NCBI RefSeq assembly: GCF_031458255.1
Contig: NZ_JAVDYC010000001.1
Location: 3,605,001-3,669,000 of the forward strand
Source: Catenuloplanes niger
GTDB taxonomy: Bacteria; Actinomycetota; Actinomycetes; Mycobacteriales; Micromonosporaceae
DNA: 64,000 bases
Direction of reading: 5' to 3'
Both the position numbers and the translations under genes were made by a program. Below are positions 1 through 64,000 of this stretch, piece after piece (position 1 is the first letter of the stretch; every line of letters begins with the position of its first letter). The notes below the pieces were generated by a model that did no database searches, was not told where the DNA came from, and was given only the letters and a program-made list of their open reading frames with translations.

Positions 1-53
1 ACGACCTCGTGGTCGTAGGCCTTGAGCCGGATGCGGATCTTCTGTCCCGCCAT
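1..53 (-). CDS. rpsJ: 30S ribosomal protein S10, N-terminal fragment
   Basis: Only the first 17 codons lie in the window; the gene runs off the left edge. The peptide begins MAGQKIRIRLKAYDHEVV, the conserved start of bacterial S10, a small-subunit protein that also acts as NusE in antitermination. The start is an ATG at 51-53 on the minus strand. It would be the first gene of the S10 operon, downstream of the tuf gene, which is the usual actinobacterial str-S10 arrangement. The roughly 400 bases between it and tuf form a leader with hairpins. Confidence 0.93.
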   Translation of the reverse strand, partial: MAGQKIRIRLKAYDHEV

Positions 54-417
54 GGTGGCTTCTGTTTCCTTCTCTCGATGCCGCTACCTGCCGAGTAGAA
101 CTCCTCGGCATGCCCCCGGATCAGACTCGGCCGGGTGTTTCACCGGCCGGATTTGACCCGGGGCACAGGGCCCTCGACCCTGTGCTGTCCGACCCCCGCG
201 GTCGGGCGTGTCGCGTTTTAACTTCACGCTCCGCCCCGAAATCCGGAGCGATTGCCCGTCAGCCCTCGGTGAGGACCTCGTCCGCCGGGATCGGGGCGCC
301 CTGGGCGATCAACCAACTATTCATTGATCAACAAACCCCAGACGCCGGGCGAGGGCGGCTGGACACAATGTCACGAGGACACAGCGCATCCAACCGCCCC
401 GCGCGGACGCAACCTGA
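54..417 (-). promoter_or_regulatory. S10 operon leader with hairpins and a shared 25-mer
   Basis: No protein gene is evident here. Read on the minus strand it is a long 5' leader of rpsJ. It contains an 8-bp stem at 163-170 paired with 178-185, a bulged stem at about 128-149, and a 25-base segment at 190-214 that is repeated exactly in the rpsL leader (5066-5090). The 25-mer can itself form a 5-bp CGACC/GGTCG hairpin. The shared segment lies about 140 bases upstream of rpsJ and about 155 bases upstream of rpsL, which suggests a common regulatory RNA element or protein-binding site. Its function is inferred from position only. Confidence 0.5.
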
Positions 418-445
418 CTAGTATGCCGTACTACCGAACGGCAAC
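418..445 (-). promoter_or_regulatory. candidate promoter of the S10 operon
   Basis: On the minus strand, TTGCC (around 440-444) is followed 15-16 bases later by TACTAG (418-423), just outside the tuf stop codon. The -10 resembles that of other promoters in the window, but the spacer is short, so the assignment is tentative. Confidence 0.3.
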
Positions 446-467
446 GCTAATCGGGGTACCTGTTTAC

Positions 468-1661
468 TTACTTGATGATCTTCGTGACCGTGCCGGCGCC
501 GACGGTGCGGCCACCCTCACGGATCGCGAACTTCAGGCCCTGCTCCATGGCGATGGGCTGGATCAGCTTGACCGCCATCGAGGTGGAGTCGCCCGGCATG
601 ACCATCTCGGTGCCCTCGGGGAGGGTAACGACACCGGTCACGTCGGTGGTCCGGAAGTAGAACTGCGGACGGTAGTTCTGGAAGAACGGCGTGTGCCGGC
701 CACCCTCCTCCTTGGAGAGGATGTAAACCTGGCCCTCGAACTCCGTGTGCGGAGTCGTGGTGCCCGGCTTGATGACGACCATGCCGCGCTCGACGTCCTC
801 GCGCTTGATGCCGCGGAGGAGCAGACCGACGTTCTCGCCGGCACGCGCCTCGTCCAGCACCTTGCGGAACATCTCGATACCGGTGCAGATCGTCTTGGTC
901 GACTTCTCGCGAATACCGACGATCTCCACCTCCTCGTTCGGCTTGAGGATGCCGCGCTCCGCGCGACCGGTGACCACGGTGCCGCGGCCGGTGATCGTGA
1001 AGACGTCCTCGATCGGCATGAGGAACGGCTTCTCGGTCTCACGGTCGGGCTGCGGGATCGCGGTGTCGACCGCGTCCATCAGCTCGAGCAGCTTGCCGGT
1101 CCACTCCGGGTCGCCCTCCAGCGCCTTGAGCGCCGAGACACGCACGACCGGAAGGTCGTCGCCCGGGAACTCGTAGGTGCTGAGCAGCTCGCGAACCTCG
1201 AGCTCGACGAGCTCCAGGAGCTCCTCGTCGTCGACCATGTCGCTCTTGTTGAGCGCCACGACGATGTACGGAACGCCGACCTGGCGGGCCAGGAGCACGT
1301 GCTCCTTGGTCTGCGGCATCGGGCCGTCGGTCGCCGCGACCACCAGGATCGCGCCGTCCATCTGCGCGGCACCGGTGATCATGTTCTTGATGTAGTCCGC
1401 GTGGCCGGGGCAGTCGACGTGGGCGTAGTGCCGCTTGTCGGTCTGGTACTCGACGTGCGCGATGGAGATCGTGATACCGCGGGCCTTCTCCTCCGGCGCC
1501 TTGTCGATCTCGTCGAACGGCGTGTAGGGGTTGAGGTCCGGGTACTTGTCGTGCAGGACCTTGGTGATGGCCGCGGTCAGCGTCGTCTTACCGTGGTCGA
1601 TGTGACCAATGGTGCCGATGTTGACGTGCGGCTTAGTCCGCTCGAACTTCGCCTTCGCCAC
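468..1661 (-). CDS. tuf: translation elongation factor Tu
   Basis: The 397-residue EF-Tu delivers aminoacyl-tRNA to the ribosome in a GTP-dependent way. The GTPase motifs are clear: GHIDHGKT near residue 19, DCPGHADY and NKSDMVD. Domains 2 and 3 are complete to the terminal [10 protein letters not shown]. The start is GTG at 1659-1661 ([14 protein letters not shown]), preceded by an AGGAGG-type ribosome binding site; an in-frame start 63 bases upstream would add residues not seen in the family. It is the last gene of the str operon (rpsL-rpsG-fusA-tuf), with a stable hairpin in the fusA-tuf gap. Confidence 0.98.
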
Positions 1662-1734
1662 TGGTGTCCTCCTGTGGACTGTCTGGTTCGTTGCGCGCGG
1701 TGCCGGCTGGGACTCCGCGAACATTGTCGACTGT

Positions 1735-1770
1735 GCGCCACGGACCGGATTTGCATCCGGCCCGTGGCGC
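1735..1770 (-). other. intercistronic hairpin between fusA and tuf
   Basis: A 9-bp stem (1735-1743 with 1762-1770) encloses a second 6-bp stem (CCGGAT with ATCCGG). There is no U tract, so it is more likely an RNA processing or stability element, or a partial attenuator in front of the highly expressed tuf, than a full terminator. Confidence 0.5.
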
Positions 1771-1842
1771 TGCGGTCTTTGAGGCCGCTTCGGCCGTCAG
1801 GCCAGGTCTCACGCAGCCCGCCGAGACGGGCTCGGGGCGAAA

Positions 1843-3939
<2,097 letters not shown>

Positions 3940-4010
3940 TGTAATCCCTACTTCGTCGTCTCGTCGGGTTGCTGAATCACCCGGCTCGCACCGGATGACG
4001 GTTGCGCCGG

Positions 4011-4067
4011 GTAATCCAGCGGTGTGCCCGGCGGCCGGCCGAGACCGGCGCCGGGCGGCTGGATTAC
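4011..4067 (-). other. large hairpin at the rpsG-fusA junction
   Basis: Ten bases (4011-4020) pair with 4058-4067, overlapping the rpsG stop codon, and the enclosed GC-rich sequence adds further pairing (GCCCGG with CCGGGC). It lies in the gap where E. coli carries its S7 regulatory site between rpsL and rpsG; here it is between rpsG and fusA. A role in translational coupling, RNA processing or partial termination is inferred. Confidence 0.5.
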
Positions 4068-4534
4068 CAGCGGTAGTGCGCGAAGGCCTTGTTGGACTCG
4101 GCCATCTTGTGCGTGTCCTCGCGCCGCTTGACGGCGGCACCGAGGCCGTTGCTCGCGTCGAGCAGCTCGTTCTGCAGCCGCTCGATCATGGTCTTCTCAC
4201 GACGAGCCTTCGAGTAGGTCGTCAGCCAGCGCAGGCCCAGCGTCAGCGCGCGGGACGGGCGGACCTCGACCGGCACCTGGTAGGTCGCGCCACCGACACG
4301 GCGGCTGCGGACCTCGAGGGTCGGCTTGACGTTGTCCATGGCGCGCTTGAGCGTCACGACCGGGTCAGTGCCGGTCTTCTCCCGGCAGCCCTCGAGGGCG
4401 CCGTAGACGATGCGCTCGGCGAGCGCGCGCTTGCCGTCCATCAGGATCTTGTTCACCAGCTGGGTGACCAGCGGCGAGTTGTAAACCGGGTCCGGCGTCA
4501 GCGGCCGACGGGGAGCGGGGCCCTTACGCGGCAT
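4064..4534 (-). CDS. rpsG: 30S ribosomal protein S7
   Basis: Protein of 156 residues, the usual S7 length, from [10 protein letters not shown] to [10 protein letters not shown]7 nucleates assembly of the 3' domain of 16S rRNA and lies near the exit-site tRNA. The ATG at 4532-4534 is two bases past the rpsL stop, indicating translational coupling. A reading extended 20 codons upstream would overlap rpsL and is rejected. Confidence 0.98.
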
Positions 4535-4535
4535 G

Positions 4536-4910
4536 TCAGCTCTTCTCCTTCTTCGCGCCGTAGCGGCTGCGCGCCTGCTTGCGGTTACGCACACCCTGGG
4601 TGTCGAGCGAACCGCGGATGATCTTGTAGCGAACGCCCGGAAGGTCCTTCACACGACCGCCACGCACGAGCACGATCGAGTGCTCCTGCAGGTTGTGACC
4701 CACACCGGGGATGTACGCGGTCACCTCGATCTGGCTGCTGAGCTTCACACGAGCGACCTTGCGCAGCGCCGAGTTGGGCTTCTTCGGGGTGGTGGTGTAG
4801 ACGCGCGTGCAGACTCCGCGACGCTGGGGACTCCCCTTCAGCGCCGGCGTCTTGGTCTTACTCGTCTTCGCCTGGCGGCCCTTGCGGACCAGCTGCTGGA
4901 TCGTGGGCAC
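4536..4910 (-). CDS. rpsL: 30S ribosomal protein S12
   Basis: The 124-residue S12 of the decoding centre, starting at GTG 4908-4910 with GGAG six bases upstream. The two streptomycin-contact lysines are wild type: K43 in TTTPKKPNS and K88 in GRVKDLPG. The S12 allele therefore gives no hint of streptomycin resistance or the related ribosomal activation phenotype. First gene of the str operon, with a leader of about 300 bases and a good promoter upstream. Confidence 0.98.
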
Positions 4911-5219
4911 CGGGTACTCCGCTCCCTGTCCTGTCCGGGCCCGTCGGGCCCGTTAACTTCCGTGGCGGCCGCCCTTGTGGCGACCGGACCGTCTGTCTTA
5001 CCTACCCGGCTGCGCCGGTCTTGCCTCTTGCTGCCGATCGGGGGGCCTGCTGGGAGTAGGCCTCTCGACCCCCGCGGTCGGGCGTGTCGCCCGGCGCTAC
5101 GGTCGCGCGGTAAGGACTCGCGCTGGTCTGCCATTGTCGTGGTGCGCATCGCTCATCCGGGCTCTGAGTTCCGGACCGAACGGCGCACGCACAAGTTGCC
5201 CGGGCTAGCCCGGGCACGA
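4911..5219 (-). promoter_or_regulatory. str operon 5' leader
   Basis: About 300 bases of leader between the predicted transcription start and rpsL. It holds the second copy of the 25-base segment shared with the rpsJ leader (5066-5090). No convincing protein gene is present. The stretch 5255-5474 further upstream shows no gene or clear element. Confidence 0.5.
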
Positions 5220-5225
5220 AGGGAA

Positions 5226-5254
5226 AGAGTACCCACCGTGAGGGCGCTGGTCAA
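5226..5254 (-). promoter_or_regulatory. promoter of the str operon (rpsL)
   Basis: Minus-strand -35 TTGACC (5249-5254), a 17-base spacer, and -10 TACTCT (5226-5231). This is a near-ideal housekeeping-sigma promoter and predicts a start near 5219. Confidence 0.65.
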
Positions 5255-5474
5255 AACCGGACGGTAAGGAGAGCTATCTCCCCACTACACGACTCCCAAC
5301 GGATCTCCGGCTTCGGACCTCACACCCGGCGCTCTGGCAACCGGAAACCCGGGATCCAGAACTCCTGATGCTGACACCTTCAGCGACGAACCACTCTGCA
5401 AAGCCAAGTGTACCCGGTCCCCAGGGACGCCATTCACTGACTCCCTACATGCCCACGGGCCGCCGGGCAAGTAC

Positions 5475-6626
5475 CTACGACAGGCTCAGGACCACGACGA
5501 TCAGCAGGGACAGCAGGGCCACCGTGGCCCCTCCCCCGCCGAGCGACAGACCGGTGATCGCCAGCCCTCGGCCGCTGAACCGGATCGATGACGCCTCGGC
5601 CGGCCGGCGCACCTGACGCAGTGCCCCGGTGCCCTGCACCACCGCGCCGACGCCCGCGATCACGGCCAGCAACGCGAACGCGCCGGCGACCAGACCGCCC
5701 CAGCCGTCCTGCGCGCCTAGCAGCCCGAAGCACGCCACGGCGAACGACACGAGCAGCGCCGCGCTTCCGGTGATCAGCGACCCGATCGCGAGACCGGACA
5801 CCACCGCGGGCACCTCCAGGTGCACCACCGCGAACGGCGTCTCCGGCACCGGCTCCACCCGCTCCGCGTTCCCCCAGCCCTCCCGCGGTGGCGGCGGAAC
5901 ACCGGGCGGACCCATCGGGGGGTACGCCGCGGGTCGCACGGCAGTCATCGCGGGTGCACCGGCCATCGCGTATCCCGGGTGCGGCAGCACGGCGGCCGGG
6001 TGAGCCGGCACCGCCGGATATCCGGGGTACGCCCCCGGCTGCGGGCCCGGGGCATGTCCCGGGTAGGCCGCGGGATACCCGGCCAGGCCGGGATGAGCCG
6101 GCTGCGACGGTGCCGGATACCCGTAACCGGGATACGGCTGCGCCGGATACTGCTGCCCGAAACCCTGCTGCCCCGGGTACGGCTGACCGGGAGTCTGCTG
6201 CCCCGGATACGGCTGTCCCGGATACGCCCCGGGATACGGCTGCCCCTGGTACGGCCCGGGGTAGGGCCGGCCAGGAACCTGCTGCCCCGAGTACCGGCCG
6301 GGATACGGCTGACCCTGGTACGACGGCTGACCGGGATACGGCTGGCCCGGATACGGCGGCTGAGCCGGATAGCCGGGGTAGGCCGCCGGCCGCACCGGAC
6401 CCGGTGCCGGCGACGTGAGCGGCGGAGCCTGCCCACCGGGCGCCGCGGTGAACGGCCCCGATCCCACAGCGGACGGTCCCGGCGCCCCGGCCGGCGTTCC
6501 CGGAGCGGGAGCCGGCGGGACCTCCGGTGCCGCCGGCGTCGGCTCGGCCGCGCGGGGCGGCTCGGACCCGGCCACCGGTCGCTGCCAGACGGAGTCGGGG
6601 TGCCCGCCCTGGGGCTGTTCGGTCAC
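5475..6626 (-). CDS. proline-rich DUF4190-type membrane protein
   Basis: A 383-residue protein of unknown function. Residues about 1-230 are low-complexity and Pro/Gly/Tyr/Gln-rich, with many PYPGQ-like repeats. A hydrophobic C-terminal region (about 275-380) carries three or four membrane segments in the DUF4190 pattern: two segments around an acidic/tryptophan turn, then a terminal helix. The GTG at 6624-6626 follows GGGAGGAG. Such proteins are common in actinobacteria, where the Pro-rich arm is cytoplasmic or extracytoplasmic and may bind partners. The next gene upstream (6721-7074) is a shorter membrane protein with a similar C-terminal pattern, so the two may be functionally linked. Confidence 0.75.
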   Translation of the reverse strand: MTEQPQGGHPDSVWQRPVAGSEPPRAAEPTPAAPEVPPAPAPGTPAGAPGPSAVGSGPFTAAPGGQAPPLTSPAPGPVRPAAYPGYPAQPPYPGQPYPGQPSYQGQPYPGRYSGQQVPGRPYPGPYQGQPYPGAYPGQPYPGQQTPGQPYPGQQGFGQQYPAQPYPGYGYPAPSQPAHPGLAGYPAAYPGHAPGPQPGAYPGYPAVPAHPAAVLPHPGYAMAGAPAMTAVRPAAYPPMGPPGVPPPPREGWGNAERVEPVPETPFAVVHLEVPAVVSGLAIGSLITGSAALLVSFAVACFGLLGAQDGWGGLVAGAFALLAVIAGVGAVVQGTGALRQVRRPAEASSIRFSGRGLAITGLSLGGGGATVALLSLLIVVVLSLS

Positions 6627-6720
6627 GCCTGTGTTCTCCTCCCACTGTCCCCGCGGCACCGCGAGGCCTCGCGTGCGTCGAGGGCGCCCGCCGAGCATGG
6701 CACAGCGGAGCGCGCCCGTG

Positions 6721-7074
6721 TCAGTCGATGCCGGGCGCGAAGTCCTGCAGCGGCGCGTTGGCGTAGTTGAAGACCGCGACGACCAGCGCCAGCACCAGCG
6801 CGCAGGCGGCCAGTGTGATCCCGGACCAGGCGAGCACGGTGCCGCGGCGGATCCACGCGGCGCCGGTCAGGTAGCCACCGGACGCGTACGCCTCGCGCTC
6901 CGCCTGCCGGGCCAGCTGCAACGCGATCGTGGCCGGCACCAGCCCGCCCACCAGCGGCCCGGTGAGGAACGCGATCAGTCCGAGCGCGAACACGGCCGGC
7001 GCCTTGGTCGACCGCACCGGCTCCGGATCGAGCGGGTGCCGCCCCGGCCCCACCATCGCCTGGGAGACGCTCAT
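6721..7074 (-). CDS. small DUF4190-like membrane protein
   Basis: A 117-residue protein with two strong membrane segments, around residues 28-55 and 82-104. The intervening stretch is basic and amphipathic (LARQAEREAYASGGYLTGAAWIRRG without further motifs). The ATG at 7072-7074 has GGAG six bases upstream; a GTG at 7102-7104 would add 10 residues but lacks a ribosome binding site. No enzymatic motif is visible. It sits between the rpoC terminator and the Pro-rich membrane protein and is probably co-transcribed with the latter. Confidence 0.65.
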   Translation of the reverse strand: MSVSQAMVGPGRHPLDPEPVRSTKAPAVFALGLIAFLTGPLVGGLVPATIALQLARQAEREAYASGGYLTGAAWIRRGTVLAWSGITLAACALVLALVVAVFNYANAPLQDFAPGID

Positions 7075-7173
7075 GCCCGGCTCCGCGGGCCGCCGCGGCT
7101 CCACGGTGGCCGGCGCCGAGCCGATGGTTCACTCGCAAGCTCGCTCATGCCGTCCATCATCCCTCGTCGAACA

Positions 7174-7210
7174 CCGAGGGCGGGGACGCATCTCGCGTCC
7201 CCGCCCTCGG
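7174..7210 (-). terminator. terminator of the rpoBC operon
   Basis: A perfect 16-bp stem (7174-7189 with 7195-7210) with a five-base loop, 30 bases beyond the rpoC stop. No U tract follows, which is common for actinobacterial terminators. Confidence 0.75.
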
Positions 7211-7239
7211 CGGTGGTTCATCCGATCAGATCACGCAGC

Positions 7240-11130
<3,891 letters not shown>

Positions 11131-11178
11131 GTTATATATCCCTCGTGTCGTGTCTGTAAGGCTAGGTGGGCTCCGGGG

Positions 11179-11212
11179 CAGGTGAGGGGCGGGCGGACCC
11201 GCCCCTCACCTG
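11179..11212 (-). other. 15-bp perfect hairpin between rpoB and rpoC
   Basis: Bases 11179-11193 pair perfectly with 11198-11212, with a four-base loop, directly after the rpoB stop. Because rpoC depends on read-through, this is more likely an RNA processing or stability element, or a partial attenuator, than a complete terminator. Confidence 0.65.
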
Positions 11213-11217
11213 GAACC

Positions 11218-14649
<3,432 letters not shown>

Positions 14650-14780
14650 GATGCGTCCTTCCGAGGACCGGTGCTGCAAAACGGCCGTTATGCGCGCACC
14701 CCAACTGACCCCGCATGGGCGGAATGACCGGTCTGAGCATTCCAGGGCAGGGCTGTAGTGAGAAGGCAGCGCAAACTAGC

Positions 14781-14809
14781 AGTGTAGCCGCACGGCTAAC
14801 CGCTGTCCA
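14781..14809 (-). promoter_or_regulatory. promoter of rpoBC
   Basis: Minus strand TGGACA (14804-14809), a 17-base spacer, TACACT (14781-14786). The transcript would start near 14774, about 125 bases before the rpoB start. The -10 matches those of the rpsL and rplJ promoters in this window closely. Confidence 0.65.
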
Positions 14810-15245
14810 GCCCCCCACCACAGGTCGCCGCGGAACAGGCCGGGCGCACCTGATCGGTGCTCGCCGGGCCGCTCGGAACGCGGCGTGACTCTGTCGGTTC
14901 GTCCCCGGTGTTACCCGGGGCGGGGCCGTCGCAAGCGCGGAAGGTCTTGCTGCCGTTTAGCGTGCCTGCCCCCACAGCCCACGTCAAGACTTGCGAGGCG
15001 GGTCGGAGCCCGGTGATCGACGACAAGCGCTCAAAACGGGCCACATAAGCCGTAAATCCGGCAATAACCCTGGGGGATCACACGGTTTAATGATCACCTA
15101 ATACGGTCCGCAATCGGACGATGCCGAACAGCATCCCCCCGCGGCGGTACGAACGACCTGCGGCCTTCCTCGCCGGCCACCCGGACACCGCCGCGCCGAC
15201 GGCCGGCACCGGGGTTCGGGAGTGACACACGCCACTCGCGAACGC
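14810..15245. other. gene-free gap between rplL terminator and rpoB promoter
   Basis: About 430 bases with no convincing reading frame. Apart from the rplL terminator at its right edge and the rpoB promoter at its left edge, no repeat or conserved site is seen. The stretch around 15040-15110 is locally AT-richer and could hold an additional promoter, but no clear -35/-10 pair was found. Confidence 0.5.
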
Positions 15246-15281
15246 CGAAGGCGGGTGCCCCGACCGGGACACCCGCCTTCG
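15246..15281 (-). terminator. terminator of rplJL
   Basis: A perfect 12-bp stem (15246-15257 with 15270-15281) lies 15 bases beyond the rplL stop on the minus strand. It separates rplJL from rpoBC, so rpoBC should depend mainly on its own promoter. Confidence 0.75.
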
Positions 15282-15295
15282 CGGAAACGCAGGAC

Positions 15296-15679
15296 TTACT
15301 TGAGGGTGACCTTGGCGCCTTCGCCCTCGAGCTTCTCCTTGGCCTTGTCGGCCGTCTCCTTGTTGACCTTCTCGAGGATGGCCTTCGGCGCCGACTCGAC
15401 GACGTCCTTGGCCTCCTTCAGGCCCAGGCCGGTCAGCTCGCGCACGACCTTGATGACCTGGATCTTCTTGCCACCGTCGGCCTCGAGGACGACGTCGAAC
15501 TCGTCCTTCTCCTCCGGCGCGTCGGCAACGGCGGCCGGGCCGGCCGGGCCGGCGATCGCGACCGGCGCGGCGGCGGTCACGTCGAAGGTCTCCTCGAACT
15601 GCTTCACGAACTCGGAGAGCTCGATCAGCGTCATCTCCTTGAACGCGTCGAGCAGCTCGTCGGTGCTGAGCTTCGCCAT
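15296..15679 (-). CDS. rplL: 50S ribosomal protein L7/L12
   Basis: The 127-residue stalk protein. An N-terminal dimerisation helix region ([20 protein letters not shown]) is followed by a flexible Ala/Pro/Gly-rich hinge (about residues 36-55) and the conserved C-terminal factor-binding domain ([18 protein letters not shown]). It recruits translation GTPases, including the EF-Tu and EF-G encoded nearby. It follows rplJ with an 87-base gap and ends at a strong terminator. Confidence 0.98.
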
Positions 15680-15766
15680 GTCGGCGGTCCTTCCTCTTGC
15701 TTCTGCAACACGCGAGCGTGCTCGCGGGTCAGGTCTTTGGTTGGGGTCTTACCGAGCGCGAGGGCC

Positions 15767-16312
15767 TCAGGCGGCCTCCGCGCCCTCCTTCTCACGCTTG
15801 TCCTGCAGCGCGGCCACCGTACGGGCGGTCTTGGACAGCGGCGCCTGGAAGAGCGCAGCAGCCTTGCTGAGGTTGGCCTTCATGGCGCCGGCCAGCTTGG
15901 CCAGCAGCACCTCACGGGACTCGAGGTCGGCGAGCTTGTTGACCTCGGCGGCCGAGATGGCCTTGCCCTCGAAAACGCCGCCCTTGATGACGAGCGCGGG
16001 GTTGGCCTTCGAGAACTCACGAAGGCTCTTCGCCGCCTCGACGGGGTCGCCGGAAACGAAGGCGAGCGCGGTAGGACCGGTGAACAGCGTGTCGAGGCCC
16101 GAGATGCCCGCGTCCGTCGCAGCCCGCTTCGCGAGCGTGTTCTTCGCGACCGCGTAGGTGGTCTCGCGACCCAGCGAGCGCCGCAGCTTGGTCAGCTGCG
16201 CGACCGTCAGGCCCCGGTACTCGGTGAGCACGGTGGCGCCCGAGTTACGGAAGTGCTCCGTCAGCTCGGCGACGGCAGTGGCCTTGTCGGCCCGAACCGG
16301 CTTGTCCGCCAT
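15767..16312 (-). CDS. rplJ: 50S ribosomal protein L10
   Basis: The 181-residue stalk base protein that binds 23S rRNA and carries L7/L12 dimers through its C-terminal helix. The ATG at 16310-16312 ([21 protein letters not shown]) follows GGGAGGGAC; a longer in-frame reading runs through the leader and is rejected. L10 family residues [15 protein letters not shown] and KNTLAKRA are present. The mRNA leader has a 9-bp stem near the ribosome binding site, as expected for L10 autoregulation. Confidence 0.97.
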
Positions 16313-16513
16313 GTCCCTCCCTTCTCGTTGCTTGCGGCTGGTCTGCCCCGAACAACGAGAAAGCCCCGGCGCAGGACAGCGCACGGGGCCGGGCGCGGCA
16401 CGAAACCGCGGCGGATCCAAAATTCCAGCGCTCGCCCTGCGCGGGTCGCCCGTCGGACGGGACCTTCGGCCGCACCGGGAGGCGCGGCGACCAGCGGTCT
16501 ATGGGTGAAACTT
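16313..16513 (-). promoter_or_regulatory. rplJ leader, probable L10 autoregulatory RNA
   Basis: The 200-base leader contains a 9-bp stem (16322-16330 with 16353-16361) just before the ribosome binding site, and GC-rich pairing further upstream (about 16363-16400). L10 leaders that bind the L10-L12 complex are widespread in bacteria. Assignment to that family is by position and a visible stem, not by a covariance search. Confidence 0.5.
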
Positions 16514-16519
16514 CGACCA

Positions 16520-16548
16520 AGAGTAGCGGGCCGTCCCGCCATCGCCAA
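16520..16548 (-). promoter_or_regulatory. promoter of rplJL
   Basis: Minus strand TTGGCG (16543-16548), a 17-base spacer, TACTCT (16520-16525). The -10 is identical to that of the str operon promoter, consistent with coordinated ribosomal gene control. Confidence 0.6.
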
Positions 16549-16652
16549 ATCCGGGGACGCGAGAGCCGCTTAGGTTAATTCTTGAGAACTTTTCGCCCCT
16601 GAGTCGGACATCCGCTTGCCGTACGCCCCGACTGGCTCCATGATCAGCCGCC

Positions 16653-17918
16653 GTGCCCGCAGAGACACCCACCCAGCGCACGGCCGAGAACGGCGAGAAG
16701 GCCGGCACTCCGAAGGCCGGCACTCCCACATCCGACACGGCGACGCCGCCGGCCGCCCGGCCCGCCGCCCCGACGGCGCCCGAGGGCCCCGGGCAGTCCT
16801 GGTGGCCCGCCATCCGGATCGGCGGCGCGGTCTGGGCCTCCTCCTACCTGGCCTGGATCACCGTCACGCTCTTCACGCAGTACGGCCGGCCGCACGGCAA
16901 CCCGATCGGGTTCGTGGACCTGTTGCGCGGTGGCTGGTGGCGCTACGACGCGATGGTCTTCACCCGCCTCGCGGAGAACGGCTACGGCACCCATCCGGTC
17001 GACCCGGCGTTCTTCCCGCTCTACCCGATGCTGGTCCGCGGCGCCGACATGCTGCTGCCCGGCGGCGCGAAGTTCACCGCGATCGGTGTCGCCGCGGTCG
17101 CGATGTTCGCCATGTACACGCTGCTCTACCGCCTCACGGAGGTCGAGTTCAGCCCGGCCGTGGCGGTGCGGACCTGCTGGGCGATGGCGGCCTGGCCGGT
17201 CGCGTTCTTCCTCGGCATCGGATACAACGCCTCGCTGTTCATCGCGCTGATGCTGGGCGCGGTCTACGCGATGCGCCGCGGGCACTGGTGGGTGGCCGGC
17301 GTCCTCGGCGGCTTCGCGTCCGCGACCCGCTCGGTCGGAGTGCTGCTCGCGATCGCGTTCGCCTACGAGTACCTGCGGCAGAACGGCTTCCGCTGGCGCT
17401 GGAACGTGCTCGCGGTCGGCCTGATGCCGGGCGGCCTGGTCGCGTACGCCGGCTGGTTGTGGTGGCGGTTCGGCGACCCGCTGCTGTTCCTGGAGGCGCA
17501 GAAGCCGTGGGGCCGCGAGCTGGACTGGCCGTGGGCCGGCATCGTCGACGCGGCCGAGGTGGTCGCCACCGCGCCGCTGGCGCAGAACGGCACGCTGCAC
17601 AACCTGCTCGACCTGGCCGCGGTGCTGGCCCTGATCGGGCTGCTGACGCTCTGCTTCGCCGGGCCCTGGCGGATGCGCCGCGACCAGTGGATGTTGCCGC
17701 TGCTCGGCATCGCGTTGCTGCTCTTCGCGATCTCGTTCCCGGCCGGCGAGAACCGCAACCAGTCGCTGATGTCCGCGCCGCGCTTCGCGCTGGAGGTGTT
17801 CCCGGCGTTCATCATCCTGGGCCACCTGAAGCTGCCGACGCAGGTCTACGCGACGGTCGCGCTGATGCTCCAGGGCGTCCTGCTGGCCCACTTCACCGCG
17901 GGCGGCTGGGTCGGCTGA
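16653..17918 (+). CDS. PIG-V-type mannosyltransferase, integral membrane
   Basis: A 421-residue polytopic protein. A Pro/Ala/Thr-rich cytoplasmic leader (about 1-48) is followed by eight or more membrane segments. The first loop has the GT-C style motif RYDAMVFTRLAENGY around residues 95-110, with D98 as the likely catalytic acid, then FFPLYPMLVR. This matches the PIG-V/Gpi18 family of polyprenyl-phosphate-mannose-dependent transferases, which in actinobacteria modify lipoglycans or secreted proteins. The start is GTG 16653. It is transcribed against its ribosomal neighbours, interrupts the rplA-rplJ order, and shares a bidirectional terminator with rplA. The exact acceptor is unknown. Confidence 0.8.
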   Translation: MPAETPTQRTAENGEKAGTPKAGTPTSDTATPPAARPAAPTAPEGPGQSWWPAIRIGGAVWASSYLAWITVTLFTQYGRPHGNPIGFVDLLRGGWWRYDAMVFTRLAENGYGTHPVDPAFFPLYPMLVRGADMLLPGGAKFTAIGVAAVAMFAMYTLLYRLTEVEFSPAVAVRTCWAMAAWPVAFFLGIGYNASLFIALMLGAVYAMRRGHWWVAGVLGGFASATRSVGVLLAIAFAYEYLRQNGFRWRWNVLAVGLMPGGLVAYAGWLWWRFGDPLLFLEAQKPWGRELDWPWAGIVDAAEVVATAPLAQNGTLHNLLDLAAVLALIGLLTLCFAGPWRMRRDQWMLPLLGIALLLFAISFPAGENRNQSLMSAPRFALEVFPAFIILGHLKLPTQVYATVALMLQGVLLAHFTAGGWVG

Positions 17919-17941
17919 CCGCCGGCCACCCGTACGCACGA

Positions 17942-17974
17942 AAACGCCCCCGGCCGCGACGGCCGGGGGCGTTT
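17942..17974. terminator. bidirectional terminator between the PIG-V gene and rplA
   Basis: A perfect 14-bp stem (17942-17955 with 17961-17974) with a five-base loop, AAA on the left and TTT on the right. It can stop both the plus-strand glycosyltransferase transcript and the minus-strand rplK-rplA transcript. Confidence 0.85.
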
Positions 17975-17988
17975 CTCGTCGAGCGGTA

Positions 17989-18696
17989 CTACTCGGCGTT
18001 GTCCACGTTCTTCACGATGTTCGGGTCGACCGGGATGCCCGGGCCCATCGTGGTGGTGAAGGTGATCTTCTTCAGGAACTTGCCCTTGGCGGCGGACGGC
18101 TTGGCCCGGAGGATCTCGTCCAGCGCAGCGGCGTAGTTCTCCACCAGCTGGGCCTCGGTGAAGGAGGCCTTGCCGATGATCAGGTGGAGGTTGGAGTGCT
18201 TGTCCACCCGGAAGGTGATCTTGCCGCCCTTGATCTCCGAGACGGCCTTGGTGACGTCCATGGTCACGGTGCCGGTCTTCGGGTTCGGCATCAGGCCGCG
18301 CGGGCCCAGGATCCGCGCGATCCGGCCGATCTTGGCCATCTGGTCGGGCGTCGCGATAGCGGCGTCGAAGTCCAGCCAACCACCCTGGATGCGGGCGACG
18401 AGCTCGTCGCTGCCGACGGCGTCGGCACCGGCGGCCTCCGCCTCCTCGGCCTTGGCGCCGGCGGCGAACACGATCACGCGGACCGTCTTGCCCGTGCCGT
18501 GCGGGAGGTTGACCGTGCCGCGGACCATCTGGTCCGCCTTGCGCGGGTCGACGCCGAGGCGCATCGCGACCTCGACGGTGGGGTCGAACTTGGTGGCGGT
18601 CGTGTCCTTGGCCAGCTTGACCGCCTCGGCCGGGGTGTAGAGCTTCGACTTGTCGATCTGCTCCGAGGCCTTCTTGTATGCCTTGCTCAGTGCCAT
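17989..18696 (-). CDS. rplA: 50S ribosomal protein L1
   Basis: The 235-residue L1 stalk protein, which helps release deacylated tRNA and in many bacteria represses its own operon. Typical features are [21 protein letters not shown] and the C-terminal [17 protein letters not shown]. It follows rplK with an 80-base gap and ends just before the bidirectional terminator. Confidence 0.98.
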
Positions 18697-18776
18697 GTTC
18701 GGCGTGCTCCTGTGGTCATTGGCGGGTCACGCCCGTCTGGCGTGCCCTCCCACGGTGGGTGAGACGAGGGGGAAGG

Positions 18777-19208
18777 TCAGTCCTTGACCGTGATGCCCAT
18801 CGACCGGGCGGTGCCGGCGATGATCTTCTCGGCCTGCTCGACGTCGTTCGCGTTCAGGTCGGACATCTTCTTCTCGGCGATCTCGCGCAGCTGGGCGCGG
18901 CTGACCGAACCGACCTTGGTGGCCTGGGGAACGCCCGAGCCCTTCTGCACACCGGCGGCCTTGAGCAGCAGACGCGCGGCCGGCGGGGTCTTCAGGATGA
19001 ACGTGAACGACCGGTCCTCGTACACGCTGATCTCGGCCGGGACGATGTCGCCACGGCTCGACTCGGTCTGCGCGTTGTAGGCCTTGACGAACTCCATGAT
19101 GTTCACACCGTGCTGACCCAGCGCGGGGCCGACCGGCGGCGCCGGGGTGGCCTGGCCCGCCGGCAGCTGCAGCGTGAACGTCTTGACCAGCTTCTTCTTG
19201 GGAGGCAT
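18777..19208 (-). CDS. rplK: 50S ribosomal protein L11
   Basis: The 143-residue protein of the GTPase-associated centre. The ATG at 19206-19208 gives [18 protein letters not shown], with the proline-rich hinge [20 protein letters not shown] longer in-frame reading covers the leader and is rejected. It is co-transcribed with rplA. The 195-base gap to nusG contains a small CACGC/GCGTG hairpin and probably its own promoter, though no clear -35/-10 was identified. Confidence 0.97.
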
Positions 19209-19404
19209 GTCTCTTCCTGGGCTTCGAAAGGTGCGGCTTTGTCTTTGACTTCGGCGCATCTGCCGCCGGGAATGCGCCGCTGCCGCCTCGCCTAAGGCGG
19301 CACAGTCAAACAACCTGATCATCGGACAAGCGGACACGCCGAAGCGTGCCCGCGGGCCGACGTTCAAGACTAGCGCAGTCCGGGACGCGCCAGTGTGGGA
19401 CGGG

Positions 19405-20157
19405 TCAGATCTTCGAGACCTGGTTGAAGTTCAGCTCGACCGGCGTCTCGCGACCGAAGATCGAGACCAGCACCTTGAGCTTCTGCTGGTCGGCGTTGAT
19501 CTCGCTGATCGTCGCGGGCAGCGAGGCGAAGGCACCATCGGTGACGGTGACGGAGTCGCCCTCCTCGAAGTCGAGGACCTTGACCTCCACCTTGGCCTTC
19601 TTCTCCTCCTTCTCCACCGCGGGCGCCAGCCACTTCAGCACCTCGTCGAGGGAGAGCGGAGCGGGGCGGTCGGCCCGGTCGGTCGCACCGACGAAGCCGG
19701 TGACGCCCGGGGTGTTCCGGACACAGGAGTACGACTCCGGCGTGAGCTCCAGCCGGACCAGGATGTAGCCGGGGAAGACCTTCGCGCTGACCTGCTGGCG
19801 CTTGCCGTTCTTGACCTCGACCTCCTCGCGGACCGGGACCTCCACCTGGTAGATGTAGTCCTCCATGTCCAGCGAGGTGATGCGGGTCTCGAGGTTGGTC
19901 TTGACCTTGTTCTCGTAGCCGGCGTACGAGTGCACCACGTACCAGTCGCCGGGCGCGTAACGCAGCTTCTGCCGCAGCTCCGCGACCGGGTCGTAGTCCT
20001 CGTCGTCCTCCGCCGGGGCGGCCGCGACCGGCGCGGTCTCGACCTCCGGCTCGCTGGCGGCCTCGGCCGACTCGTCGTCGGCCGCGGCGAGCTCGCCATT
20101 GGCCGTGGCGATCGACGACTGCTCGTCGACGCCGTCGGTCTCGTCGTACTCAGGCAC
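19405..20157 (-). CDS. nusG: transcription antitermination/pausing factor NusG
   Basis: A 250-residue NusG. An acidic, poorly conserved N-terminal extension (about residues 1-62) is typical of actinobacteria. Then come the NGN domain ([26 protein letters not shown]) and a C-terminal KOW domain ([24 protein letters not shown]). It binds RNA polymerase and couples it to Rho or the ribosome. The start is GTG 20155-20157. It forms the conserved secE-nusG pair. Confidence 0.97.
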
Positions 20158-20206
20158 GCTTGCTCACTTCCATAAACAAATCGAACTCGGCCGGACCGGT
20201 CGCGGC

Positions 20207-20584
20207 TCAGCCGAAGATGGCCAGGATGCCCTTGGCGAAGCCGAAGTCCAGCAGGGCCACGATCGTCATCATGACCGCGACGAACACGATCACAACGGCG
20301 GTGTAGGTCAGCAGCTCGTTCCGCGTCGGCCAGATGACCTTACGAAGCTCGGCCACGACCTCGCGGAAGAACCGGCCGAGTCGCGCGAACGGGCCGCGGC
20401 CGGGCTTCTTCTCCTTGGAGGGGCTGTCGGCCGCCTCGGTCTTGGCCTTGGACAGCGTGGCGGTGCCGCCACGCGAGACGGGCTCGTCCGCGACGTCATC
20501 CTCGTCCTCGACGGCGTCCTCGAACGTCTCGTCGTTCAGGTTGTCGTCGGCGGGGTCCTCGCCGCGTCGCTTCCTCTCGGCCAC
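20207..20584 (-). CDS. secE: preprotein translocase subunit SecE
   Basis: A 125-residue protein with a long acidic/charged N-terminal part and the diagnostic C-terminal module FREVVAELRKVIWPTRNELLTYT followed by one membrane segment (split here: FFREVVAELRKVIW then PTRNELLTYT). SecE stabilises SecY in the translocon. The chosen start, GTG 20582-20584 (MAERKRRGED), follows GGAAGAGGG; an ATG five codons upstream (20599) is possible. It lies between tRNA-Trp and nusG, the standard actinobacterial order. Confidence 0.93.
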   Translation of the reverse strand: MAERKRRGEDPADDNLNDETFEDAVEDEDDVADEPVSRGGTATLSKAKTEAADSPSKEKKPGRGPFARLGRFFREVVAELRKVIWPTRNELLTYTAVVIVFVAVMMTIVALLDFGFAKGILAIFG

Positions 20585-20804
20585 TTCGCCCTCTTCCATC
20601 GCGGGGTCGTTGGTCAGACGCAAACGCATGAACGTTGACGCCCTTACACGCCCGCCGCCCGACGGTCCGGGTTGCGGCGGCGGATCCGGCTGACACCGCC
20701 CGGGCTGACACCGCGGCCGATCCTCGGCGAAGTTGCCGCACACCACCACCACGGGATCAACGCTGTTAACCAGCGCAATCCCCGGGCCGGTTAGGCCTTA
20801 GGCG

Positions 20805-20877
<73 letters not shown>

Positions 20878-20978
20878 TTGAGGAAGTCACGAGCCGTGAC
20901 TACCCCACGGCGCACCAGTGTACGGGTAGCCGGCGGACTTTCCCAACCGGCCACCCCCATAACTGGCGCGCCACCCCC

Positions 20979-21368
20979 TCAGGGGCGCTTGATAACGGCC
21001 TTGGCCTGGGCCAACACCTTCACGCCGGCGCAGGTCGCGGTCAGGTCGAGCCGCACCAGGCCCGGGTCGTCCGTGTCCTTCGCCACCGCGGAGACCTCGA
21101 CCTCGGTTCCCTCCTCGGTGTCCGGCACCTCGACCGGGCGGGTGAAGCGGACGCCGTACTCGACGATCGCGTCCGGGCGGCCGGCCCACGTGGTGACCGC
21201 GCGGCCGACCAGCGCCATGGTGAGCATGCCGTGCGCGATCACGCCCGGCAGGCCGACCTTGGCCGCGAAGCTCTCGCTCCAGTGGATCGGGTTGAAGTCG
21301 CCGGAGGCGCCCGCGTACCGCACGAGGTCGGCCCGGGTCACCCGGTAGCGCTGCGTGGGAAGCTCCAT
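20979..21368 (-). CDS. MaoC-family (3R)-hydroxyacyl dehydratase subunit, HadB-like
   Basis: A 129-residue single hot-dog domain. The hydratase motif GDFNPIHWSESFAAKVGLPG (about residues 24-43) supplies the Asp and His of R-specific enoyl hydratases. Position and pairing match HadB of the mycobacterial HadAB dehydratase, which acts in fatty acid synthase II elongation. The partner HadA-like subunit (21374-21823) is immediately upstream with a five-base gap. In organisms without mycolic acids the substrate is unclear. The start is ATG 21366-21368. Confidence 0.85.
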   Translation of the reverse strand: MELPTQRYRVTRADLVRYAGASGDFNPIHWSESFAAKVGLPGVIAHGMLTMALVGRAVTTWAGRPDAIVEYGVRFTRPVEVPDTEEGTEVEVSAVAKDTDDPGLVRLDLTATCAGVKVLAQAKAVIKRP

Positions 21369-21373
21369 CGTGC

Positions 21374-21823
21374 TCAACCCTCCTCGCCGCGGACCACGAA
21401 CATGGTCCAGACCGTGACGACCGCCTCGCCCGCGCTGGTGCTGATCTCGCTGCGGGTGGTCAGGAAGTCGTGTCCGCCGCGCGCGTTGATGCTCTCGATC
21501 GAGTTCACGCACACCAGCTCGTCCCCGGCGGTCACCGGACGGCGGTAGGCGAAGCGCTGGTCGCCGTGGACCACCCGGCTGTAGTCGACGCCGAGCGCCG
21601 GGTCCTCGACGATCTGGCGGCTCGTGGCCATGCTCAGCACCATCGGGAACGTCGGCGGCGCGATCACGTCCGGGTGGCCGAGCGCACGCGCGGCCTCCGG
21701 GTCGTGATAGGCCGCGTCCTCGGCGCCGATCGCGGTCGCGAACTCACGGATCTTCTCGCGCCCCACCTGGTAGGGCGCGCTGGGCGGGTAGCTGCGCCCG
21801 GTAAACGACTGGTCCAACCCCAT
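21374..21823 (-). CDS. FAS1-like dehydratase N-terminal domain protein, HadA-like
   Basis: A 149-residue hot-dog protein of the UPF0336/HadA type (GREKIREFATAIGAEDAAYHD; PPTFPMVLSMA). HadA subunits give the substrate channel, and HadB carries the catalytic residues. The two genes are nearly contiguous, so a heterodimer is likely. A terminator hairpin lies between this gene and rpmG, so the pair probably has its own promoter or lives on read-through. Confidence 0.85.
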   Translation of the reverse strand: MGLDQSFTGRSYPPSAPYQVGREKIREFATAIGAEDAAYHDPEAARALGHPDVIAPPTFPMVLSMATSRQIVEDPALGVDYSRVVHGDQRFAYRRPVTAGDELVCVNSIESINARGGHDFLTTRSEISTSAGEAVVTVWTMFVVRGEEG

Positions 21824-21854
21824 GGGCGGACACCCTACCGGCCCGCCGGACGCA

Positions 21855-21890
21855 CTCAGGGCGCCCCCGGATCACCGGGGACGCCCTGAG
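21855..21890 (-). terminator. terminator downstream of rpmG
   Basis: A 9-bp outer stem (21855-21863 with 21882-21890), one mismatch, then a 6-bp inner stem CCCCGG/CCGGGG and an ATCA loop. It separates rpmG from hadA. Confidence 0.75.
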
Positions 21891-21915
21891 GATGCGTGTG
21901 TCTGCCGCGACCGGG

Positions 21916-22083
21916 TCAGCGGGTCTCGCGGTGGAGCGTGTGCTTGCCGTCCCGGGGGCAGAACTTCTTCAGCTCGACGCGGTCCGGGTCGTTACGGCGG
22001 TTCTTACGCGTGATGTAGTTGCGCTCCTTGCACTCCACACACGCCAAGGTGATCTTGGGACGGACGTCGGTCGCCTTAGCCAC
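21916..22083 (-). CDS. rpmG: 50S ribosomal protein L33
   Basis: A 55-residue protein starting at GTG 22081-22083 ([18 protein letters not shown]). The first zinc pair C-x2-C is present (CVEC), but the second is [13 protein letters not shown]: one cysteine kept, the other replaced by Asp. It is therefore intermediate between the zinc-binding (C+) and zinc-free (C-) forms. The neighbours hadA-hadB-tRNA-Trp-secE-nusG are in the usual actinobacterial order. Confidence 0.93.
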
Positions 22084-22146
22084 GGCGGGGTGCCTTCCTC
22101 GAAACGCGGGGTGAAAATCCCTACGACCTGAATACTACGACGTACC

Positions 22147-22176
22147 AGCGTAGGAGATTGACCACGCGGTACGCAA
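22147..22176 (-). promoter_or_regulatory. candidate rpmG promoter
   Basis: Minus strand TTGCGT (22171-22176), an 18-base spacer, TACGCT (22147-22152), about 60 bases upstream of rpmG. The elements are moderate matches only. Confidence 0.35.
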
Positions 22177-22231
22177 AGTGGGGGCCGACGTGGTGCACCC
22201 CCGGACCGGGGATCAGGACCCCGGACGTAAG

Positions 22232-22304
22232 TAGCGGTGGCCGGACTTGAACCGGCGACACAGCGATTATGAGCCGCTTGCTCTGCCATCTGAGCTACAC
22301 CGCC
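22232..22304 (-). tRNA. tRNA-Met (anticodon CAT)
   Basis: 73 bases on the minus strand. The acceptor stem GGCGGTG/CACCGCT closes with a G-U pair at its end; the anticodon loop is CTCATAA; T-loop TTCAAGT. The D-arm and the absence of the initiator hallmark of three G-C pairs in the anticodon stem (here AGCGG/TCGCT) suggest an elongator tRNA-Met. No CCA is encoded. Confidence 0.95.
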
Positions 22305-22370
22305 GCGATCCAGGCCGCGTGCCCGCGTGGGCAGGCAAAGCCTGAGGGTCGGTTGTCACTCCGACCGAAG

Positions 22371-22443
22371 AGCCCCCTTACGGAATCGAACCGTAGACCT
22401 TCTCCTTACCATGGAGACGCTCTGCCGACTGAGCTAAGGGGGC
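22371..22443 (-). tRNA. tRNA-Thr (anticodon GGT)
   Basis: 73 bases on the minus strand with a GCCCCCT/AGGGGGC acceptor stem, anticodon loop ATGGTAA and T-loop TTCGATT. It is followed by tRNA-Met 66 bases downstream, so the two may form one transcript. Confidence 0.96.
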
Positions 22444-22569
22444 CTACCCGCCTGGGAACTTGTCGCTCCCGTGACGTGCAGGCATAAGCGTACACGGCCA
22501 CTTTCGCCAGGCGAAATCGGATACCCCTCGGCGCGTCGCACCTCGCGAATACGCAGGTCAGGGACGGTT

Positions 22570-25113
22570 TCAGGGCACCGCGCGGAGTCGGCGGAACTCG
22601 CCGGACGGGGTCGCCTCCACCTCGGTCTGCGCCCAGTACCAGGCCTCCAGCCGCTCGTACGGCAGCGGCCGGCTGAACAGGAAGCCCTGCCCGATCTCGC
22701 ACCCCATGTCGGTGAGCAGATCCAGCGCCAGCTCGCTCTCCACGCCCTCGGCCACCGCGCTGAGCCCGAACTGGCGGGCCAGCATCACGGCCGCCCGCAC
22801 CACCGCCAGGTCGCCCGGGTCCGTCGCCATGCCCTGGACGAACCGGCGGTCCACCTTCAGCTCCACGATCGGCAGCTGCCGCAGGTAGCCGAACGAGGAG
22901 GCACCGACGCCGAAGTCGTCCACGGAGATCCGGACGCCGAGGTCCCGCAACCGGCGCAGCACCGGCAGCGGCCGCTCGTTCTCCACGGTCAGCGCCGGCT
23001 GCCCGATCTCGAAGGTGACCCGGCCGGCCGTCACGCCGTAGTGCTCCAGCAGCGCCTTGACCTGTGCCGGGAAGTCCGGCTCGTCGAGCAGCCGGGCGGA
23101 GATGTTGACCGCGATGGCGAGCGGGTCACCGGAGTCCGGCCAGTCCCGGCAGCGCTGCAGCCCGGCGCGGAGCACCGCCTCGGTGAGCGCGCCGATCTGC
23201 CCGGTGTTCTCCGCCACCGCCACGAAGTCCTCCGGCGAGACCGTGCCGAGCACCGGGTGCTCCCACCGGGCCAGGCACTCCACGCCGACCAGGCGCCGGT
23301 CCGCGAGCGTCACCTTGGGCTGGAAGTAGACCTCGATCTCGTCCCGCTCCAGCGCCTGCCGCAGATCGTCCGCGAGCCCCAGCCGCCGGGTGACCCGCGA
23401 CTCCAGGCCGGCGTGGAAGCGCTGCACGCCGGACGGCGACGTCCGGGCCGCGGCGCACGCCAGTTTCGCCCGCTGCAGCAGGCGGTCCGCCTTGTCCGCG
23501 TGGCCGAACTCGCCGCGGCTGTCGTCCGGGTGCACGGCCACGCCGACCGCGACGTCCACCATCAGCGTCAGGTCGTCGATCCGGACCGAGCCGCGGATCT
23601 CGTCGCGCAGCCGCGTCGCCAGCTGCGTCGCGGCCTCGACGGACGGCTTCCGCAGCGTGACCACGAACTCGTCGCCGCCGGCCCGGCCGACCAGCGCGGC
23701 CGGTGGCGCGGCCGCGCGCAGCCGCTCCGCGATCTCGGCCACCAGACGGTCACCGGCGACCTGGCCGAGCGACTCGTTCACCTCGTGCAGCCGGTCCAGG
23801 CGCAGCAGCAGCACCGCGACCACCTCGTCGGGCGCGTTCACCGTGACCGACTCGGCGAGCGCCTCGGTGATCCGCCGGCGGTTCGGCAGCTTCGTGAGCC
23901 CGTCGTGGTACGCGTCGTACCGCAGCCGGTCGACCAGCCGGGAGTTCTCCACCGCGACCGCCGCGTGCGCCGCCACCGTCTCCATCAGCGCGACCGTGGC
24001 GGAGTCGAAGTGCGCGTGCCGGTTGCGCTCCCCCGCCACCTCCAGCGTGCCGATCGGCACCTCACCGGAGAACAGCGGAACGATCATGATTTCCCGCGGG
24101 CCGGGCCCGGGCAGCAGCTCGCGCAGCGCCGGATCGCCGGTCCGGCCGGTGATCAGGATGCTCTCGCCGGTCTCCAGCGCGCGGCGGCGCAGCGCGGCCG
24201 GGGTGACCACGGTGTCGAGCAGGCCGTTGGCGTTGTGCCGCGCGCTGAGCAGCACCTCCAGGTGCCGGGAGGAGGCGGGCAGCCAGAGCGTGGACCAGTC
24301 CGCGTGGGTCAGCGCCAGCACGCGGCGCAGCAGCACGTCCGGCAGCGCGCGGTCGTGCACCGTGCCCTTCAGGTCACGGACCAGGTCGTACAGCTCGGAG
24401 AGCTTGCGGTGCTGCTCGGTGAACTGCGAGTACGACCGGTAGGCGAAGACGCCGAAGACGACCAGCGCACCGATGATCGTCAGGGCCCACGGCGTCTGGT
24501 CGATGAGCATCAGCACGGCCAGGCCGAGCATGATGTTGCCGCAGGTGACGAAGAAACCGGGCACCGCGATGCGCAGCACCGTGGAGCCGGAGAGGTTGCC
24601 CTCGACCAGCCCGAGCACCAGCATCACGGCGACCAGGCCGAAGTGGGTGGCGGCCAGGACGCCCGCGATCAGCACCAGCCAGGTGCGCGGCGTGACGTCG
24701 GCGCCGACCGAGCCGAGCGCGCGGATCACCACGTATCCGAACGCGGCGGAGGACGTCGCGAGCGTCACGTTGAACCAGAGCCGCGCCGGTATCTCCCGGC
24801 GGTACAGCCCGATCGCGATCCGCTCGACGCAGCGGAGCACCACCATGACGAGCGGCGAGATGAAGAAGAACGCGAGGACGACCGCGACCTCGTTGAGCGT
24901 GACGTTCAGGCCCTGCCGGCGCGACGTCGTCCAGAGCGTGGTCGCGTCCGTGACCAGGAACAGCGCGAAGAAGATCGGGATCAGCAGCAGGTCGGACTGC
25001 GGGATGTCCCGATCGATCTGGGCGACGACGGTGAAGACCACCGTGAGGACGGCGAGCGGCCCGGACACGTACCAGGCACGCTGCGGGGAGGGCCGTCTGA
25101 CGGCTTCAGGCAC
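22570..25113 (-). CDS. membrane GAF-GGDEF-EAL cyclic-di-GMP protein
   Basis: An 847-residue protein. Residues about 12-235 hold eight or so membrane segments, a MASE-like sensor. A GAF domain follows (about 265-395), then GGDEF with RAGGDEFVV at about 476 and EAL (about 580-830). The EAL signature is ECL, but other catalytic residues look intact (NISARLL, EIGQP, DDFGVGAS, LKVDRRF, AEGVES). A bifunctional diguanylate cyclase/phosphodiesterase role is likely; no RxxD inhibitory site precedes GGDEF. It is downstream of tRNA-Thr and transcribed alone. Confidence 0.88.
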   Translation of the reverse strand: MPEAVRRPSPQRAWYVSGPLAVLTVVFTVVAQIDRDIPQSDLLLIPIFFALFLVTDATTLWTTSRRQGLNVTLNEVAVVLAFFFISPLVMVVLRCVERIAIGLYRREIPARLWFNVTLATSSAAFGYVVIRALGSVGADVTPRTWLVLIAGVLAATHFGLVAVMLVLGLVEGNLSGSTVLRIAVPGFFVTCGNIMLGLAVLMLIDQTPWALTIIGALVVFGVFAYRSYSQFTEQHRKLSELYDLVRDLKGTVHDRALPDVLLRRVLALTHADWSTLWLPASSRHLEVLLSARHNANGLLDTVVTPAALRRRALETGESILITGRTGDPALRELLPGPGPREIMIVPLFSGEVPIGTLEVAGERNRHAHFDSATVALMETVAAHAAVAVENSRLVDRLRYDAYHDGLTKLPNRRRITEALAESVTVNAPDEVVAVLLLRLDRLHEVNESLGQVAGDRLVAEIAERLRAAAPPAALVGRAGGDEFVVTLRKPSVEAATQLATRLRDEIRGSVRIDDLTLMVDVAVGVAVHPDDSRGEFGHADKADRLLQRAKLACAAARTSPSGVQRFHAGLESRVTRRLGLADDLRQALERDEIEVYFQPKVTLADRRLVGVECLARWEHPVLGTVSPEDFVAVAENTGQIGALTEAVLRAGLQRCRDWPDSGDPLAIAVNISARLLDEPDFPAQVKALLEHYGVTAGRVTFEIGQPALTVENERPLPVLRRLRDLGVRISVDDFGVGASSFGYLRQLPIVELKVDRRFVQGMATDPGDLAVVRAAVMLARQFGLSAVAEGVESELALDLLTDMGCEIGQGFLFSRPLPYERLEAWYWAQTEVEATPSGEFRRLRAVP

Positions 25114-25178
25114 GAACCCTCCTCACGCGCCAAGATCTCAAGCGTTGCCGACCGGACGGCCGGCTGCATGATCGGGCG

Positions 25179-25355
25179 TCACCACTCCCAGCCATCGCCG
25201 GCCACGACGACGACGTCGGACTCGGCGGAGGCGTGGACACCGGCCGCGGAACCCGTCGACTGCGCCATGAAGAGGCCGGTAGCGACCGCGGCGACCAGGA
25301 GGAGGGCAACAAGGATGAGCTGCTGAGCCTTGGTTCCGACAACACCTGCGGACAT
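25179..25355 (-). CDS. small single-span membrane protein
   Basis: A 58-residue protein with one N-terminal membrane segment (QLILVALLLVAAVATGLFMA, about residues 12-31) and an acidic tail ending in GDGWEW. The ATG at 25353-25355 has GGAG seven bases upstream. No family is recognised. It lies 65 bases upstream of the GGDEF/EAL gene on the same strand and may be co-transcribed with it. Confidence 0.6.
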   Translation of the reverse strand: MSAGVVGTKAQQLILVALLLVAAVATGLFMAQSTGSAAGVHASAESDVVVVAGDGWEW

Positions 25356-25386
25356 CGGGGGACTCCATTTCGCACCGTTTGAGCAG

Positions 25387-25409
25387 ACCCCGTCGGAGCC
25401 GGGGTTTTT
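25387..25409 (+). terminator. orphan plus-strand intrinsic terminator
   Basis: A 6-bp stem ACCCCG/CGGGGT with a seven-base loop, followed by TTTTT on the plus strand. No plus-strand gene lies upstream, so it may end antisense transcription entering the 25179-25355 region. It could be fortuitous. Confidence 0.35.
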
Positions 25410-25574
25410 AGATCGTCCCACACGGTCAGAGGGCCACAAAACCCGCAACCATTGGTCGGACGTTAGTACCGGTAATTCTGTCCGTAAGTACGAGGATGCG
25501 CGACCGAATGGCGCTACAAATCCGCAACGACGCCCGCCTCGTCCACCATGCGTGCGCACTACCCACATTGTCCG

Positions 25575-25602
25575 TTGCCAAGTCCTGCCGCATGACCATA
25601 AT
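25575..25602 (+). promoter_or_regulatory. promoter of the 25664 small gene
   Basis: TTGCCA (25575-25580), a 16-base spacer, CATAAT (25597-25602). This predicts a start near 25609 and a leader of about 55 bases to the GGAGG site at 25651-25655. Confidence 0.5.
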
Positions 25603-25663
25603 GCCTCCAGATCGCACGGCATCGGGCCAAAGCGACAAAGGTCAGAAGTAGGAGGAAAAGCGA

Positions 25664-25873
25664 ATGAAGCTCACCTTCATCCGCAAAACGGTGCTGTCGG
25701 GCAACACGAACTGCCCGTCGCTGTACCGCACCGACCGCGACACGTTCGTCGTCCAGGGCTGGCGCGTGACCGACCCGGACACCCTCGCCCAGCTGCAGAT
25801 CCCGTCACACGAGACGGTGGTCGAAGTGCCGGTGGACGTGCTCGCGGAGGTGCTGGCCGCCAAGGTCGGCTGA
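25664..25873 (+). CDS. conserved small actinobacterial protein
   Basis: A 69-residue protein with no membrane segment. The core NCPSLYRTDRDTFVVQGW resembles small proteins found beside XRE/Scr1-type regulators in many actinomycetes, often with a HIPHET-like segment near the C-terminus (here QIPSHETVVEVP). A strong ribosome binding site (GTAGGAGGAAAAGCGA) precedes the ATG. No partner regulator is adjacent here. Its function is unknown; a role as a regulator-associated protein is inferred from family context recalled from other genomes. Confidence 0.7.
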   Translation: MKLTFIRKTVLSGNTNCPSLYRTDRDTFVVQGWRVTDPDTLAQLQIPSHETVVEVPVDVLAEVLAAKVG

Positions 25874-26202
25874 CCCCGGGCCCCTTCTCTCCCCACGGTC
25901 CGGCCACTCGTCGGTACGCCGCGCGGCCGCAACAGCCAGTGAGCCGGATCGTTCACGCCGAGGAGCAACGGATTTCACCTCGGCCCCTGACCGAGTGCCT
26001 TTCGGTCAGGGGCCGGCGAGAAATTCGTACCCCCACGAAATGATTGTGCATTTGCACGTGCGCAGCAATGCATTGGGCCCGGCAAATCATTGGCAGGGCA
26101 GCAAACATAGGGTGAGGACTCCACCCCGCCCTGGAGCCGCACGTTGACCGAGAAGCCGCCCGCCGCCGACGCCCGCGCCGTCATCCGCACCGGCCGGCGC
26201 CC
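25874..26202. other. gene-free stretch with an AT-richer patch
   Basis: About 330 bases without a convincing gene. Bases 25980-26016 can form an imperfect hairpin (CCCCTGACCGAG... with ...CGGTCAGGGG), a plausible terminator of the 25664 gene. Bases 26035-26110 are notably AT-richer than the surroundings and may hold the promoter of the 26203 gene, although no clear -35/-10 pair is seen. Confidence 0.45.
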
Positions 26203-26649
26203 GTGACCGGCCGCGACCCCGTCCGCCGCCGGCTCCGCTCCCTCGCACTGCTCGAGCTGGTCAACATCCCGCTCTGGGCCTGGGTCACCTTCGGCGTCCT
26301 GGACGTCGCCGGCACCGTGCCGAACCTGGTCGGCTTCGCGCTGTTCGCCCTCCTGCTGGTGCAGGGCGCCGCCTACTGGCTGGCCAAGCTGCGCCAGACC
26401 GGCCGTACCGTGCCCGGCCTGCGGTTCTTCCGCGCCGCCCGCCTGGTCAACCCGGCGCTGCTGGTCGCCGGGCTGCTGGTCACCGCCGGCACGCGGGCCT
26501 GGCCGGGCCTGTTCTTCGCCGTGTTCGCCGTCCTCGAACACGTCAACTACTTCCACGTCCAGCTGATGCACGACACCCGCGCCGACCTACGCCGCCTCAC
26601 CCGCCACGGCCTCCGCCGCTCGCACCTCGCCCGCGACCTGGCCGGCTGA
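26203..26649 (+). CDS. four-span integral membrane protein of unknown function
   Basis: A 148-residue protein with four hydrophobic segments (about 15-38, 42-65, 80-100, 103-122) and a basic C-terminal tail. [18 protein letters not shown] stretch follows the last segment. The start is GTG 26203. I do not recognise the family. The downstream nuo block starts 240 bases later and is likely a separate unit. Confidence 0.65.
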
Positions 26650-26888
26650 CCCGGGTCGGCCGGCCGCCCGGGGACGTCCGGCGCACCGCACGCTCGCGCC
26701 GCCCCGTCGCGCGCGGCCGCCCGGCGGCCGGGTGTCGAACACCGTCGATTGCCAGTCGGCGGTGGGAGCGTTCGGGAAGAGGTTATAGATCATCAGGCGT
26801 GTGCGGGCCTACCAGGGAAACCTTCCCGGCGACTCCACCTGAAGATCTATGTCGAGTGTGCTCGCATGAGGACGGTCGAGAGGGCAGG

Positions 26889-27404
26889 ATGAGGCCCATG
26901 GCTGTGCCTGGCGAGGGGTTGGCGAAAGGGCTTGCCGTCACCCTCAAGACGATGACCCGCCGGTCGACCACGCAGCAGTACCCGGACGTGCAGCCGGAGC
27001 TGCCGCCGCGGTCGCGGGGGGTGATCGCGCTCCTGGAGGAGAACTGCACGGTCTGCATGCTGTGTGCCCGGGAGTGCCCGGACTGGTGCATCTACATCGA
27101 CTCGCACAAGGAGGAGGTGGTGGTGCCCGGCGCGGCGCGGGCGCGGCAGCGGAACGTGCTGGACCGGTTCGACATCGACTTCTCGCTCTGCATGTACTGC
27201 GGGATCTGCATCGAGGCGTGCCCGTTCGACGCGCTGTACTGGACGCCGGAGTTCGAGTACGCCGAGCACGACCTCCGGGACCTGCTGCACGACAAGGACC
27301 GGCTCGGCGCGTGGATGGCGACGGTGCCGCCACCGCCCGCGCACGACCCGAACGGCGAGCCGTCCAAGGAGGAGGCGGCGGCCACCAAGGCGGCGGGCGC
27401 GTGA
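26889..27404 (+). CDS. nuoI: NADH-quinone oxidoreductase subunit I
   Basis: A 171-residue ferredoxin-like subunit with two 4Fe-4S motifs, [12 protein letters not shown] and [12 protein letters not shown], which carry clusters N6a and N6b in complex I and pass electrons towards NuoB. The ATG at 26889 follows GAGGGCAGG; an ATG three codons further in is possible. It heads a tightly coupled block I-J-K-L-M-N; its stop overlaps the nuoJ start (GTGA). The usual upstream genes are not adjacent; nuoH, nuoC and nuoB lie elsewhere in the window. Confidence 0.93.
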
Positions 27405-27886
27405 CCGGCGCGGACGTGCTGCTGGTCGCGCTGGGCGCGGTCGCGGTCGGCGCGGGTGCGCTGGTGGTGCTGACCGACCACCTGGTCCGGGCCGGTCTCT
27501 ACCTGGTCGTGTGTCTCGGCGCGGTGGCCGGCCTCTACCTGGTGCTCGCGGCCGAGCTGGTCGCCTGGGTGCAGGTGCTGATCTACGTGGGCGCGGTCGT
27601 GGTGCTGCTGCTCTTCGCGGTGATGCTGACCCGGGCGCCGATCGGCCGCTCCACCGACCTGAACCGCCCCGCCTGGCCGGCCGCGATCATCGGGGCCGGT
27701 GCCGGACCGGGGCTGGCGGTGCTGCTGGCCGACGCGTTCCGCTGGACCCGGGTGGAGGTGACGGAGCCGGGCACGGCCGAGCGGATCGGCGAGGCGGTCT
27801 TCCGGACCTGGGTGCTGCCGTTCGAGGTGCTGTCGATCCTGCTGCTCTCCGCGCTGGTCGGTGCGATCGTGGCGAGCCGGCGCTGA
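27401..27886 (+). CDS. nuoJ: NADH-quinone oxidoreductase subunit J
   Basis: A 161-residue protein with five membrane segments. The conserved third-segment region is [20 protein letters not shown]. It is part of the proton-conducting membrane arm. The start is GTG 27401, overlapping the nuoI stop. It is shorter than the roughly 250-residue NuoJ of many full actinobacterial operons, ending soon after the fifth segment. Confidence 0.92.
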
Positions 27887-28176
27887 TGCATCCCACCATT
27901 CCGTACGTGATCGCCGCGCTGCTGTTCGGCCTGGGCGTGTTCGGCGTGCTCCGCCGGCGGAACGCGATCCTGCTGCTGATGGCCGTCGAGCTGATGCTGA
28001 ACGCGGTCAACCTCGTCGTGATCACCACCGGCACGATCGCCGGCCAGGTCTTCGCGCTCTTCGTGATCGTGCTGGCCGCGGCCGAGGTGGGCGTGGGCCT
28101 GGCGCTGATCCTGCGCCTCTACCGGCTCCGGGCCACCGTGGCCGTGGACGAGATCGACCTGGCGGAGAAGCACTGA
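27886..28176 (+). CDS. nuoK: NADH-quinone oxidoreductase subunit K
   Basis: A 96-residue, three-span subunit. The two conserved membrane glutamates are present (LLMAVELMLNAVN and VLAAAEVGVGLAL), which in complex I are needed for proton translocation. Its ATG shares a base with the nuoJ stop, and its TGA shares a base with the nuoL start. Confidence 0.95.
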   Translation: MHPTIPYVIAALLFGLGVFGVLRRRNAILLLMAVELMLNAVNLVVITTGTIAGQVFALFVIVLAAAEVGVGLALILRLYRLRATVAVDEIDLAEKH

Positions 28177-30170
28177 TGGCGCTGGTCACCTTAATGATCG
28201 CCGCCCCGCTGCTGGTCGGGCTGGGCGGCCTGCTGCTGCCGTCGACCGCGCGCGGACGCTTCCCGGCCGCCGCGTTCGGCATCACCGCGGCCGCGCTCTC
28301 GCTGGCGGCCGCGCTCACCCTGCTGGCCACGGCCGGCGAGCCGGTCAGCGGCGCGGTCGAGTGGGTGCGGATCGGCGACCTCACCGTCACGCTCGGGCTG
28401 CGCGCGGACCTCACCGCGATCCAGGTGTCGGTGGCGGTGACCGCGGTGGCGCTGGCCGTGCAGGTCTACTCGCTCGGCTACCTGCACCGCGACGAGCGGT
28501 ACGCGCCGTACGCCGCCCAGGTCAGCCTGTTCACGGCCGCGATGCTGCTGGTGGTGACCGCGGACGACCTGATCCTGCTGCTGATCGGCTGGGAGGTGAT
28601 GGGCGCCTGCTCGTACCTGCTGATCGCGCACGACCGCTCGCTGCCGGAGGCGCCGGCCGCGGCCGTGAAGGCGTTCCTGGTCACCCGGGTCGGCGACGTC
28701 GGCTTCCTGCTCGGCATCGCGTTCCTGGCCGCGCACGCCGGGACCTTCCGGATCCCGGAGATCCTCGCGGGTACGTACCCCGGCTGGATCGCCCTGCTCC
28801 TGCTCGCCGGCGTGGCCGGCAAGAGCGCGCAGTTCCCGCTGCACACCTGGCTGCCGGACGCGATGGCCGGCCCGACGCCGGTCTCCGCGCTGATCCACGC
28901 CGCGACCATGGTGGCGTCCGGCGTCTACCTGGTGGCCCGGCTCTACCCGATCTTCACCCAGACGTCGCTCGCGATGAGCGTGCTGGGCCTGGTCGCGGCC
29001 GTGACGCTGCTGCTCGGCGCGCTCGCCGCGACCGCGCAGGAGGACATCAAACGCGTGCTGGCCTGGTCGACCGTGTCGCAGATCGGCTACATGACGGCCG
29101 CACTCGCGGTCGGCGCGCCCGGCGCCGCGATCTTCCACCTGCTCACCCACGCCGCGTTCAAGGCACTGCTCTTCCTGGCCGCCGGCTGCGTGATCCACGC
29201 GGTCGGCAGCAACCTGATGTCCCGGATGGGCGGCCTGCGGCGGAACATGCCGGACGTCTTCTGGTGCACCGTGATCGGGCTGGGCGCGCTGGCCGGGTTG
29301 CCGCCGCTGGCCGGGTTCTGGAGCAAGGAGAGCGTGATCGGCGCCGCGGCCGAGGCGAGCGACGGGCACGGGCAGGTCCCGGCCTGGATCGCGCTGGTCG
29401 TCTGGGTCGCCGCGCTGCTCGGCGTCGCGCTGACCGCGTGGTACTCGACACGTCTGCTGCTGCGCGTCTTCTTCGGCCCGGTCCCGGCGGCCCGGGTGAC
29501 GGAGCCGGAACGGCCGGCCACGCCCGAGCCGTCGGTCCAGCCCGCGTTCGTCGGCAAGCCCACCTACCTGGAATTGGAGGCCGCGCGCAAGGCGAAGGCG
29601 CTGGCCCGCAAGGAGGTGCAGGAGGCGGTGGAGGCCACGCCACCGCCGCCGCCACCCGAGCCGCGACCGCTGGACCCGCCCGCGCTGCTGCACTGGCCGG
29701 TGATGGCGCTGGCCGTACCGAGCGCGCTGCTGGGCCTGGTCGTGCTGCTGCCGGACGCGCGCGCCGACCTCGGACTCGCCGCGCCGCACGTCTCACCGTC
29801 GCTCGTCCTGGCGCTCGCGTTGCTGGTCACGGGCGCGGCGACCGCCTGGTGGCTCTGGCGCCGGCGACCGGACGCGGACCCGGCGGGTGCGCTGGGCCGG
29901 CTCCGGCCACTGCTCGCCGACGCGTTCCACCTGGACCGCCTTCAAGATCTTGCCGTGGTACGGCCGACCCGTGCCCTCGCCGCGGCGCTGCTGCGCGTCG
30001 ACGAGTCGGTCGTGGACGGAGCCGTCGAAGGCGCCGGGCGCGGCACCACCGGGCTCGGCGCGCTGCTCGCCCGCGCGCACCGGGCGCCACTGCCGCGCGC
30101 GGCCACCGCGCTGCTGGCCGGCGTGGTCCTGATCGGCCTCGCGGCCGCGATCCTCGGCGGTGCGGCATGA
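28176..30170 (+). CDS. nuoL: NADH-quinone oxidoreductase subunit L
   Basis: A 664-residue antiporter-like subunit. Key residues are retained: the glutamate in LLIGWEVMGACSYL, the lysine in AGKSAQFPLHTWLPDAM and the lysine in GFWSKESV. Between late membrane segments (about residues 440-510) is a hydrophilic insertion: a charged stretch with KAKALARKEVQEAVE followed by PPPPPPEPRP. The ATG overlaps the nuoK stop. Confidence 0.94.
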   Translation: MALVTLMIAAPLLVGLGGLLLPSTARGRFPAAAFGITAAALSLAAALTLLATAGEPVSGAVEWVRIGDLTVTLGLRADLTAIQVSVAVTAVALAVQVYSLGYLHRDERYAPYAAQVSLFTAAMLLVVTADDLILLLIGWEVMGACSYLLIAHDRSLPEAPAAAVKAFLVTRVGDVGFLLGIAFLAAHAGTFRIPEILAGTYPGWIALLLLAGVAGKSAQFPLHTWLPDAMAGPTPVSALIHAATMVASGVYLVARLYPIFTQTSLAMSVLGLVAAVTLLLGALAATAQEDIKRVLAWSTVSQIGYMTAALAVGAPGAAIFHLLTHAAFKALLFLAAGCVIHAVGSNLMSRMGGLRRNMPDVFWCTVIGLGALAGLPPLAGFWSKESVIGAAAEASDGHGQVPAWIALVVWVAALLGVALTAWYSTRLLLRVFFGPVPAARVTEPERPATPEPSVQPAFVGKPTYLELEAARKAKALARKEVQEAVEATPPPPPPEPRPLDPPALLHWPVMALAVPSALLGLVVLLPDARADLGLAAPHVSPSLVLALALLVTGAATAWWLWRRRPDADPAGALGRLRPLLADAFHLDRLQDLAVVRPTRALAAALLRVDESVVDGAVEGAGRGTTGLGALLARAHRAPLPRAATALLAGVVLIGLAAAILGGAA

Positions 30171-31909
30171 ACCCGGACGTCTCCGCCGCGCTGCTGGTCG
30201 CGGCGCTGGCCGTGCCCGCGCTCGGCGCGCTCGCGGTGGCGCTGATGCCGGCCGCGCGCGACCGGCAGGCCCGCGTGCTCGGCACCGTGATCGCCGCGGT
30301 GCCGCTGATCCTGACCGTGCCGCTGCGGTGGGGAAGCGCGGAGTCCGGGTGGTTCGCCTACCGGCCCCCCACCGCGCCGTCGCTGCTGCCGTGGGCGCTG
30401 GTCGACCTGCCCTGGGTGCCCGCGCTCGGCCTGCGGTTCCAGCTCGGGGTGGACGCGATCTCGTACCCGCTGGTGGTGCTGACCGCTCTGCTCACGCTCC
30501 TCTGCTGCGGATACACGGTCTGGCGGGTGCCGCCGGGCGGCCCGGGCCGGCTGCTGACCGCGCTGCTGCTGGTGATCGAGGTCGGCATCCTCGGCACGTT
30601 CCTCGCGTTCGACCTGATCCTGTTCTTCGTGTTCTTCGAGGTCGTGCTGCTGCCGATGTACGCGGTGATCGCGGTCTGGGGCGGCGCGCACTACGGACCG
30701 GACTCGGCGGACCGGGCGCCACAACGCGCGGCGGCCCGGAAGTTCGCGCTCTACACGCTGTTCGGCTCGGTGCTGCTGCTGGTCGGCGTGCTGGTCGTGG
30801 TCACCTCGGCCGGCACCTCCTCGCTGCTCGACGCGCCGTTCCGGCTCGACCGGAGCACCCAGGTCTTCGCGTTCACGCTGCTGGCGATCGCGTTCGCGGT
30901 GAAGAGCCCGCTCTGGCCACTGCACACCTGGCTGCCGGACGCACACACCCAGGCGCCGACCGTGGGCAGCGTGATCCTGGCCGGTGTGCTGCTCAAGATG
31001 GGCACGTACGGGCTGGTCCGGGTCGGGCTCGGCGCCACGCCGGAGGGTGCGCAGGCGGCATCCGGCGTGCTCGGCGTGCTGGCGGTCGCGGCGATCCTCA
31101 TCGGGTCACTGGTCTGCCTGGCCCAGACCGAACTGAAGCGGCTGATCGCGTACTCGTCGGTCGGGCACATGGGCTTCGTGCTGCTCGGCGTCGCCACGCT
31201 CACCGCGACCGGGATCCAGGCCGCACTGCTCGGCAACATCGCCCACGGCGTCCTCACCGGGCTGCTGTTCTTCCTGGCCGGGGCTGTGAAGGACCGGGCG
31301 CACACGGGCCACCTCGACGAGCTCGGCGGACTGCGGGAGAACGCGCCCCGGCTGGCCGGGCTCCTCGGCTTCGCCGCGATCGCGTCGCTCGGGCTGCCCG
31401 GCCTGGCCGGATTCTGGGGAGAGGCGTTCGCGGTGGTCGCGGCCGTGCAGCGAGACGGCGGGCTGTGGATCACCCTCGCGGTGCTGTCCGCGATCGGCGG
31501 CGCGCTGACCGCGGCCTACCTGCTGCGCCTGCTGCGCCGGGTGACCCACGGGCCGGCCGCGCCGGCCGTGTCGCTGCTGGTGCCGTCGTGGTCGGTGGCG
31601 GGCGCACTCTCCGCGGCGGTCGCCGCCCGGTCCGCCGAGCCCACCGACGCCGCGCCCGCTGCCGGTACCGGTGCCGGACTCGGCGTCGCTTCCGGGGGTG
31701 GCGGCTCGTCCGGGGGTAGCGGTGACGAGGAGGTGCCGGTCGTGGCGGGGCTGCCGGAGCGGCTGGCGCCCGGGTGGCCGACGGCGGCCGAACTGCTGGC
31801 CTGGTCGCCGCTGGTGATCCTGGCGCTGGTGCTCGGCGTGTACCCCGCGCTGGTGCTCTCCGGCACGGACGTGCCGATCGGCAACCTCCTGGAGGCGGTA
31901 CGCCCGTGA
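30167..31909 (+). CDS. nuoM: NADH-quinone oxidoreductase subunit M
   Basis: A 580-residue antiporter-like subunit with the conserved glutamate (FFEVVLLPMYAVI), the lysines in VKSPLWPLHTWLPDAHT and VLLKMGTYGLVR, and a glutamate in GFWGEAF. A Gly/Ser/Ala-rich linker (about residues 490-530, with GGGGSSGGSGDEE) lies before the last membrane segment and is unusual for NuoM. The ATG overlaps the nuoL stop by four bases. Confidence 0.94.
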   Translation: MNPDVSAALLVAALAVPALGALAVALMPAARDRQARVLGTVIAAVPLILTVPLRWGSAESGWFAYRPPTAPSLLPWALVDLPWVPALGLRFQLGVDAISYPLVVLTALLTLLCCGYTVWRVPPGGPGRLLTALLLVIEVGILGTFLAFDLILFFVFFEVVLLPMYAVIAVWGGAHYGPDSADRAPQRAAARKFALYTLFGSVLLLVGVLVVVTSAGTSSLLDAPFRLDRSTQVFAFTLLAIAFAVKSPLWPLHTWLPDAHTQAPTVGSVILAGVLLKMGTYGLVRVGLGATPEGAQAASGVLGVLAVAAILIGSLVCLAQTELKRLIAYSSVGHMGFVLLGVATLTATGIQAALLGNIAHGVLTGLLFFLAGAVKDRAHTGHLDELGGLRENAPRLAGLLGFAAIASLGLPGLAGFWGEAFAVVAAVQRDGGLWITLAVLSAIGGALTAAYLLRLLRRVTHGPAAPAVSLLVPSWSVAGALSAAVAARSAEPTDAAPAAGTGAGLGVASGGGGSSGGSGDEEVPVVAGLPERLAPGWPTAAELLAWSPLVILALVLGVYPALVLSGTDVPIGNLLEAVRP

Positions 31910-33594
31910 CCATCGACCAGATGGCGCTGCTCCCGGCCTACGTCGCCGCCGTGACCGCCGTGCTCGTGCTGCTGATCGACCTGTTCGGGCCGCCGCGCGC
32001 GGTCGTCGCCGGCACCGCCGCCGGTGCGCTGCTGACCGCGGCCGCGGCGGCGTTCGTCGGCACCGGGCCGGACCGGGGATCGTTCTGCGCCGGCGACGCC
32101 TGCTCGTACCTGGCAACGAACCGGGCCGCGCTGGCCGGCGTGCTGTTCGCGCTGCTCACACTGGCCGTGCTGGCGCTCTCCACGCCGATGCTGCGGGCCG
32201 GCGCGGTGCCGGCCGGGGAGTACTGCTTCCTGCTGGCCTGCTCGATGACCGGCGGCGTGGTGCTCGGCGCGGCCGGTGACCTGATCACGCTGATCGTGGC
32301 GCTGGAGACGCTGACGCTCCCGCTCTACCTGCTGGTCGGGCTGCGCCACAGCGCCTCGCCGCACGCGGTCTTCACCGGTGCGGGCGCGCCGGTCCACCCG
32401 GAGCCGTCGCTCGAGGACGGCGACGTGCGGCTGCACGCCGAGGAGGAGGTCGCGGCCGAGCAGCTGCGCATGCGGCGGGCCGGTGCGGACTCCGCGGTGA
32501 CGTTCTTCGTGGTGAGCGTGGTGGCGACGTCGGTCACGCTGCTCGGCGCCGCGCTGCTCTACGCCGCGACCGGCGCGCTGCACCTGTCCGAGTTGTCCGC
32601 CGTGCTGAGCGGCGGCGCGCTCGGGACCGATCCGGTCGGCGGCGGGGTGCTCGGAAGCGGGGCACCGGGATCCGCCGCGGCGCTGATCGGCGCCGGGAGC
32701 GCGCTGCTGGTGGCCGGGCTCGCGTTCAAGGTCGCGGCCGTGCCGTTCCACGCGTGGGCGCCGGCCACCTACGACGGCGCACCGCTGCCGGTCGCCGCCT
32801 ACCTCTCCACCGCGTCCAAGCTCGGCGGCGTGGTGGCGCTGCTCGCGGTCGCCGGCGTGCTGCCGCTCGCCGACACCGGCCGGGTGCTTGCCGTGCTGGC
32901 GGTGCTGACCATGACGGTCGGCAACGTGGTGGCGCTGCGCCAGACCCGCACGGTCCGCCTGCTGGCCTGGTCGTCCGTCGCCCAGGCCGGATACATCCTG
33001 GCACCGCTCGGCGCGCTCACCCTCGTCGCCGGCGCACCGGGCGGGTTCGGGCCCGGCCCGTTCCCCGGCGGCCCGCTGACCGGCCCGGCCGCATCCGGCG
33101 CGGCGAGCCTCGACCCGCTCGTGTCCGCGGCGCTGGCCTACACCGCGTTCTTCGTGCTGCTGGAACTGGCCGCGTTCGCCGCCGTGGTCGCGCTGCGCCC
33201 GGTCGCGGCCGACGGCGGTGACCTGGCCGACTTCCACGGCGTGGCCCGGCGGGCACCGTGGACCGGCGGGATGCTGGCGTTCGCGCTGATCGGCCTGGCC
33301 GGGCTGCCGCCCGCGCTCGCCGGCCTGTTCGCCAAGGTGACCGTGGTCCGCGCGCTGGTCGACGGCGACGCGGCGTGGCTGGCCCTGGTCGTGGCCGTCA
33401 ACGCGGTGATCGGCCTGGCCTACTACGTGCGCGTCGCGGCACTGCTCTACGGCACCCCGACCCGCGACGGCTCGGCCGGCACCGGATGGTCCCACGTGCC
33501 CTGGCCGGTCGGAGCGGTCCTGGTCACCGCCACGGTGCTCGCCGTGCTCCTCGGCTTCGCCCCGAACCCCCTGCTGAACCTCACCGCGCTGTAG
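31906..33594 (+). CDS. nuoN: NADH-quinone oxidoreductase subunit N
   Basis: A 562-residue antiporter-like subunit ending the block. The conserved glutamate (ALETLTLPLYLLVGLRH) and lysines (LAFKVAAVPFHAW, TASKLGG, LFAKVTVV) are intact. A polar loop of about 45 residues with EPSLEDGDVRLHAEEEVAAE is inserted after the fifth or sixth membrane segment (about residues 145-190). The GTG at 31906 overlaps the nuoM stop. Confidence 0.93.
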   Translation: MTIDQMALLPAYVAAVTAVLVLLIDLFGPPRAVVAGTAAGALLTAAAAAFVGTGPDRGSFCAGDACSYLATNRAALAGVLFALLTLAVLALSTPMLRAGAVPAGEYCFLLACSMTGGVVLGAAGDLITLIVALETLTLPLYLLVGLRHSASPHAVFTGAGAPVHPEPSLEDGDVRLHAEEEVAAEQLRMRRAGADSAVTFFVVSVVATSVTLLGAALLYAATGALHLSELSAVLSGGALGTDPVGGGVLGSGAPGSAAALIGAGSALLVAGLAFKVAAVPFHAWAPATYDGAPLPVAAYLSTASKLGGVVALLAVAGVLPLADTGRVLAVLAVLTMTVGNVVALRQTRTVRLLAWSSVAQAGYILAPLGALTLVAGAPGGFGPGPFPGGPLTGPAASGAASLDPLVSAALAYTAFFVLLELAAFAAVVALRPVAADGGDLADFHGVARRAPWTGGMLAFALIGLAGLPPALAGLFAKVTVVRALVDGDAAWLALVVAVNAVIGLAYYVRVAALLYGTPTRDGSAGTGWSHVPWPVGAVLVTATVLAVLLGFAPNPLLNLTAL

Positions 33595-33682
33595 ACACCG
33601 GCCCCGATCCACGACGCCGCCGCCGGACCCTGACCGTAGGCGGCGGTGGCGGATGTCGCGGTTCTTGGTGACCAGTGGGGAA

Positions 33683-33726
33683 CCGGCAGAGAGGCCGCCC
33701 GCGGCCGAACGGTGCCCGCGGGAGCA
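33683..33726 (+). repeat. dispersed repeat copy A, 3' of nuoN
   Basis: A 44-base segment matching 54076-54119 at 41 of 44 positions; a second block CACGCCGG(G/A)AGTGGG follows about 12 bases later in both copies. It contains an inverted GGCCGC/GCGGCC core that can form a hairpin. Copy A lies in the 300-base gap between nuoN and htpX. That gap also holds a TCAGCA-TG-TGCTGA inverted repeat at 33781-33794, a possible operator for htpX. Confidence 0.75.
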
Positions 33727-33894
33727 TGCGGGCAGCACCACGCCGGGAGTGGGCAGAACATGCTCCTGACCTTGGGTCTTTCAGCATGTGCTGAGTGAGT
33801 GCGCAGCCAAGTCACAGGCCGGCGCGGACTATTCGAAAGTACGAACCGGTTTCACCTTGCGTGGGCCACCAGCTCACTCGATGGAGGAGTCACC

Positions 33895-34758
33895 GTGCAC
33901 AGCCACCACAACGGACTCAAGACGGCCGCCCTGTTGGGCCTGCTCACGGCCATGATCCTGGGCGTGGGGTATTGGTTCGGCGGCAGCACCGGCCTGTTCG
34001 CCGCCGTCCTGCTCTCGCTCGGCATGAACGCGGCCGGTTACTTCTGGAGCGACAAGATCGCGCTGCGGTCGATGAACGCGCGACCGGTCAGCGAGGCCGA
34101 GTTCCCCGCGCTGTACCGAATGGTCCGGGAGCTCGCGACCGAGGCCGGCCAGCCGATGCCTCGGCTCTACGTGAGCCCGGCGATGCAGCCCAACGCGTTC
34201 GCGACCGGCCGCAACCCGCGGAACGCGGCCGTCGCGGTCACCACCGGCATCACGCGGCTGCTCGACTACCGCGAGTTGCGCGCCGTGATCGGCCACGAAC
34301 TCTCACACGTCTACAACCGCGACATCCTGATCTCCAGCGTCGCGGCCGGTCTCGCCGGAATCATCACGATGCTGGCGAACCTGGCGTTCTTCATCCCGCT
34401 CGGCGGCGGTGACGACGAGGACGCACCGAACCCGGCCGCACTGCTGCTCATGATCATTCTGGGCCCGATCGCGGCCGGCATCATCCAGCTGGCGATCAGC
34501 CGCAACCGCGAGTTCGAGGCGGACGCATCCGGCGCCCGGCTCACCGGCGACCCGCTGGCGCTGGCCGAGGCACTGCGCAAGATCTCCTACGGTACGCAGC
34601 GCATCCCGCTGCCGGCCGACACGAAGGTGGCGTCGTCCGCCCATCTCATGATCGCCAACCCGCTGTCCGGCGGAGGCGTGGCCGCGCTGTTCTCCACGCA
34701 CCCGCCGATGGAAGAACGCGTCCGCCGACTGCAGGCGATGGCGGTCAGCTACCGCTAG
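33895..34758 (+). CDS. htpX: HtpX-type membrane zinc metalloprotease
   Basis: A 287-residue M48B protease. Two N-terminal membrane segments (about 8-50) are followed by the zinc site HELSH (residues 134-138), two more hydrophobic segments (about 145-195) and the third ligand region [11 protein letters not shown]. HtpX homologues degrade misfolded membrane proteins at the cytoplasmic face. The GTG at 33895 follows GGAGGAG. Its position after the nuo block is probably coincidental. Confidence 0.93.
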
Positions 34759-34916
34759 ACCTTCCCTCCCACGAACTTTCCTCTCGCGGCCCCCGCCTTC
34801 CCCGTGGCGGGGGCCGCTTTACGTCCGAGGGCGATGGTGCCACGTGCAGAGGCGGTGGTGCCAGGCCGGCGTGGGGCGGGTCCTGTCGGCCGGGTAGCCG
34901 GTCCCTGTCGGCCAGG

Positions 34917-35073
34917 CCGGTGCCATCGGCGGGTGGCCGGCGCCATCGGCGGGTGGCCGGCGCCGTCGGCGGGTGGCCGGTGCCGTCGGCGGGTGGCCGG
35001 CGCCGTCGGCGGGTGGCCGGCGCCGTCGGCGGGTGGCCGGCGCCGTCGGCGGGTGGCCGGCGCCGTCGGCGCG
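34917..35073. repeat. 20-bp GC-rich tandem repeat
   Basis: Seven full copies of a 20-base unit (GCCGGCGCCGTCGGCGGGTG, with C/T and A/G variants) plus a partial eighth, directly abutting with no spacers. The period of 20 shifts the reading frame in each copy, arguing against a protein repeat. Such minisatellites can vary in copy number between strains. Confidence 0.9.
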
Positions 35074-35874
35074 TCGGAGGGCCGCTGGCCTCATCGGCCT
35101 GTAGCCAGTCCGCCACCGCGCCGGAGATCCGTTGGTCCCGTCGATCTGCAGCCAATCGGTCAGGCCGGTGCCGTCGGCGGGTAGCCGGCCCCGTCGGCGG
35201 ATAGCTGTGTCGCCGACGCGTCTGAGGCCCGCTGGTCTCGTCGGCCTGCAGCCAGTCCCGCCGCTGCCTGGCGGTTTCATCGACGGGCGTCCAGTGCGCC
35301 GCCGCGTCGGAAGACCACAGGTTTCATCGGGGCGGCCAGTCCGCCGATGTGCTGGACGTCCGCGGGTCTCACCGACTGGGCGGCCGGGCCGCCGACGCGC
35401 CGGACGACACCGGTTCTATCGGCCGGGTGGCTGCGGTTCACCGACGCGCCGGAGGCCCGCTGGCGCATCTAGGGCCCGCGGCGTTCATCGGCTGGATGGC
35501 CGGCCCCTGGCGCACCTGCCAGGGTCCGGCTGGCGGCTCGCGGGCTCGTCGGCCGGGTGGCGTGCGGCAGCCGCGGCAGGTACCGGCCGAGAAACTCGTA
35601 TGCCGCGGATGCGGCAGGCGGCCGGTCACTCCCAGCCGGTGAACCGACGTGCGCCGGCGAGGCGGGGGCCAGCCGAGGAATCTCGTATGCCGCAAATGCG
35701 GCAGCGAACCGGTCGCTTCCATCTACACACCCGGCGGATCGTTGATGCGGCAGTTATCCGGCCACCCGGCCGACTGATCCCCCGTGCCGCGGCGGCGACG
35801 CGCCCTTTTCGTCGCACGGGTGGCCGGGCCGCTACCGAATCCACAGCACGCGGGATTCGCCGACCTGAACCACC

Positions 35875-35970
35875 GACGCACTGCCGCGTGAGCGAGACCG
35901 GCGGCTGACGCACTACCGCGTCAGCGAGACCGGCGGCTGACGCAGTACCGCGTCAGCGGGGCCGGTAGCC
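35875..35970. repeat. three 32-bp palindromic repeats downstream of yajQ
   Basis: Three direct copies (35875-35906, 35907-35938, 35939-35970), each with a GACGC...GCGTC inverted repeat. The middle copy is the cleanest. They lie 50-150 bases beyond the yajQ stop on its transcription side and could act as terminator or mRNA-stabilising hairpins. Confidence 0.75.
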
Positions 35971-36023
35971 GGCGCGCGGGGGCGCGGAGTTGCCGGACCC
36001 CGCGCGTCAGCGGTCGCCCACGC

Positions 36024-36518
36024 TCAGCGGTAGTTGGTGAACTGCAGCGCCACGCCGAAGTCCTCGGACTTGAGCAGCGAGATGATCGCCTGCAGGTCGT
36101 CCTTCTTCTTGCCGGTCACCCGCAGCGAGTCGCCCTGGATCTGCGCCTGCACACCCTTCGGCCCCTCGTCACGGATCTTCTTGCTGATCTGCTTCGCCTT
36201 GTCCGTCGCGATCCCCTGCACGATCGTGCAATCGATCTTGTACGTCTTGCCCGACGCCCTCGGCTCCCCGGCCTCCAGCGACTTCAGCGAGATGTTCCGC
36301 TTGATCAGCTTCTCCTTGAAGACCTCCAGGGCCGCGTTCACCCGGTCCTCGGTCTCCGCGGTCAGCGTGACCCCTTCCTTACCCGCCCAGGCGATCTCCG
36401 CCCCCGTCCCCCGGAAGTCGAAGCGCTGGCTCAGCTCCTTCTCGGTCTGGCGGAGGGCGTTGTCCACCTCCTGGTGCTCCACCTTGCTGACGATGTCGAA
36501 CGACGGGTTGGCTGCCAT
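36024..36518 (-). CDS. YajQ-family nucleotide-binding protein (DUF520)
   Basis: A 164-residue protein, the normal YajQ length, from [21 protein letters not shown] to VALQFTNYR. YajQ proteins have two ferredoxin-like domains and bind nucleotides; in Xanthomonas a homologue is a cyclic-di-GMP effector. The ATG is at 36516-36518. It may relate to the GGDEF/EAL protein of this window, but no linkage is visible. It ends beside the palindromic repeat array. Confidence 0.95.
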
Positions 36519-36691
36519 GCCTCTGCTCCTGCTGTTCCTGCTGGGACCTATGAGATTGTCTCGGCCGGGACCCCTCGGAGCCCCGCCCACCCTGCCGACC
36601 GTACCCGGTTGCAGACCCCCCGAGGGCTCCCGCTATTCTGGCTCTCGCCAGCGCGTCACGTACGCGGTGGTGCCTTACGGTGGTACGCCTT

Positions 36692-36775
36692 GGCGGGTTG
36701 CCCGAGCGGCCAATGGGAGCGGACTGTAAATCCGTCGCGAAAGCTACAGAGGTTCGAATCCTCTACCCGCCACCA
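36692..36775 (+). tRNA. tRNA-Tyr (anticodon GTA), AICE target
   Basis: 84 bases including an encoded CCA end: acceptor GGCGGGT/ACCCGCC, anticodon loop CTGTAAA (GTA) and a long class II variable arm. Its last 55 bases, from the anticodon stem on, are repeated exactly at 51639-51693, so the 3' half seen here was supplied by the integrated element and restores a functional gene. Confidence 0.97.
36721..36775 (+). repeat. attL core within tRNA-Tyr
   Basis: 55-base perfect direct repeat of 51639-51693, running from the 5' side of the anticodon stem to the CCA end. The integrase gene lies next to it, as in typical AICEs. Confidence 0.93.
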
Positions 36776-36785
36776 CAGGCAAAGA

Positions 36786-36823
36786 AAGGCCCCTCACCTG
36801 CTGAAACAGCGGGGAGGGGCCTT
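36786..36823 (+). terminator. terminator after tRNA-Tyr (att copy 1)
   Basis: A 10-bp stem AAGGCCCCTC/GAGGGGCCTT with a CTGAAACAG inner loop, followed by CTTCTT. It belongs to the element side of attL. Confidence 0.75.
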
Positions 36824-36907
36824 CTTCGTGGGTCTCACTCGTTCTCACTCGGTGGCGCTGGGACTCGCTCGTTGTCCCCCATACGTCCCCCGAGAATTCG
36901 GCGGGGA

Positions 36908-38338
36908 TCAGCCGGGCTTGTTCGCCTCATGCTCCTTGCGGAACGCGAGGATTCGGCGGAATGCGGCCTCCTCCTCCCCGTAGAGGCACTTCGCGTAGAT
37001 GTTAAGCAGCACCCGCACGCTGTGCCCGGCCCACTCGGCGACCAGGGTTGGCGAGACGCCGGCGTTCAGCCAGCTCGACACGCACGCGTGCCGGAGGCTG
37101 TAGGGCACCGGGGCGAGCCCGGCCGCAAGTTCGTCCGGTGTGAGTGCGGCCTGCCGCGCGCCGTGCCACGCGTTGAGCCGAGCGTTCGCGGTGACCGGTC
37201 GCCCCGTCGCCGGCAGGTACATCCCCCCAGGGCCGCGTCGGGTGACGAAGAGGCGACCGTCCGGACCGGGCGGGTACGTTTCGATGTGCCAGTCGAACAA
37301 CTTGCAGAGGTCGGGCTCGGCCGGCACGCTGCGCACGGTCTTCCTCGATCGATGCTTCAGCGAGCGGTACTCGTTCGCGCTGCCATCGTCGGTCCACGCG
37401 GTGCCGACCTCCACCACGGCGCCGCCGAGGTGAAGCCAGCCCCACCCGCCCGGTTCCCTTGGCCGCTCATATTCGTGCTTGTGCAGGTGGAGGGCTTCCT
37501 CCGGCCGAAGCGCGGCGAGGTACATCGAACCGAAGAACGCGGTCAGCTCGGGCGTGCGCTTCCGTACCGCGTCGAGTAGCCGGCCTCCCTGGTGAGGGTT
37601 GACGACCACCCGCCGGTCGACCGCCTCATCCTTCTCGGGCGCGATCCACTTCACCCGCTCCATCGGGTGGGTGTCGAGATGCCCCTCCTCCACGCCGTAC
37701 AGCAGCGCGCCGCTGAAAACCGCCCGCTTCCGTGCGACCGTGCTCGCCGCGGCGGCGGTGCCGTCGAGCTTCAGGGCGAGGCTATCCAGCACCTTCCGCA
37801 CTCGGGCCGCCTCGGTCAGCTCGGAGAGCTTGACCGTGCCTTTGTCCAGCCACGCCACCGCGTCCGCCAGCTCGGCTGGCGGCGGCCCGCCGGTGCGGCG
37901 CGGCTTGACGAACACGTAGGAGTTGAGTGCCTGCCGCAGCACCCCGTCCGCGGGGGCACCGCGTCGGCTGTCCACCAGCAGCGCCATCGTGGCACCGGTC
38001 AGCGTCTCCGCGATGCCCCGCCGGTGGTGAGCGGACACCCGCGGCCACTTCATCTCCGCGTATGCCACCGCGAGCTGCAACCACGTGATGCTGCGCTGCT
38101 CCCGCGCCATCGGTTCCGGCAGGCCGGTCGCAGTGTCGAACGCGACCCCCTCGCGCTGGTTGGTGACCAGCTTCGAGCGGAAGCTCTCCGCGAGCGCCAG
38201 CGTGGCGAAGGTGTCGCCGAACTTCTCGCCCGCGACCGCCCACCGGACCCGATACGAGGTGCGGGCTTTGCCGCCGCGCGCGGCCTTGTAGGTCCGCACC
38301 TCGATCTTGTAGATCCGAACGTCGTAGCTGAGGTTCAT
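36908..38338 (-). CDS. tyrosine-type site-specific integrase
   Basis: A 476-residue tyrosine recombinase. An N-terminal SAM-like/arm-binding region is followed by the catalytic domain with R278 (AALRPEEAL), R416-H417 (YSLRHACVS), H439 (WAGHS) and nucleophile Y448 (NIYAKC). The YxLRH form, with Tyr for the first catalytic His, is usual in actinobacterial integrases. It catalyses recombination between attP and the tRNA-Tyr attB. The ATG at 38336-38338 overlaps the excisionase stop by four bases, so the two are translationally coupled. Confidence 0.95.
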   Translation of the reverse strand: MNLSYDVRIYKIEVRTYKAARGGKARTSYRVRWAVAGEKFGDTFATLALAESFRSKLVTNQREGVAFDTATGLPEPMAREQRSITWLQLAVAYAEMKWPRVSAHHRRGIAETLTGATMALLVDSRRGAPADGVLRQALNSYVFVKPRRTGGPPPAELADAVAWLDKGTVKLSELTEAARVRKVLDSLALKLDGTAAAASTVARKRAVFSGALLYGVEEGHLDTHPMERVKWIAPEKDEAVDRRVVVNPHQGGRLLDAVRKRTPELTAFFGSMYLAALRPEEALHLHKHEYERPREPGGWGWLHLGGAVVEVGTAWTDDGSANEYRSLKHRSRKTVRSVPAEPDLCKLFDWHIETYPPGPDGRLFVTRRGPGGMYLPATGRPVTANARLNAWHGARQAALTPDELAAGLAPVPYSLRHACVSSWLNAGVSPTLVAEWAGHSVRVLLNIYAKCLYGEEEAAFRRILAFRKEHEANKPG

Positions 38339-38526
38339 GCGGCGCTCTGCTCCTCAAGGCTGTTGAGCCAGGCTTCGTACTGGGTGCGGCGAATGCGGAT
38401 CTCCCGGTTCGGGAGCTTGTAGCAGACCGGGGCCTTGCCCTGCGCCTTCCAGCGGAAGAACGTCGAGCGCGGCACCTCCTGCTCTTCCAGGAACTCGTCG
38501 AGCGTGAGGAAGTCCTTGCGTGGCAC
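38335..38526 (-). CDS. excisionase / MerR-type HTH DNA-binding protein
   Basis: A 63-residue winged-helix protein: DEFLEEQEVPRSTFFRWKAQG (helix-turn-helix) then a strand-rich KLPNREIRIRRTQYEAWL, the pattern of AICE Xis proteins of the helix_turn_helix_17 type. It would bend attL/attR DNA and bias the integrase towards excision. The start is GTG 38524-38526 with GGGGAGG upstream. It overlaps the integrase gene. Confidence 0.88.
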   Translation of the reverse strand: MPRKDFLTLDEFLEEQEVPRSTFFRWKAQGKAPVCYKLPNREIRIRRTQYEAWLNSLEEQSAA

Positions 38527-38773
38527 GGGTTCGGCCTCCCCTGGTGCGGTACTGCATGGGTCTGAGAGGGCGCCTGTAGCGCGAACGAGCGTCGGGGCAG
38601 CGCGGGAAAGGGTGCCGGGTGGGGAGCGACAGCGACCCGGAAAACGGCCCGCTGAGAGCGCCGCGGAGCCAAGATCTGCCCATGCCCGGTATGGCTGCAT
38701 GCACGAAACCGTCTCCGTGGCGCTGAGCGGGCCGCGTCCGATGCCGCTCCGGTGACGCGGACCGGAAAGGGCG
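38527..38773. other. gene-free gap upstream of xis
   Basis: About 250 bases without a convincing gene between the excisionase start and the GTGACA cluster. It probably contains the xis-int promoter, but no clear -35/-10 was identified. Confidence 0.4.
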
Positions 38774-38997
38774 GTGACACCGGTGACACGGTGACAATCG
38801 GCCGCAGTGCCGCCGTTGACGCAGGTCAGAGACGGTTTACATGTGTCACCGGGGGTGGTGACAAGGTGGTGACAAGTGGTGACAACGGCGTGGGGTGTCA
38901 CCACTGTCACCGGGGTGTCACCGGGCACCGGTGACACCTGCATCCATGCTCTGACCTGCGGTGAAGGCGGTTTCGAGATCGTCTGTCACCGTGTCAC
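38774..38997. repeat. GTGACA iteron-like cluster, candidate origin
   Basis: Thirteen exact GTGACA/TGTCAC sites in 224 bases: plus orientation at 38774, 38783, 38791, 38858, 38869, 38879, 38931; minus at 38844, 38896, 38905, 38916, 38984, 38992. Neighbouring copies are 8-11 bases apart, about one helical turn. The cluster covers the gap between xis and the replication-type genes and the 3' end of the DUF3987 gene. It resembles an iteron origin or a regulator-binding array. Confidence 0.65.
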
Positions 38998-40498
38998 CGG
39001 CTTCGAGCAGCTCCGCGGCGCGAGGGTGAAGCTCCCACCGGCCGTCGCGCTGCCGGACCCACCCGAGTTGCGCGAGGTTGTCGAGCGTGGCGGCCACCTC
39101 GGCCGCACTGCGGATCTGCCGGCGGACGCTGCGGTGCAGCTCCCGGACGGTGAAGGTGGTGACATCCTTCTCGATGAGGCGGGTGAGGACGTGGCGGGCC
39201 GGGCCGGTGGCCTTGTCGGCGGTGATCATGTCGCGGGCGGTCTGGTAGTGGGCGACGAAGAACTCGGCCAGCTTCACGGCGTCGGCCATGGTGCCGGCGT
39301 CGATCGGGTGCCGCCACGCGTCGTCCGGGCGGTGGGCGACGTGCAGCAGCCCGGCGAGCCGGATCGTGGTGCCGGCGAGCTTGTTCGCCCACTCCCGCAC
39401 GTCGCGCAGCGCGCCACCGGGACGCAGGTGCCGCTCGATGTCGGCCGCGGCGGTCGCGCGGATGCGTGCCGCGTCGTCGGTGAGCGCGACTACGGCCGGA
39501 TCGGACCACTCCGCCAGCGTCGCGGCGAGCCCATGGATCTTTTCGGCGTAGAGGTCGCGGACGGGCGTGGGGATCGGGTCGGGGTCGATCTCGCGGTAGC
39601 CGGCCAGCGATGCGGGGAGCACGAACAGGAACCGGGCGACCAGGCCGCGGCCGGCGAGGTCGTCGTTCCCGCCGAACTTGCGCAGCACGGACGGCTGGAT
39701 CATGACGCCGACGGTCAGCGCGGGCCGGGGGATGAACTCGCCCTCCCGGTTGTGCCGGTCGACGCGGATCGGCCGGCCGACGTGCCCCTTCAGGTACGGA
39801 TCGAGGTTCGGTGCCGAGCTGTACCGGCCGGCGAGCATGTCGAAGACCCCGCCCTCATCGGAGATCACGGCCATGCGTCCGCCGTTGTCGGCCATGAGGG
39901 AGATCAGTTTTTCCGGGGTGGCGTCGTCGGCGAACAGCCGCGGGAGCGCCGGGACGGTGATCGCTTCGGCGGCGAGGGCCGCGGCGACCGCTTCGGCGGT
40001 GGCGCCGTCGCGCTTGTCCGAGGTCGCTTTCGCCGCAACGGTCTTTGCGTGCTCGGCTTGCCGGCTGGCGATGTCCTTCAGGGCCGCGGCTTCCGCGACC
40101 GCGGCGCGGCTCTTGTCCGCGAGGGTCGCCTCGGCCGCTTCGAGCGGGTCGGTGAGCGCGCCGTGCACGGGGCTCTTGCGCTCGCCGGGCTCGGCGACGA
40201 CGGCGAGGAACAGGTTCACCGGTTCCCGCCATCCTGGCCGGGCCTCCACGTCGAGTCGGCCGCCGGCGCATGCCGACAGCACCGCGAGCGCGACTCCGCC
40301 GGCCATCGCGGGGTCGGTCTGGGTGAAGCGGGCGGTCGCGGTCACCATGTCGCCGAGCCACGGCGGGAGCACGTCGACCGGGAACGGCGGCGGCGCCGTG
40401 CTGCTGGTCAGCGGAACCGGTAGATCCCATCCGCCGGTGAGCGGTGCGGGCTGGTCGGCCACGTTCGGGACGATCTGCAAGCGTGCGGGTGTGGTCAT
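38918..40498 (-). CDS. DUF3987-family replication-associated protein
   Basis: A 526-residue protein. A P-loop-like GERKS (residues 105-109), a Walker B-like AVISDEGG (D214, E215) and a C-terminal helical region with a wHTH-like end (EKDVTTFTVRELHRSVRRQI) match DUF3987 proteins of phages and integrative elements, thought to be helicase/primase-like. The ATG at 40496-40498 (MTTPARLQIVPN) is four bases past the methyltransferase stop. Together with the PrimPol gene it probably forms the element's replication module. The 3' end carries several of the GTGACA repeats. Confidence 0.8.
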   Translation of the reverse strand: MTTPARLQIVPNVADQPAPLTGGWDLPVPLTSSTAPPPFPVDVLPPWLGDMVTATARFTQTDPAMAGGVALAVLSACAGGRLDVEARPGWREPVNLFLAVVAEPGERKSPVHGALTDPLEAAEATLADKSRAAVAEAAALKDIASRQAEHAKTVAAKATSDKRDGATAEAVAAALAAEAITVPALPRLFADDATPEKLISLMADNGGRMAVISDEGGVFDMLAGRYSSAPNLDPYLKGHVGRPIRVDRHNREGEFIPRPALTVGVMIQPSVLRKFGGNDDLAGRGLVARFLFVLPASLAGYREIDPDPIPTPVRDLYAEKIHGLAATLAEWSDPAVVALTDDAARIRATAAADIERHLRPGGALRDVREWANKLAGTTIRLAGLLHVAHRPDDAWRHPIDAGTMADAVKLAEFFVAHYQTARDMITADKATGPARHVLTRLIEKDVTTFTVRELHRSVRRQIRSAAEVAATLDNLAQLGWVRQRDGRWELHPRAAELLEAGDTVTDDLETAFTAGQSMDAGVTGAR

Positions 40499-40502
40499 TA
40501 GG

Positions 40503-41234
40503 TCACCGACCCGCGCGCTGGTGGTGGTCGTGGACAATCCGGCCGATGTGTTCGGCGACGGCGGGGACGACGGCGTTGCCGAGTGCTGCAAGTCGGTCCA
40601 TCCGGTCGGGAAGCCCATAAGCCACTCGATCCACTGCGGGTTCGGTCGGCCACCGATCAGGTCGGGCAGGTTCAGGCCGGTACGCGACCTCTCCCGACGT
40701 CGTGCCAGCCCGGCCGGGCTCAGCGCCCCGCGGGCCGAGTCGGCTCGTTTCGGTGTGGGCCAGGACGAACAGTCGGGCGCGTGGGTGTGGGGCGCCCACC
40801 TCGCAAGCGCGGATGACTCCGGCGGTGGCGGTGTAGCCGAGGTCCGCCAGGTCGGCCAGGACGCGTCCGAGTCCGCGGGTGCGGTGTCCGAGGACGTTCT
40901 CCCCGATGACGTATCGGGGTCGCAGGTCGTGGATGACGTCGGCCATGGCGGGCCACAGCCAGCGGGGGTCCTCGTCGCCGAGTCGTCGTCCGGCGAGGGA
41001 CTCGCCTTGGCAGGGGTAGCCGCCGGCGACCACGTCGACTGCGGGTCGGGGGTGGGAGGTCCACCAGGCGGTGGTGGTGCGTACGTCGTCATGCTGGGGA
41101 ACCTCCGGCCAGTGCTTGTGCAGGACGGCACGGCAGAACGGGTTGATCTCGACGTGGCCGACCACGCGCATCCCGGCGCGTTCCAGTCCGAGTGACATGC
41201 CGCCGATCCCGGCGAACAGCTCCAGCACGTTCAC
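40503..41234 (-). CDS. C5-cytosine-specific DNA methyltransferase
   Basis: A 243-residue Dcm-type enzyme: motif I LFAGIGGMSLGLERAG, motif IV GGYPCQGES with catalytic C75, motif VI GENV (E112), motif VIII HPRARLFVLA and motif X ALGNAVVPAVAEHIG. It transfers methyl groups from S-adenosylmethionine to cytosine. No restriction endonuclease gene is adjacent, so it is a solitary methyltransferase, perhaps for protection from host restriction or for replication control. The GTG start overlaps the PrimPol stop by four bases. Confidence 0.92.
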   Translation of the reverse strand: MNVLELFAGIGGMSLGLERAGMRVVGHVEINPFCRAVLHKHWPEVPQHDDVRTTTAWWTSHPRPAVDVVAGGYPCQGESLAGRRLGDEDPRWLWPAMADVIHDLRPRYVIGENVLGHRTRGLGRVLADLADLGYTATAGVIRACEVGAPHPRARLFVLAHTETSRLGPRGAEPGRAGTTSGEVAYRPEPARPDRWPTEPAVDRVAYGLPDRMDRLAALGNAVVPAVAEHIGRIVHDHHQRAGR

Positions 41235-42484
41235 CGCGTCACGCCCTCGGCCCGGAACCCGCCGTCGATCGCGGCGCGGATCTCCCGATCGGTCTGCCCC
41301 GCCTCACGGCCTACGCCCACCAGCGCGGTCTCGGCGTCGGTGCTGGTGAGGCATCCGGCGGCGACCATCTTCGCCACGCCGCGGGCGACGCCGTAGAGGG
41401 TGGTGCGTCGGCGGCCCTCCGCGGCGGTGCGCACTCGGTCGAGCAGCGTGTTCAGGAGTCGGTCGGGGTAGGAGATGCCCCCCGCGCCGGCGAGCGCCAC
41501 CGGTGTACTCGCCGGCGCGGTCGTGGGGAGGTCGTCGGGGTGTGGGTTGCGCAGGGTGCGGATGCCGGCGTGGTCGGCGAGGTTCGCGCATCCGGTGGCG
41601 CCGGGGGAGGCGTCGCGGATGAACGCCAGGCACAGGACGGGGCGGGTGGCGACCATTGCGGCGTTGCGGGCCGGTCCGGCGCGGCGGCCGGTGCTCCAGT
41701 CGGCCGGGTGTCGCTCGACCGTCACGTGGTGGTGCCGGCACCACGCGTCGGCGATCGCGTCCGCACCACGTGGGCAGGCCCCGTGCACGATGGTCAACGC
41801 CGGCCCGTGATCGCGCAGCAGCCGATCCAGCACGACGGTCACAGCCGCGGTATCGGTCCACGTCCGGGAGCCGGTGAGCAGCACCCGGAACGCTCGCGCG
41901 GCCGACGTCGGTACGCACGCGGCTGCCAGCGCGGGGGGCATCTCCTCCACCGGGCGCCCGTCGTCGGCCCACCGATAGGCGCGGCCGGTGCGCTGGTGGA
42001 TCGAGGGCGGCAGCACCGCGTATCCGCCGTCCGCGCGCACGTCGAGGCCCGGCCCGAGCACGCTCTGGCTGCACGGGATCGGCCGGCCGGGGTGGGCGTA
42101 GTACAGGTGCATGCCACCGGAGCCGGTGAGCACCCGCGCGGTCGGCGGCAGCATCCCGGCCTGGATCAGCGCGGACATGCTGCGGATGCCGTCGTGGGCC
42201 GGGTCGACGTCGACCACGACCAGGCCGGAGGATGCGCCGGTGCGGACCGCGAGCTGACCTCGCGATACCGCGGCGACGATCTCGGCAACCCGGTCAGGGT
42301 CGCGGGTCGCGGCGTAGAAGCCGTGGCAGGTCAGGCACGGGCAGGACTCGCGGTCGTGGCGCGGGTCCGCCTCAGCGCTGGGACAGTCCGTGCAGTTGGC
42401 GACCGGGCGCTTGGACCGGCCGAGCATGAACACGGGCCAGCCGCGGTCGGCCGCGGCCAGCGCGGCGTCGAGCATGTTGGACAT
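41231..42484 (-). CDS. bifunctional primase-polymerase fused to a SLOG/DUF2493 domain
   Basis: A 417-residue fusion. Residues 1-190 are an archaeo-eukaryotic PrimPol domain: cysteines C31, C34, C48, C50, C53; catalytic VVDVD (D92, D94); GSGGMH (H126); GLDVRADGGYAVLPPS (D149). Residues 198-312 are a DUF2493/YspA-like SLOG domain: VLLTGSRTWTD, IVHGACPRGADAIAD, GPARNAAMV. Residues about 335-417 are helical, like a primase C-terminal region. SLOG domains bind nucleotide-derived ligands, so the insertion may sense or process nucleotides during priming. The ATG at 42482-42484 follows GGGAGG. Confidence 0.88.
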   Translation of the reverse strand: MSNMLDAALAAADRGWPVFMLGRSKRPVANCTDCPSAEADPRHDRESCPCLTCHGFYAATRDPDRVAEIVAAVSRGQLAVRTGASSGLVVVDVDPAHDGIRSMSALIQAGMLPPTARVLTGSGGMHLYYAHPGRPIPCSQSVLGPGLDVRADGGYAVLPPSIHQRTGRAYRWADDGRPVEEMPPALAAACVPTSAARAFRVLLTGSRTWTDTAAVTVVLDRLLRDHGPALTIVHGACPRGADAIADAWCRHHHVTVERHPADWSTGRRAGPARNAAMVATRPVLCLAFIRDASPGATGCANLADHAGIRTLRNPHPDDLPTTAPASTPVALAGAGGISYPDRLLNTLLDRVRTAAEGRRRTTLYGVARGVAKMVAAGCLTSTDAETALVGVGREAGQTDREIRAAIDGGFRAEGVTR

Positions 42485-42533
42485 GAGAAGACCTCCCATG
42501 ATCAGAGGTGGAAGGCGGCGCGGATGCGGGACA

Positions 42534-42815
42534 TCAGGCACCCCGCTTCTGCCGTGCCGCGGTCAGGTCGAGCAGCGTCCCGCCGTCGGCCAGCGTTTCG
42601 GTGCCGCGTCGTGTGCGGGTCTTGGCCGTGATCGCGACGCTGTACCGCACGTACAGCCGGTACCGGCGTTCGTCGCATGCGCCGGCGAGCCGTCGCCGTG
42701 GTGAGCGGTAGAGCAGCCGGCCGGTCTCGCGCAACGCAGCGAGCGCTGCGTCCAGCTCGGTGGTGGTGCCGATGAGCCAGACCTCCAGCCCGATCGGCAC
42801 CTCTCCGGCCGTCAT
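42534..42815 (-). CDS. hypothetical AICE protein
   Basis: A 93-residue basic protein, no membrane segment. The predicted alpha/beta pattern (LEVWLIGTTTELDAALAALRETGRLL) resembles small AICE proteins of unknown function. The ATG is at 42813-42815. It is in the transfer-replication operon between the PrimPol gene and a membrane protein. No catalytic motif is visible. Confidence 0.65.
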   Translation of the reverse strand: MTAGEVPIGLEVWLIGTTTELDAALAALRETGRLLYRSPRRRLAGACDERRYRLYVRYSVAITAKTRTRRGTETLADGGTLLDLTAARQKRGA

Positions 42816-42816
42816 C

Positions 42817-43170
42817 TCAGGCCACCCGCAGCCAGTACAGGATGCCCACGCCGACGCTCAGCAGCGCGAGCACGACCGGGACGGCCGGGTGTGGTGCGGG
42901 GCGCCAGCGCCGCCGCCGGTGGATGGTGGTGCCGATGTAGAGCACCCAGCTGGCCGCGGTGAGCGCGGCGGTGGCGAGGGCGAGGGTGGCGAGGCGGGGC
43001 AGCCAGACGGCGGAGAACCGCACCGCGAGCCAGACCGCGACGGCGAGTAGGGCGATCATCGTGACGGGGAAGACGAGTCGTTTGGTGATCTCGGCGGCGA
43101 GGAACCAGCGCCACATGCGGCGCCCGAACTCGTCGGCGGCGCCGCGGCGGGCTTGCCGGATCCAGTTCAT
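42817..43170 (-). CDS. small membrane protein, Spd-like
   Basis: A 117-residue protein with three membrane segments (about 30-52, 57-78, 95-115) and a basic N-terminus (MNWIRQARRGAADEFGRR). Small polytopic proteins next to TraB (Spd proteins) help intramycelial plasmid spread in streptomycetes; a similar role is inferred from size and place. The start is ATG 43168-43170; a GTG four codons upstream is an alternative. The repeat array at 43195-43310 lies immediately upstream. Confidence 0.65.
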   Translation of the reverse strand: MNWIRQARRGAADEFGRRMWRWFLAAEITKRLVFPVTMIALLAVAVWLAVRFSAVWLPRLATLALATAALTAASWVLYIGTTIHRRRRWRPAPHPAVPVVLALLSVGVGILYWLRVA

Positions 43171-43194
43171 AGGGGTGCTCACTCTCCGGTGATG

Positions 43195-43310
43195 TTCACG
43201 GACTTCACGGACTTCACGCTTCACGGACTTCACGAGGGGTCGCGCGCACGCGCACGCGCGCGTTAGGGGGCGTTTCCGGGTCCGCGCGTGAAGTGCGTGA
43301 AGTGCGTGAA
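43195..43310. repeat. opposed TTCACG/CGTGAA repeat array, candidate clt or operator
   Basis: Five TTCACG copies at 43195, 43204, 43213, 43220 and 43229 (mostly 9 bases apart, GACTTCACG units) face three CGTGAA copies at 43287, 43296 and 43305 (also 9 apart, CGTGAAGTG units). Between them lies an alternating purine-pyrimidine tract (about 43241-43263). The array is just 3' of traB, where the clt site recognised by TraB has been mapped in Streptomyces plasmids such as pSVH1. Confidence 0.6.
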
Positions 43311-43331
43311 CACGCGCGGACCCGGGTGACG

Positions 43332-45344
43332 CTAGGTAGCCGCGCCGACGAGGGCGGGCTGTGGTGCGGGGTCGTCGAGGATGACGTAGACGCCGCGGTC
43401 GGCGGCCTTGCGCAGCAGCGGCCCGCGGTCCGGCTCGCAGAACTCACCGAGGATCTTCGTGATCGTCGGCGGCCGGAGGCCTTCCTCGCCGATGACCTCG
43501 ACGACCTGAGCGAACGACGACGGCTTGATCTGCCGGACGCCGGCGTCGCGGTGCTGGACGATGGCCTGCCGCATGATCTCCCGGATCTGCAGCGGGGTGA
43601 ATCGCTGGTCGGTCTCCGGCTCGATCGTCAGGTCGATGCGGCGCCGGTTCGGCACGGTCAACGGTATGCGCGGGTCCGGGTCCGGCTCGCACTCCGGGTC
43701 GATCGGCAGCGGCGGGCACTCCGGATCGTCGTCGTCATCGTCGTCGGCGACCTCGCCCGGTTCTCCGGCCGGGACCGGCGCCGCGGGCTCGCCGGCGTCG
43801 CGCGAGGTGTCGGGCTGGTCGGCGGTCGCGACGTACTCACCGATCGCGGTCAGGTAGGCGACCAGTTCACCGATCACCGCGTCCCGATCCGGTTTGAACG
43901 TGCGGGCGGGAAGCGACCAGTCGTCGGGGTCGGTGCCGGGGATCTCCGCGTAGAGGGCGCCGGGCTTGCTGTTCTTCCAGCCCGGGTCCGCGCCGGAGGC
44001 GATGGTCTCTTCCGACAGCACGCGGGCGCCCTCGGCGGCGTCCTTGACGCCCATGCAGATCGCGCCGCCGGTCGTCGACCGCACCGAGGTCGGCATACGG
44101 TCGCCGGTGGCGCGCTGGACGCCGAGCAGCATGAAGATGCCGACCGAACGGATCGACTCCGCCAGTTCCACCAGGTCCTCTTCGGCCTCGATGATGAACT
44201 TCGACGCCTCATCGACGATGACGACCTTGAACTTCGGGCACTGCGGGCATCCGGCGGTCCACTGCTCGTGGCCGTGCGCGCCCATCTGGTCCGCGCGGCG
44301 GCTGACGTCGGGGATCAGGTTGGCGAGGTAGTCCTCGGCCTCGCCGGTGTCGGTGATCATGAGGTGCATGGAGTTGCGGAACGGTGCCGGGAGCTGCTTG
44401 CCCTTGCGGGCGTCGATGTAGACAACCTCGGCGTCCCGGCGCGAGCGGGCCTCGGCCGCGAGGAACAGCTGGAACTCGGTCTTGCCGGACCCGGACTGGC
44501 CGAGCAGGATCAGCACGCCGACCGCGTTGCGGCCGGCGGCGGGGTCGCCGGGCAGCAGCAGCGGCAGCGGCTTGCCGGTCTGGTAGACCGCGAGCCGGAT
44601 CGGGTCGGCGATCGACCCGCCCACCGCGGACAGGCCGGGCCAGGCCGGCGGGTTGTCGAGCATGTCCACCGGGGAGACCTCGATTCGGCCGGTACGCGGG
44701 CTGTTGCGGTTGGCGACCATCCGCACGCCGCCCGCGGGCACGTCCAGCGCGGACGCGATCGCGGTACGGACCTCGGGCTTGGCGAGCGCGCCGAAGTCGG
44801 CGCCGGGGACCATCGCGGTGTCGGTGACGATCCGGCCGTCCATCACTCGCGGCCGGGTGGTCGCGCCGATGTCCTGCAGTTCCTTGACCCGCTCGCCGAG
44901 TTCACCGAACAGGCCCGTCCGGGCGTCGTCTCCGTTGCCGCGCATCAGCTTCGTCAGCGCCAGCAGCACCGACGCGCACGCCATGACGATCAGGTAGACC
45001 ATCACCGAGTCACGCGTCCAGCCGCGGAACGTCAGCACGAACAGGCCCACGCACGACCCGGACGACATCAGCAGCGACGCGAACCGCAGCTCGATCTTGC
45101 GTGCCCGGCCGACCGCCCACGTCGTGGCCACGATCGCCGCGGCACAGACCAGAATCAGACCGGACCGCCACGCGGTCTGCCACGTGTCCGCGTCGGCGTA
45201 GGCGCCCCAGACCAGCGACAGCACACCCGACAAGATCAGGTTCGCGACCGCGGCGACCGGCGGGATCACGTACGCCCACAGGTTGTTCTGCATCTCCGAC
45301 GCGGCCCCGCGGGCGACGTTGAGGGAGTAGGTGCGGCGGCCCAT
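43332..45344 (-). CDS. TraB-type FtsK/SpoIIIE DNA translocase
   Basis: A 670-residue conjugation ATPase. Four membrane segments (about 24-130) are followed by the motor with Walker A GQSGSGKT (282-289) and Walker B VVIVDE (374-379), an acidic linker (about 510-540) and a C-terminal winged-helix region (FAQVVEVIGEEGLRPPTITKIL) resembling FtsK gamma or TraB recognition domains. It moves double-stranded DNA between mycelial cells as the only dedicated transfer protein. The ATG overlaps the stop of the upstream gene by one base. Confidence 0.92.
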   Translation of the reverse strand: MGRRTYSLNVARGAASEMQNNLWAYVIPPVAAVANLILSGVLSLVWGAYADADTWQTAWRSGLILVCAAAIVATTWAVGRARKIELRFASLLMSSGSCVGLFVLTFRGWTRDSVMVYLIVMACASVLLALTKLMRGNGDDARTGLFGELGERVKELQDIGATTRPRVMDGRIVTDTAMVPGADFGALAKPEVRTAIASALDVPAGGVRMVANRNSPRTGRIEVSPVDMLDNPPAWPGLSAVGGSIADPIRLAVYQTGKPLPLLLPGDPAAGRNAVGVLILLGQSGSGKTEFQLFLAAEARSRRDAEVVYIDARKGKQLPAPFRNSMHLMITDTGEAEDYLANLIPDVSRRADQMGAHGHEQWTAGCPQCPKFKVVIVDEASKFIIEAEEDLVELAESIRSVGIFMLLGVQRATGDRMPTSVRSTTGGAICMGVKDAAEGARVLSEETIASGADPGWKNSKPGALYAEIPGTDPDDWSLPARTFKPDRDAVIGELVAYLTAIGEYVATADQPDTSRDAGEPAAPVPAGEPGEVADDDDDDDPECPPLPIDPECEPDPDPRIPLTVPNRRRIDLTIEPETDQRFTPLQIREIMRQAIVQHRDAGVRQIKPSSFAQVVEVIGEEGLRPPTITKILGEFCEPDRGPLLRKAADRGVYVILDDPAPQPALVGAAT

Positions 45345-45721
45345 CAGGCGGCCCGCCGGCCGTTGGGGCTCGGACGGCGACGCTGGCGGATCTCGAAGTC
45401 CGACCGGCCCGCGTCCTCATCGTCGAGCGCGACCACGAACGCCTCGAACCGGTTCTTGCACACCTTCGCGTACCCGGCCACGGCGAGCATCGCGTCCGCG
45501 GACCGCGAGATCGGCAGCGACACGACCTTGCCCCAGAACCGGGCACGGAACGCACCGACACCGTGCCGCTTCGCGTACCGGACAATCTTTGCCTTCACCA
45601 GCCCGGACAGTTCGTCCAGCTCGTCATGCCCGGCGATCCCGACCTGCCGGATCCCCTCCAGCATCATGATCAGTTCCTCGTCGTCGCGGATCTGGTCGAA
45701 GTTGAACAGTCGATCAGCCAT
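45344..45721 (-). CDS. hypothetical protein upstream of traB
   Basis: A 125-residue soluble protein with a mostly helical pattern (EELIMMLEGIRQVGIAGHDE) and a basic C-terminus (RQRRRPSPNGRRAA). The ATG at 45719-45721 has AAAGGAGA upstream. It is coupled to traB by a one-base overlap, so it may take part in transfer. No family is recognised. Confidence 0.65.
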   Translation of the reverse strand: MADRLFNFDQIRDDEELIMMLEGIRQVGIAGHDELDELSGLVKAKIVRYAKRHGVGAFRARFWGKVVSLPISRSADAMLAVAGYAKVCKNRFEAFVVALDDEDAGRSDFEIRQRRRPSPNGRRAA

Positions 45722-45741
45722 GATCAGTCTCCTTTCGCAGG

Positions 45742-46320
45742 TCAGAGGATGTGGTGGGAGAACAGACCGTTGCGGCGGACCTCGATCACGCCCTCGCGCA
45801 GGTACCGGCCTGCCTTCGGCGTGAGTCGCAGCGGGAGCTTCGGCGGGAGCTTGCGGAACGCTGCCAGCGGCACGCCCTCGGCGCCGGCGGTGATCAGGTC
45901 GACCTCGGCCATCTCGATCAGCGCCTTGTCGTCGACATCCGCGAGCTGCTTGACCTGCCGGACCTGCGCGAGCGGACTCGACCGGCGGTGCTCGCGCAGC
46001 AGCCGCAGCACCTTGTTCCAGGGCTGCGCGACCTTCGCCATACCGCCCGGGGTCAGGTACATGACCCCGAACTGCGTGATCCGGATCGGCGCCCGGTCGA
46101 CCAGCTCGGACCACAGGAACGGCATGTCACCGGCCTCGGTCGGCAGCCAGTACTGCACCCAGCCCCGCTCCTCCAGGGTCGCGAGGTCGTCGAAGTCCAG
46201 CGGCTGGCACTCGTTGAGGATCGTGACGATCCGCCGGCGCTGACCGGCGATCTCCATGTCGCGCATCCAGTTCAGCGCCCGCCACAGCGGGCTCGGCGTC
46301 GCGAAAAAGCTCTCAGACAT
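45742..46320 (-). CDS. hypothetical AICE protein, paralogue 1
   Basis: A 192-residue protein homologous to the next gene upstream (46313-46873). Both open with ESF(F/L)AT...LWRALNWM and share LDDL..LE.RGWV.YWLPT and a C-terminal PL.AFR.LP..LPLR.T.K. The end resembles a winged-helix module. The ATG is at 46318-46320; it overlaps its paralogue by eight bases. Its function is unknown; a DNA-binding or partner-selection role in transfer is possible. Confidence 0.7.
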   Translation of the reverse strand: MSESFFATPSPLWRALNWMRDMEIAGQRRRIVTILNECQPLDFDDLATLEERGWVQYWLPTEAGDMPFLWSELVDRAPIRITQFGVMYLTPGGMAKVAQPWNKVLRLLREHRRSSPLAQVRQVKQLADVDDKALIEMAEVDLITAGAEGVPLAAFRKLPPKLPLRLTPKAGRYLREGVIEVRRNGLFSHHIL

Positions 46321-46873
46321 AGCGATCGGCTCCCTCGATCGCGCCCTCGGGCAGGTACATCTCGGACTTCTTGGTGACCCGCAACGGCATGTCCGCGGGC
46401 AGGCGCCGGAACGCGGTCAGCGGCACCGGGTGGATGCCGGCGATCAGGTCGAGCCCGGCCATCTCCGTCAGCGTCGCGTTGTCCACGTCCGCGGACCTCA
46501 TCACCGCCTTGACCCGGGTCAGCGGGCTGCGCTGGATCTTGAACGGGTGCAGCACCCGCAGCACCCGGTTGAACGGGTGCCGGAGCTTCTTCTCCGCCGC
46601 CGGTGTCCCGGCGAGCCGCGCGAACGGCAGCTGGGCGAGGGCTGCGGCCCGGTAGCGCAGGTTGGCCAGCTCGAACGGCATCTCATCGGCCCCGGTGGGC
46701 AGCCAGTAGTGCACCCACCCGCGGTCTTCGAGCGCCTGGAGGTCATCGAGATCGAGCCACTGCGTGTCGACGGCCGCCGCGATCGTGGGCCGCACGCCAC
46801 GGGCCTGCGTGTCGTGCATCCAGTTCAGCGCCCGCCACAACTCGCGTCGCGTGGCCAGGAAGCTCTCAGCCAT
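46313..46873 (-). CDS. hypothetical AICE protein, paralogue 2
   Basis: A 186-residue tandem paralogue of 45742-46320. The ATG at 46871-46873 gives MAESFLATRRELWRALNWM; a longer in-frame reading upstream covers the zinc-finger gene and is rejected. It differs from its partner mainly in the middle (residues about 75-105), where it is more Ala/Arg-rich. Divergence after an in-element duplication is the simplest explanation. Confidence 0.7.
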   Translation of the reverse strand: MAESFLATRRELWRALNWMHDTQARGVRPTIAAAVDTQWLDLDDLQALEDRGWVHYWLPTGADEMPFELANLRYRAAALAQLPFARLAGTPAAEKKLRHPFNRVLRVLHPFKIQRSPLTRVKAVMRSADVDNATLTEMAGLDLIAGIHPVPLTAFRRLPADMPLRVTKKSEMYLPEGAIEGADRYV

Positions 46874-47177
46874 GGGTCCGGGACTCCTCTCGGGTGAGGG
46901 TCTGCATCTCGATCGGGGACAGCAGCCGGCGGCGCCAGCGCAGCAGGAACCGGTTGCGGACCGGGATCGCCCGGTGCCGCTCGATGTGGACGTCGATCGC
47001 GCCGGCCGGGTACATCCGGCGGCAGTGCAGGCATAGCGACCTGTCCACGCCGTCCGGGAGGGTGTCGGTGCCACCGCGGCGGGTCAGCGGGAGCGGGCGG
47101 CGCGGGATCAGGGGCAGCGGGAGCCGGCGGGTGCGTGGGGCGTTGGCGATGCGTGGCGCCACGAGTGGGGATGACAC
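46866..47177 (-). CDS. small C2H2 zinc-finger-like protein
   Basis: A 103-residue protein with a basic, Pro-rich first half and a C-x2-C-x11-H-x3-H motif (C49, C52, H64, H68; LCLHCRRMYPAGAIDVHIERH). The spacing fits a classical C2H2 finger, rare in bacteria outside the Ros/MucR family. The start is GTG 47175-47177 with GGAG upstream; an ATG at 47327 is an alternative. It overlaps the next gene by eight bases. It could be a DNA-binding regulator of the transfer operon. Confidence 0.6.
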   Translation of the reverse strand: MSSPLVAPRIANAPRTRRLPLPLIPRRPLPLTRRGGTDTLPDGVDRSLCLHCRRMYPAGAIDVHIERHRAIPVRNRFLLRWRRRLLSPIEMQTLTREESRTHG

Positions 47178-47316
47178 GATGTGGGTCTCCTCAGATCGGC
47201 CGTTTCGGCTGGATCGGATGGGGAGGGCCGGAGCGTGGCCGTTCAGGTTGCGAGCCAGGGAAGGCCACGCTCCGGGACCGTGTGGTGCGTGAGCGGCGGC
47301 GCTGCCGCTCACCGGG

Positions 47317-48423
47317 TCAGTGCTCATCGGTGCTGTGCAGCAGGTGCGCGAGCGCGGCGCCCATGCCGAGCACGGCCACGGGCAAACAGGCCACCGCGGC
47401 GGTGATCGGCCACGGCGCGGTCTCCCAGCCCCACGAGGCCATCAGGTGGTAGGCGACCTGGCCGAGCCCGCCGACCGCGAGCGACGCCAGCGCCGACCAC
47501 TTCGCGAACCGGCGCGCGGCCGCGGTGCGTGCGACGCCGGACAGCCAGGCCCACAGCGCGTACGCGGCGTAGGTCTCCACGCCGATCGGGAGCGTGATCG
47601 CGGTGTTCAGGTGGAAGTCGTCCACGATCCCCGGAAGCGGCTGCACGACCCCGAACCCGGACATCTGCCCGAGTTCCACCCACCCGGACCAGATCGCGAC
47701 GAACGCCGGCAGGCACAGGATCAGCACCGGCCACACCACCGGCCGCCGCGCCGCAACCGCCGGCACCGGACTGGCGGGCGCGACGTCGGACACCGGGGCC
47801 GCCTGGTCGACGGCCGGGGCGGCACCGGCGGAAATGCCGGGCTGATCGACCATCGGCGCGTCGGTGAAGTCGTTCGTGTCCGTCCCGCCGATCGGCGCGA
47901 ACTCGCCCGGTCCGGGCTGCGTCATGACCTCGGGAGCGGCCACGTCGGCATCAGCCGGTTCGCCCGCCGGACCCGCGTTGGCCGTCTCGCTCTCGGTGCG
48001 GGCGGGCGGGGCTACCGCAGCAGGCTGCGCGGTCGGGACAGAAGCCTCATCGGCAGCGTCACCGGTCTCCGTGTTGGCGAGATCCGGCACGGCCGACAGG
48101 CGGCGCGGGGACGGCGCGGCGGGCAGCTCAGCCGGGGCGGAAGCCTCGCCGCGGACCAGCCTCAGCAGTGAAGCTCGGACCGCCTCACGGTGCTCCGGGG
48201 CGAGGTCGCCACTGGTGAACATGCCGCCCACGACATCCCAGTTGACCCGCGCCAGCGCCGTACGCACGTCACCGGCCCGGTCGGAACCGACCCGCAACGC
48301 GGTCTTCAGCCGGTCCCGCGACGGCAGCCCACCCAGCTCGATCGCCACGTCGAGCGCGGCAGGCAGATACGGCAGCACCTTCGCCGGAACGACGAACTCC
48401 TCCACCACTGCGGGGCTGCTCAT
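47317..48423 (-). CDS. DUF2637-like membrane protein of the transfer region
   Basis: A 368-residue protein. A soluble N-terminal domain (about 1-100; VLPYLPAALDVAIELGGLPSRDRLKTAL resembles a wHTH) is followed by a long Ala/Pro-rich acidic linker and four membrane segments (about 235-365), the DUF2637 pattern seen in many Streptomyces conjugative elements. The ATG is at 48421-48423. It is probably a Spd-like spread protein or a membrane-linked regulator. Confidence 0.75.
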   Translation of the reverse strand: MSSPAVVEEFVVPAKVLPYLPAALDVAIELGGLPSRDRLKTALRVGSDRAGDVRTALARVNWDVVGGMFTSGDLAPEHREAVRASLLRLVRGEASAPAELPAAPSPRRLSAVPDLANTETGDAADEASVPTAQPAAVAPPARTESETANAGPAGEPADADVAAPEVMTQPGPGEFAPIGGTDTNDFTDAPMVDQPGISAGAAPAVDQAAPVSDVAPASPVPAVAARRPVVWPVLILCLPAFVAIWSGWVELGQMSGFGVVQPLPGIVDDFHLNTAITLPIGVETYAAYALWAWLSGVARTAAARRFAKWSALASLAVGGLGQVAYHLMASWGWETAPWPITAAVACLPVAVLGMGAALAHLLHSTDEH

Positions 48424-48662
48424 GCCGCCACCTCCGGCAGCGCCATGCCGGCGTCGACCAGGTGGCCGCGGTGACGGAGCGCCAGCTTGACCGCGCTGGG
48501 CACGTACAGCCGCGGGGTGCGGCCGGTGTCGAAGCAGTCGCCGCACAGCGTCATGCAGACCACGCCGACCGCCGTCTCGGCCTCGTACACGTCCAGCTCA
48601 AAGTCCCCGTCACACGCGTCGCACTCACGGGCGACCGGGCAGGGCAGCGTGAACTCGTCCAT
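48420..48662 (-). CDS. small cysteine-rich protein, zinc-ribbon-like
   Basis: An 80-residue protein with six cysteines in two pairs of knuckles (CPVARECDACDGDF and CMTLCGDC), suggesting a zinc ribbon. The ATG is at 48660-48662; it overlaps genes on both sides (four bases with the membrane gene, one with the upstream gene). Function unknown. Confidence 0.6.
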   Translation of the reverse strand: MDEFTLPCPVARECDACDGDFELDVYEAETAVGVVCMTLCGDCFDTGRTPRLYVPSAVKLALRHRGHLVDAGMALPEVAA

Positions 48663-48895
48663 TAGGCCACCGCCCGCAGAGAAGCGGTACGGGGACGCAG
48701 CGCCACAACCACCGCGCGAGACGCGCGGGCCTCTACGCGCCGCGCCCGGCGCCAGTAGTTGTCGACCGGCGTCACGCCGAGCGCGCGGATCTCCGCGTCC
48801 AGCTCGGCAAGGTCCGCCTCGATCTCCGGCCACTCGGCGTCGATCGACGCGAGGTCTTCGGGGGACGGCTCTGGGCCGACCTCTTCCAGCTCCAC
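48662..48895 (-). CDS. small acidic/basic hypothetical protein
   Basis: A 77-residue protein with an acidic N-terminal helix (EEVGPEPSPEDLASIDAEW) and a basic C-terminal half (YWRRARRVEARASR). The start is GTG 48893-48895 after AAGGAG. It is the first gene of the long minus-strand AICE operon and lies beside the TTGCG repeat region that controls both directions. Confidence 0.6.
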   Translation of the reverse strand: MELEEVGPEPSPEDLASIDAEWPEIEADLAELDAEIRALGVTPVDNYWRRARRVEARASRAVVVALRPRTASLRAVA

Positions 48896-48910
48896 GGCTT
48901 CTCCTTGATG

Positions 48911-48985
48911 TTGCGCGCATTTGTTGCGCTTTGCTGTTGCGCAACACGGTAGCGAAACGCAACCGGGTTGCGCAAGGGGGTTGCG
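48911..48985. promoter_or_regulatory. TTGCG operator array in the divergent gap
   Basis: TTGCG half-sites start at 48911, 48924, 48937, 48968 and 48981 on plus; 48937-48944 and 48968-48975 are the full palindrome TTGCGCAA, and an extra inverted half-site is at 48958-48962. Many are exactly 13 bases apart. The array fills the gap between the minus operon (start 48895) and the plus gene (start 48999), as expected for a switch controlled by one of the AICE regulators. Confidence 0.65.
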
Positions 48986-48998
48986 ATAACCTGGGAAC

Positions 48999-49235
48999 AT
49001 GGCTGATGAGCGGGACGCGCTAACCGCTGCAACTAGGCAGTACGAGCAGACCGAGGTGGCTCATGAGAGCGCCCGGCAGCAGGCGATTCAGGCTGTCCTA
49101 GACGCCCTGCGCGTTGGCATTGGCCCGGCCGAGGTGGAGCGTCTGTCGCCCTTCAGCGGCGCCTACATCCGAAAGCTCGCACGTGAGAACGGCATCCCCG
49201 CGGCGCCGCCGGGACCCAAGCGAACGAGCGCGTAA
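48999..49235 (+). CDS. small helix-turn-helix protein
   Basis: A 78-residue protein: a helical first half followed by GIGPAEVERLSPFSGAYIRKLARENGI, a typical helix-turn-helix of the kind found in AICE KorA/Tra-type repressors and ParB-like HTH proteins. It lies directly beside the TTGCG array, so it may be the regulator of that site. The ATG is at 48999; the ribosome binding site is weak. Confidence 0.7.
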   Translation: MADERDALTAATRQYEQTEVAHESARQQAIQAVLDALRVGIGPAEVERLSPFSGAYIRKLARENGIPAAPPGPKRTSA

Positions 49236-49380
49236 CCGATCTTCGGCTTCTTCGTGGCTGTGGTGGAACATCATCGGCCTCCAATGAGTGCCGCCAATCG
49301 CGGGATCTTCACACCCGGCATCGATCAGGCACACTGAGAGCATCCGCCGCGTGTGGCGCGCGAGACGAGGCCGTGATGTG

Positions 49381-49410
49381 GCCGGGCCGACTTGGCCATG
49401 TCGGCCCGGC
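49381..49410 (+). promoter_or_regulatory. hairpin/operator before the XRE regulator gene
   Basis: A perfect 11-bp inverted repeat GCCGGGCCGAC/GTCGGCCCGGC around an eight-base loop, ending just before the GAGGGAG ribosome binding site of the XRE-TPR gene. It may be an autoregulatory site or attenuator. The rest of 49236-49380 shows nothing notable. Confidence 0.5.
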
Positions 49411-49422
49411 GAGGGAGTGAGC

Positions 49423-50859
49423 ATGGGGCAGCCGCGGAAGATGTTGAGGCCGGACAGGTCCGCCCGTGACCTGTGGGGAGCGGAACTCCGTGCCTTGCGC
49501 GACCGGCATGGGCTGTCTCTCGCAGAGCTGGCGTCCCGGATCTACTACGACGCATCTCACCTGGGAAAGTTCGAGCGCGCGGAGCGGAAGCCACCACGGG
49601 GGATCGCTGAGGCGTGCGATCAAGTCCTCGGCGGGACCGGTGTGCTCGTGCGGCTTTGGGACGCCATGCAGGCCGCGAGCCGGCATGAGGCCACGCCCGG
49701 AAACGCGGCCAACCCGCCGAGGCATGAGGCCAATCTAGGGGCCGATGAGGCGGGTTTGATCTCTGGCCTAGCGATCGGCACCAGCGCGGCGGCAGCATCG
49801 GGGGACGAGGCCGTTTCCCTGCCGGTGCTGCTTGACGGAAAGGTCGTCTACGTGTCCGTAACTCGTCGCGCCCTGCTGAAGCTGACTGGGGCGTCAGCCG
49901 CCCTCGCCGTGCCCGCGCTTGGTGCGCCGACTCCTGCACTCGGCGCACCAGTTGCACCTGCTCCAGACGCGAACCCGATTGAGCACTTGACCGCGGTGCG
50001 GCGGGTGCTCATCGACAATGACAACCTCTTCGGACCGCGAGCTGTCATCCCCGCCGTCCAGCACCAGATCGGAGTCATGGGGCACCTACGCGACCAGCTC
50101 GCTGGCGTGGACCGGCGTAACCTCACCCAGTTGCGAGCGCAGTTCGCCGAGTTTGCGTCGTGGCTGCACCAGGATGCGGGGGACTTCACCCAGGCCCAGT
50201 TCTGGCTCGATCGGGCGCTGGAATGGGCATACGCCGGAACCGATCATGACCTGGCCGCGTACGTCTTCGCGCGAAAGGCGCAGCTCGCCGGCGACATGGG
50301 CGACCCGATGCAGGCGATCGACATGGGTCAGGCCGCAGAGGACATGGCACGGCCAGGGACTCGGCTGGCGGCGATCGCAGCCGTATACACCGCGCACGGA
50401 CACGCCCTGCGCAACGACTCGGATGCTGCGGATCGGGCCTACGAGCGGGCGCGTGTGCTGGTAGCCCGCGGGGACTTCGACCCGGCCTCGACGTGGGGCA
50501 TATGGCTGGATCAGGCGTACATCAGCGTGCACCAGGCGCGCAGTCTCCATGCGCTCGGGCAGCATGAGGGCGCGGCGGCTGGCTTCGCCACCGCGATCAC
50601 CAACACGCCGGCTGGCTACCACCGCGACCGAGGTGTCTACCTGGCGCGTCAGGCAGCCGCGCACCGTGGCGCCAGGCAGCCCGAGCAGGCCGCGGGCATC
50701 GGCATGCAGGCGCTCGCCGTAGGCGCGGCCACCCAGTCCGCGCGCATCCTGACCGAGCTGGCGACCCTCGATGTCGATCTGATGAGCCGGTGGCCCTCGG
50801 TGCCCGAGGTTGCCGCCTTCCACCAGGCGCTGACCAGCGCCGTTCCATCCGCCGCCTGA
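49423..50859 (+). CDS. XRE-family regulator with C-terminal TPR-like domain
   Basis: A 478-residue protein. The N-terminal XRE helix-turn-helix is at about residues 15-70 (LWGAELRALRDRHGLSLAELA). The middle holds a linker with RRALLKLTGASAALAVPALGAP, and the C-terminal 250 residues form TPR-like helical repeats (e.g. AQFWLDRALEWAYAGTDHDL). Such proteins regulate AICE or secondary metabolism genes in actinomycetes. The ATG at 49423 follows GAGGGAG. It is adjacent to a RibD-like gene, a recurrent pairing in actinomycete elements. Confidence 0.85.
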   Translation: MGQPRKMLRPDRSARDLWGAELRALRDRHGLSLAELASRIYYDASHLGKFERAERKPPRGIAEACDQVLGGTGVLVRLWDAMQAASRHEATPGNAANPPRHEANLGADEAGLISGLAIGTSAAAASGDEAVSLPVLLDGKVVYVSVTRRALLKLTGASAALAVPALGAPTPALGAPVAPAPDANPIEHLTAVRRVLIDNDNLFGPRAVIPAVQHQIGVMGHLRDQLAGVDRRNLTQLRAQFAEFASWLHQDAGDFTQAQFWLDRALEWAYAGTDHDLAAYVFARKAQLAGDMGDPMQAIDMGQAAEDMARPGTRLAAIAAVYTAHGHALRNDSDAADRAYERARVLVARGDFDPASTWGIWLDQAYISVHQARSLHALGQHEGAAAGFATAITNTPAGYHRDRGVYLARQAAAHRGARQPEQAAGIGMQALAVGAATQSARILTELATLDVDLMSRWPSVPEVAAFHQALTSAVPSAA

Positions 50860-50872
50860 CCCTGGAGACCAG

Positions 50873-51553
50873 ATGAGCCGCCCGTACGTGCTGTTGAGCG
50901 TCGCCACCTCAATCGACAGCCGGATTGACGATGCCAGCACTGATCGACTCCTACTGTCCAACGCCGAGGACTTCGACCGGGTGGACCAGGTGCGCGCCGA
51001 GTCTGACGCCATCCTGATCGGCGCGGGCACGATGCGGGCGGACAACCCCCGCCTGCTGGTCAACAGTGAGGCTCGGCGTGCCGCGCGGGTGGCTGCCGGG
51101 AAGCCAGCCTTCCCTCTGAAGGTCACCATCACCGCGAGCGGCGACATCGATCCTGGCCTGAAGTTCTGGCACCACGGCGGAGACAAGATCGCGTACACGA
51201 CCGATGCAGGCGCGGAGAAGCTGCGCGAGCGCCTGGACGGCCTGGCTGAGGTGGTGTCGCTCGGCGAGACGATCGACCTCGGACGGCTGCTTGATGACTT
51301 GGGCGCGCGAGGGATCGAGCGCCTGATGGTGGAGGGCGGCAGCTCCGTGCACACCGCGTTCCTGTCCGCGGGCCTGGCCGATGAGCTTCATCTGGCAGTC
51401 GCGCCTTTGATCGTCGGAGATGCGGCGGCACCGCCTTTCCTGCGGCCAGCGGCATACCCGGGCGGATCAACGCGGCGCATGCAGCTCGCCGAGGTGCGCG
51501 CCGTGGGGGACGTGGCGCTGTTGCGATACCTGCCGAAGGAAGGCGCCGCGTAG
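50873..51553 (+). CDS. RibD C-terminal-domain reductase (DHFR-like fold)
   Basis: A 226-residue protein with MSRPYVLLSVATSIDSRID, AILIGAGTMRADNPRL and MVEGGSSVHTAFL, matching the NADPH-dependent pyrimidine reductase domain of RibD. It lacks a deaminase domain, so it is a standalone reductase of riboflavin-type pyrimidines or an unrelated substrate. It lies 13 bases after the XRE-TPR gene and is the last AICE gene before attR. It is a cargo gene of unknown benefit to the host. Confidence 0.88.
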   Translation: MSRPYVLLSVATSIDSRIDDASTDRLLLSNAEDFDRVDQVRAESDAILIGAGTMRADNPRLLVNSEARRAARVAAGKPAFPLKVTITASGDIDPGLKFWHHGGDKIAYTTDAGAEKLRERLDGLAEVVSLGETIDLGRLLDDLGARGIERLMVEGGSSVHTAFLSAGLADELHLAVAPLIVGDAAAPPFLRPAAYPGGSTRRMQLAEVRAVGDVALLRYLPKEGAA

Positions 51554-51638
51554 CTAGGCAGGCCACCTGCCGCCCCCATACCTCCCCCAGCGAGCACGTA
51601 CAGAGGTGTTCTTGCAGGTAAATACGGGGGTAGGAGGG

Positions 51639-51693
51639 GGACTGTAAATCCGTCGCGAAAGCTACAGAGGTTCGAATCCTCTACCCGCCACCA
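51639..51693 (+). repeat. attR core of the AICE
   Basis: 55-base perfect repeat of the 3' part of tRNA-Tyr (36721-36775). It lacks the 5' half, so it is not a tRNA gene. It marks the right end of the element. Confidence 0.93.
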
Positions 51694-51701
51694 GGCAGAG
51701 T

Positions 51702-51739
51702 GAAAGCCCCGATCAGCGGAAACGCCGATCGGGGCTTTC
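51702..51739 (+). terminator. terminator after att copy 2
   Basis: A perfect 13-bp stem (51702-51714 with 51727-51739) with an AGCGGAAACGCC loop that can form a small GCG-GAAA-CGC hairpin. It sits at the same distance from the att core as the terminators of copies 1 and 3. Confidence 0.75.
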
Positions 51740-52363
51740 CCCGTTCTTTCCGGCTGATACCAGCCGCGTACGGCCGTCCACGGGTAGTGGTGGGCAGGTC
51801 GATCATGCTGTTCCCGCCGGTCGCGGCCCCGCTTGTGGCCACCGACGCACCCATCCGTCTGAGCGTCCCGTCTGCCGTCGACCCACCCGACAGGGAGCTG
51901 TGGGGAACGCTCTTCATCCGCCGGCTCGAATGGCTCGAAAGAAGCCCGTCGAGACGCGACGGCGCCTTGACGCCTACCAAGAGTTCAGCCGCCAGGTCTG
52001 GGACGTCGGTACCTCCCTTCAGGCGGTTAAGGCGCTCGCACCCGTCTCAGGGCAGCTTCCCGGAGGTGTCGCGTGGCACCCGACCAAGATCCTGATGCCC
52101 CGGCTGTCACGGTGAACCCGATGAGCTGGGTCCGTCGGGCCACGTTCTGGTGGAGCGGCCACCGCGGGACGCCACTTCGACCAGCGGCCGACCGCGGGCA
52201 GATCGCGGGCAAGGGCAGGCGGGACGTCGATGGCTGACTCGGTGCCAACGCCATCAGTTGTGGGAAGCCGAACGATGCTGTGTTCAGCAGGTGCGATTCT
52301 CCCTCCGGCCTGCGTATCGTGGACGGCGAGACGACCAGTTGAGTGGGGTGGAGGTGTGGCCGC
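51740..52363. other. stretch without a recognisable gene
   Basis: About 620 bases between the second terminator and the Uma2 gene. Short frames on both strands show no family resemblance and no convincing ribosome binding sites. It is probably decayed element DNA. Confidence 0.5.
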
Positions 52364-52927
52364 ATGAGCGTGGCTGTCATCGGGCACGTCGGTCCCTGGA
52401 GTGAGACCGAGTACCTGGCCCTCGGCGAGACGCTGGATCGAATCGAATTGATCGATGGGAGCCTGTTGGTGAGCCCGGCCCCGAGCAAGCGCCACCAGCA
52501 CGTCTCTCGCCGTCTGGCTGCCGCGCTGGAGGATGCCGCCACTCCTGCGGACCTCTGGGTCTTCGAGGCCGTCAACCTCCGTCTGCGTGGCGACCGGATC
52601 GTCATCCCGGACCTGGTGGTCGCGGACACCGATGACGAGGGAGTCGTGGTCGAGGCCGGCGAGACGGTCTTGGTCGGCGAAGTGGTCTCACCGGGTAACG
52701 CCGCCGCCGATCGCCTGGTCAAGATGCAGCTCTACGCCGCGGCCGGCATCCCTTGGTATCTCCTGGTCGAGCAGGCTCAGGATGACGTGGCGTTGCGTCT
52801 GCTCCGGCTGGAGGGCGCACATTACGTCGAGCACGCCGTGGCGGAGTATGGCGAGACCCTCACGGCGAGCGAGCCGTTCGCCATGTCGATCGATACGAGC
52901 GCGCTTCTGTCGCGTACCCGGCGATAG
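52364..52927 (+). CDS. Uma2-family (DUF820) nuclease-like protein
   Basis: A 187-residue PD-(D/E)XK-like protein. Family motifs are [39 protein letters not shown] (D in the predicted active site), [33 protein letters not shown]. The ATG at 52364 follows GGAGG. Uma2 proteins are abundant in actinobacteria and cyanobacteria and of unknown function. Lying between two att copies, it may be cargo of the older insertion. Confidence 0.85.
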
Positions 52928-53042
52928 CGCCGTACGGGCTCTGCCCCGCCGTGGGCAGATCGTGGGCAGTTCGGTTGGCAGGCCTCGTAGCTCGGATGAA
53001 ATGCCAGGTAGACGGGCTGCTGGGCGCGCATCCGTGACGCCC

Positions 53043-53092
53043 TGTAAATCCGTCGCAAAGCTACCGAGATTCGCATCCGCTACCCGCCACCA
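53043..53092 (+). repeat. third, degenerate tRNA-Tyr att copy
   Basis: Matches the 3' part of tRNA-Tyr with one deletion and four substitutions in about 51 bases, keeping the CTGTAAATCCGTCGC start and the CTACCCGCCACCA end. It lacks the 5' half of the tRNA. Confidence 0.85.
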
Positions 53093-53100
53093 CAAGGCAT

Positions 53101-53140
53101 AACGGCCTCTTACCAGCGGCAACGCGGGTGAGAGGCCGTT
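53101..53140 (+). terminator. terminator after att copy 3
   Basis: A 10-bp stem AACGGCCTCT/AGAGGCCGTT extended by four more pairs, with a loop containing GCG-GCAA-CGC. The inner loop resembles that of the terminator after copy 2. Confidence 0.75.
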
Positions 53141-53202
53141 CTCGTGGTGGCGCGGGATTTCGATCGGATGCGTGCCAATGGTGCGGCCCGAACGGGATGG
53201 CG

Positions 53203-53994
53203 TCACTCGTCGAAGCTGAACTCGAACTCGCCGCTCTCGATGCGGTCGATGAGTTGGTGGACGTCGTCAGCCTGTGGGATTCCGGTCTCCCAGCCGGCGC
53301 TGGTGATGTCGATCAGCAGCACCGGTGCGGGGTCTTTCCGCAGGTCCAGCGCCAGTTGCTCGCGGGAACCGTCGCCGCCGATGATCGCGATGCCGGTGTG
53401 TGCGCCGGTGGCCTCGTCCCATGCCTCGTGCAGGCCGAGCATCTCGCGCGGCGTGTTGAGCCATACGTATGCTCCGCTCGTCAGCCATCCCCGCCGGAAC
53501 CAGGACTCGCCTTGCAGATAGCGTCGCCATGCCTGCGGTAGGGGCCGGCCGAGGGCCTGCTCGGCTTCGGTGAACTCGGCGTCGGTGAGCGGGCCCCGAT
53601 AGTCGGCCTCCTCCCTGATCGCGCCGATGATGTGGGCGTTGAGTTCGGCGCAGTCGCTTGCCGGGATCCGATACTCGAGCTCGTCGTGGCGAGTGTCGTG
53701 GAATGCCTCGTAGCGATCCAGGAATGCCCGGAGGACGTCGAACTGGATCACGTATCCCATGCCCTCGGCGGGCACGGTCCGCTCGCGACACATCCGCACG
53801 GCACGCTGACGATCAGGTCCGGCGGAGAAGACCGGCTGATCCGGGAGCCGCACCGGCCAGGCGCGCCATCCTGACGAAGCGACGAAGTCCAGTTCGGCCT
53901 GGCCGACAGACCGCCACAGAGTGATCGTGTCCACGTCGCCGGCATTCGACCGCTCCGCAACCAGCGCATCAGCGCTCCGGGCGTGGTCGGTCAT
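53203..53994 (-). CDS. two-domain protein with C-terminal SUKH (SMI1/KNR4) domain
   Basis: A 263-residue protein. Residues about 20-130 (TITLWRSVGQAELDFVASSGW; PVRLPDQPVFS) resemble a widespread uncharacterised domain often labelled ADP-ribosylation/crystallin J1. Residues about 140-263 (LTDAEFTEAEQALGRPLPQAW; WLNTPREMLGLHEAW; IAIIGGDGSREQLALDL) fit a SUKH domain, common in toxin-immunity proteins. The ATG is at 53992-53994. No toxin gene is adjacent. It could be an immunity or stress protein just outside the att region. Confidence 0.75.
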   Translation of the reverse strand: MTDHARSADALVAERSNAGDVDTITLWRSVGQAELDFVASSGWRAWPVRLPDQPVFSAGPDRQRAVRMCRERTVPAEGMGYVIQFDVLRAFLDRYEAFHDTRHDELEYRIPASDCAELNAHIIGAIREEADYRGPLTDAEFTEAEQALGRPLPQAWRRYLQGESWFRRGWLTSGAYVWLNTPREMLGLHEAWDEATGAHTGIAIIGGDGSREQLALDLRKDPAPVLLIDITSAGWETGIPQADDVHQLIDRIESGEFEFSFDE

Positions 53995-54075
53995 CCCGCC
54001 ATTCTCGCGCAGACGACTCCGGTCCGGTCGCCACGGGTTCTCGCGCCGGGCGGTCGGGGGTCTGGTGACGCGGGG

Positions 54076-54119
54076 CCGGCAGGGAGGCCGCCTGCGGCCG
54101 ACCGGTGCCCGCGGGAGCA
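54076..54119 (+). repeat. dispersed repeat copy B, 3' of nuoH
   Basis: 44 bases matching 33683-33726 at 41 positions, plus a following conserved block. It lies 48 bases beyond the nuoH stop, just as copy A lies beyond nuoN. See the separate finding on paired nuo flanks. Confidence 0.75.
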
Positions 54120-54166
54120 CTGGGAGCTGGGCACGCCGGAAGTGGGAAAGGGAATGTGGTTCGTCG

Positions 54167-55129
54167 TCAGAGTGCCAGGCGGACTGCGGCGGTCAGGACC
54201 AGCTGGGCCAGGGCGACCGGGACGAGGATGAGCCAGCAGAGGCGTTGGAGCTGGTCCTCGCGGAGGCGGGGGTAGGAGACGCGGAGCCAGATGATGAGGA
54301 AGGCGACCGCGAAGATCTTGATGAGGGTCCAGAGCCAGCCGAGGGTGTCGTCGGCGAACGGGCCGCGCCAGCCGCCGAGGAAGAGGACGGTGGTGAGCGC
54401 GGAGATGACGACGATGCCGACGTATTCGGCGAGCAGGAAGAAGGCGAAGCGGAGGCCGGTGTATTCGGTCATGTAGCCGAAGACCAGTTCGGAGTCGGCG
54501 ATCGGCATGTCGAACGGTGGGCGGCGGATCTCGGCGAGCGCGGCGATGAAGAAGACGGCGAGCGCGGGGGCCTGCCAGAGCAGCCACCACGGGTGCCAGG
54601 CCTCGACGATGCCGGGGAGGGACAGCGTGCCGGCGGCCATCGCGACGCTGGCCGCGGCCAGGACCAGCGGCAGTTCGTAGCCGAGCAGTTGTGCGGCGCC
54701 GCGGAGGCCGCCGAGCAGGGAGTACTTGTTCGCGGAGGCCCAGGCGGACATCAGGACGGCGACCACGCCGACGCCGACCACGGCGAGGACGAAGAAGAGG
54801 CCGATGTCGAGCGGCTGGGCGACCAGGTCGCCGGGGCCGAGCGGGATGACCAGCAGGACCAGCAGGTACGGGACGAGCGCGACCAGCGGGGCGAGCTTGA
54901 AGACGGGGGCGTCGGCGGCGCGCGGGGTGATGTCCTCCTTCTGCACGAACTTGACGCCGTCCGCGACGAGCTGGGCCCAGCCGTGGAACGCGCCGGCGTA
55001 CATCGGGCCGAGGCGACCCTGCATGTGCGCCATCACCTTGTGTTCGACCTGGCCGACGATGAGCGGCAGGGTGAGGAACGCGACCACCACGGCGGCGATC
55101 CGGATCAGCAGTTCCACCCAGAGCGGCAT
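54167..55129 (-). CDS. nuoH: NADH-quinone oxidoreductase subunit H
   Basis: A 320-residue, eight-span subunit at the base of the membrane arm, lining the quinone chamber. Family motifs are GQVEHKVMAHMQGRLGPMYAG (about 26-46, split here as GQVEHKVMAHMQG and RLGPMYAG), the acidic loop LAEIRRPPFDMPIADSELV and FGYMTEYTGLRFAFFLLAEY. The ATG at 55127-55129 shares one base with the nuoC stop. It is separated from nuoI-N by over 20 kb, including the AICE. Confidence 0.94.
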   Translation of the reverse strand: MPLWVELLIRIAAVVVAFLTLPLIVGQVEHKVMAHMQGRLGPMYAGAFHGWAQLVADGVKFVQKEDITPRAADAPVFKLAPLVALVPYLLVLLVIPLGPGDLVAQPLDIGLFFVLAVVGVGVVAVLMSAWASANKYSLLGGLRGAAQLLGYELPLVLAAASVAMAAGTLSLPGIVEAWHPWWLLWQAPALAVFFIAALAEIRRPPFDMPIADSELVFGYMTEYTGLRFAFFLLAEYVGIVVISALTTVLFLGGWRGPFADDTLGWLWTLIKIFAVAFLIIWLRVSYPRLREDQLQRLCWLILVPVALAQLVLTAAVRLAL

Positions 55130-55890
55130 CAGGCACCGGTCCCGTCGGTGTCCGGGCGCGGGGCCTGCTCCGAGACGGGCGGCGGTTCCGGCACCGGCAT
55201 GGTCCCGGGCACCTCGGCGGCCGGGCGCGCAGGGCGATCGGCGCGGTCGGGGCGGGCGGGACGGTCGGGACGGGCGGGACGGTCGGGACGGGGCGGTCGG
55301 GACGGAAGCTGGCCGGCCTGTGGTCCCCACTCGTTCGGGTCGGGGACGCCCGGCGGCCGCATCGGCGCGCGTTTGCCGCCGCCGGCCGCGGCCTCGCCCG
55401 GTTCCTTCGCGCCCGGCCACGGCTTGGCCACCCGGGAGGCCAGCACGAAGTCCTTGCGGAGCGGATGCCCCTCGAACTCCGGCGGCAGCAGCAGCGGTTT
55501 CAGGTCGTGGTGCCCGGTGAACCCGATCCCGAACATCTCGAACGTCTCCCGCTCGTGCCACGCCGCGCCGGGGTAGAGCCCGACGATCGACTCGAGCTCC
55601 GGCGCGTCCCGCGGCACCCGGGTGCGGATCAGCACGCCGTCGCGGCGGCGGGTCGACCACAGGTGCGCCACGACCGCGAACCCACCGTCGAGTTCGTCCA
55701 CCGCGGACAACCAGTCGAAGAAGTCACAGCCCAGTCCGGCCGGGGAGCGGGCCGCCCGGCACGCGGCCCACCAGCGCGCGGGCGGCACGTCCACGGTGGC
55801 CCGCGCGAACGCGTCCCCGCCGGCCGAGACCGAGGCCTCGGCGTCGCTGAGCTGGCTGACCAGACGGGTGCCGACCTCTTCGGGCGTCAT
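55129..55890 (-). CDS. nuoC: NADH-quinone oxidoreductase subunit C
   Basis: A 253-residue protein. The 30-kDa subunit domain occupies about residues 30-160, with [23 protein letters not shown] and [10 protein letters not shown]. The C-terminal 90 residues are a low-complexity, Arg/Pro/Asp-rich tail with repeated RPDRPA units. The ATG at 55888-55890 gives [11 protein letters not shown]; an ATG at 55911 is an alternative. It lies directly upstream of nuoH, without the nuoD that normally follows nuoC. Confidence 0.92.
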
Positions 55891-55923
55891 AGGAACAGAT
55901 CCTAGGGACATCGAGGGTACGTG

Positions 55924-56406
55924 TCAGAGCCTCAGCGACCAGGTTTCTTCCACGAGGTCGTGCCCGTGCGCCCGGACCGGCACCGCATCGTCCATCGTGA
56001 ATCCCGCTCGGGTGTAGATCCGGCGGGCCGCCGTCATCGCGTCGTACGTGCCGAGCACCATCCGGGTGTATCCGGCCGCCCGCGCGAACCGGACGCACTC
56101 GGCGACCAGCCGGCCGCCCACGCCGAGCCCGCGCGCGGACGCCTCCACCAGCAGCACGCGCAGCTTGGCGGTGGTGTCGTCGTGCCGAACGCACATGATC
56201 GACCCGACCGGCTCGCCGTCCGCGTCCGCGATCCAGACGGCCTCGCGCGCGGGGTCGTGCGCGGTGGCGAACCCGGCGACGATCCGCGCCACCCACGCCT
56301 CGAACGTCACGTCGAAGCCGTGCTCGGCCGCGTAGACCGCGCCGTGCCGCTGCACGATCCAGCCGAACTCGCCGGGGCGCGGCGCCCGGAGCGTGACGGT
56401 GGCCAT
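55924..56406 (-). CDS. GNAT-family N-acetyltransferase
   Basis: A 160-residue GNAT domain with the acetyl-CoA loop LLVEASARGLGVGGRLV (ARGLGVG, about residues 88-94) and a C-terminal YTRAGF motif. The N-terminal RAPRPGEFGWIVQRHGAVYA resembles MarR-linked GNATs, which begin with this pattern, but no MarR part is present. The ATG is at 56404-56406. The substrate is unknown. It is 34 bases upstream of the nuoC region and likely independent. Confidence 0.88.
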   Translation of the reverse strand: MATVTLRAPRPGEFGWIVQRHGAVYAAEHGFDVTFEAWVARIVAGFATAHDPAREAVWIADADGEPVGSIMCVRHDDTTAKLRVLLVEASARGLGVGGRLVAECVRFARAAGYTRMVLGTYDAMTAARRIYTRAGFTMDDAVPVRAHGHDLVEETWSLRL

Positions 56407-56450
56407 GAGACCGAAGAATAGAGTGCGGCCGCGGGGGAACATCGGTGGAC

Positions 56451-57488
56451 ATGCGGGGACTGACCATCACGCCGGGGACGGCCGGATCACTGCGGCTCGC
56501 CGAGGATCTGCCGGAGCCGCCGGACGACGAGGGCCAGGTGCTGGTCGAGGCGGTCGCGGTCGGTGTCTGCGGCACCGACCGGGAGATCATCGACGGCGAC
56601 TACGGCGAGGCGCCCGGCGACGGGGAGCTGGTGATCGGGCACGAGTCGCTGGGCCGGGTGCTGGCGGATCCGACCGGCACGTTCGAGGCCGGTGACCTGG
56701 TCGCCGGCATCGTCCGCCACCCCGACCCGGTCCCGTGCCCGAACTGCGCGGCCGGCGAGTGGGACATGTGCCGCAACGGCCGCTACACGGAGCACGGCAT
56801 CAAGGGCCGGCACGGGTTCGCGCGCGAGCGTTACCGGCTGGAGCCGGACTTCGCGGTCAGGTTGGAGCCCGGGCTCGGGCTGGCCGGTGTGCTGCTGGAG
56901 CCGGCGAGCGTGCTGGCGAAGGCGTGGGAGCACATCGAGCGGATCGGCGCGCGGTCGGTCTGGCGGCCGGAGACCGTGCTGGTCACCGGCGCCGGGCCGA
57001 TCGGGTTGCTGGCCGCGCTGCTCGGCACCCAGCGTGGACTGGACGTGCACGTGCTCGACCACAACACCGAGGGGCACAAGCCGGCGCTGGCCCGCGAGCT
57101 GGGTGTCACGTACCACCCGGAGCCGGTCGGTGAGATCGACTTCGAGCCGGACGTGATCATCGAGTGCACCGCGGTGCCGTCGATCGTGCTGGACGTGATG
57201 GCGAAGGTCGGCCCGAACGGCATGGCGTGCCTGACCGGCGTCTCCGATCCGGGCCGGCGCAACCAGGTGGACGCGGGCGCGCTCAACCGCCAGCTGGTCC
57301 TGGAGAACAACGTGGTGTTCGGCACCGTGAACGCGAACCGGCGGCACTGGGAGGCCGCGGCGGACGCGCTGGCCCGCGCGGACCGCTCCTGGCTGACCGG
57401 GCTGATCACCAAGCGGGTGCCGGTCGCGTCGTTCGAGGACGCCTACGGCGACAACAAGGGCGAGGTCAAGATCGCGGTGGAGTTCTAG
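56451..57488 (+). CDS. zinc-dependent glucose 1-dehydrogenase-like MDR protein
   Basis: A 345-residue medium-chain dehydrogenase. The catalytic zinc site is VGVCGTD and GHE; the structural zinc site is CPNCAAGEWDMC. A Rossmann fingerprint VTGAGPIGLLAALLG (about 183-197) follows, then LDHNTEGHKPALARELGV. The sequence NGRYTEHGIKGRHGFARE is typical of the archaeal-type glucose dehydrogenases, which oxidise glucose to gluconolactone with NAD(P). The ATG is at 56451; a GTG two codons upstream is possible. Confidence 0.85.
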   Translation: MRGLTITPGTAGSLRLAEDLPEPPDDEGQVLVEAVAVGVCGTDREIIDGDYGEAPGDGELVIGHESLGRVLADPTGTFEAGDLVAGIVRHPDPVPCPNCAAGEWDMCRNGRYTEHGIKGRHGFARERYRLEPDFAVRLEPGLGLAGVLLEPASVLAKAWEHIERIGARSVWRPETVLVTGAGPIGLLAALLGTQRGLDVHVLDHNTEGHKPALARELGVTYHPEPVGEIDFEPDVIIECTAVPSIVLDVMAKVGPNGMACLTGVSDPGRRNQVDAGALNRQLVLENNVVFGTVNANRRHWEAAADALARADRSWLTGLITKRVPVASFEDAYGDNKGEVKIAVEF

Positions 57489-57500
57489 GCCTGGGCGCGG

Positions 57501-58799
57501 CTAGAGGCCCGGCAGCCGGCCGTTGCGGAAGAGGTCGACGAACTGCTGGTGGTCCGCGCGGGCCCGGTCGCCGTAGACGTGGGCGAACTCGACCAGGTGC
57601 CGGACGAAGCCGGTCTCGTCCCGGTCGACCTCGGCCACGATCTCCTCCTCGGTGGAGAAGTCGACCAGGTCGTGGGCGGACTCGTCGTCCGCGACCGAGT
57701 GCATGCGGGCCACCGCGCGCCCGAGGTCCGCGACCACGCCGGTCAGCTCCTCGCGCTCGTTGACGTCGGACCAGTCCAGGTCCGCCGCGTACGGGGAGAC
57801 CTCGGCGACCAGCTGGCCGACGCCGTCGATCTCGGTGTAGCCGAGCCACGGGTCCGCGTGCGCCTGCAGGGCCCGCTGCGACTCGGACGTACGGTGGCCC
57901 TGGTGCTTGAAGTAGCCGTGCACGGCCTGGTCGCCGATGTGCCGCGCGACCGCCGGGACCTGCGCCTGCTTCATGTAGATGACCACGTCGTTCTCCAGCG
58001 CCTGGGTGTGCCCCTCCAGCAGGATGTTGTACGACGGAAGCCCGGCCGACCCGATGCCCACGCCCTTGCGCAGCACGATGTCCTTGATGTGCGCCTCCAC
58101 CGGGCGCCGGCTCGGCAGCGTGCCCAGGTAACGCTGGAACGCCGCGGTCACGGTCTCCCGCGCCGCGTCGTCGATCTCGTAGACGCCGTCCGCGAGCGTG
58201 AACCGCCGCTCGTAGTTGTCGATCGTGGTCTGCGCGGCCAGCAGGTCCACCCGCGTGTTGAGCCGGGCCTGCTGCAGCACCTTGAGCAGCACGCCGTCCG
58301 CGTTCGCCAGCGTGATCGAGCCGATCGCGTCGTCGCCGCCGCGCGCGATCGCCCGGAGCTCCGTCAGGTACGCCCGGGCGAACGCGGTGACCAGCTCGCC
58401 GATCACGTCGTCGGACAGCGCCTTGGCGTACCCGATCAGCGCGACGCTGGCCGCGAAGCGCTTGAGGTCCCAGGAGAACGGGCCCACGTACGCCTCGTCG
58501 AAGTCGTTGACGTTGAAGACCAGCTCGCCGGAGCCGTTCATGTACGTCCCGAAGTTCTCCGCGTGCAGGTCGCCGTGGATCCACACCCGGCTGGTCCGCG
58601 CGTTCAGGAACCGGTCGTCCGCGAAGTCACCGGTCATGTCCGCGTAGAACAGGGCCGCGCTGCCCCGGTAGAACGCGAACGGTGACGCCGCCATTTTCCG
58701 GAACTTCCGGCGGAACGCGGCCGGGTCCACCGCGATCAGCTCCCCGAACTCCCGCATGAGCACGTCGACGATGTGCACGGCACGCTGATCGCTTCCCAT
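57501..58799 (-). CDS. DUF2252-family protein
   Basis: A 432-residue protein with the family hallmarks FYRGSAALFYADMTGD, VWIHGDLHAENFGTYMN, FNVNDFDEAYVGPFSWDLKR and YNILLEGH. The HGDLHxxN and DFDE motifs resemble the catalytic loop and metal-binding loop of aminoglycoside phosphotransferase/kinase-like folds. The biological function is unknown. The ATG is at 58797-58799. It stands convergent to the dehydrogenase gene. Confidence 0.9.
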   Translation of the reverse strand: MGSDQRAVHIVDVLMREFGELIAVDPAAFRRKFRKMAASPFAFYRGSAALFYADMTGDFADDRFLNARTSRVWIHGDLHAENFGTYMNGSGELVFNVNDFDEAYVGPFSWDLKRFAASVALIGYAKALSDDVIGELVTAFARAYLTELRAIARGGDDAIGSITLANADGVLLKVLQQARLNTRVDLLAAQTTIDNYERRFTLADGVYEIDDAARETVTAAFQRYLGTLPSRRPVEAHIKDIVLRKGVGIGSAGLPSYNILLEGHTQALENDVVIYMKQAQVPAVARHIGDQAVHGYFKHQGHRTSESQRALQAHADPWLGYTEIDGVGQLVAEVSPYAADLDWSDVNEREELTGVVADLGRAVARMHSVADDESAHDLVDFSTEEEIVAEVDRDETGFVRHLVEFAHVYGDRARADHQQFVDLFRNGRLPGL

Positions 58800-58892
58800 G
58801 GTCGCGAGGCTAGCCCCGCGACGCCAACGACAGGCGGTTATGCGGCGAATCGGGCCGGGCGGCGCCGCCACCGCCCGGCCCGGGGCCGTCGG

Positions 58893-60440
58893 TCAGGGAC
58901 GGGTGCCGCAGTGCGTCGCGATGTCCAGCGCGATCGCCGTGGTACCGCCCGCGGTGACCGCGACCGGGCCGTGCCAGCAGTCGAAGCCGTCGCCCGAGAC
59001 GTGCACGAGGACGTCCTCGGTGTGCAGTGCGCCGAGCGTCGCCGCGCCGTCATAGATGTATCCGTGGGCCGCGTGGTCACCGGTGACCGCGTTGCGGACC
59101 TCGGCGTGCCCCCAGGCCACCGGTGCACCGTCGCCGCCGGTCACCTCGATGGTCAGCACGCCGCCCTCCGGCACGGACGCGTCGGCCGTCGCGGTGCCGC
59201 CCGCGGTGACCGCGACCGGGGTGGCGGCGAACCGGTCGGCGGTGCCACCGGACCGCTGCCAGGCCCGGGTGACCGAGACGAACTCCAGCGGCCACTCGTA
59301 GGGCCCGAGGGTGGACAGCGTGTAGCGGCCGGTGGCGTCGGTGCAGTGCCGGCCGCCGGACCCCAGGCCGGCGTTCCGCCCGACCGCGTAGGGGTAGACG
59401 CACGTGCCCTGCGCCGGCTGACCGGTGGCGGCGCTGGTCACGACGCCGGTAACGGTGCCGGGCCGGTCCATCCGGATCTCCGGCAGCACCACCGTCTGCT
59501 TCTCCGCCGGGGTCACGATCAGCGCCTCGCGCTGGTCGCCGGTGCCGCCGTCCGCGGTCATCCACTGGTCGCCGTAGTTCGGCTGTGCCGTGGGCCGCGG
59601 GAGCTCCCAGGCGTACAGCTGCACGGGGATCGGCTCGGCGAGCGGGCCGATGCGCAGCACGCCCGACTCGTCCGAGCAGGCGCTGCCGAGTGGGCTGTAG
59701 GTCCGGGTGTAGTGCATCCCGCCCGCGGCCGGATCGGCGACCGAGACACAGATGTTCGCCAGCGGGGCGCCGGTCTCCGCGTCGACCGCGGTGGTCTGTA
59801 TCCCGGAACCGCGGCGCAACTCCGCGGTCAGGGCCGTCTCCATGCCCCGGGTGATCGTCACCCGCCGGTCGGAGTCGGGCTCCAGCGGGAAGTAGTCGGG
59901 CGCGGCGGTGACCGCGTACAGCCAGGTGCCGGGTTGCATGTCGTCCAGCGTCACGACCCCGTTCGTGCCGCAGCGCCACCCGGCCTGGTAGGTGTGCACC
60001 TGGACGCACGGGCGCGGAACCGGCGCCCCGGTCTCGGCGTCGACGACGGTCACGCGGACCGCGCCGCCCGGGAGCCACTCCTCGTCCACCGTGAGCGTCT
60101 GACCGCCGGCCACGGTGAACACGGTCGCGGCCGCCCTGTCCTCCGCGCCCGGCACCCACTGGAAGCCGCGCGAGTTGTCGTAGATGGAGATCCGATAGTC
60201 ACCGGCCGGCACGCCCTCGATGCGGTAGCGGCCGTCGCCGAGATCCCAGGTGTAGGCGGTCGCCGACCAGCCGCCGCTCACGGCTTCGGCGGTGACATGG
60301 GCGTCGGCGGGCGCGCCGTGCCGATCGGTGATGCGGCCCTCGACGGTGCCGGTGGGGGCCTCCGCCGACGCGGGCACGGGTGACAGGACAAGCAACGCCA
60401 TCGCAGTAAGTGACGCCAAAGTGACACGAGGCAATCCCAT
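58893..60440 (-). CDS. secreted protein with carboxypeptidase-regulatory-like repeats
   Basis: A 515-residue protein. A signal peptide (about residues 1-26, ending PASAEA) is followed by four or five beta-sandwich repeats with the consensus VxGxVTDxxTGxPxxxxxV...Y.I.GVPAGDYRI, as in CarboxypepD_reg/Cna-B domains. Paired cysteines (e.g. PCVQVH...WRCG; CVYPY...HCTD) suggest disulfides. It is likely an extracellular structural or binding protein. The ATG at 60438-60440 starts MGLPRVTLASLTAMALLVLS. No catalytic residues are visible. Confidence 0.82.
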   Translation of the reverse strand: MGLPRVTLASLTAMALLVLSPVPASAEAPTGTVEGRITDRHGAPADAHVTAEAVSGGWSATAYTWDLGDGRYRIEGVPAGDYRISIYDNSRGFQWVPGAEDRAAATVFTVAGGQTLTVDEEWLPGGAVRVTVVDAETGAPVPRPCVQVHTYQAGWRCGTNGVVTLDDMQPGTWLYAVTAAPDYFPLEPDSDRRVTITRGMETALTAELRRGSGIQTTAVDAETGAPLANICVSVADPAAGGMHYTRTYSPLGSACSDESGVLRIGPLAEPIPVQLYAWELPRPTAQPNYGDQWMTADGGTGDQREALIVTPAEKQTVVLPEIRMDRPGTVTGVVTSAATGQPAQGTCVYPYAVGRNAGLGSGGRHCTDATGRYTLSTLGPYEWPLEFVSVTRAWQRSGGTADRFAATPVAVTAGGTATADASVPEGGVLTIEVTGGDGAPVAWGHAEVRNAVTGDHAAHGYIYDGAATLGALHTEDVLVHVSGDGFDCWHGPVAVTAGGTTAIALDIATHCGTRP

Positions 60441-60469
60441 GCCGCGAATCCTAAGTGGACGGCACAAGC

Positions 60470-60994
60470 TCAGGACGGCGGCGGGACGATCGGGGCGGTG
60501 AGGGCGCGGGGGTCGGGGCGGGAGACGCCGCCGAGGCCGGACTCCTCCGCGGCGATCTTCTCCTGGAGGCGGAGGATGCCGTGCAGGAGCGCCTCGGGGC
60601 GGGGCGGGCAGCCGGGGACGTAGACGTCGACCGGGATGAGCTGGTCGACGCCCTTGGTGACGGAGTAGGAGTCCCAGTACGGGCCGCCGCAGTTGGCGCA
60701 GGAGCCGAACGAGATGACGTACTTCGGCTCGGGCATCTGGTCGTAGAGGCGCTTGATGGCCGGCGCCATCTTGTCCGTCACGGTGCCGGAGACGACCATC
60801 AGGTCGGCCTGCCGCGGGCTGTGCGCGAACGGGATGACGCCGAGCCGCATGAAGTCGTGCCGGCCCATGCTGGCCGCGATGAACTCGATCGCGCAGCAGG
60901 CCAGGCCGAAGTTGAACACCCAGAGTGAGTAGCGCCGCCCCCAGTTCAGCACGAACTTGATGGGCTCGCCGAGGACCTGCGGGAAACCGGTCAC
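60470..60994 (-). CDS. nuoB: NADH-quinone oxidoreductase subunit B
   Basis: A 174-residue subunit that holds the terminal 4Fe-4S cluster N2. The ligands are C33, C34 ([10 protein letters not shown]), C99 ([10 protein letters not shown]) and C129 ([10 protein letters not shown]). The start is GTG 60992-60994. It stands alone, 4.6 kb from nuoC-nuoH and 27 kb from nuoI-N; nuoA and nuoD are not adjacent. Confidence 0.93.
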
Positions 60995-61012
60995 CCAGGC
61001 ACTCTAACCCCG

Positions 61013-61861
61013 TTATCGGGCGACGAGCGCGGCTTCTTCCTCCTCGACCCGCCGGTTCCACTCCGCCTTGGACGACTGCCAGCCGTCCTCGTCCGCGCCG
61101 CGGCGCCAGTAACCCGAGATGGAGAGCCGGTCCATGGGCACACCGAGCTCAAGCTTGAGAAGCCGGCGGAACTCCTTCACGAAGGTCGCCTCGCCGTGCA
61201 CGAACGCCTGCAGGTCGCCGGCGGGGAACGCCGGGACGGCCGCGCGCACGGTCTCGACCAGCCGCGCGCCGACGGCGGCGTCACCGCGGTGCACCCAGAT
61301 GATCTCGGCGAGCCCGTCGGTGTCCAGCTTCTGCTCCTCCTCGGGCCCGCTGACCTCGATGAACACGCGGGCCTGGGCGCCGAGCGGCAGACGCTCCAGC
61401 GACGCGCCGATGGCCGGCAGCGCGCTCTCGTCACCGATCAGCAGGTGCCAGCCGGCGGCCGGGTCGGGCAGGTAGGCGCCGCCGGGGCCCATCATGGTGA
61501 GGGTGTCGCCGGGACGCGCACGGTCGGCCCACGGGCCGGCGATGCCCTCGTCGCCGTGGTGCACGAAGTCGATCGCCAACTCCAGCGTGGCCGGGTTCCA
61601 GGAGCGCACCGTGTAGGTCCGGATGCGGGGCCAGACCTCACGGGGCATGTCGCGGCGGACCGCGGCCATGTCGAGCGGGTCCGGGTAGTCGACGCCGTCC
61701 TGCGGGAAGCACAGCTTCACGTAGTGGTCGGAGAACTCACCCGCACCGAATCCGGCCAGCTCGTCGCCGGTGAGCCAGACGCGGATCATGTGCGGTGTGA
61801 TCCGCTCGGTGCGGGTCACGATCGCGGTCCGCGCCTGCGGCGTGCGCCGGGGCTCAGGCAT
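61013..61861 (-). CDS. siderophore-interacting protein (ViuB-type ferric reductase)
   Basis: A 282-residue flavoprotein. The FAD-binding RTYTVRSWNP motif is at about residue 80, followed by DFVHHGDEGIAGPWADRARPGD and the NAD(P)H-binding ISGYWRRGADEDGW. It reduces ferric siderophores to release iron. The ATG is at 61859-61861. An iron box about 30 bases upstream predicts control by a DtxR/IdeR-type repressor. Confidence 0.93.
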   Translation of the reverse strand: MPEPRRTPQARTAIVTRTERITPHMIRVWLTGDELAGFGAGEFSDHYVKLCFPQDGVDYPDPLDMAAVRRDMPREVWPRIRTYTVRSWNPATLELAIDFVHHGDEGIAGPWADRARPGDTLTMMGPGGAYLPDPAAGWHLLIGDESALPAIGASLERLPLGAQARVFIEVSGPEEEQKLDTDGLAEIIWVHRGDAAVGARLVETVRAAVPAFPAGDLQAFVHGEATFVKEFRRLLKLELGVPMDRLSISGYWRRGADEDGWQSSKAEWNRRVEEEEAALVAR

Positions 61862-61887
61862 GCCAGGCCTCCCGAATCGAAGAATTG

Positions 61888-61906
61888 AACTAAGGCTAGC
61901 CTAACC
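61888..61906 (-). promoter_or_regulatory. DtxR/IdeR-type iron box
   Basis: The 19-base palindromic segment containing TAAGGCTAGCCTAAC closely matches the consensus TTAGGTTAGSCTAACCTAA and lies 27 bases upstream of the siderophore-interacting protein gene. Confidence 0.75.
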
Positions 61907-62042
61907 ACAACCCGCCCTTTGTGCGCCAGCCCTCCGATGCCGCAATTTTCTGTGACGTGCGTTCCCATCCTGGCAATGCGAGAAGACCCTGGCCGGAGCA
62001 GGGTTCCCGGGCGGAACCGCAATACACCTCACAACAACAAGA

Positions 62043-63497
62043 TCAATTCTCCGGCGGTACGGCCGGGCGCTGCAGCAAACTCAGGAATTCGATCAGAAAC
62101 TGTTCCCGGAGTCGCGGTGGCGCCAGGTTCAGCAGCGCGTTCACCGTCGCCCCGGGCGCTCCCCCACCGGTCACGCCGAGCGACTCGGCCAGGCCGGCCA
62201 CCAACTCCGGCGTGAGCGTCTCCGGCGTCAGCGCGGCCACCGTCGCGGCCAGGCCGGCCGGCAGCACCACCGGGCCGTGCGCGCGGGCCGCCGCGGCCGC
62301 CTCGGCGAGCGCGGGCCCGAACTCGGCGGCGACCGGCGCGACCGCCGCGGTGACCGTCAGGTGCAGCGTCGGCGGGACGTCCCCGTACGCCAGCTGGGGC
62401 TGGGTATGCCAGCCGCGCGCGGTCAGCTCGTCCGCCAGCACGAACACGTCCAGACCGGGATCGTCCGACGTCAGGCAGACCACGGTGGTCTCCGGCTGGA
62501 CCAGCGGACGCAGGCCGTCGACGGCCCGGACCGCCTCGGCCAGCGTGCGGACGGCGCCGAGCGTGCGGGCGGCCAGCCGGCGGTAACCGGACTCGCCGAG
62601 GTAGCGCAGCGTGGCGTACGCGGCCGCGATCGGGCCACCGGACCGGGTGGAGGCGAGGCCGGCGTTCAGCATCGTGTAGCCGGGCCAGTCCGCGGACGCG
62701 AAGTACTGCGGGCGGCGCAGCGCCGCGTCCGCGTGCAGAAGCACGGACACGCCCTTCGGCGCGTACGCGTACTTGTGCAGGTCCACCGAGATCGATGTGA
62801 CACCGGCCACGGAGAGGTCGAACGGCGGGACCGGCAGCCCGAGCCGGCGCAGGTAGGGCAGCGTCCAGCCGCCGAAGCAGGCGTCCACGTGGCACCGGAC
62901 GCCGGCCGCCGCGGCGAGCGCGGCCACCTGCCCGACCGGGTCGATCACGCCGTGCGCGTAGGACGGCGCCGAGCACGCCACCAGGACCGTGTCCGGGCTC
63001 ATCGCCCTCGTCATGGCGGCCGGGTCGGCGCGCAGCGTGACCGGGTCGACCGGAACCCGGTCCACCGCCACCCGCAGCAGGTGCGCGGCCTTCAGGAACG
63101 CGGCGTGCGCGGTCTCCGGGATCACCAGCCGGGGGTGCGCGATGTCCGGCCGGGCATCCCGGGCCGCCTGCACGGCCAGGATCAGCGACTCGGTGCCGCC
63201 GCCGGTGACCGTGCCGACCGTGGCCGGGCCGCCGCCGAGCAGCCGGGCGGCGGCGCCGACCAGCGCGTTCTCCATGGCCAGCAGCGACGGGAACGCGGTC
63301 GGGTCGAGCCCGTTGACGTGCGCCGCGAGCGCGTGCGCGCTCGCGGTCAGCGCGTCCAGGCCGTCGACCGCGGGGTCGTAGACGTACGCGAACAGCCGCC
63401 CGCCGTGGGTCGGCAGGTCGCCCGCGCGCAGCGCACCCAGCTCGGCCAGGATCGTCTCGGCCGGGACTCCGTCCTCCGGCAGCGCATCACCCAACAC
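62043..63497 (-). CDS. PLP-dependent group II decarboxylase / sphingosine-phosphate-lyase-like enzyme
   Basis: A 484-residue enzyme of the aspartate aminotransferase fold. Residues GTVTGGGTESLILAV (about 95-109), the Asp in CHVDACFGG (D205) and the PLP lysine in VDLHKYAYAPKG (H241, K242) fit group II decarboxylases and S1P-lyase relatives. It probably cleaves or decarboxylates an amino acid or amino alcohol phosphate. The start is GTG 63495-63497. The C-terminal third is Ala-rich and less conserved. Confidence 0.85.
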   Translation of the reverse strand: MLGDALPEDGVPAETILAELGALRAGDLPTHGGRLFAYVYDPAVDGLDALTASAHALAAHVNGLDPTAFPSLLAMENALVGAAARLLGGGPATVGTVTGGGTESLILAVQAARDARPDIAHPRLVIPETAHAAFLKAAHLLRVAVDRVPVDPVTLRADPAAMTRAMSPDTVLVACSAPSYAHGVIDPVGQVAALAAAAGVRCHVDACFGGWTLPYLRRLGLPVPPFDLSVAGVTSISVDLHKYAYAPKGVSVLLHADAALRRPQYFASADWPGYTMLNAGLASTRSGGPIAAAYATLRYLGESGYRRLAARTLGAVRTLAEAVRAVDGLRPLVQPETTVVCLTSDDPGLDVFVLADELTARGWHTQPQLAYGDVPPTLHLTVTAAVAPVAAEFGPALAEAAAAARAHGPVVLPAGLAATVAALTPETLTPELVAGLAESLGVTGGGAPGATVNALLNLAPPRLREQFLIEFLSLLQRPAVPPEN

Positions 63498-63546
63498 GAG
63501 ATCAGCTTCGCAGGTGCACGGTGCCCGGCACGAGTGCGGCGCGCAG

Positions 63547-64000
63547 TCAGGACCGCAGGTGCGCGTCCCCGGTGACGACGTACTTGGTCGACGTGAGCTC
63601 CGGCAGGCCCATCGGACCGCGCGCGTGCAGCTTCTGGGTGGAGATGCCGATCTCCGCGCCGAAGCCGAACTCGCCGCCGTCGGTGAACCGGGTGGACGCG
63701 TTGACCATGATCGCGGCCGCGTCGACCCGGGCCACGAACTCCCGCGACGCGACCACCGAGTCGGTCACGATCGCCTCGGTGTGCCCGGTGGAGTAGCGCC
63801 CGATGTGCGCGATCGCCGCGTCCAGCGACTCCACCACGGCCACCGAGATGTCCGCGGACAGGTACTCCGTGGCGTAGTCCTCGTCGGTCGCCGGCACCAC
63901 CCGCGGGTCGTACGACGCGGTGTGCGCGTCGCCGTGCACGGTCACGCCCGCGTCCGCGAACGCGTCCAGCACCGCCGGCAGGAACAGGTCCGCCACGTCC
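63547..64000 (-). CDS. proA: gamma-glutamyl phosphate reductase, C-terminal part
   Basis: 151 codons at the right edge, the 3' part of proA. Conserved segments are [40 protein letters not shown] and [12 protein letters not shown]. ProA reduces gamma-glutamyl phosphate to glutamate semialdehyde in proline synthesis. The catalytic cysteine lies upstream of the window. The 49-base gap to the PLP gene shows no terminator. Confidence 0.93.

Follow-up and report, generated by a model that had tools for sequence, protein, structure and literature searches.

Introduction

The closest described counterpart of the locus reported here is the Prim-Pol replication module of AICEs (SLP1 SCO4617-type; Ghinet et al. 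2011, PMC3218068), in which, as here, the Prim-Pol gene is found beside a putative replication gene, with an FtsK-like Tra and an integrase. Forty AICEs of the Prim-Pol type are reported in the excerpted text of that paper, where SLOG or DUF2493 domains are not mentioned; in the present locus, by contrast, a SLOG domain lies between the Prim-Pol domain and the C-terminal region, and a DUF3987 gene is located downstream. Among solved structures, the Prim-Pol part comes closest in fold to the Prim-Pols of pRN1 (ORF904) and phage NrS-1 (1rni, 3m1m, 6a9w), which are also its best Foldseek matches, but identity is 12-15% over the aligned part and the entry titles name no SLOG. Polyvalent proteins of conjugative elements are also multi-domain proteins, Primpol being one of their domains, and may function soon after the transfer event, according to excerpts of PMC5512222; these excerpts do not mention SLOG, and the fusion protein described here differs in being small and encoded beside a helicase gene.

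The SLOG families were defined by Burroughs et al. 2015, as cited in excerpts of later papers. YpsA-like SLOGs are presented as sensing or processing NAD/ADPr-type ligands in the excerpted parts of PMC9503650 and PMC6459960, and YAcAr SLOGs are counted among the domains with a known or predicted use of NAD in those of PMC7824862. In the excerpts of PMC9503650 viral SLOGs typically stand alone or are combined with Macro, NADAR or DUF4326 domains, and the word primase does not occur in the text of that paper. The YspA/YAcAr SLOGs (PF10686, DUF2493) of actinophages and bacteria share the conserved residues and the above-cut-off Pfam match of the domain described here, but mostly occur without a Prim-Pol. 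YspA-type SLOG domains occur in many bacteria and phages, and in the literature excerpts examined no PF10686 protein was found with a described ligand or activity. In ThsA (SIR2-SLOG) of Thoeris a SLOG module controls an enzyme on the same chain (PMC11204291, in excerpt), as the present SLOG might; the enzyme there is an NADase domain rather than a primase. A Prim-Pol+SLOG fusion was not found among the open-licence papers listed, and Burroughs et al. 2015 may show such an architecture; new here is the recurrence of the joining.

Features of the host element

The window comprises 64,000 nucleotides of the genome of the soil actinobacterium Catenuloplanes niger, a single 9.74-Mb contig. It holds a small conjugative element, an AICE of about 15 kb, inserted in a tRNA-Tyr gene (36692..36775, plus strand, ARAGORN) and bounded by 55-bp exact direct repeats (att, both listed on the plus strand), the first of which forms the 3' end of the tRNA (36721..36775) and the second of which lies at 51639..51693. 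A tyrosine integrase is encoded at 36908..38338 (minus strand; PHROG 1 integrase, E=1.1e-22; PF00589 at 21.4 bits, below the cut-off of 27.1). The last ~70 codons of the ORF at 38335..38943 (minus strand), which has no Pfam match, are a putative excisionase, so named from its position; a similar segment adjoins the integrase in related elements. A TraB/FtsK-like DNA translocase is encoded at 43332..45344 (minus strand), with a match to NF041214 plasmid_TraB (NCBIfam) of E=4.4e-91 and 306 bits, under the equivalog cut-off of 800, and to the FtsK/SpoIIIE-like PHROG 1358 of E=5.6e-12. tRNA integration with att repeats, a site-specific integrase and an FtsK/SpoIIIE-type Tra are the AICE features found in the sequence, and excision, replication and transfer are predicted; the assignment of the fusion gene to an AICE in the preliminary description holds.

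Downstream of the fusion gene are a short C5-cytosine methyltransferase gene (40503..41234, minus strand; PF00145, E=7.8e-34, matching positions 1-165 of the 324-position profile), which overlaps the stop of the fusion gene by 4 nt, and a gene for a DUF3987 putative replicative helicase (38918..40498, minus strand; PHROG 2373 DNA helicase), whose likely start was deduced and whose PF13148 match of E=2.2e-113 was obtained on a longer ORF. Just upstream is a 93-aa gene with no significant Pfam family (42534..42815, minus strand), and between tra and the fusion gene lies a 138-aa gene (42817..43233, minus strand; DUF3487, E=1.8e-4, below cut-off); both hold the same position in several relatives. 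On the plus strand the element encodes an HTH + TPR regulator (49288..50859; PF13560, E=6.6e-12; TPR_12 below cut-off) and, as cargo, a RibD_C-domain reductase (50873..51553; PF01872, E=2.6e-38). In a tblastn comparison of 63 related loci no co-occurring partner of the SLOG stood out among the genes of the window's element; matches to the methyltransferase were nearby in just a few. No TIR or SIR2 gene, the partner expected in Thoeris, was found by Pfam among 10 + 9 larger ORF products of the element.

Features of the fusion protein

The fusion gene (41231..42484, minus strand) is an intact ORF of 417 aa, with an ATG at 42484, a stop at 41231 and zero internal stops. It had been described as one gene joining a PrimPol domain, a YspA-like SLOG domain and a C-terminal helical region, and both the Pfam matches, above curated cut-offs, and the AlphaFold2 model (mean pLDDT 85.1, pTM 0.56) bear out this order. 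A frameshift or an assembly join, which would have undone that description, was rejected as an artefact and is unlikely because the genome is one contig and independent homologues exist: in a second genome of the genus (G004) the same order is found in one frame, at 66% identity to the window's protein. A search with the fusion protein gave matches in 46 of 101 genomes; in these the usual close homologue has no SLOG, and the match breaks into about 1-196 and 320-416. No PADLOC model matched the window's fusion protein or the L130 fusion at E<=0.01, and a sequence search for solved relatives of the Prim-Pol or the SLOG part returned none.

The Prim-Pol domain spans residues 1-190 (41915..42484, minus strand), with a PF09250 match over residues 8-184 (E=1.2e-39, 136.7 bits vs a cut-off of 22.8). 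Prim-Pol catalytic residues are a DxD, a His and an Asp; D92, D94, H126 and D148 are invariant in all seven aligned Prim-Pols. D92, D94 and H126 stand as first described, and the last aspartate, given earlier as D149, is D148. Block pLDDT is just 62-76 at residues 21-60 of the model. Membership of the Prim-Pol family (PF09250, archaeo-eukaryotic primase superfamily) is confirmed at the level of sequence, and primase/polymerase activity is predicted.

The YspA-type SLOG domain covers residues of about 198-314 (41543..41893, minus strand). PF10686 matches residues 200-265 with E=2.2e-18 and 66.3 bits (cut-off 28.2); this YAcAr model has 66 positions and reaches only halfway through the SLOG fold, the second half, to about residue 314, being based on PHROG 16939/289 (residues 195-311), homologue alignments and the AlphaFold2 model. 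The domain model reaches pLDDT 96.3; in it strands alternate with helices in a SLOG Rossmannoid fold, as first proposed for residues 198-312. In Foldseek searches of the PDB it aligned with molybdenum-cofactor carriers, DprA and LOG (query-normalised TM 0.53-0.67), interspersed with other Rossmann folds and with no match at E<=0.001. Among structural matches, ThsA (6lhx) stood far down. The motifs TGSRTW and GPARN of the preliminary description begin at 204 and 270, and HGACPRGAD and SPGATGC at 234 and 293. Relative to the unfused relatives L058 and L059 the domain is a clean insertion, and the segment is missing in most close homologues.

A linker (residues 315-339; 41468..41542, minus strand), with pLDDT <50 at residues 325-339, leads to the C-terminal region of four modelled helices (residues 340-412; 41249..41467, minus strand), the first at block pLDDT 56-62 and the others at 83-94. 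This region is common to unfused Prim-Pols and forms a separate match piece around 320-416 in relatives. For alignment, a first version (A3) was discarded, Prim-Pol rows having been placed onto the SLOG; it was replaced by A4, with four SLOG rows, and in a trial with this set of rows ~17% of the residues of the six Prim-Pol+C-terminal rows were placed in SLOG columns.

Recurrence and distribution of the fusion

A survey of actinobacterial elements, as proposed earlier, yielded ten distinct Prim-Pol+SLOG fusions (window, G004, G034, G216, G347, G381, G366, L130, L131, L136), two with an internal and eight with an N-terminal SLOG, on two diverged Prim-Pol groups. Both Pfam domains exceeded their cut-offs in the eight fusions scanned out of the ten. 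On the Prim-Pol tree the SLOG state changes seven times (gains or losses), all seven changes being forced by branches of SH-aLRT >=95, and some may be losses. AU tests rejected monophyly of all ten fused Prim-Pols (p=1.9e-59), of the six in the window's Prim-Pol group (p=3.9e-7) and of the two with an internal SLOG (p=7.9e-6). The SLOGs of the two internal fusions are 79% identical, although their Prim-Pols do not form one clade, and G216 and G366 have in common a cassette-like SLOG block of ~470 bp at ~89% DNA identity between flanks of low identity. The SLOG is a discrete module, and its joining to Prim-Pols has occurred repeatedly and in two different positions.

Residues R200, G205, R207, G235, G240, D242, E257, P260, W263, G270, R273, N274, M277 and G295 are identical in all ten fused SLOGs. 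The YspA residues (G-R, GAD, E--P--W, AG--RN--M) are present in the window and throughout the ten fusions and are the commonest letters in 73 other rows. Four pairs of fused SLOGs have dN/dS values of 0.287, 0.242, 0.101 and 0.282, and the domain is under purifying selection. The repeated joining suggests that the SLOG matters for copying of the element or for its survival in the host.

Fusion accounts for 7 of the 14 PF10686 places in the window's family. In an order-wide draw (397 genomes, E<=1e-20) two of six strong SLOG places were fused, both in the window's family, and in a class-wide draw (384 genomes, E<=1e-8) one of eight PF10686 places was fused, namely the window's own; outside the family the link between SLOG and Prim-Pol is weak. 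The SLOG is optional: of the 84 Prim-Pol places listed as closest, six carry one (hand count). In the family of G862 (384 genomes, query L130) at least one place spans both domains, G1041, which has two stops inside; its Prim-Pol was found by profile and its SLOG frame was not, and it is possibly a degraded SLOG case. G1019, whose match to L130 starts at residue 54, lacks a SLOG in the profile search.

No SLOG was detected (tblastn at 1e-4, or profile) in 51 regions of unfused Prim-Pols (L058-L110, several ending at contig ends, without L107 and L108, which were chosen for their SLOG), and the idea that AICE Prim-Pols are regularly accompanied by a separate SLOG gene was rejected. The converse statement, that the SLOG is never a separate gene near a Prim-Pol, was dropped in view of two genomes of one other genus of the order (G085 and G094; L316, L317), in which an unfused SLOG lies upstream of the Prim-Pol on the same strand, the two open frames being 2.2 and 3.1 kb apart; a physical link is therefore not required.

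The same fusion, also looked for in phages, was not found there. None of 29 SLOG-bearing viral contigs had it fused to a Prim-Pol, and with two fused queries no phage or plasmid record held a single place covering 80% of the query. Among the best 80 of 201 Prim-Pol viral contigs none had a SLOG in the 2.5-kb flanks, and further viral scans gave no relative. As separate genes, members of the YspA-type SLOG family occur in many actinophage records and viral contigs, and phage homologues are annotated as DprA-like. Another PF10686 member (L139) is fused to a NADAR domain.

Proposed function

Our leading proposal, held tentatively and a little short of an even chance, is that a ligand-binding SLOG couples replication of the AICE to a nucleotide-type signal, ligand and activity both being predicted. 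An AICE replication primase-polymerase would have gained a ligand-binding SLOG module. The Prim-Pol and the DUF3987 helicase encoded downstream would start DNA synthesis on the excised element; the SLOG would bind a nucleotide-type ligand, at best guess from the superfamily an NAD/ADP-ribose-type molecule, and, acting with the flexible linker that leads to the C-terminal region, might gate priming or link element replication to the cell's nucleotide or defence state. Gating is without structural support, because the pTM of the whole-protein model fixes no domain arrangement. The original suggestion that the fusion ties priming to nucleotide sensing or signal processing is partly supported as a prediction; a counter-defence role carried on a primase would also fit. 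The original suggestion is better motivated than before, since related SLOGs have been joined to Prim-Pols repeatedly, at two positions and in two diverged groups, with the family-diagnostic residues kept in 10/10 fusions. Because priming is assayable, the recurrent fusion gives direct experimental access to the ligand of the SLOG, and if the SLOG controls the primase, a conjugative element would have built a nucleotide sensor directly into the enzyme that replicates it. A broader version, in which a transferable SLOG cassette makes AICE primase-polymerases into signal-gated replicases that read a host nucleotide signal directly and switch element replication on or off, the sensor being traded between elements by recombination, is rather unlikely. 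An NAD-derived defence or stress molecule may serve as an example of such a signal.

LOG enzymes carry the catalytic motif PGGxGTxxE. In an ungapped motif alignment, not a structural superposition, the window has Leu302 at the position of the catalytic Glu; 52 of 83 rows read Leu there, and Glu is absent from the six commonest letters. Because of Leu302 the SLOG is more likely a predicted binder or sensor than a LOG-type phosphoribohydrolase. The same missing Glu weighs against counter-defence cargo, in which the SLOG would sequester or degrade a host immune nucleotide (e.g. a cADPR isomer) and would ride on the primase because this is an early product in a new host, leaving the control of priming untouched. 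We consider this somewhat unlikely, although the module has a patchy distribution and moves from carrier to carrier as accessory cargo would, and separate genes of this SLOG family are present in the actinophage records and viral contigs; moreover, excerpts of PMC9503650 propose that phage SLOGs, mostly YpsA-like, counter ADPr-derived signals. A free protein would suit a scavenger equally, yet half of the SLOG places in the window's family are fused against 0/29 in viral contigs. If the SLOG does serve counter-defence, a defence-evasion module would be spreading between elements by riding on a primase.

A DprA-like role in DNA handling, in which the SLOG would bind ssDNA and help to place the primase on its template or to load a partner protein, is unlikely. 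The structural matches include DprA (4ljk, 3uqz), and phage homologues bear a DprA-like annotation, but the matched fold is superfamily-wide, molybdenum-cofactor carriers and LOG scoring similarly, and the conserved residues are the YspA set, which is also kept in non-fused proteins. The window's SLOG is basic (computed pI 10.2), and the raw mean is 9.7 in fused SLOGs (10 rows) vs 8.7 in 73 others; high-GC actinobacterial proteins are, however, often basic.

It is improbable that the SLOG is an enzyme which makes or salvages a nucleotide product for the adjacent polymerase or produces a signal. The LOG motif holds an Arg-Lys, and R273/N274, kept in 10/10 fusions, may sit at its place. Part of the SLOG proteins process nucleotides according to excerpts of PMC9503650 and PMC6459960. 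Against such an enzyme stand Leu302 and its counterparts at the glutamate position, and no synthesis partner was recognised among the element ORFs scanned. An accidental fusion, kept by chance and without function, would accord with the patchy distribution and the weak association outside the family, but is highly improbable in view of the AU tests opposing one origin, the two architectures, the SLOG dN/dS of 0.10-0.29 and the diagnostic residues unchanged in 10/10 fusions.

Domain organization and predicted structure

The gene at 41231-42484 (reverse strand) of the window is a single intact frame of 417 aa and is unlikely to be a frameshift join of two genes. In line with the preliminary description, a primase-polymerase (Prim-Pol) and a YspA-like SLOG domain are combined in one protein, both above the Pfam cut-offs: Prim-Pol (PF09250) spans residues 8-184 (E=1.2e-39) and the YAcAr/YspA SLOG (PF10686, DUF2493) residues 200-265 (E=2.2e-18), the latter stretched to residue 311 by PHROG matches, in agreement with the SLOG fold expected at 198-312. 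The catalytic residues of the Prim-Pol are D92, D94, H126 and D148; the first three had been named correctly, while the fourth had been placed one position off, at D149.

Structure prediction, as had been proposed, was performed with AlphaFold2. The whole-protein model (34-row alignment) has a mean pLDDT of 85.1. Prim-Pol is well modelled save for residues 21-60 (block means 62-76), as is the SLOG, which reaches pLDDT 96.3 when modelled alone (48-row alignment). The linker at residues 325-339 lies below 50; among the C-terminal helices, confidence is low for the first (56-62) and reaches 83-94 for the others. Since the pTM of the whole protein is 0.56, the predicted domains are probably not rigidly packed against each other. 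Foldseek matched the Prim-Pol part to the pRN1 and NrS-1 primase-polymerases, with E down to 1.8e-5.

Distribution of the fusion

The fusion protein found matches in 46 of the 101 relatives searched, and besides the window only one genome (G004) aligned end to end. In the usual close homologue the match is split into about 1-196 and 320-416; compared with the unfused loci L058 and L059, the SLOG of the window is a clean insertion between Prim-Pol and the C-terminal region. By hand count, 6 of the 84 closest Prim-Pol places among the matches listed carry a SLOG, and the domain is therefore an optional module.

The 354 Micromonosporaceae genomes contain 14 PF10686 places in 12 genomes (E<=1e-6). 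Seven are in frame with a Prim-Pol, namely those of the window genome (G000), whose fusion gene is its single PF10686 occurrence at E<=0.01, and of G004, G034, G216, G347, G366 and G381. One (G044) is in frame with a sigma-70 factor; this locus (L149:7983-9236, identical to L057) lies at a contig end and joins a YspA SLOG to a sigma-70-type factor with regions 2 and 4. A pattern-based scan with the SLOG alignment against a collection of 84,980 genomes yielded 40 loci. It requires exact peptide patterns and is not exhaustive, having missed G004, G034 and G347. Among the 40 loci there are six fusions, half of them already known (G216, G366 and G381) and half additional cases, from Streptosporangium, Sinosporangium and Herbidospora (L130, L131 and L136). 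The suggested survey thus brought the total to ten distinct fusions, including that of the window. Outside Micromonosporaceae the association is weak: of 8 PF10686 places (E<=1e-8) in 384 genomes drawn across the class, only the window's own was fused, and of 6 strong SLOG places in 397 genomes drawn across the order, 2 were fused, both from Micromonosporaceae. A survey of phages had also been proposed; at 80% coverage no fusion was found in phage (50,697 records) or plasmid sequences (72,556 records), nor in 29 SLOG-bearing viral contigs and the best 80 of 201 Prim-Pol viral contigs.

The fusions show two architectures and involve two diverged groups of Prim-Pols. The SLOG is internal in the window and G004, and N-terminal to a Prim-Pol related to the window's in G034, G216, G347 and G381. 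In G366 the SLOG is 89% identical to that of G216, and the Prim-Pol behind it shares only 34% identity with the window's. All nine non-window fusions have a tRNA gene in the region taken, mostly differing tRNAs; judged by these nearby genes, separate integration of the nine elements is likely.

Linkage also exists without fusion. G085 and G094 each have an unfused SLOG on the same strand as a Prim-Pol and upstream of it, the open frames being separated by 2.2 and 3.1 kb; one region (L316:6072-10816) also contains DUF3987 and the other (L317:9307-13782) an integrase and an excisionase, so that here as well a SLOG is tied to Prim-Pol elements. This arrangement is possibly a state before fusion. 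In a Brevundimonas MAG contig (L156:7995-10771), the single Pseudomonadota case, the stop of the SLOG gene overlaps the Prim-Pol start (ATGA). A match across both domains in G1041 (L319, C14) contains two stops and is possibly a degraded fusion. Three contigs of one Actinomycetales MAG (L125, L126 and L128) carry SLOG genes near the fused AICE lineage, with no Prim-Pol in frame.

Evolution of the fusion

The Prim-Pol tree comprises 67 rows (57 without SLOG, 8 N-terminal, 2 internal) and was obtained by a quick search with SH-aLRT support only. SLOG state requires seven changes on it, all forced by branches with support >=95; part of these changes may be losses. The Prim-Pol of the window groups with those of L058 and L059, which carry no fused SLOG (identity up to 80%), and the fused one of G004 with the unfused L105. 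AU tests rejected one clade of all ten fused Prim-Pols (p=1.9e-59), of the six in the window's group (p=3.9e-7) and of the two with internal SLOG (p=7.9e-6).

In the SLOG tree, by contrast, the domains of the window and G004 are sisters (support 83); they are 79% identical, compared with 60-61% for the Prim-Pol and C-terminal parts. Since G004 holds, besides its fused Prim-Pol, an unfused Prim-Pol with 78-79% identity to that of the window, a SLOG swap inside one such cell can readily be imagined. The seven Micromonosporaceae SLOGs are grouped in the best tree with a support of just 23. A single clade of all ten fused SLOGs was rejected (p=0.011), which argues for recruitment by Prim-Pols at least twice. 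A DNA block of about 470 bp at about 89% identity is common to G216 and G366 and runs from about the SLOG gene start to near the Prim-Pol start; the flanks, under forced alignment, are mostly 40-65% identical, and the SLOG was therefore apparently transferred as a cassette. By rough Nei-Gojobori estimates, dN/dS is 0.10-0.29 for SLOG (four pairs) and 0.20-0.45 for Prim-Pol (three pairs). A chance fusion, the weakest of the rival explanations, sits poorly with a conserved SLOG whose linkage to Prim-Pol is recurrent and under purifying selection.

Possible function

Prim-Pol AICEs and YspA SLOGs are already known; no description of their fusion was found in the open-licence literature searched. 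Of most interest is that primases of conjugative elements have apparently acquired a sensor-type domain repeatedly and in the manner of a cassette. The SLOG would bind a nucleotide-type ligand and thereby tune the primase, or couple replication of the element to the nucleotide or defence state of the cell. This gating or sensing role is proposed tentatively, at a little under an even chance. YpsA-like SLOGs have been described as sensors or processors of NAD/ADPr-derived molecules (PMC9503650, PMC6459960), and YAcAr SLOGs are listed with domains for which NAD use is known or predicted (PMC7824862). In Saccharopolyspora elongata (L139:8001-8825) a SLOG of the same family, outside the window's group in the tree, is fused to NADAR (PF08719, E=1e-22), which points to an ADP-ribose link for the family.

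The domain could instead be counter-defence cargo, or a DprA-like ssDNA-binding domain: Foldseek placed DprA beside molybdenum-cofactor carriers and LOG, amid other Rossmann folds, with no match to the SLOG model at E<=0.001. Were it a nucleotide-processing enzyme, a chemistry different from that of LOG would remain compatible; by motif alignment the LOG catalytic glutamate is missing, which favours binding over LOG-type hydrolysis.

Host element and gene neighborhood

The AICE is about 15 kb long and lies between two exact 55-bp copies of the 3' end of tRNA-Tyr, at 36721 and 51639. It contains an integrase, a putative excisionase, a DUF3987 helicase, a TraB-like translocase and cargo. A short C5 methyltransferase ORF overlaps the stop of the fusion gene by 4 nt and the deduced start of DUF3987 follows 4 nt after the methyltransferase, so that the three genes probably form one operon. 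The methyltransferase (40503-41234) covers only positions 1-165 of the 324 of PF00145 and perhaps has no full target-recognition part. The order tra, small genes, Prim-Pol, DUF3987, xis, int is partly repeated in several of 63 surveyed loci; methyltransferase matches are sparse among them and do not track SLOG presence.

A RibD_C-type reductase (50873-51553) is carried as cargo immediately inside the second att repeat. Two adjoining genes at 45742-46873 share repeated blocks of 116, 91 and 69 nt (71-80% identity, spacing about 553 nt) and are probably paralogues; both were matched in one of the 63 loci, L059.
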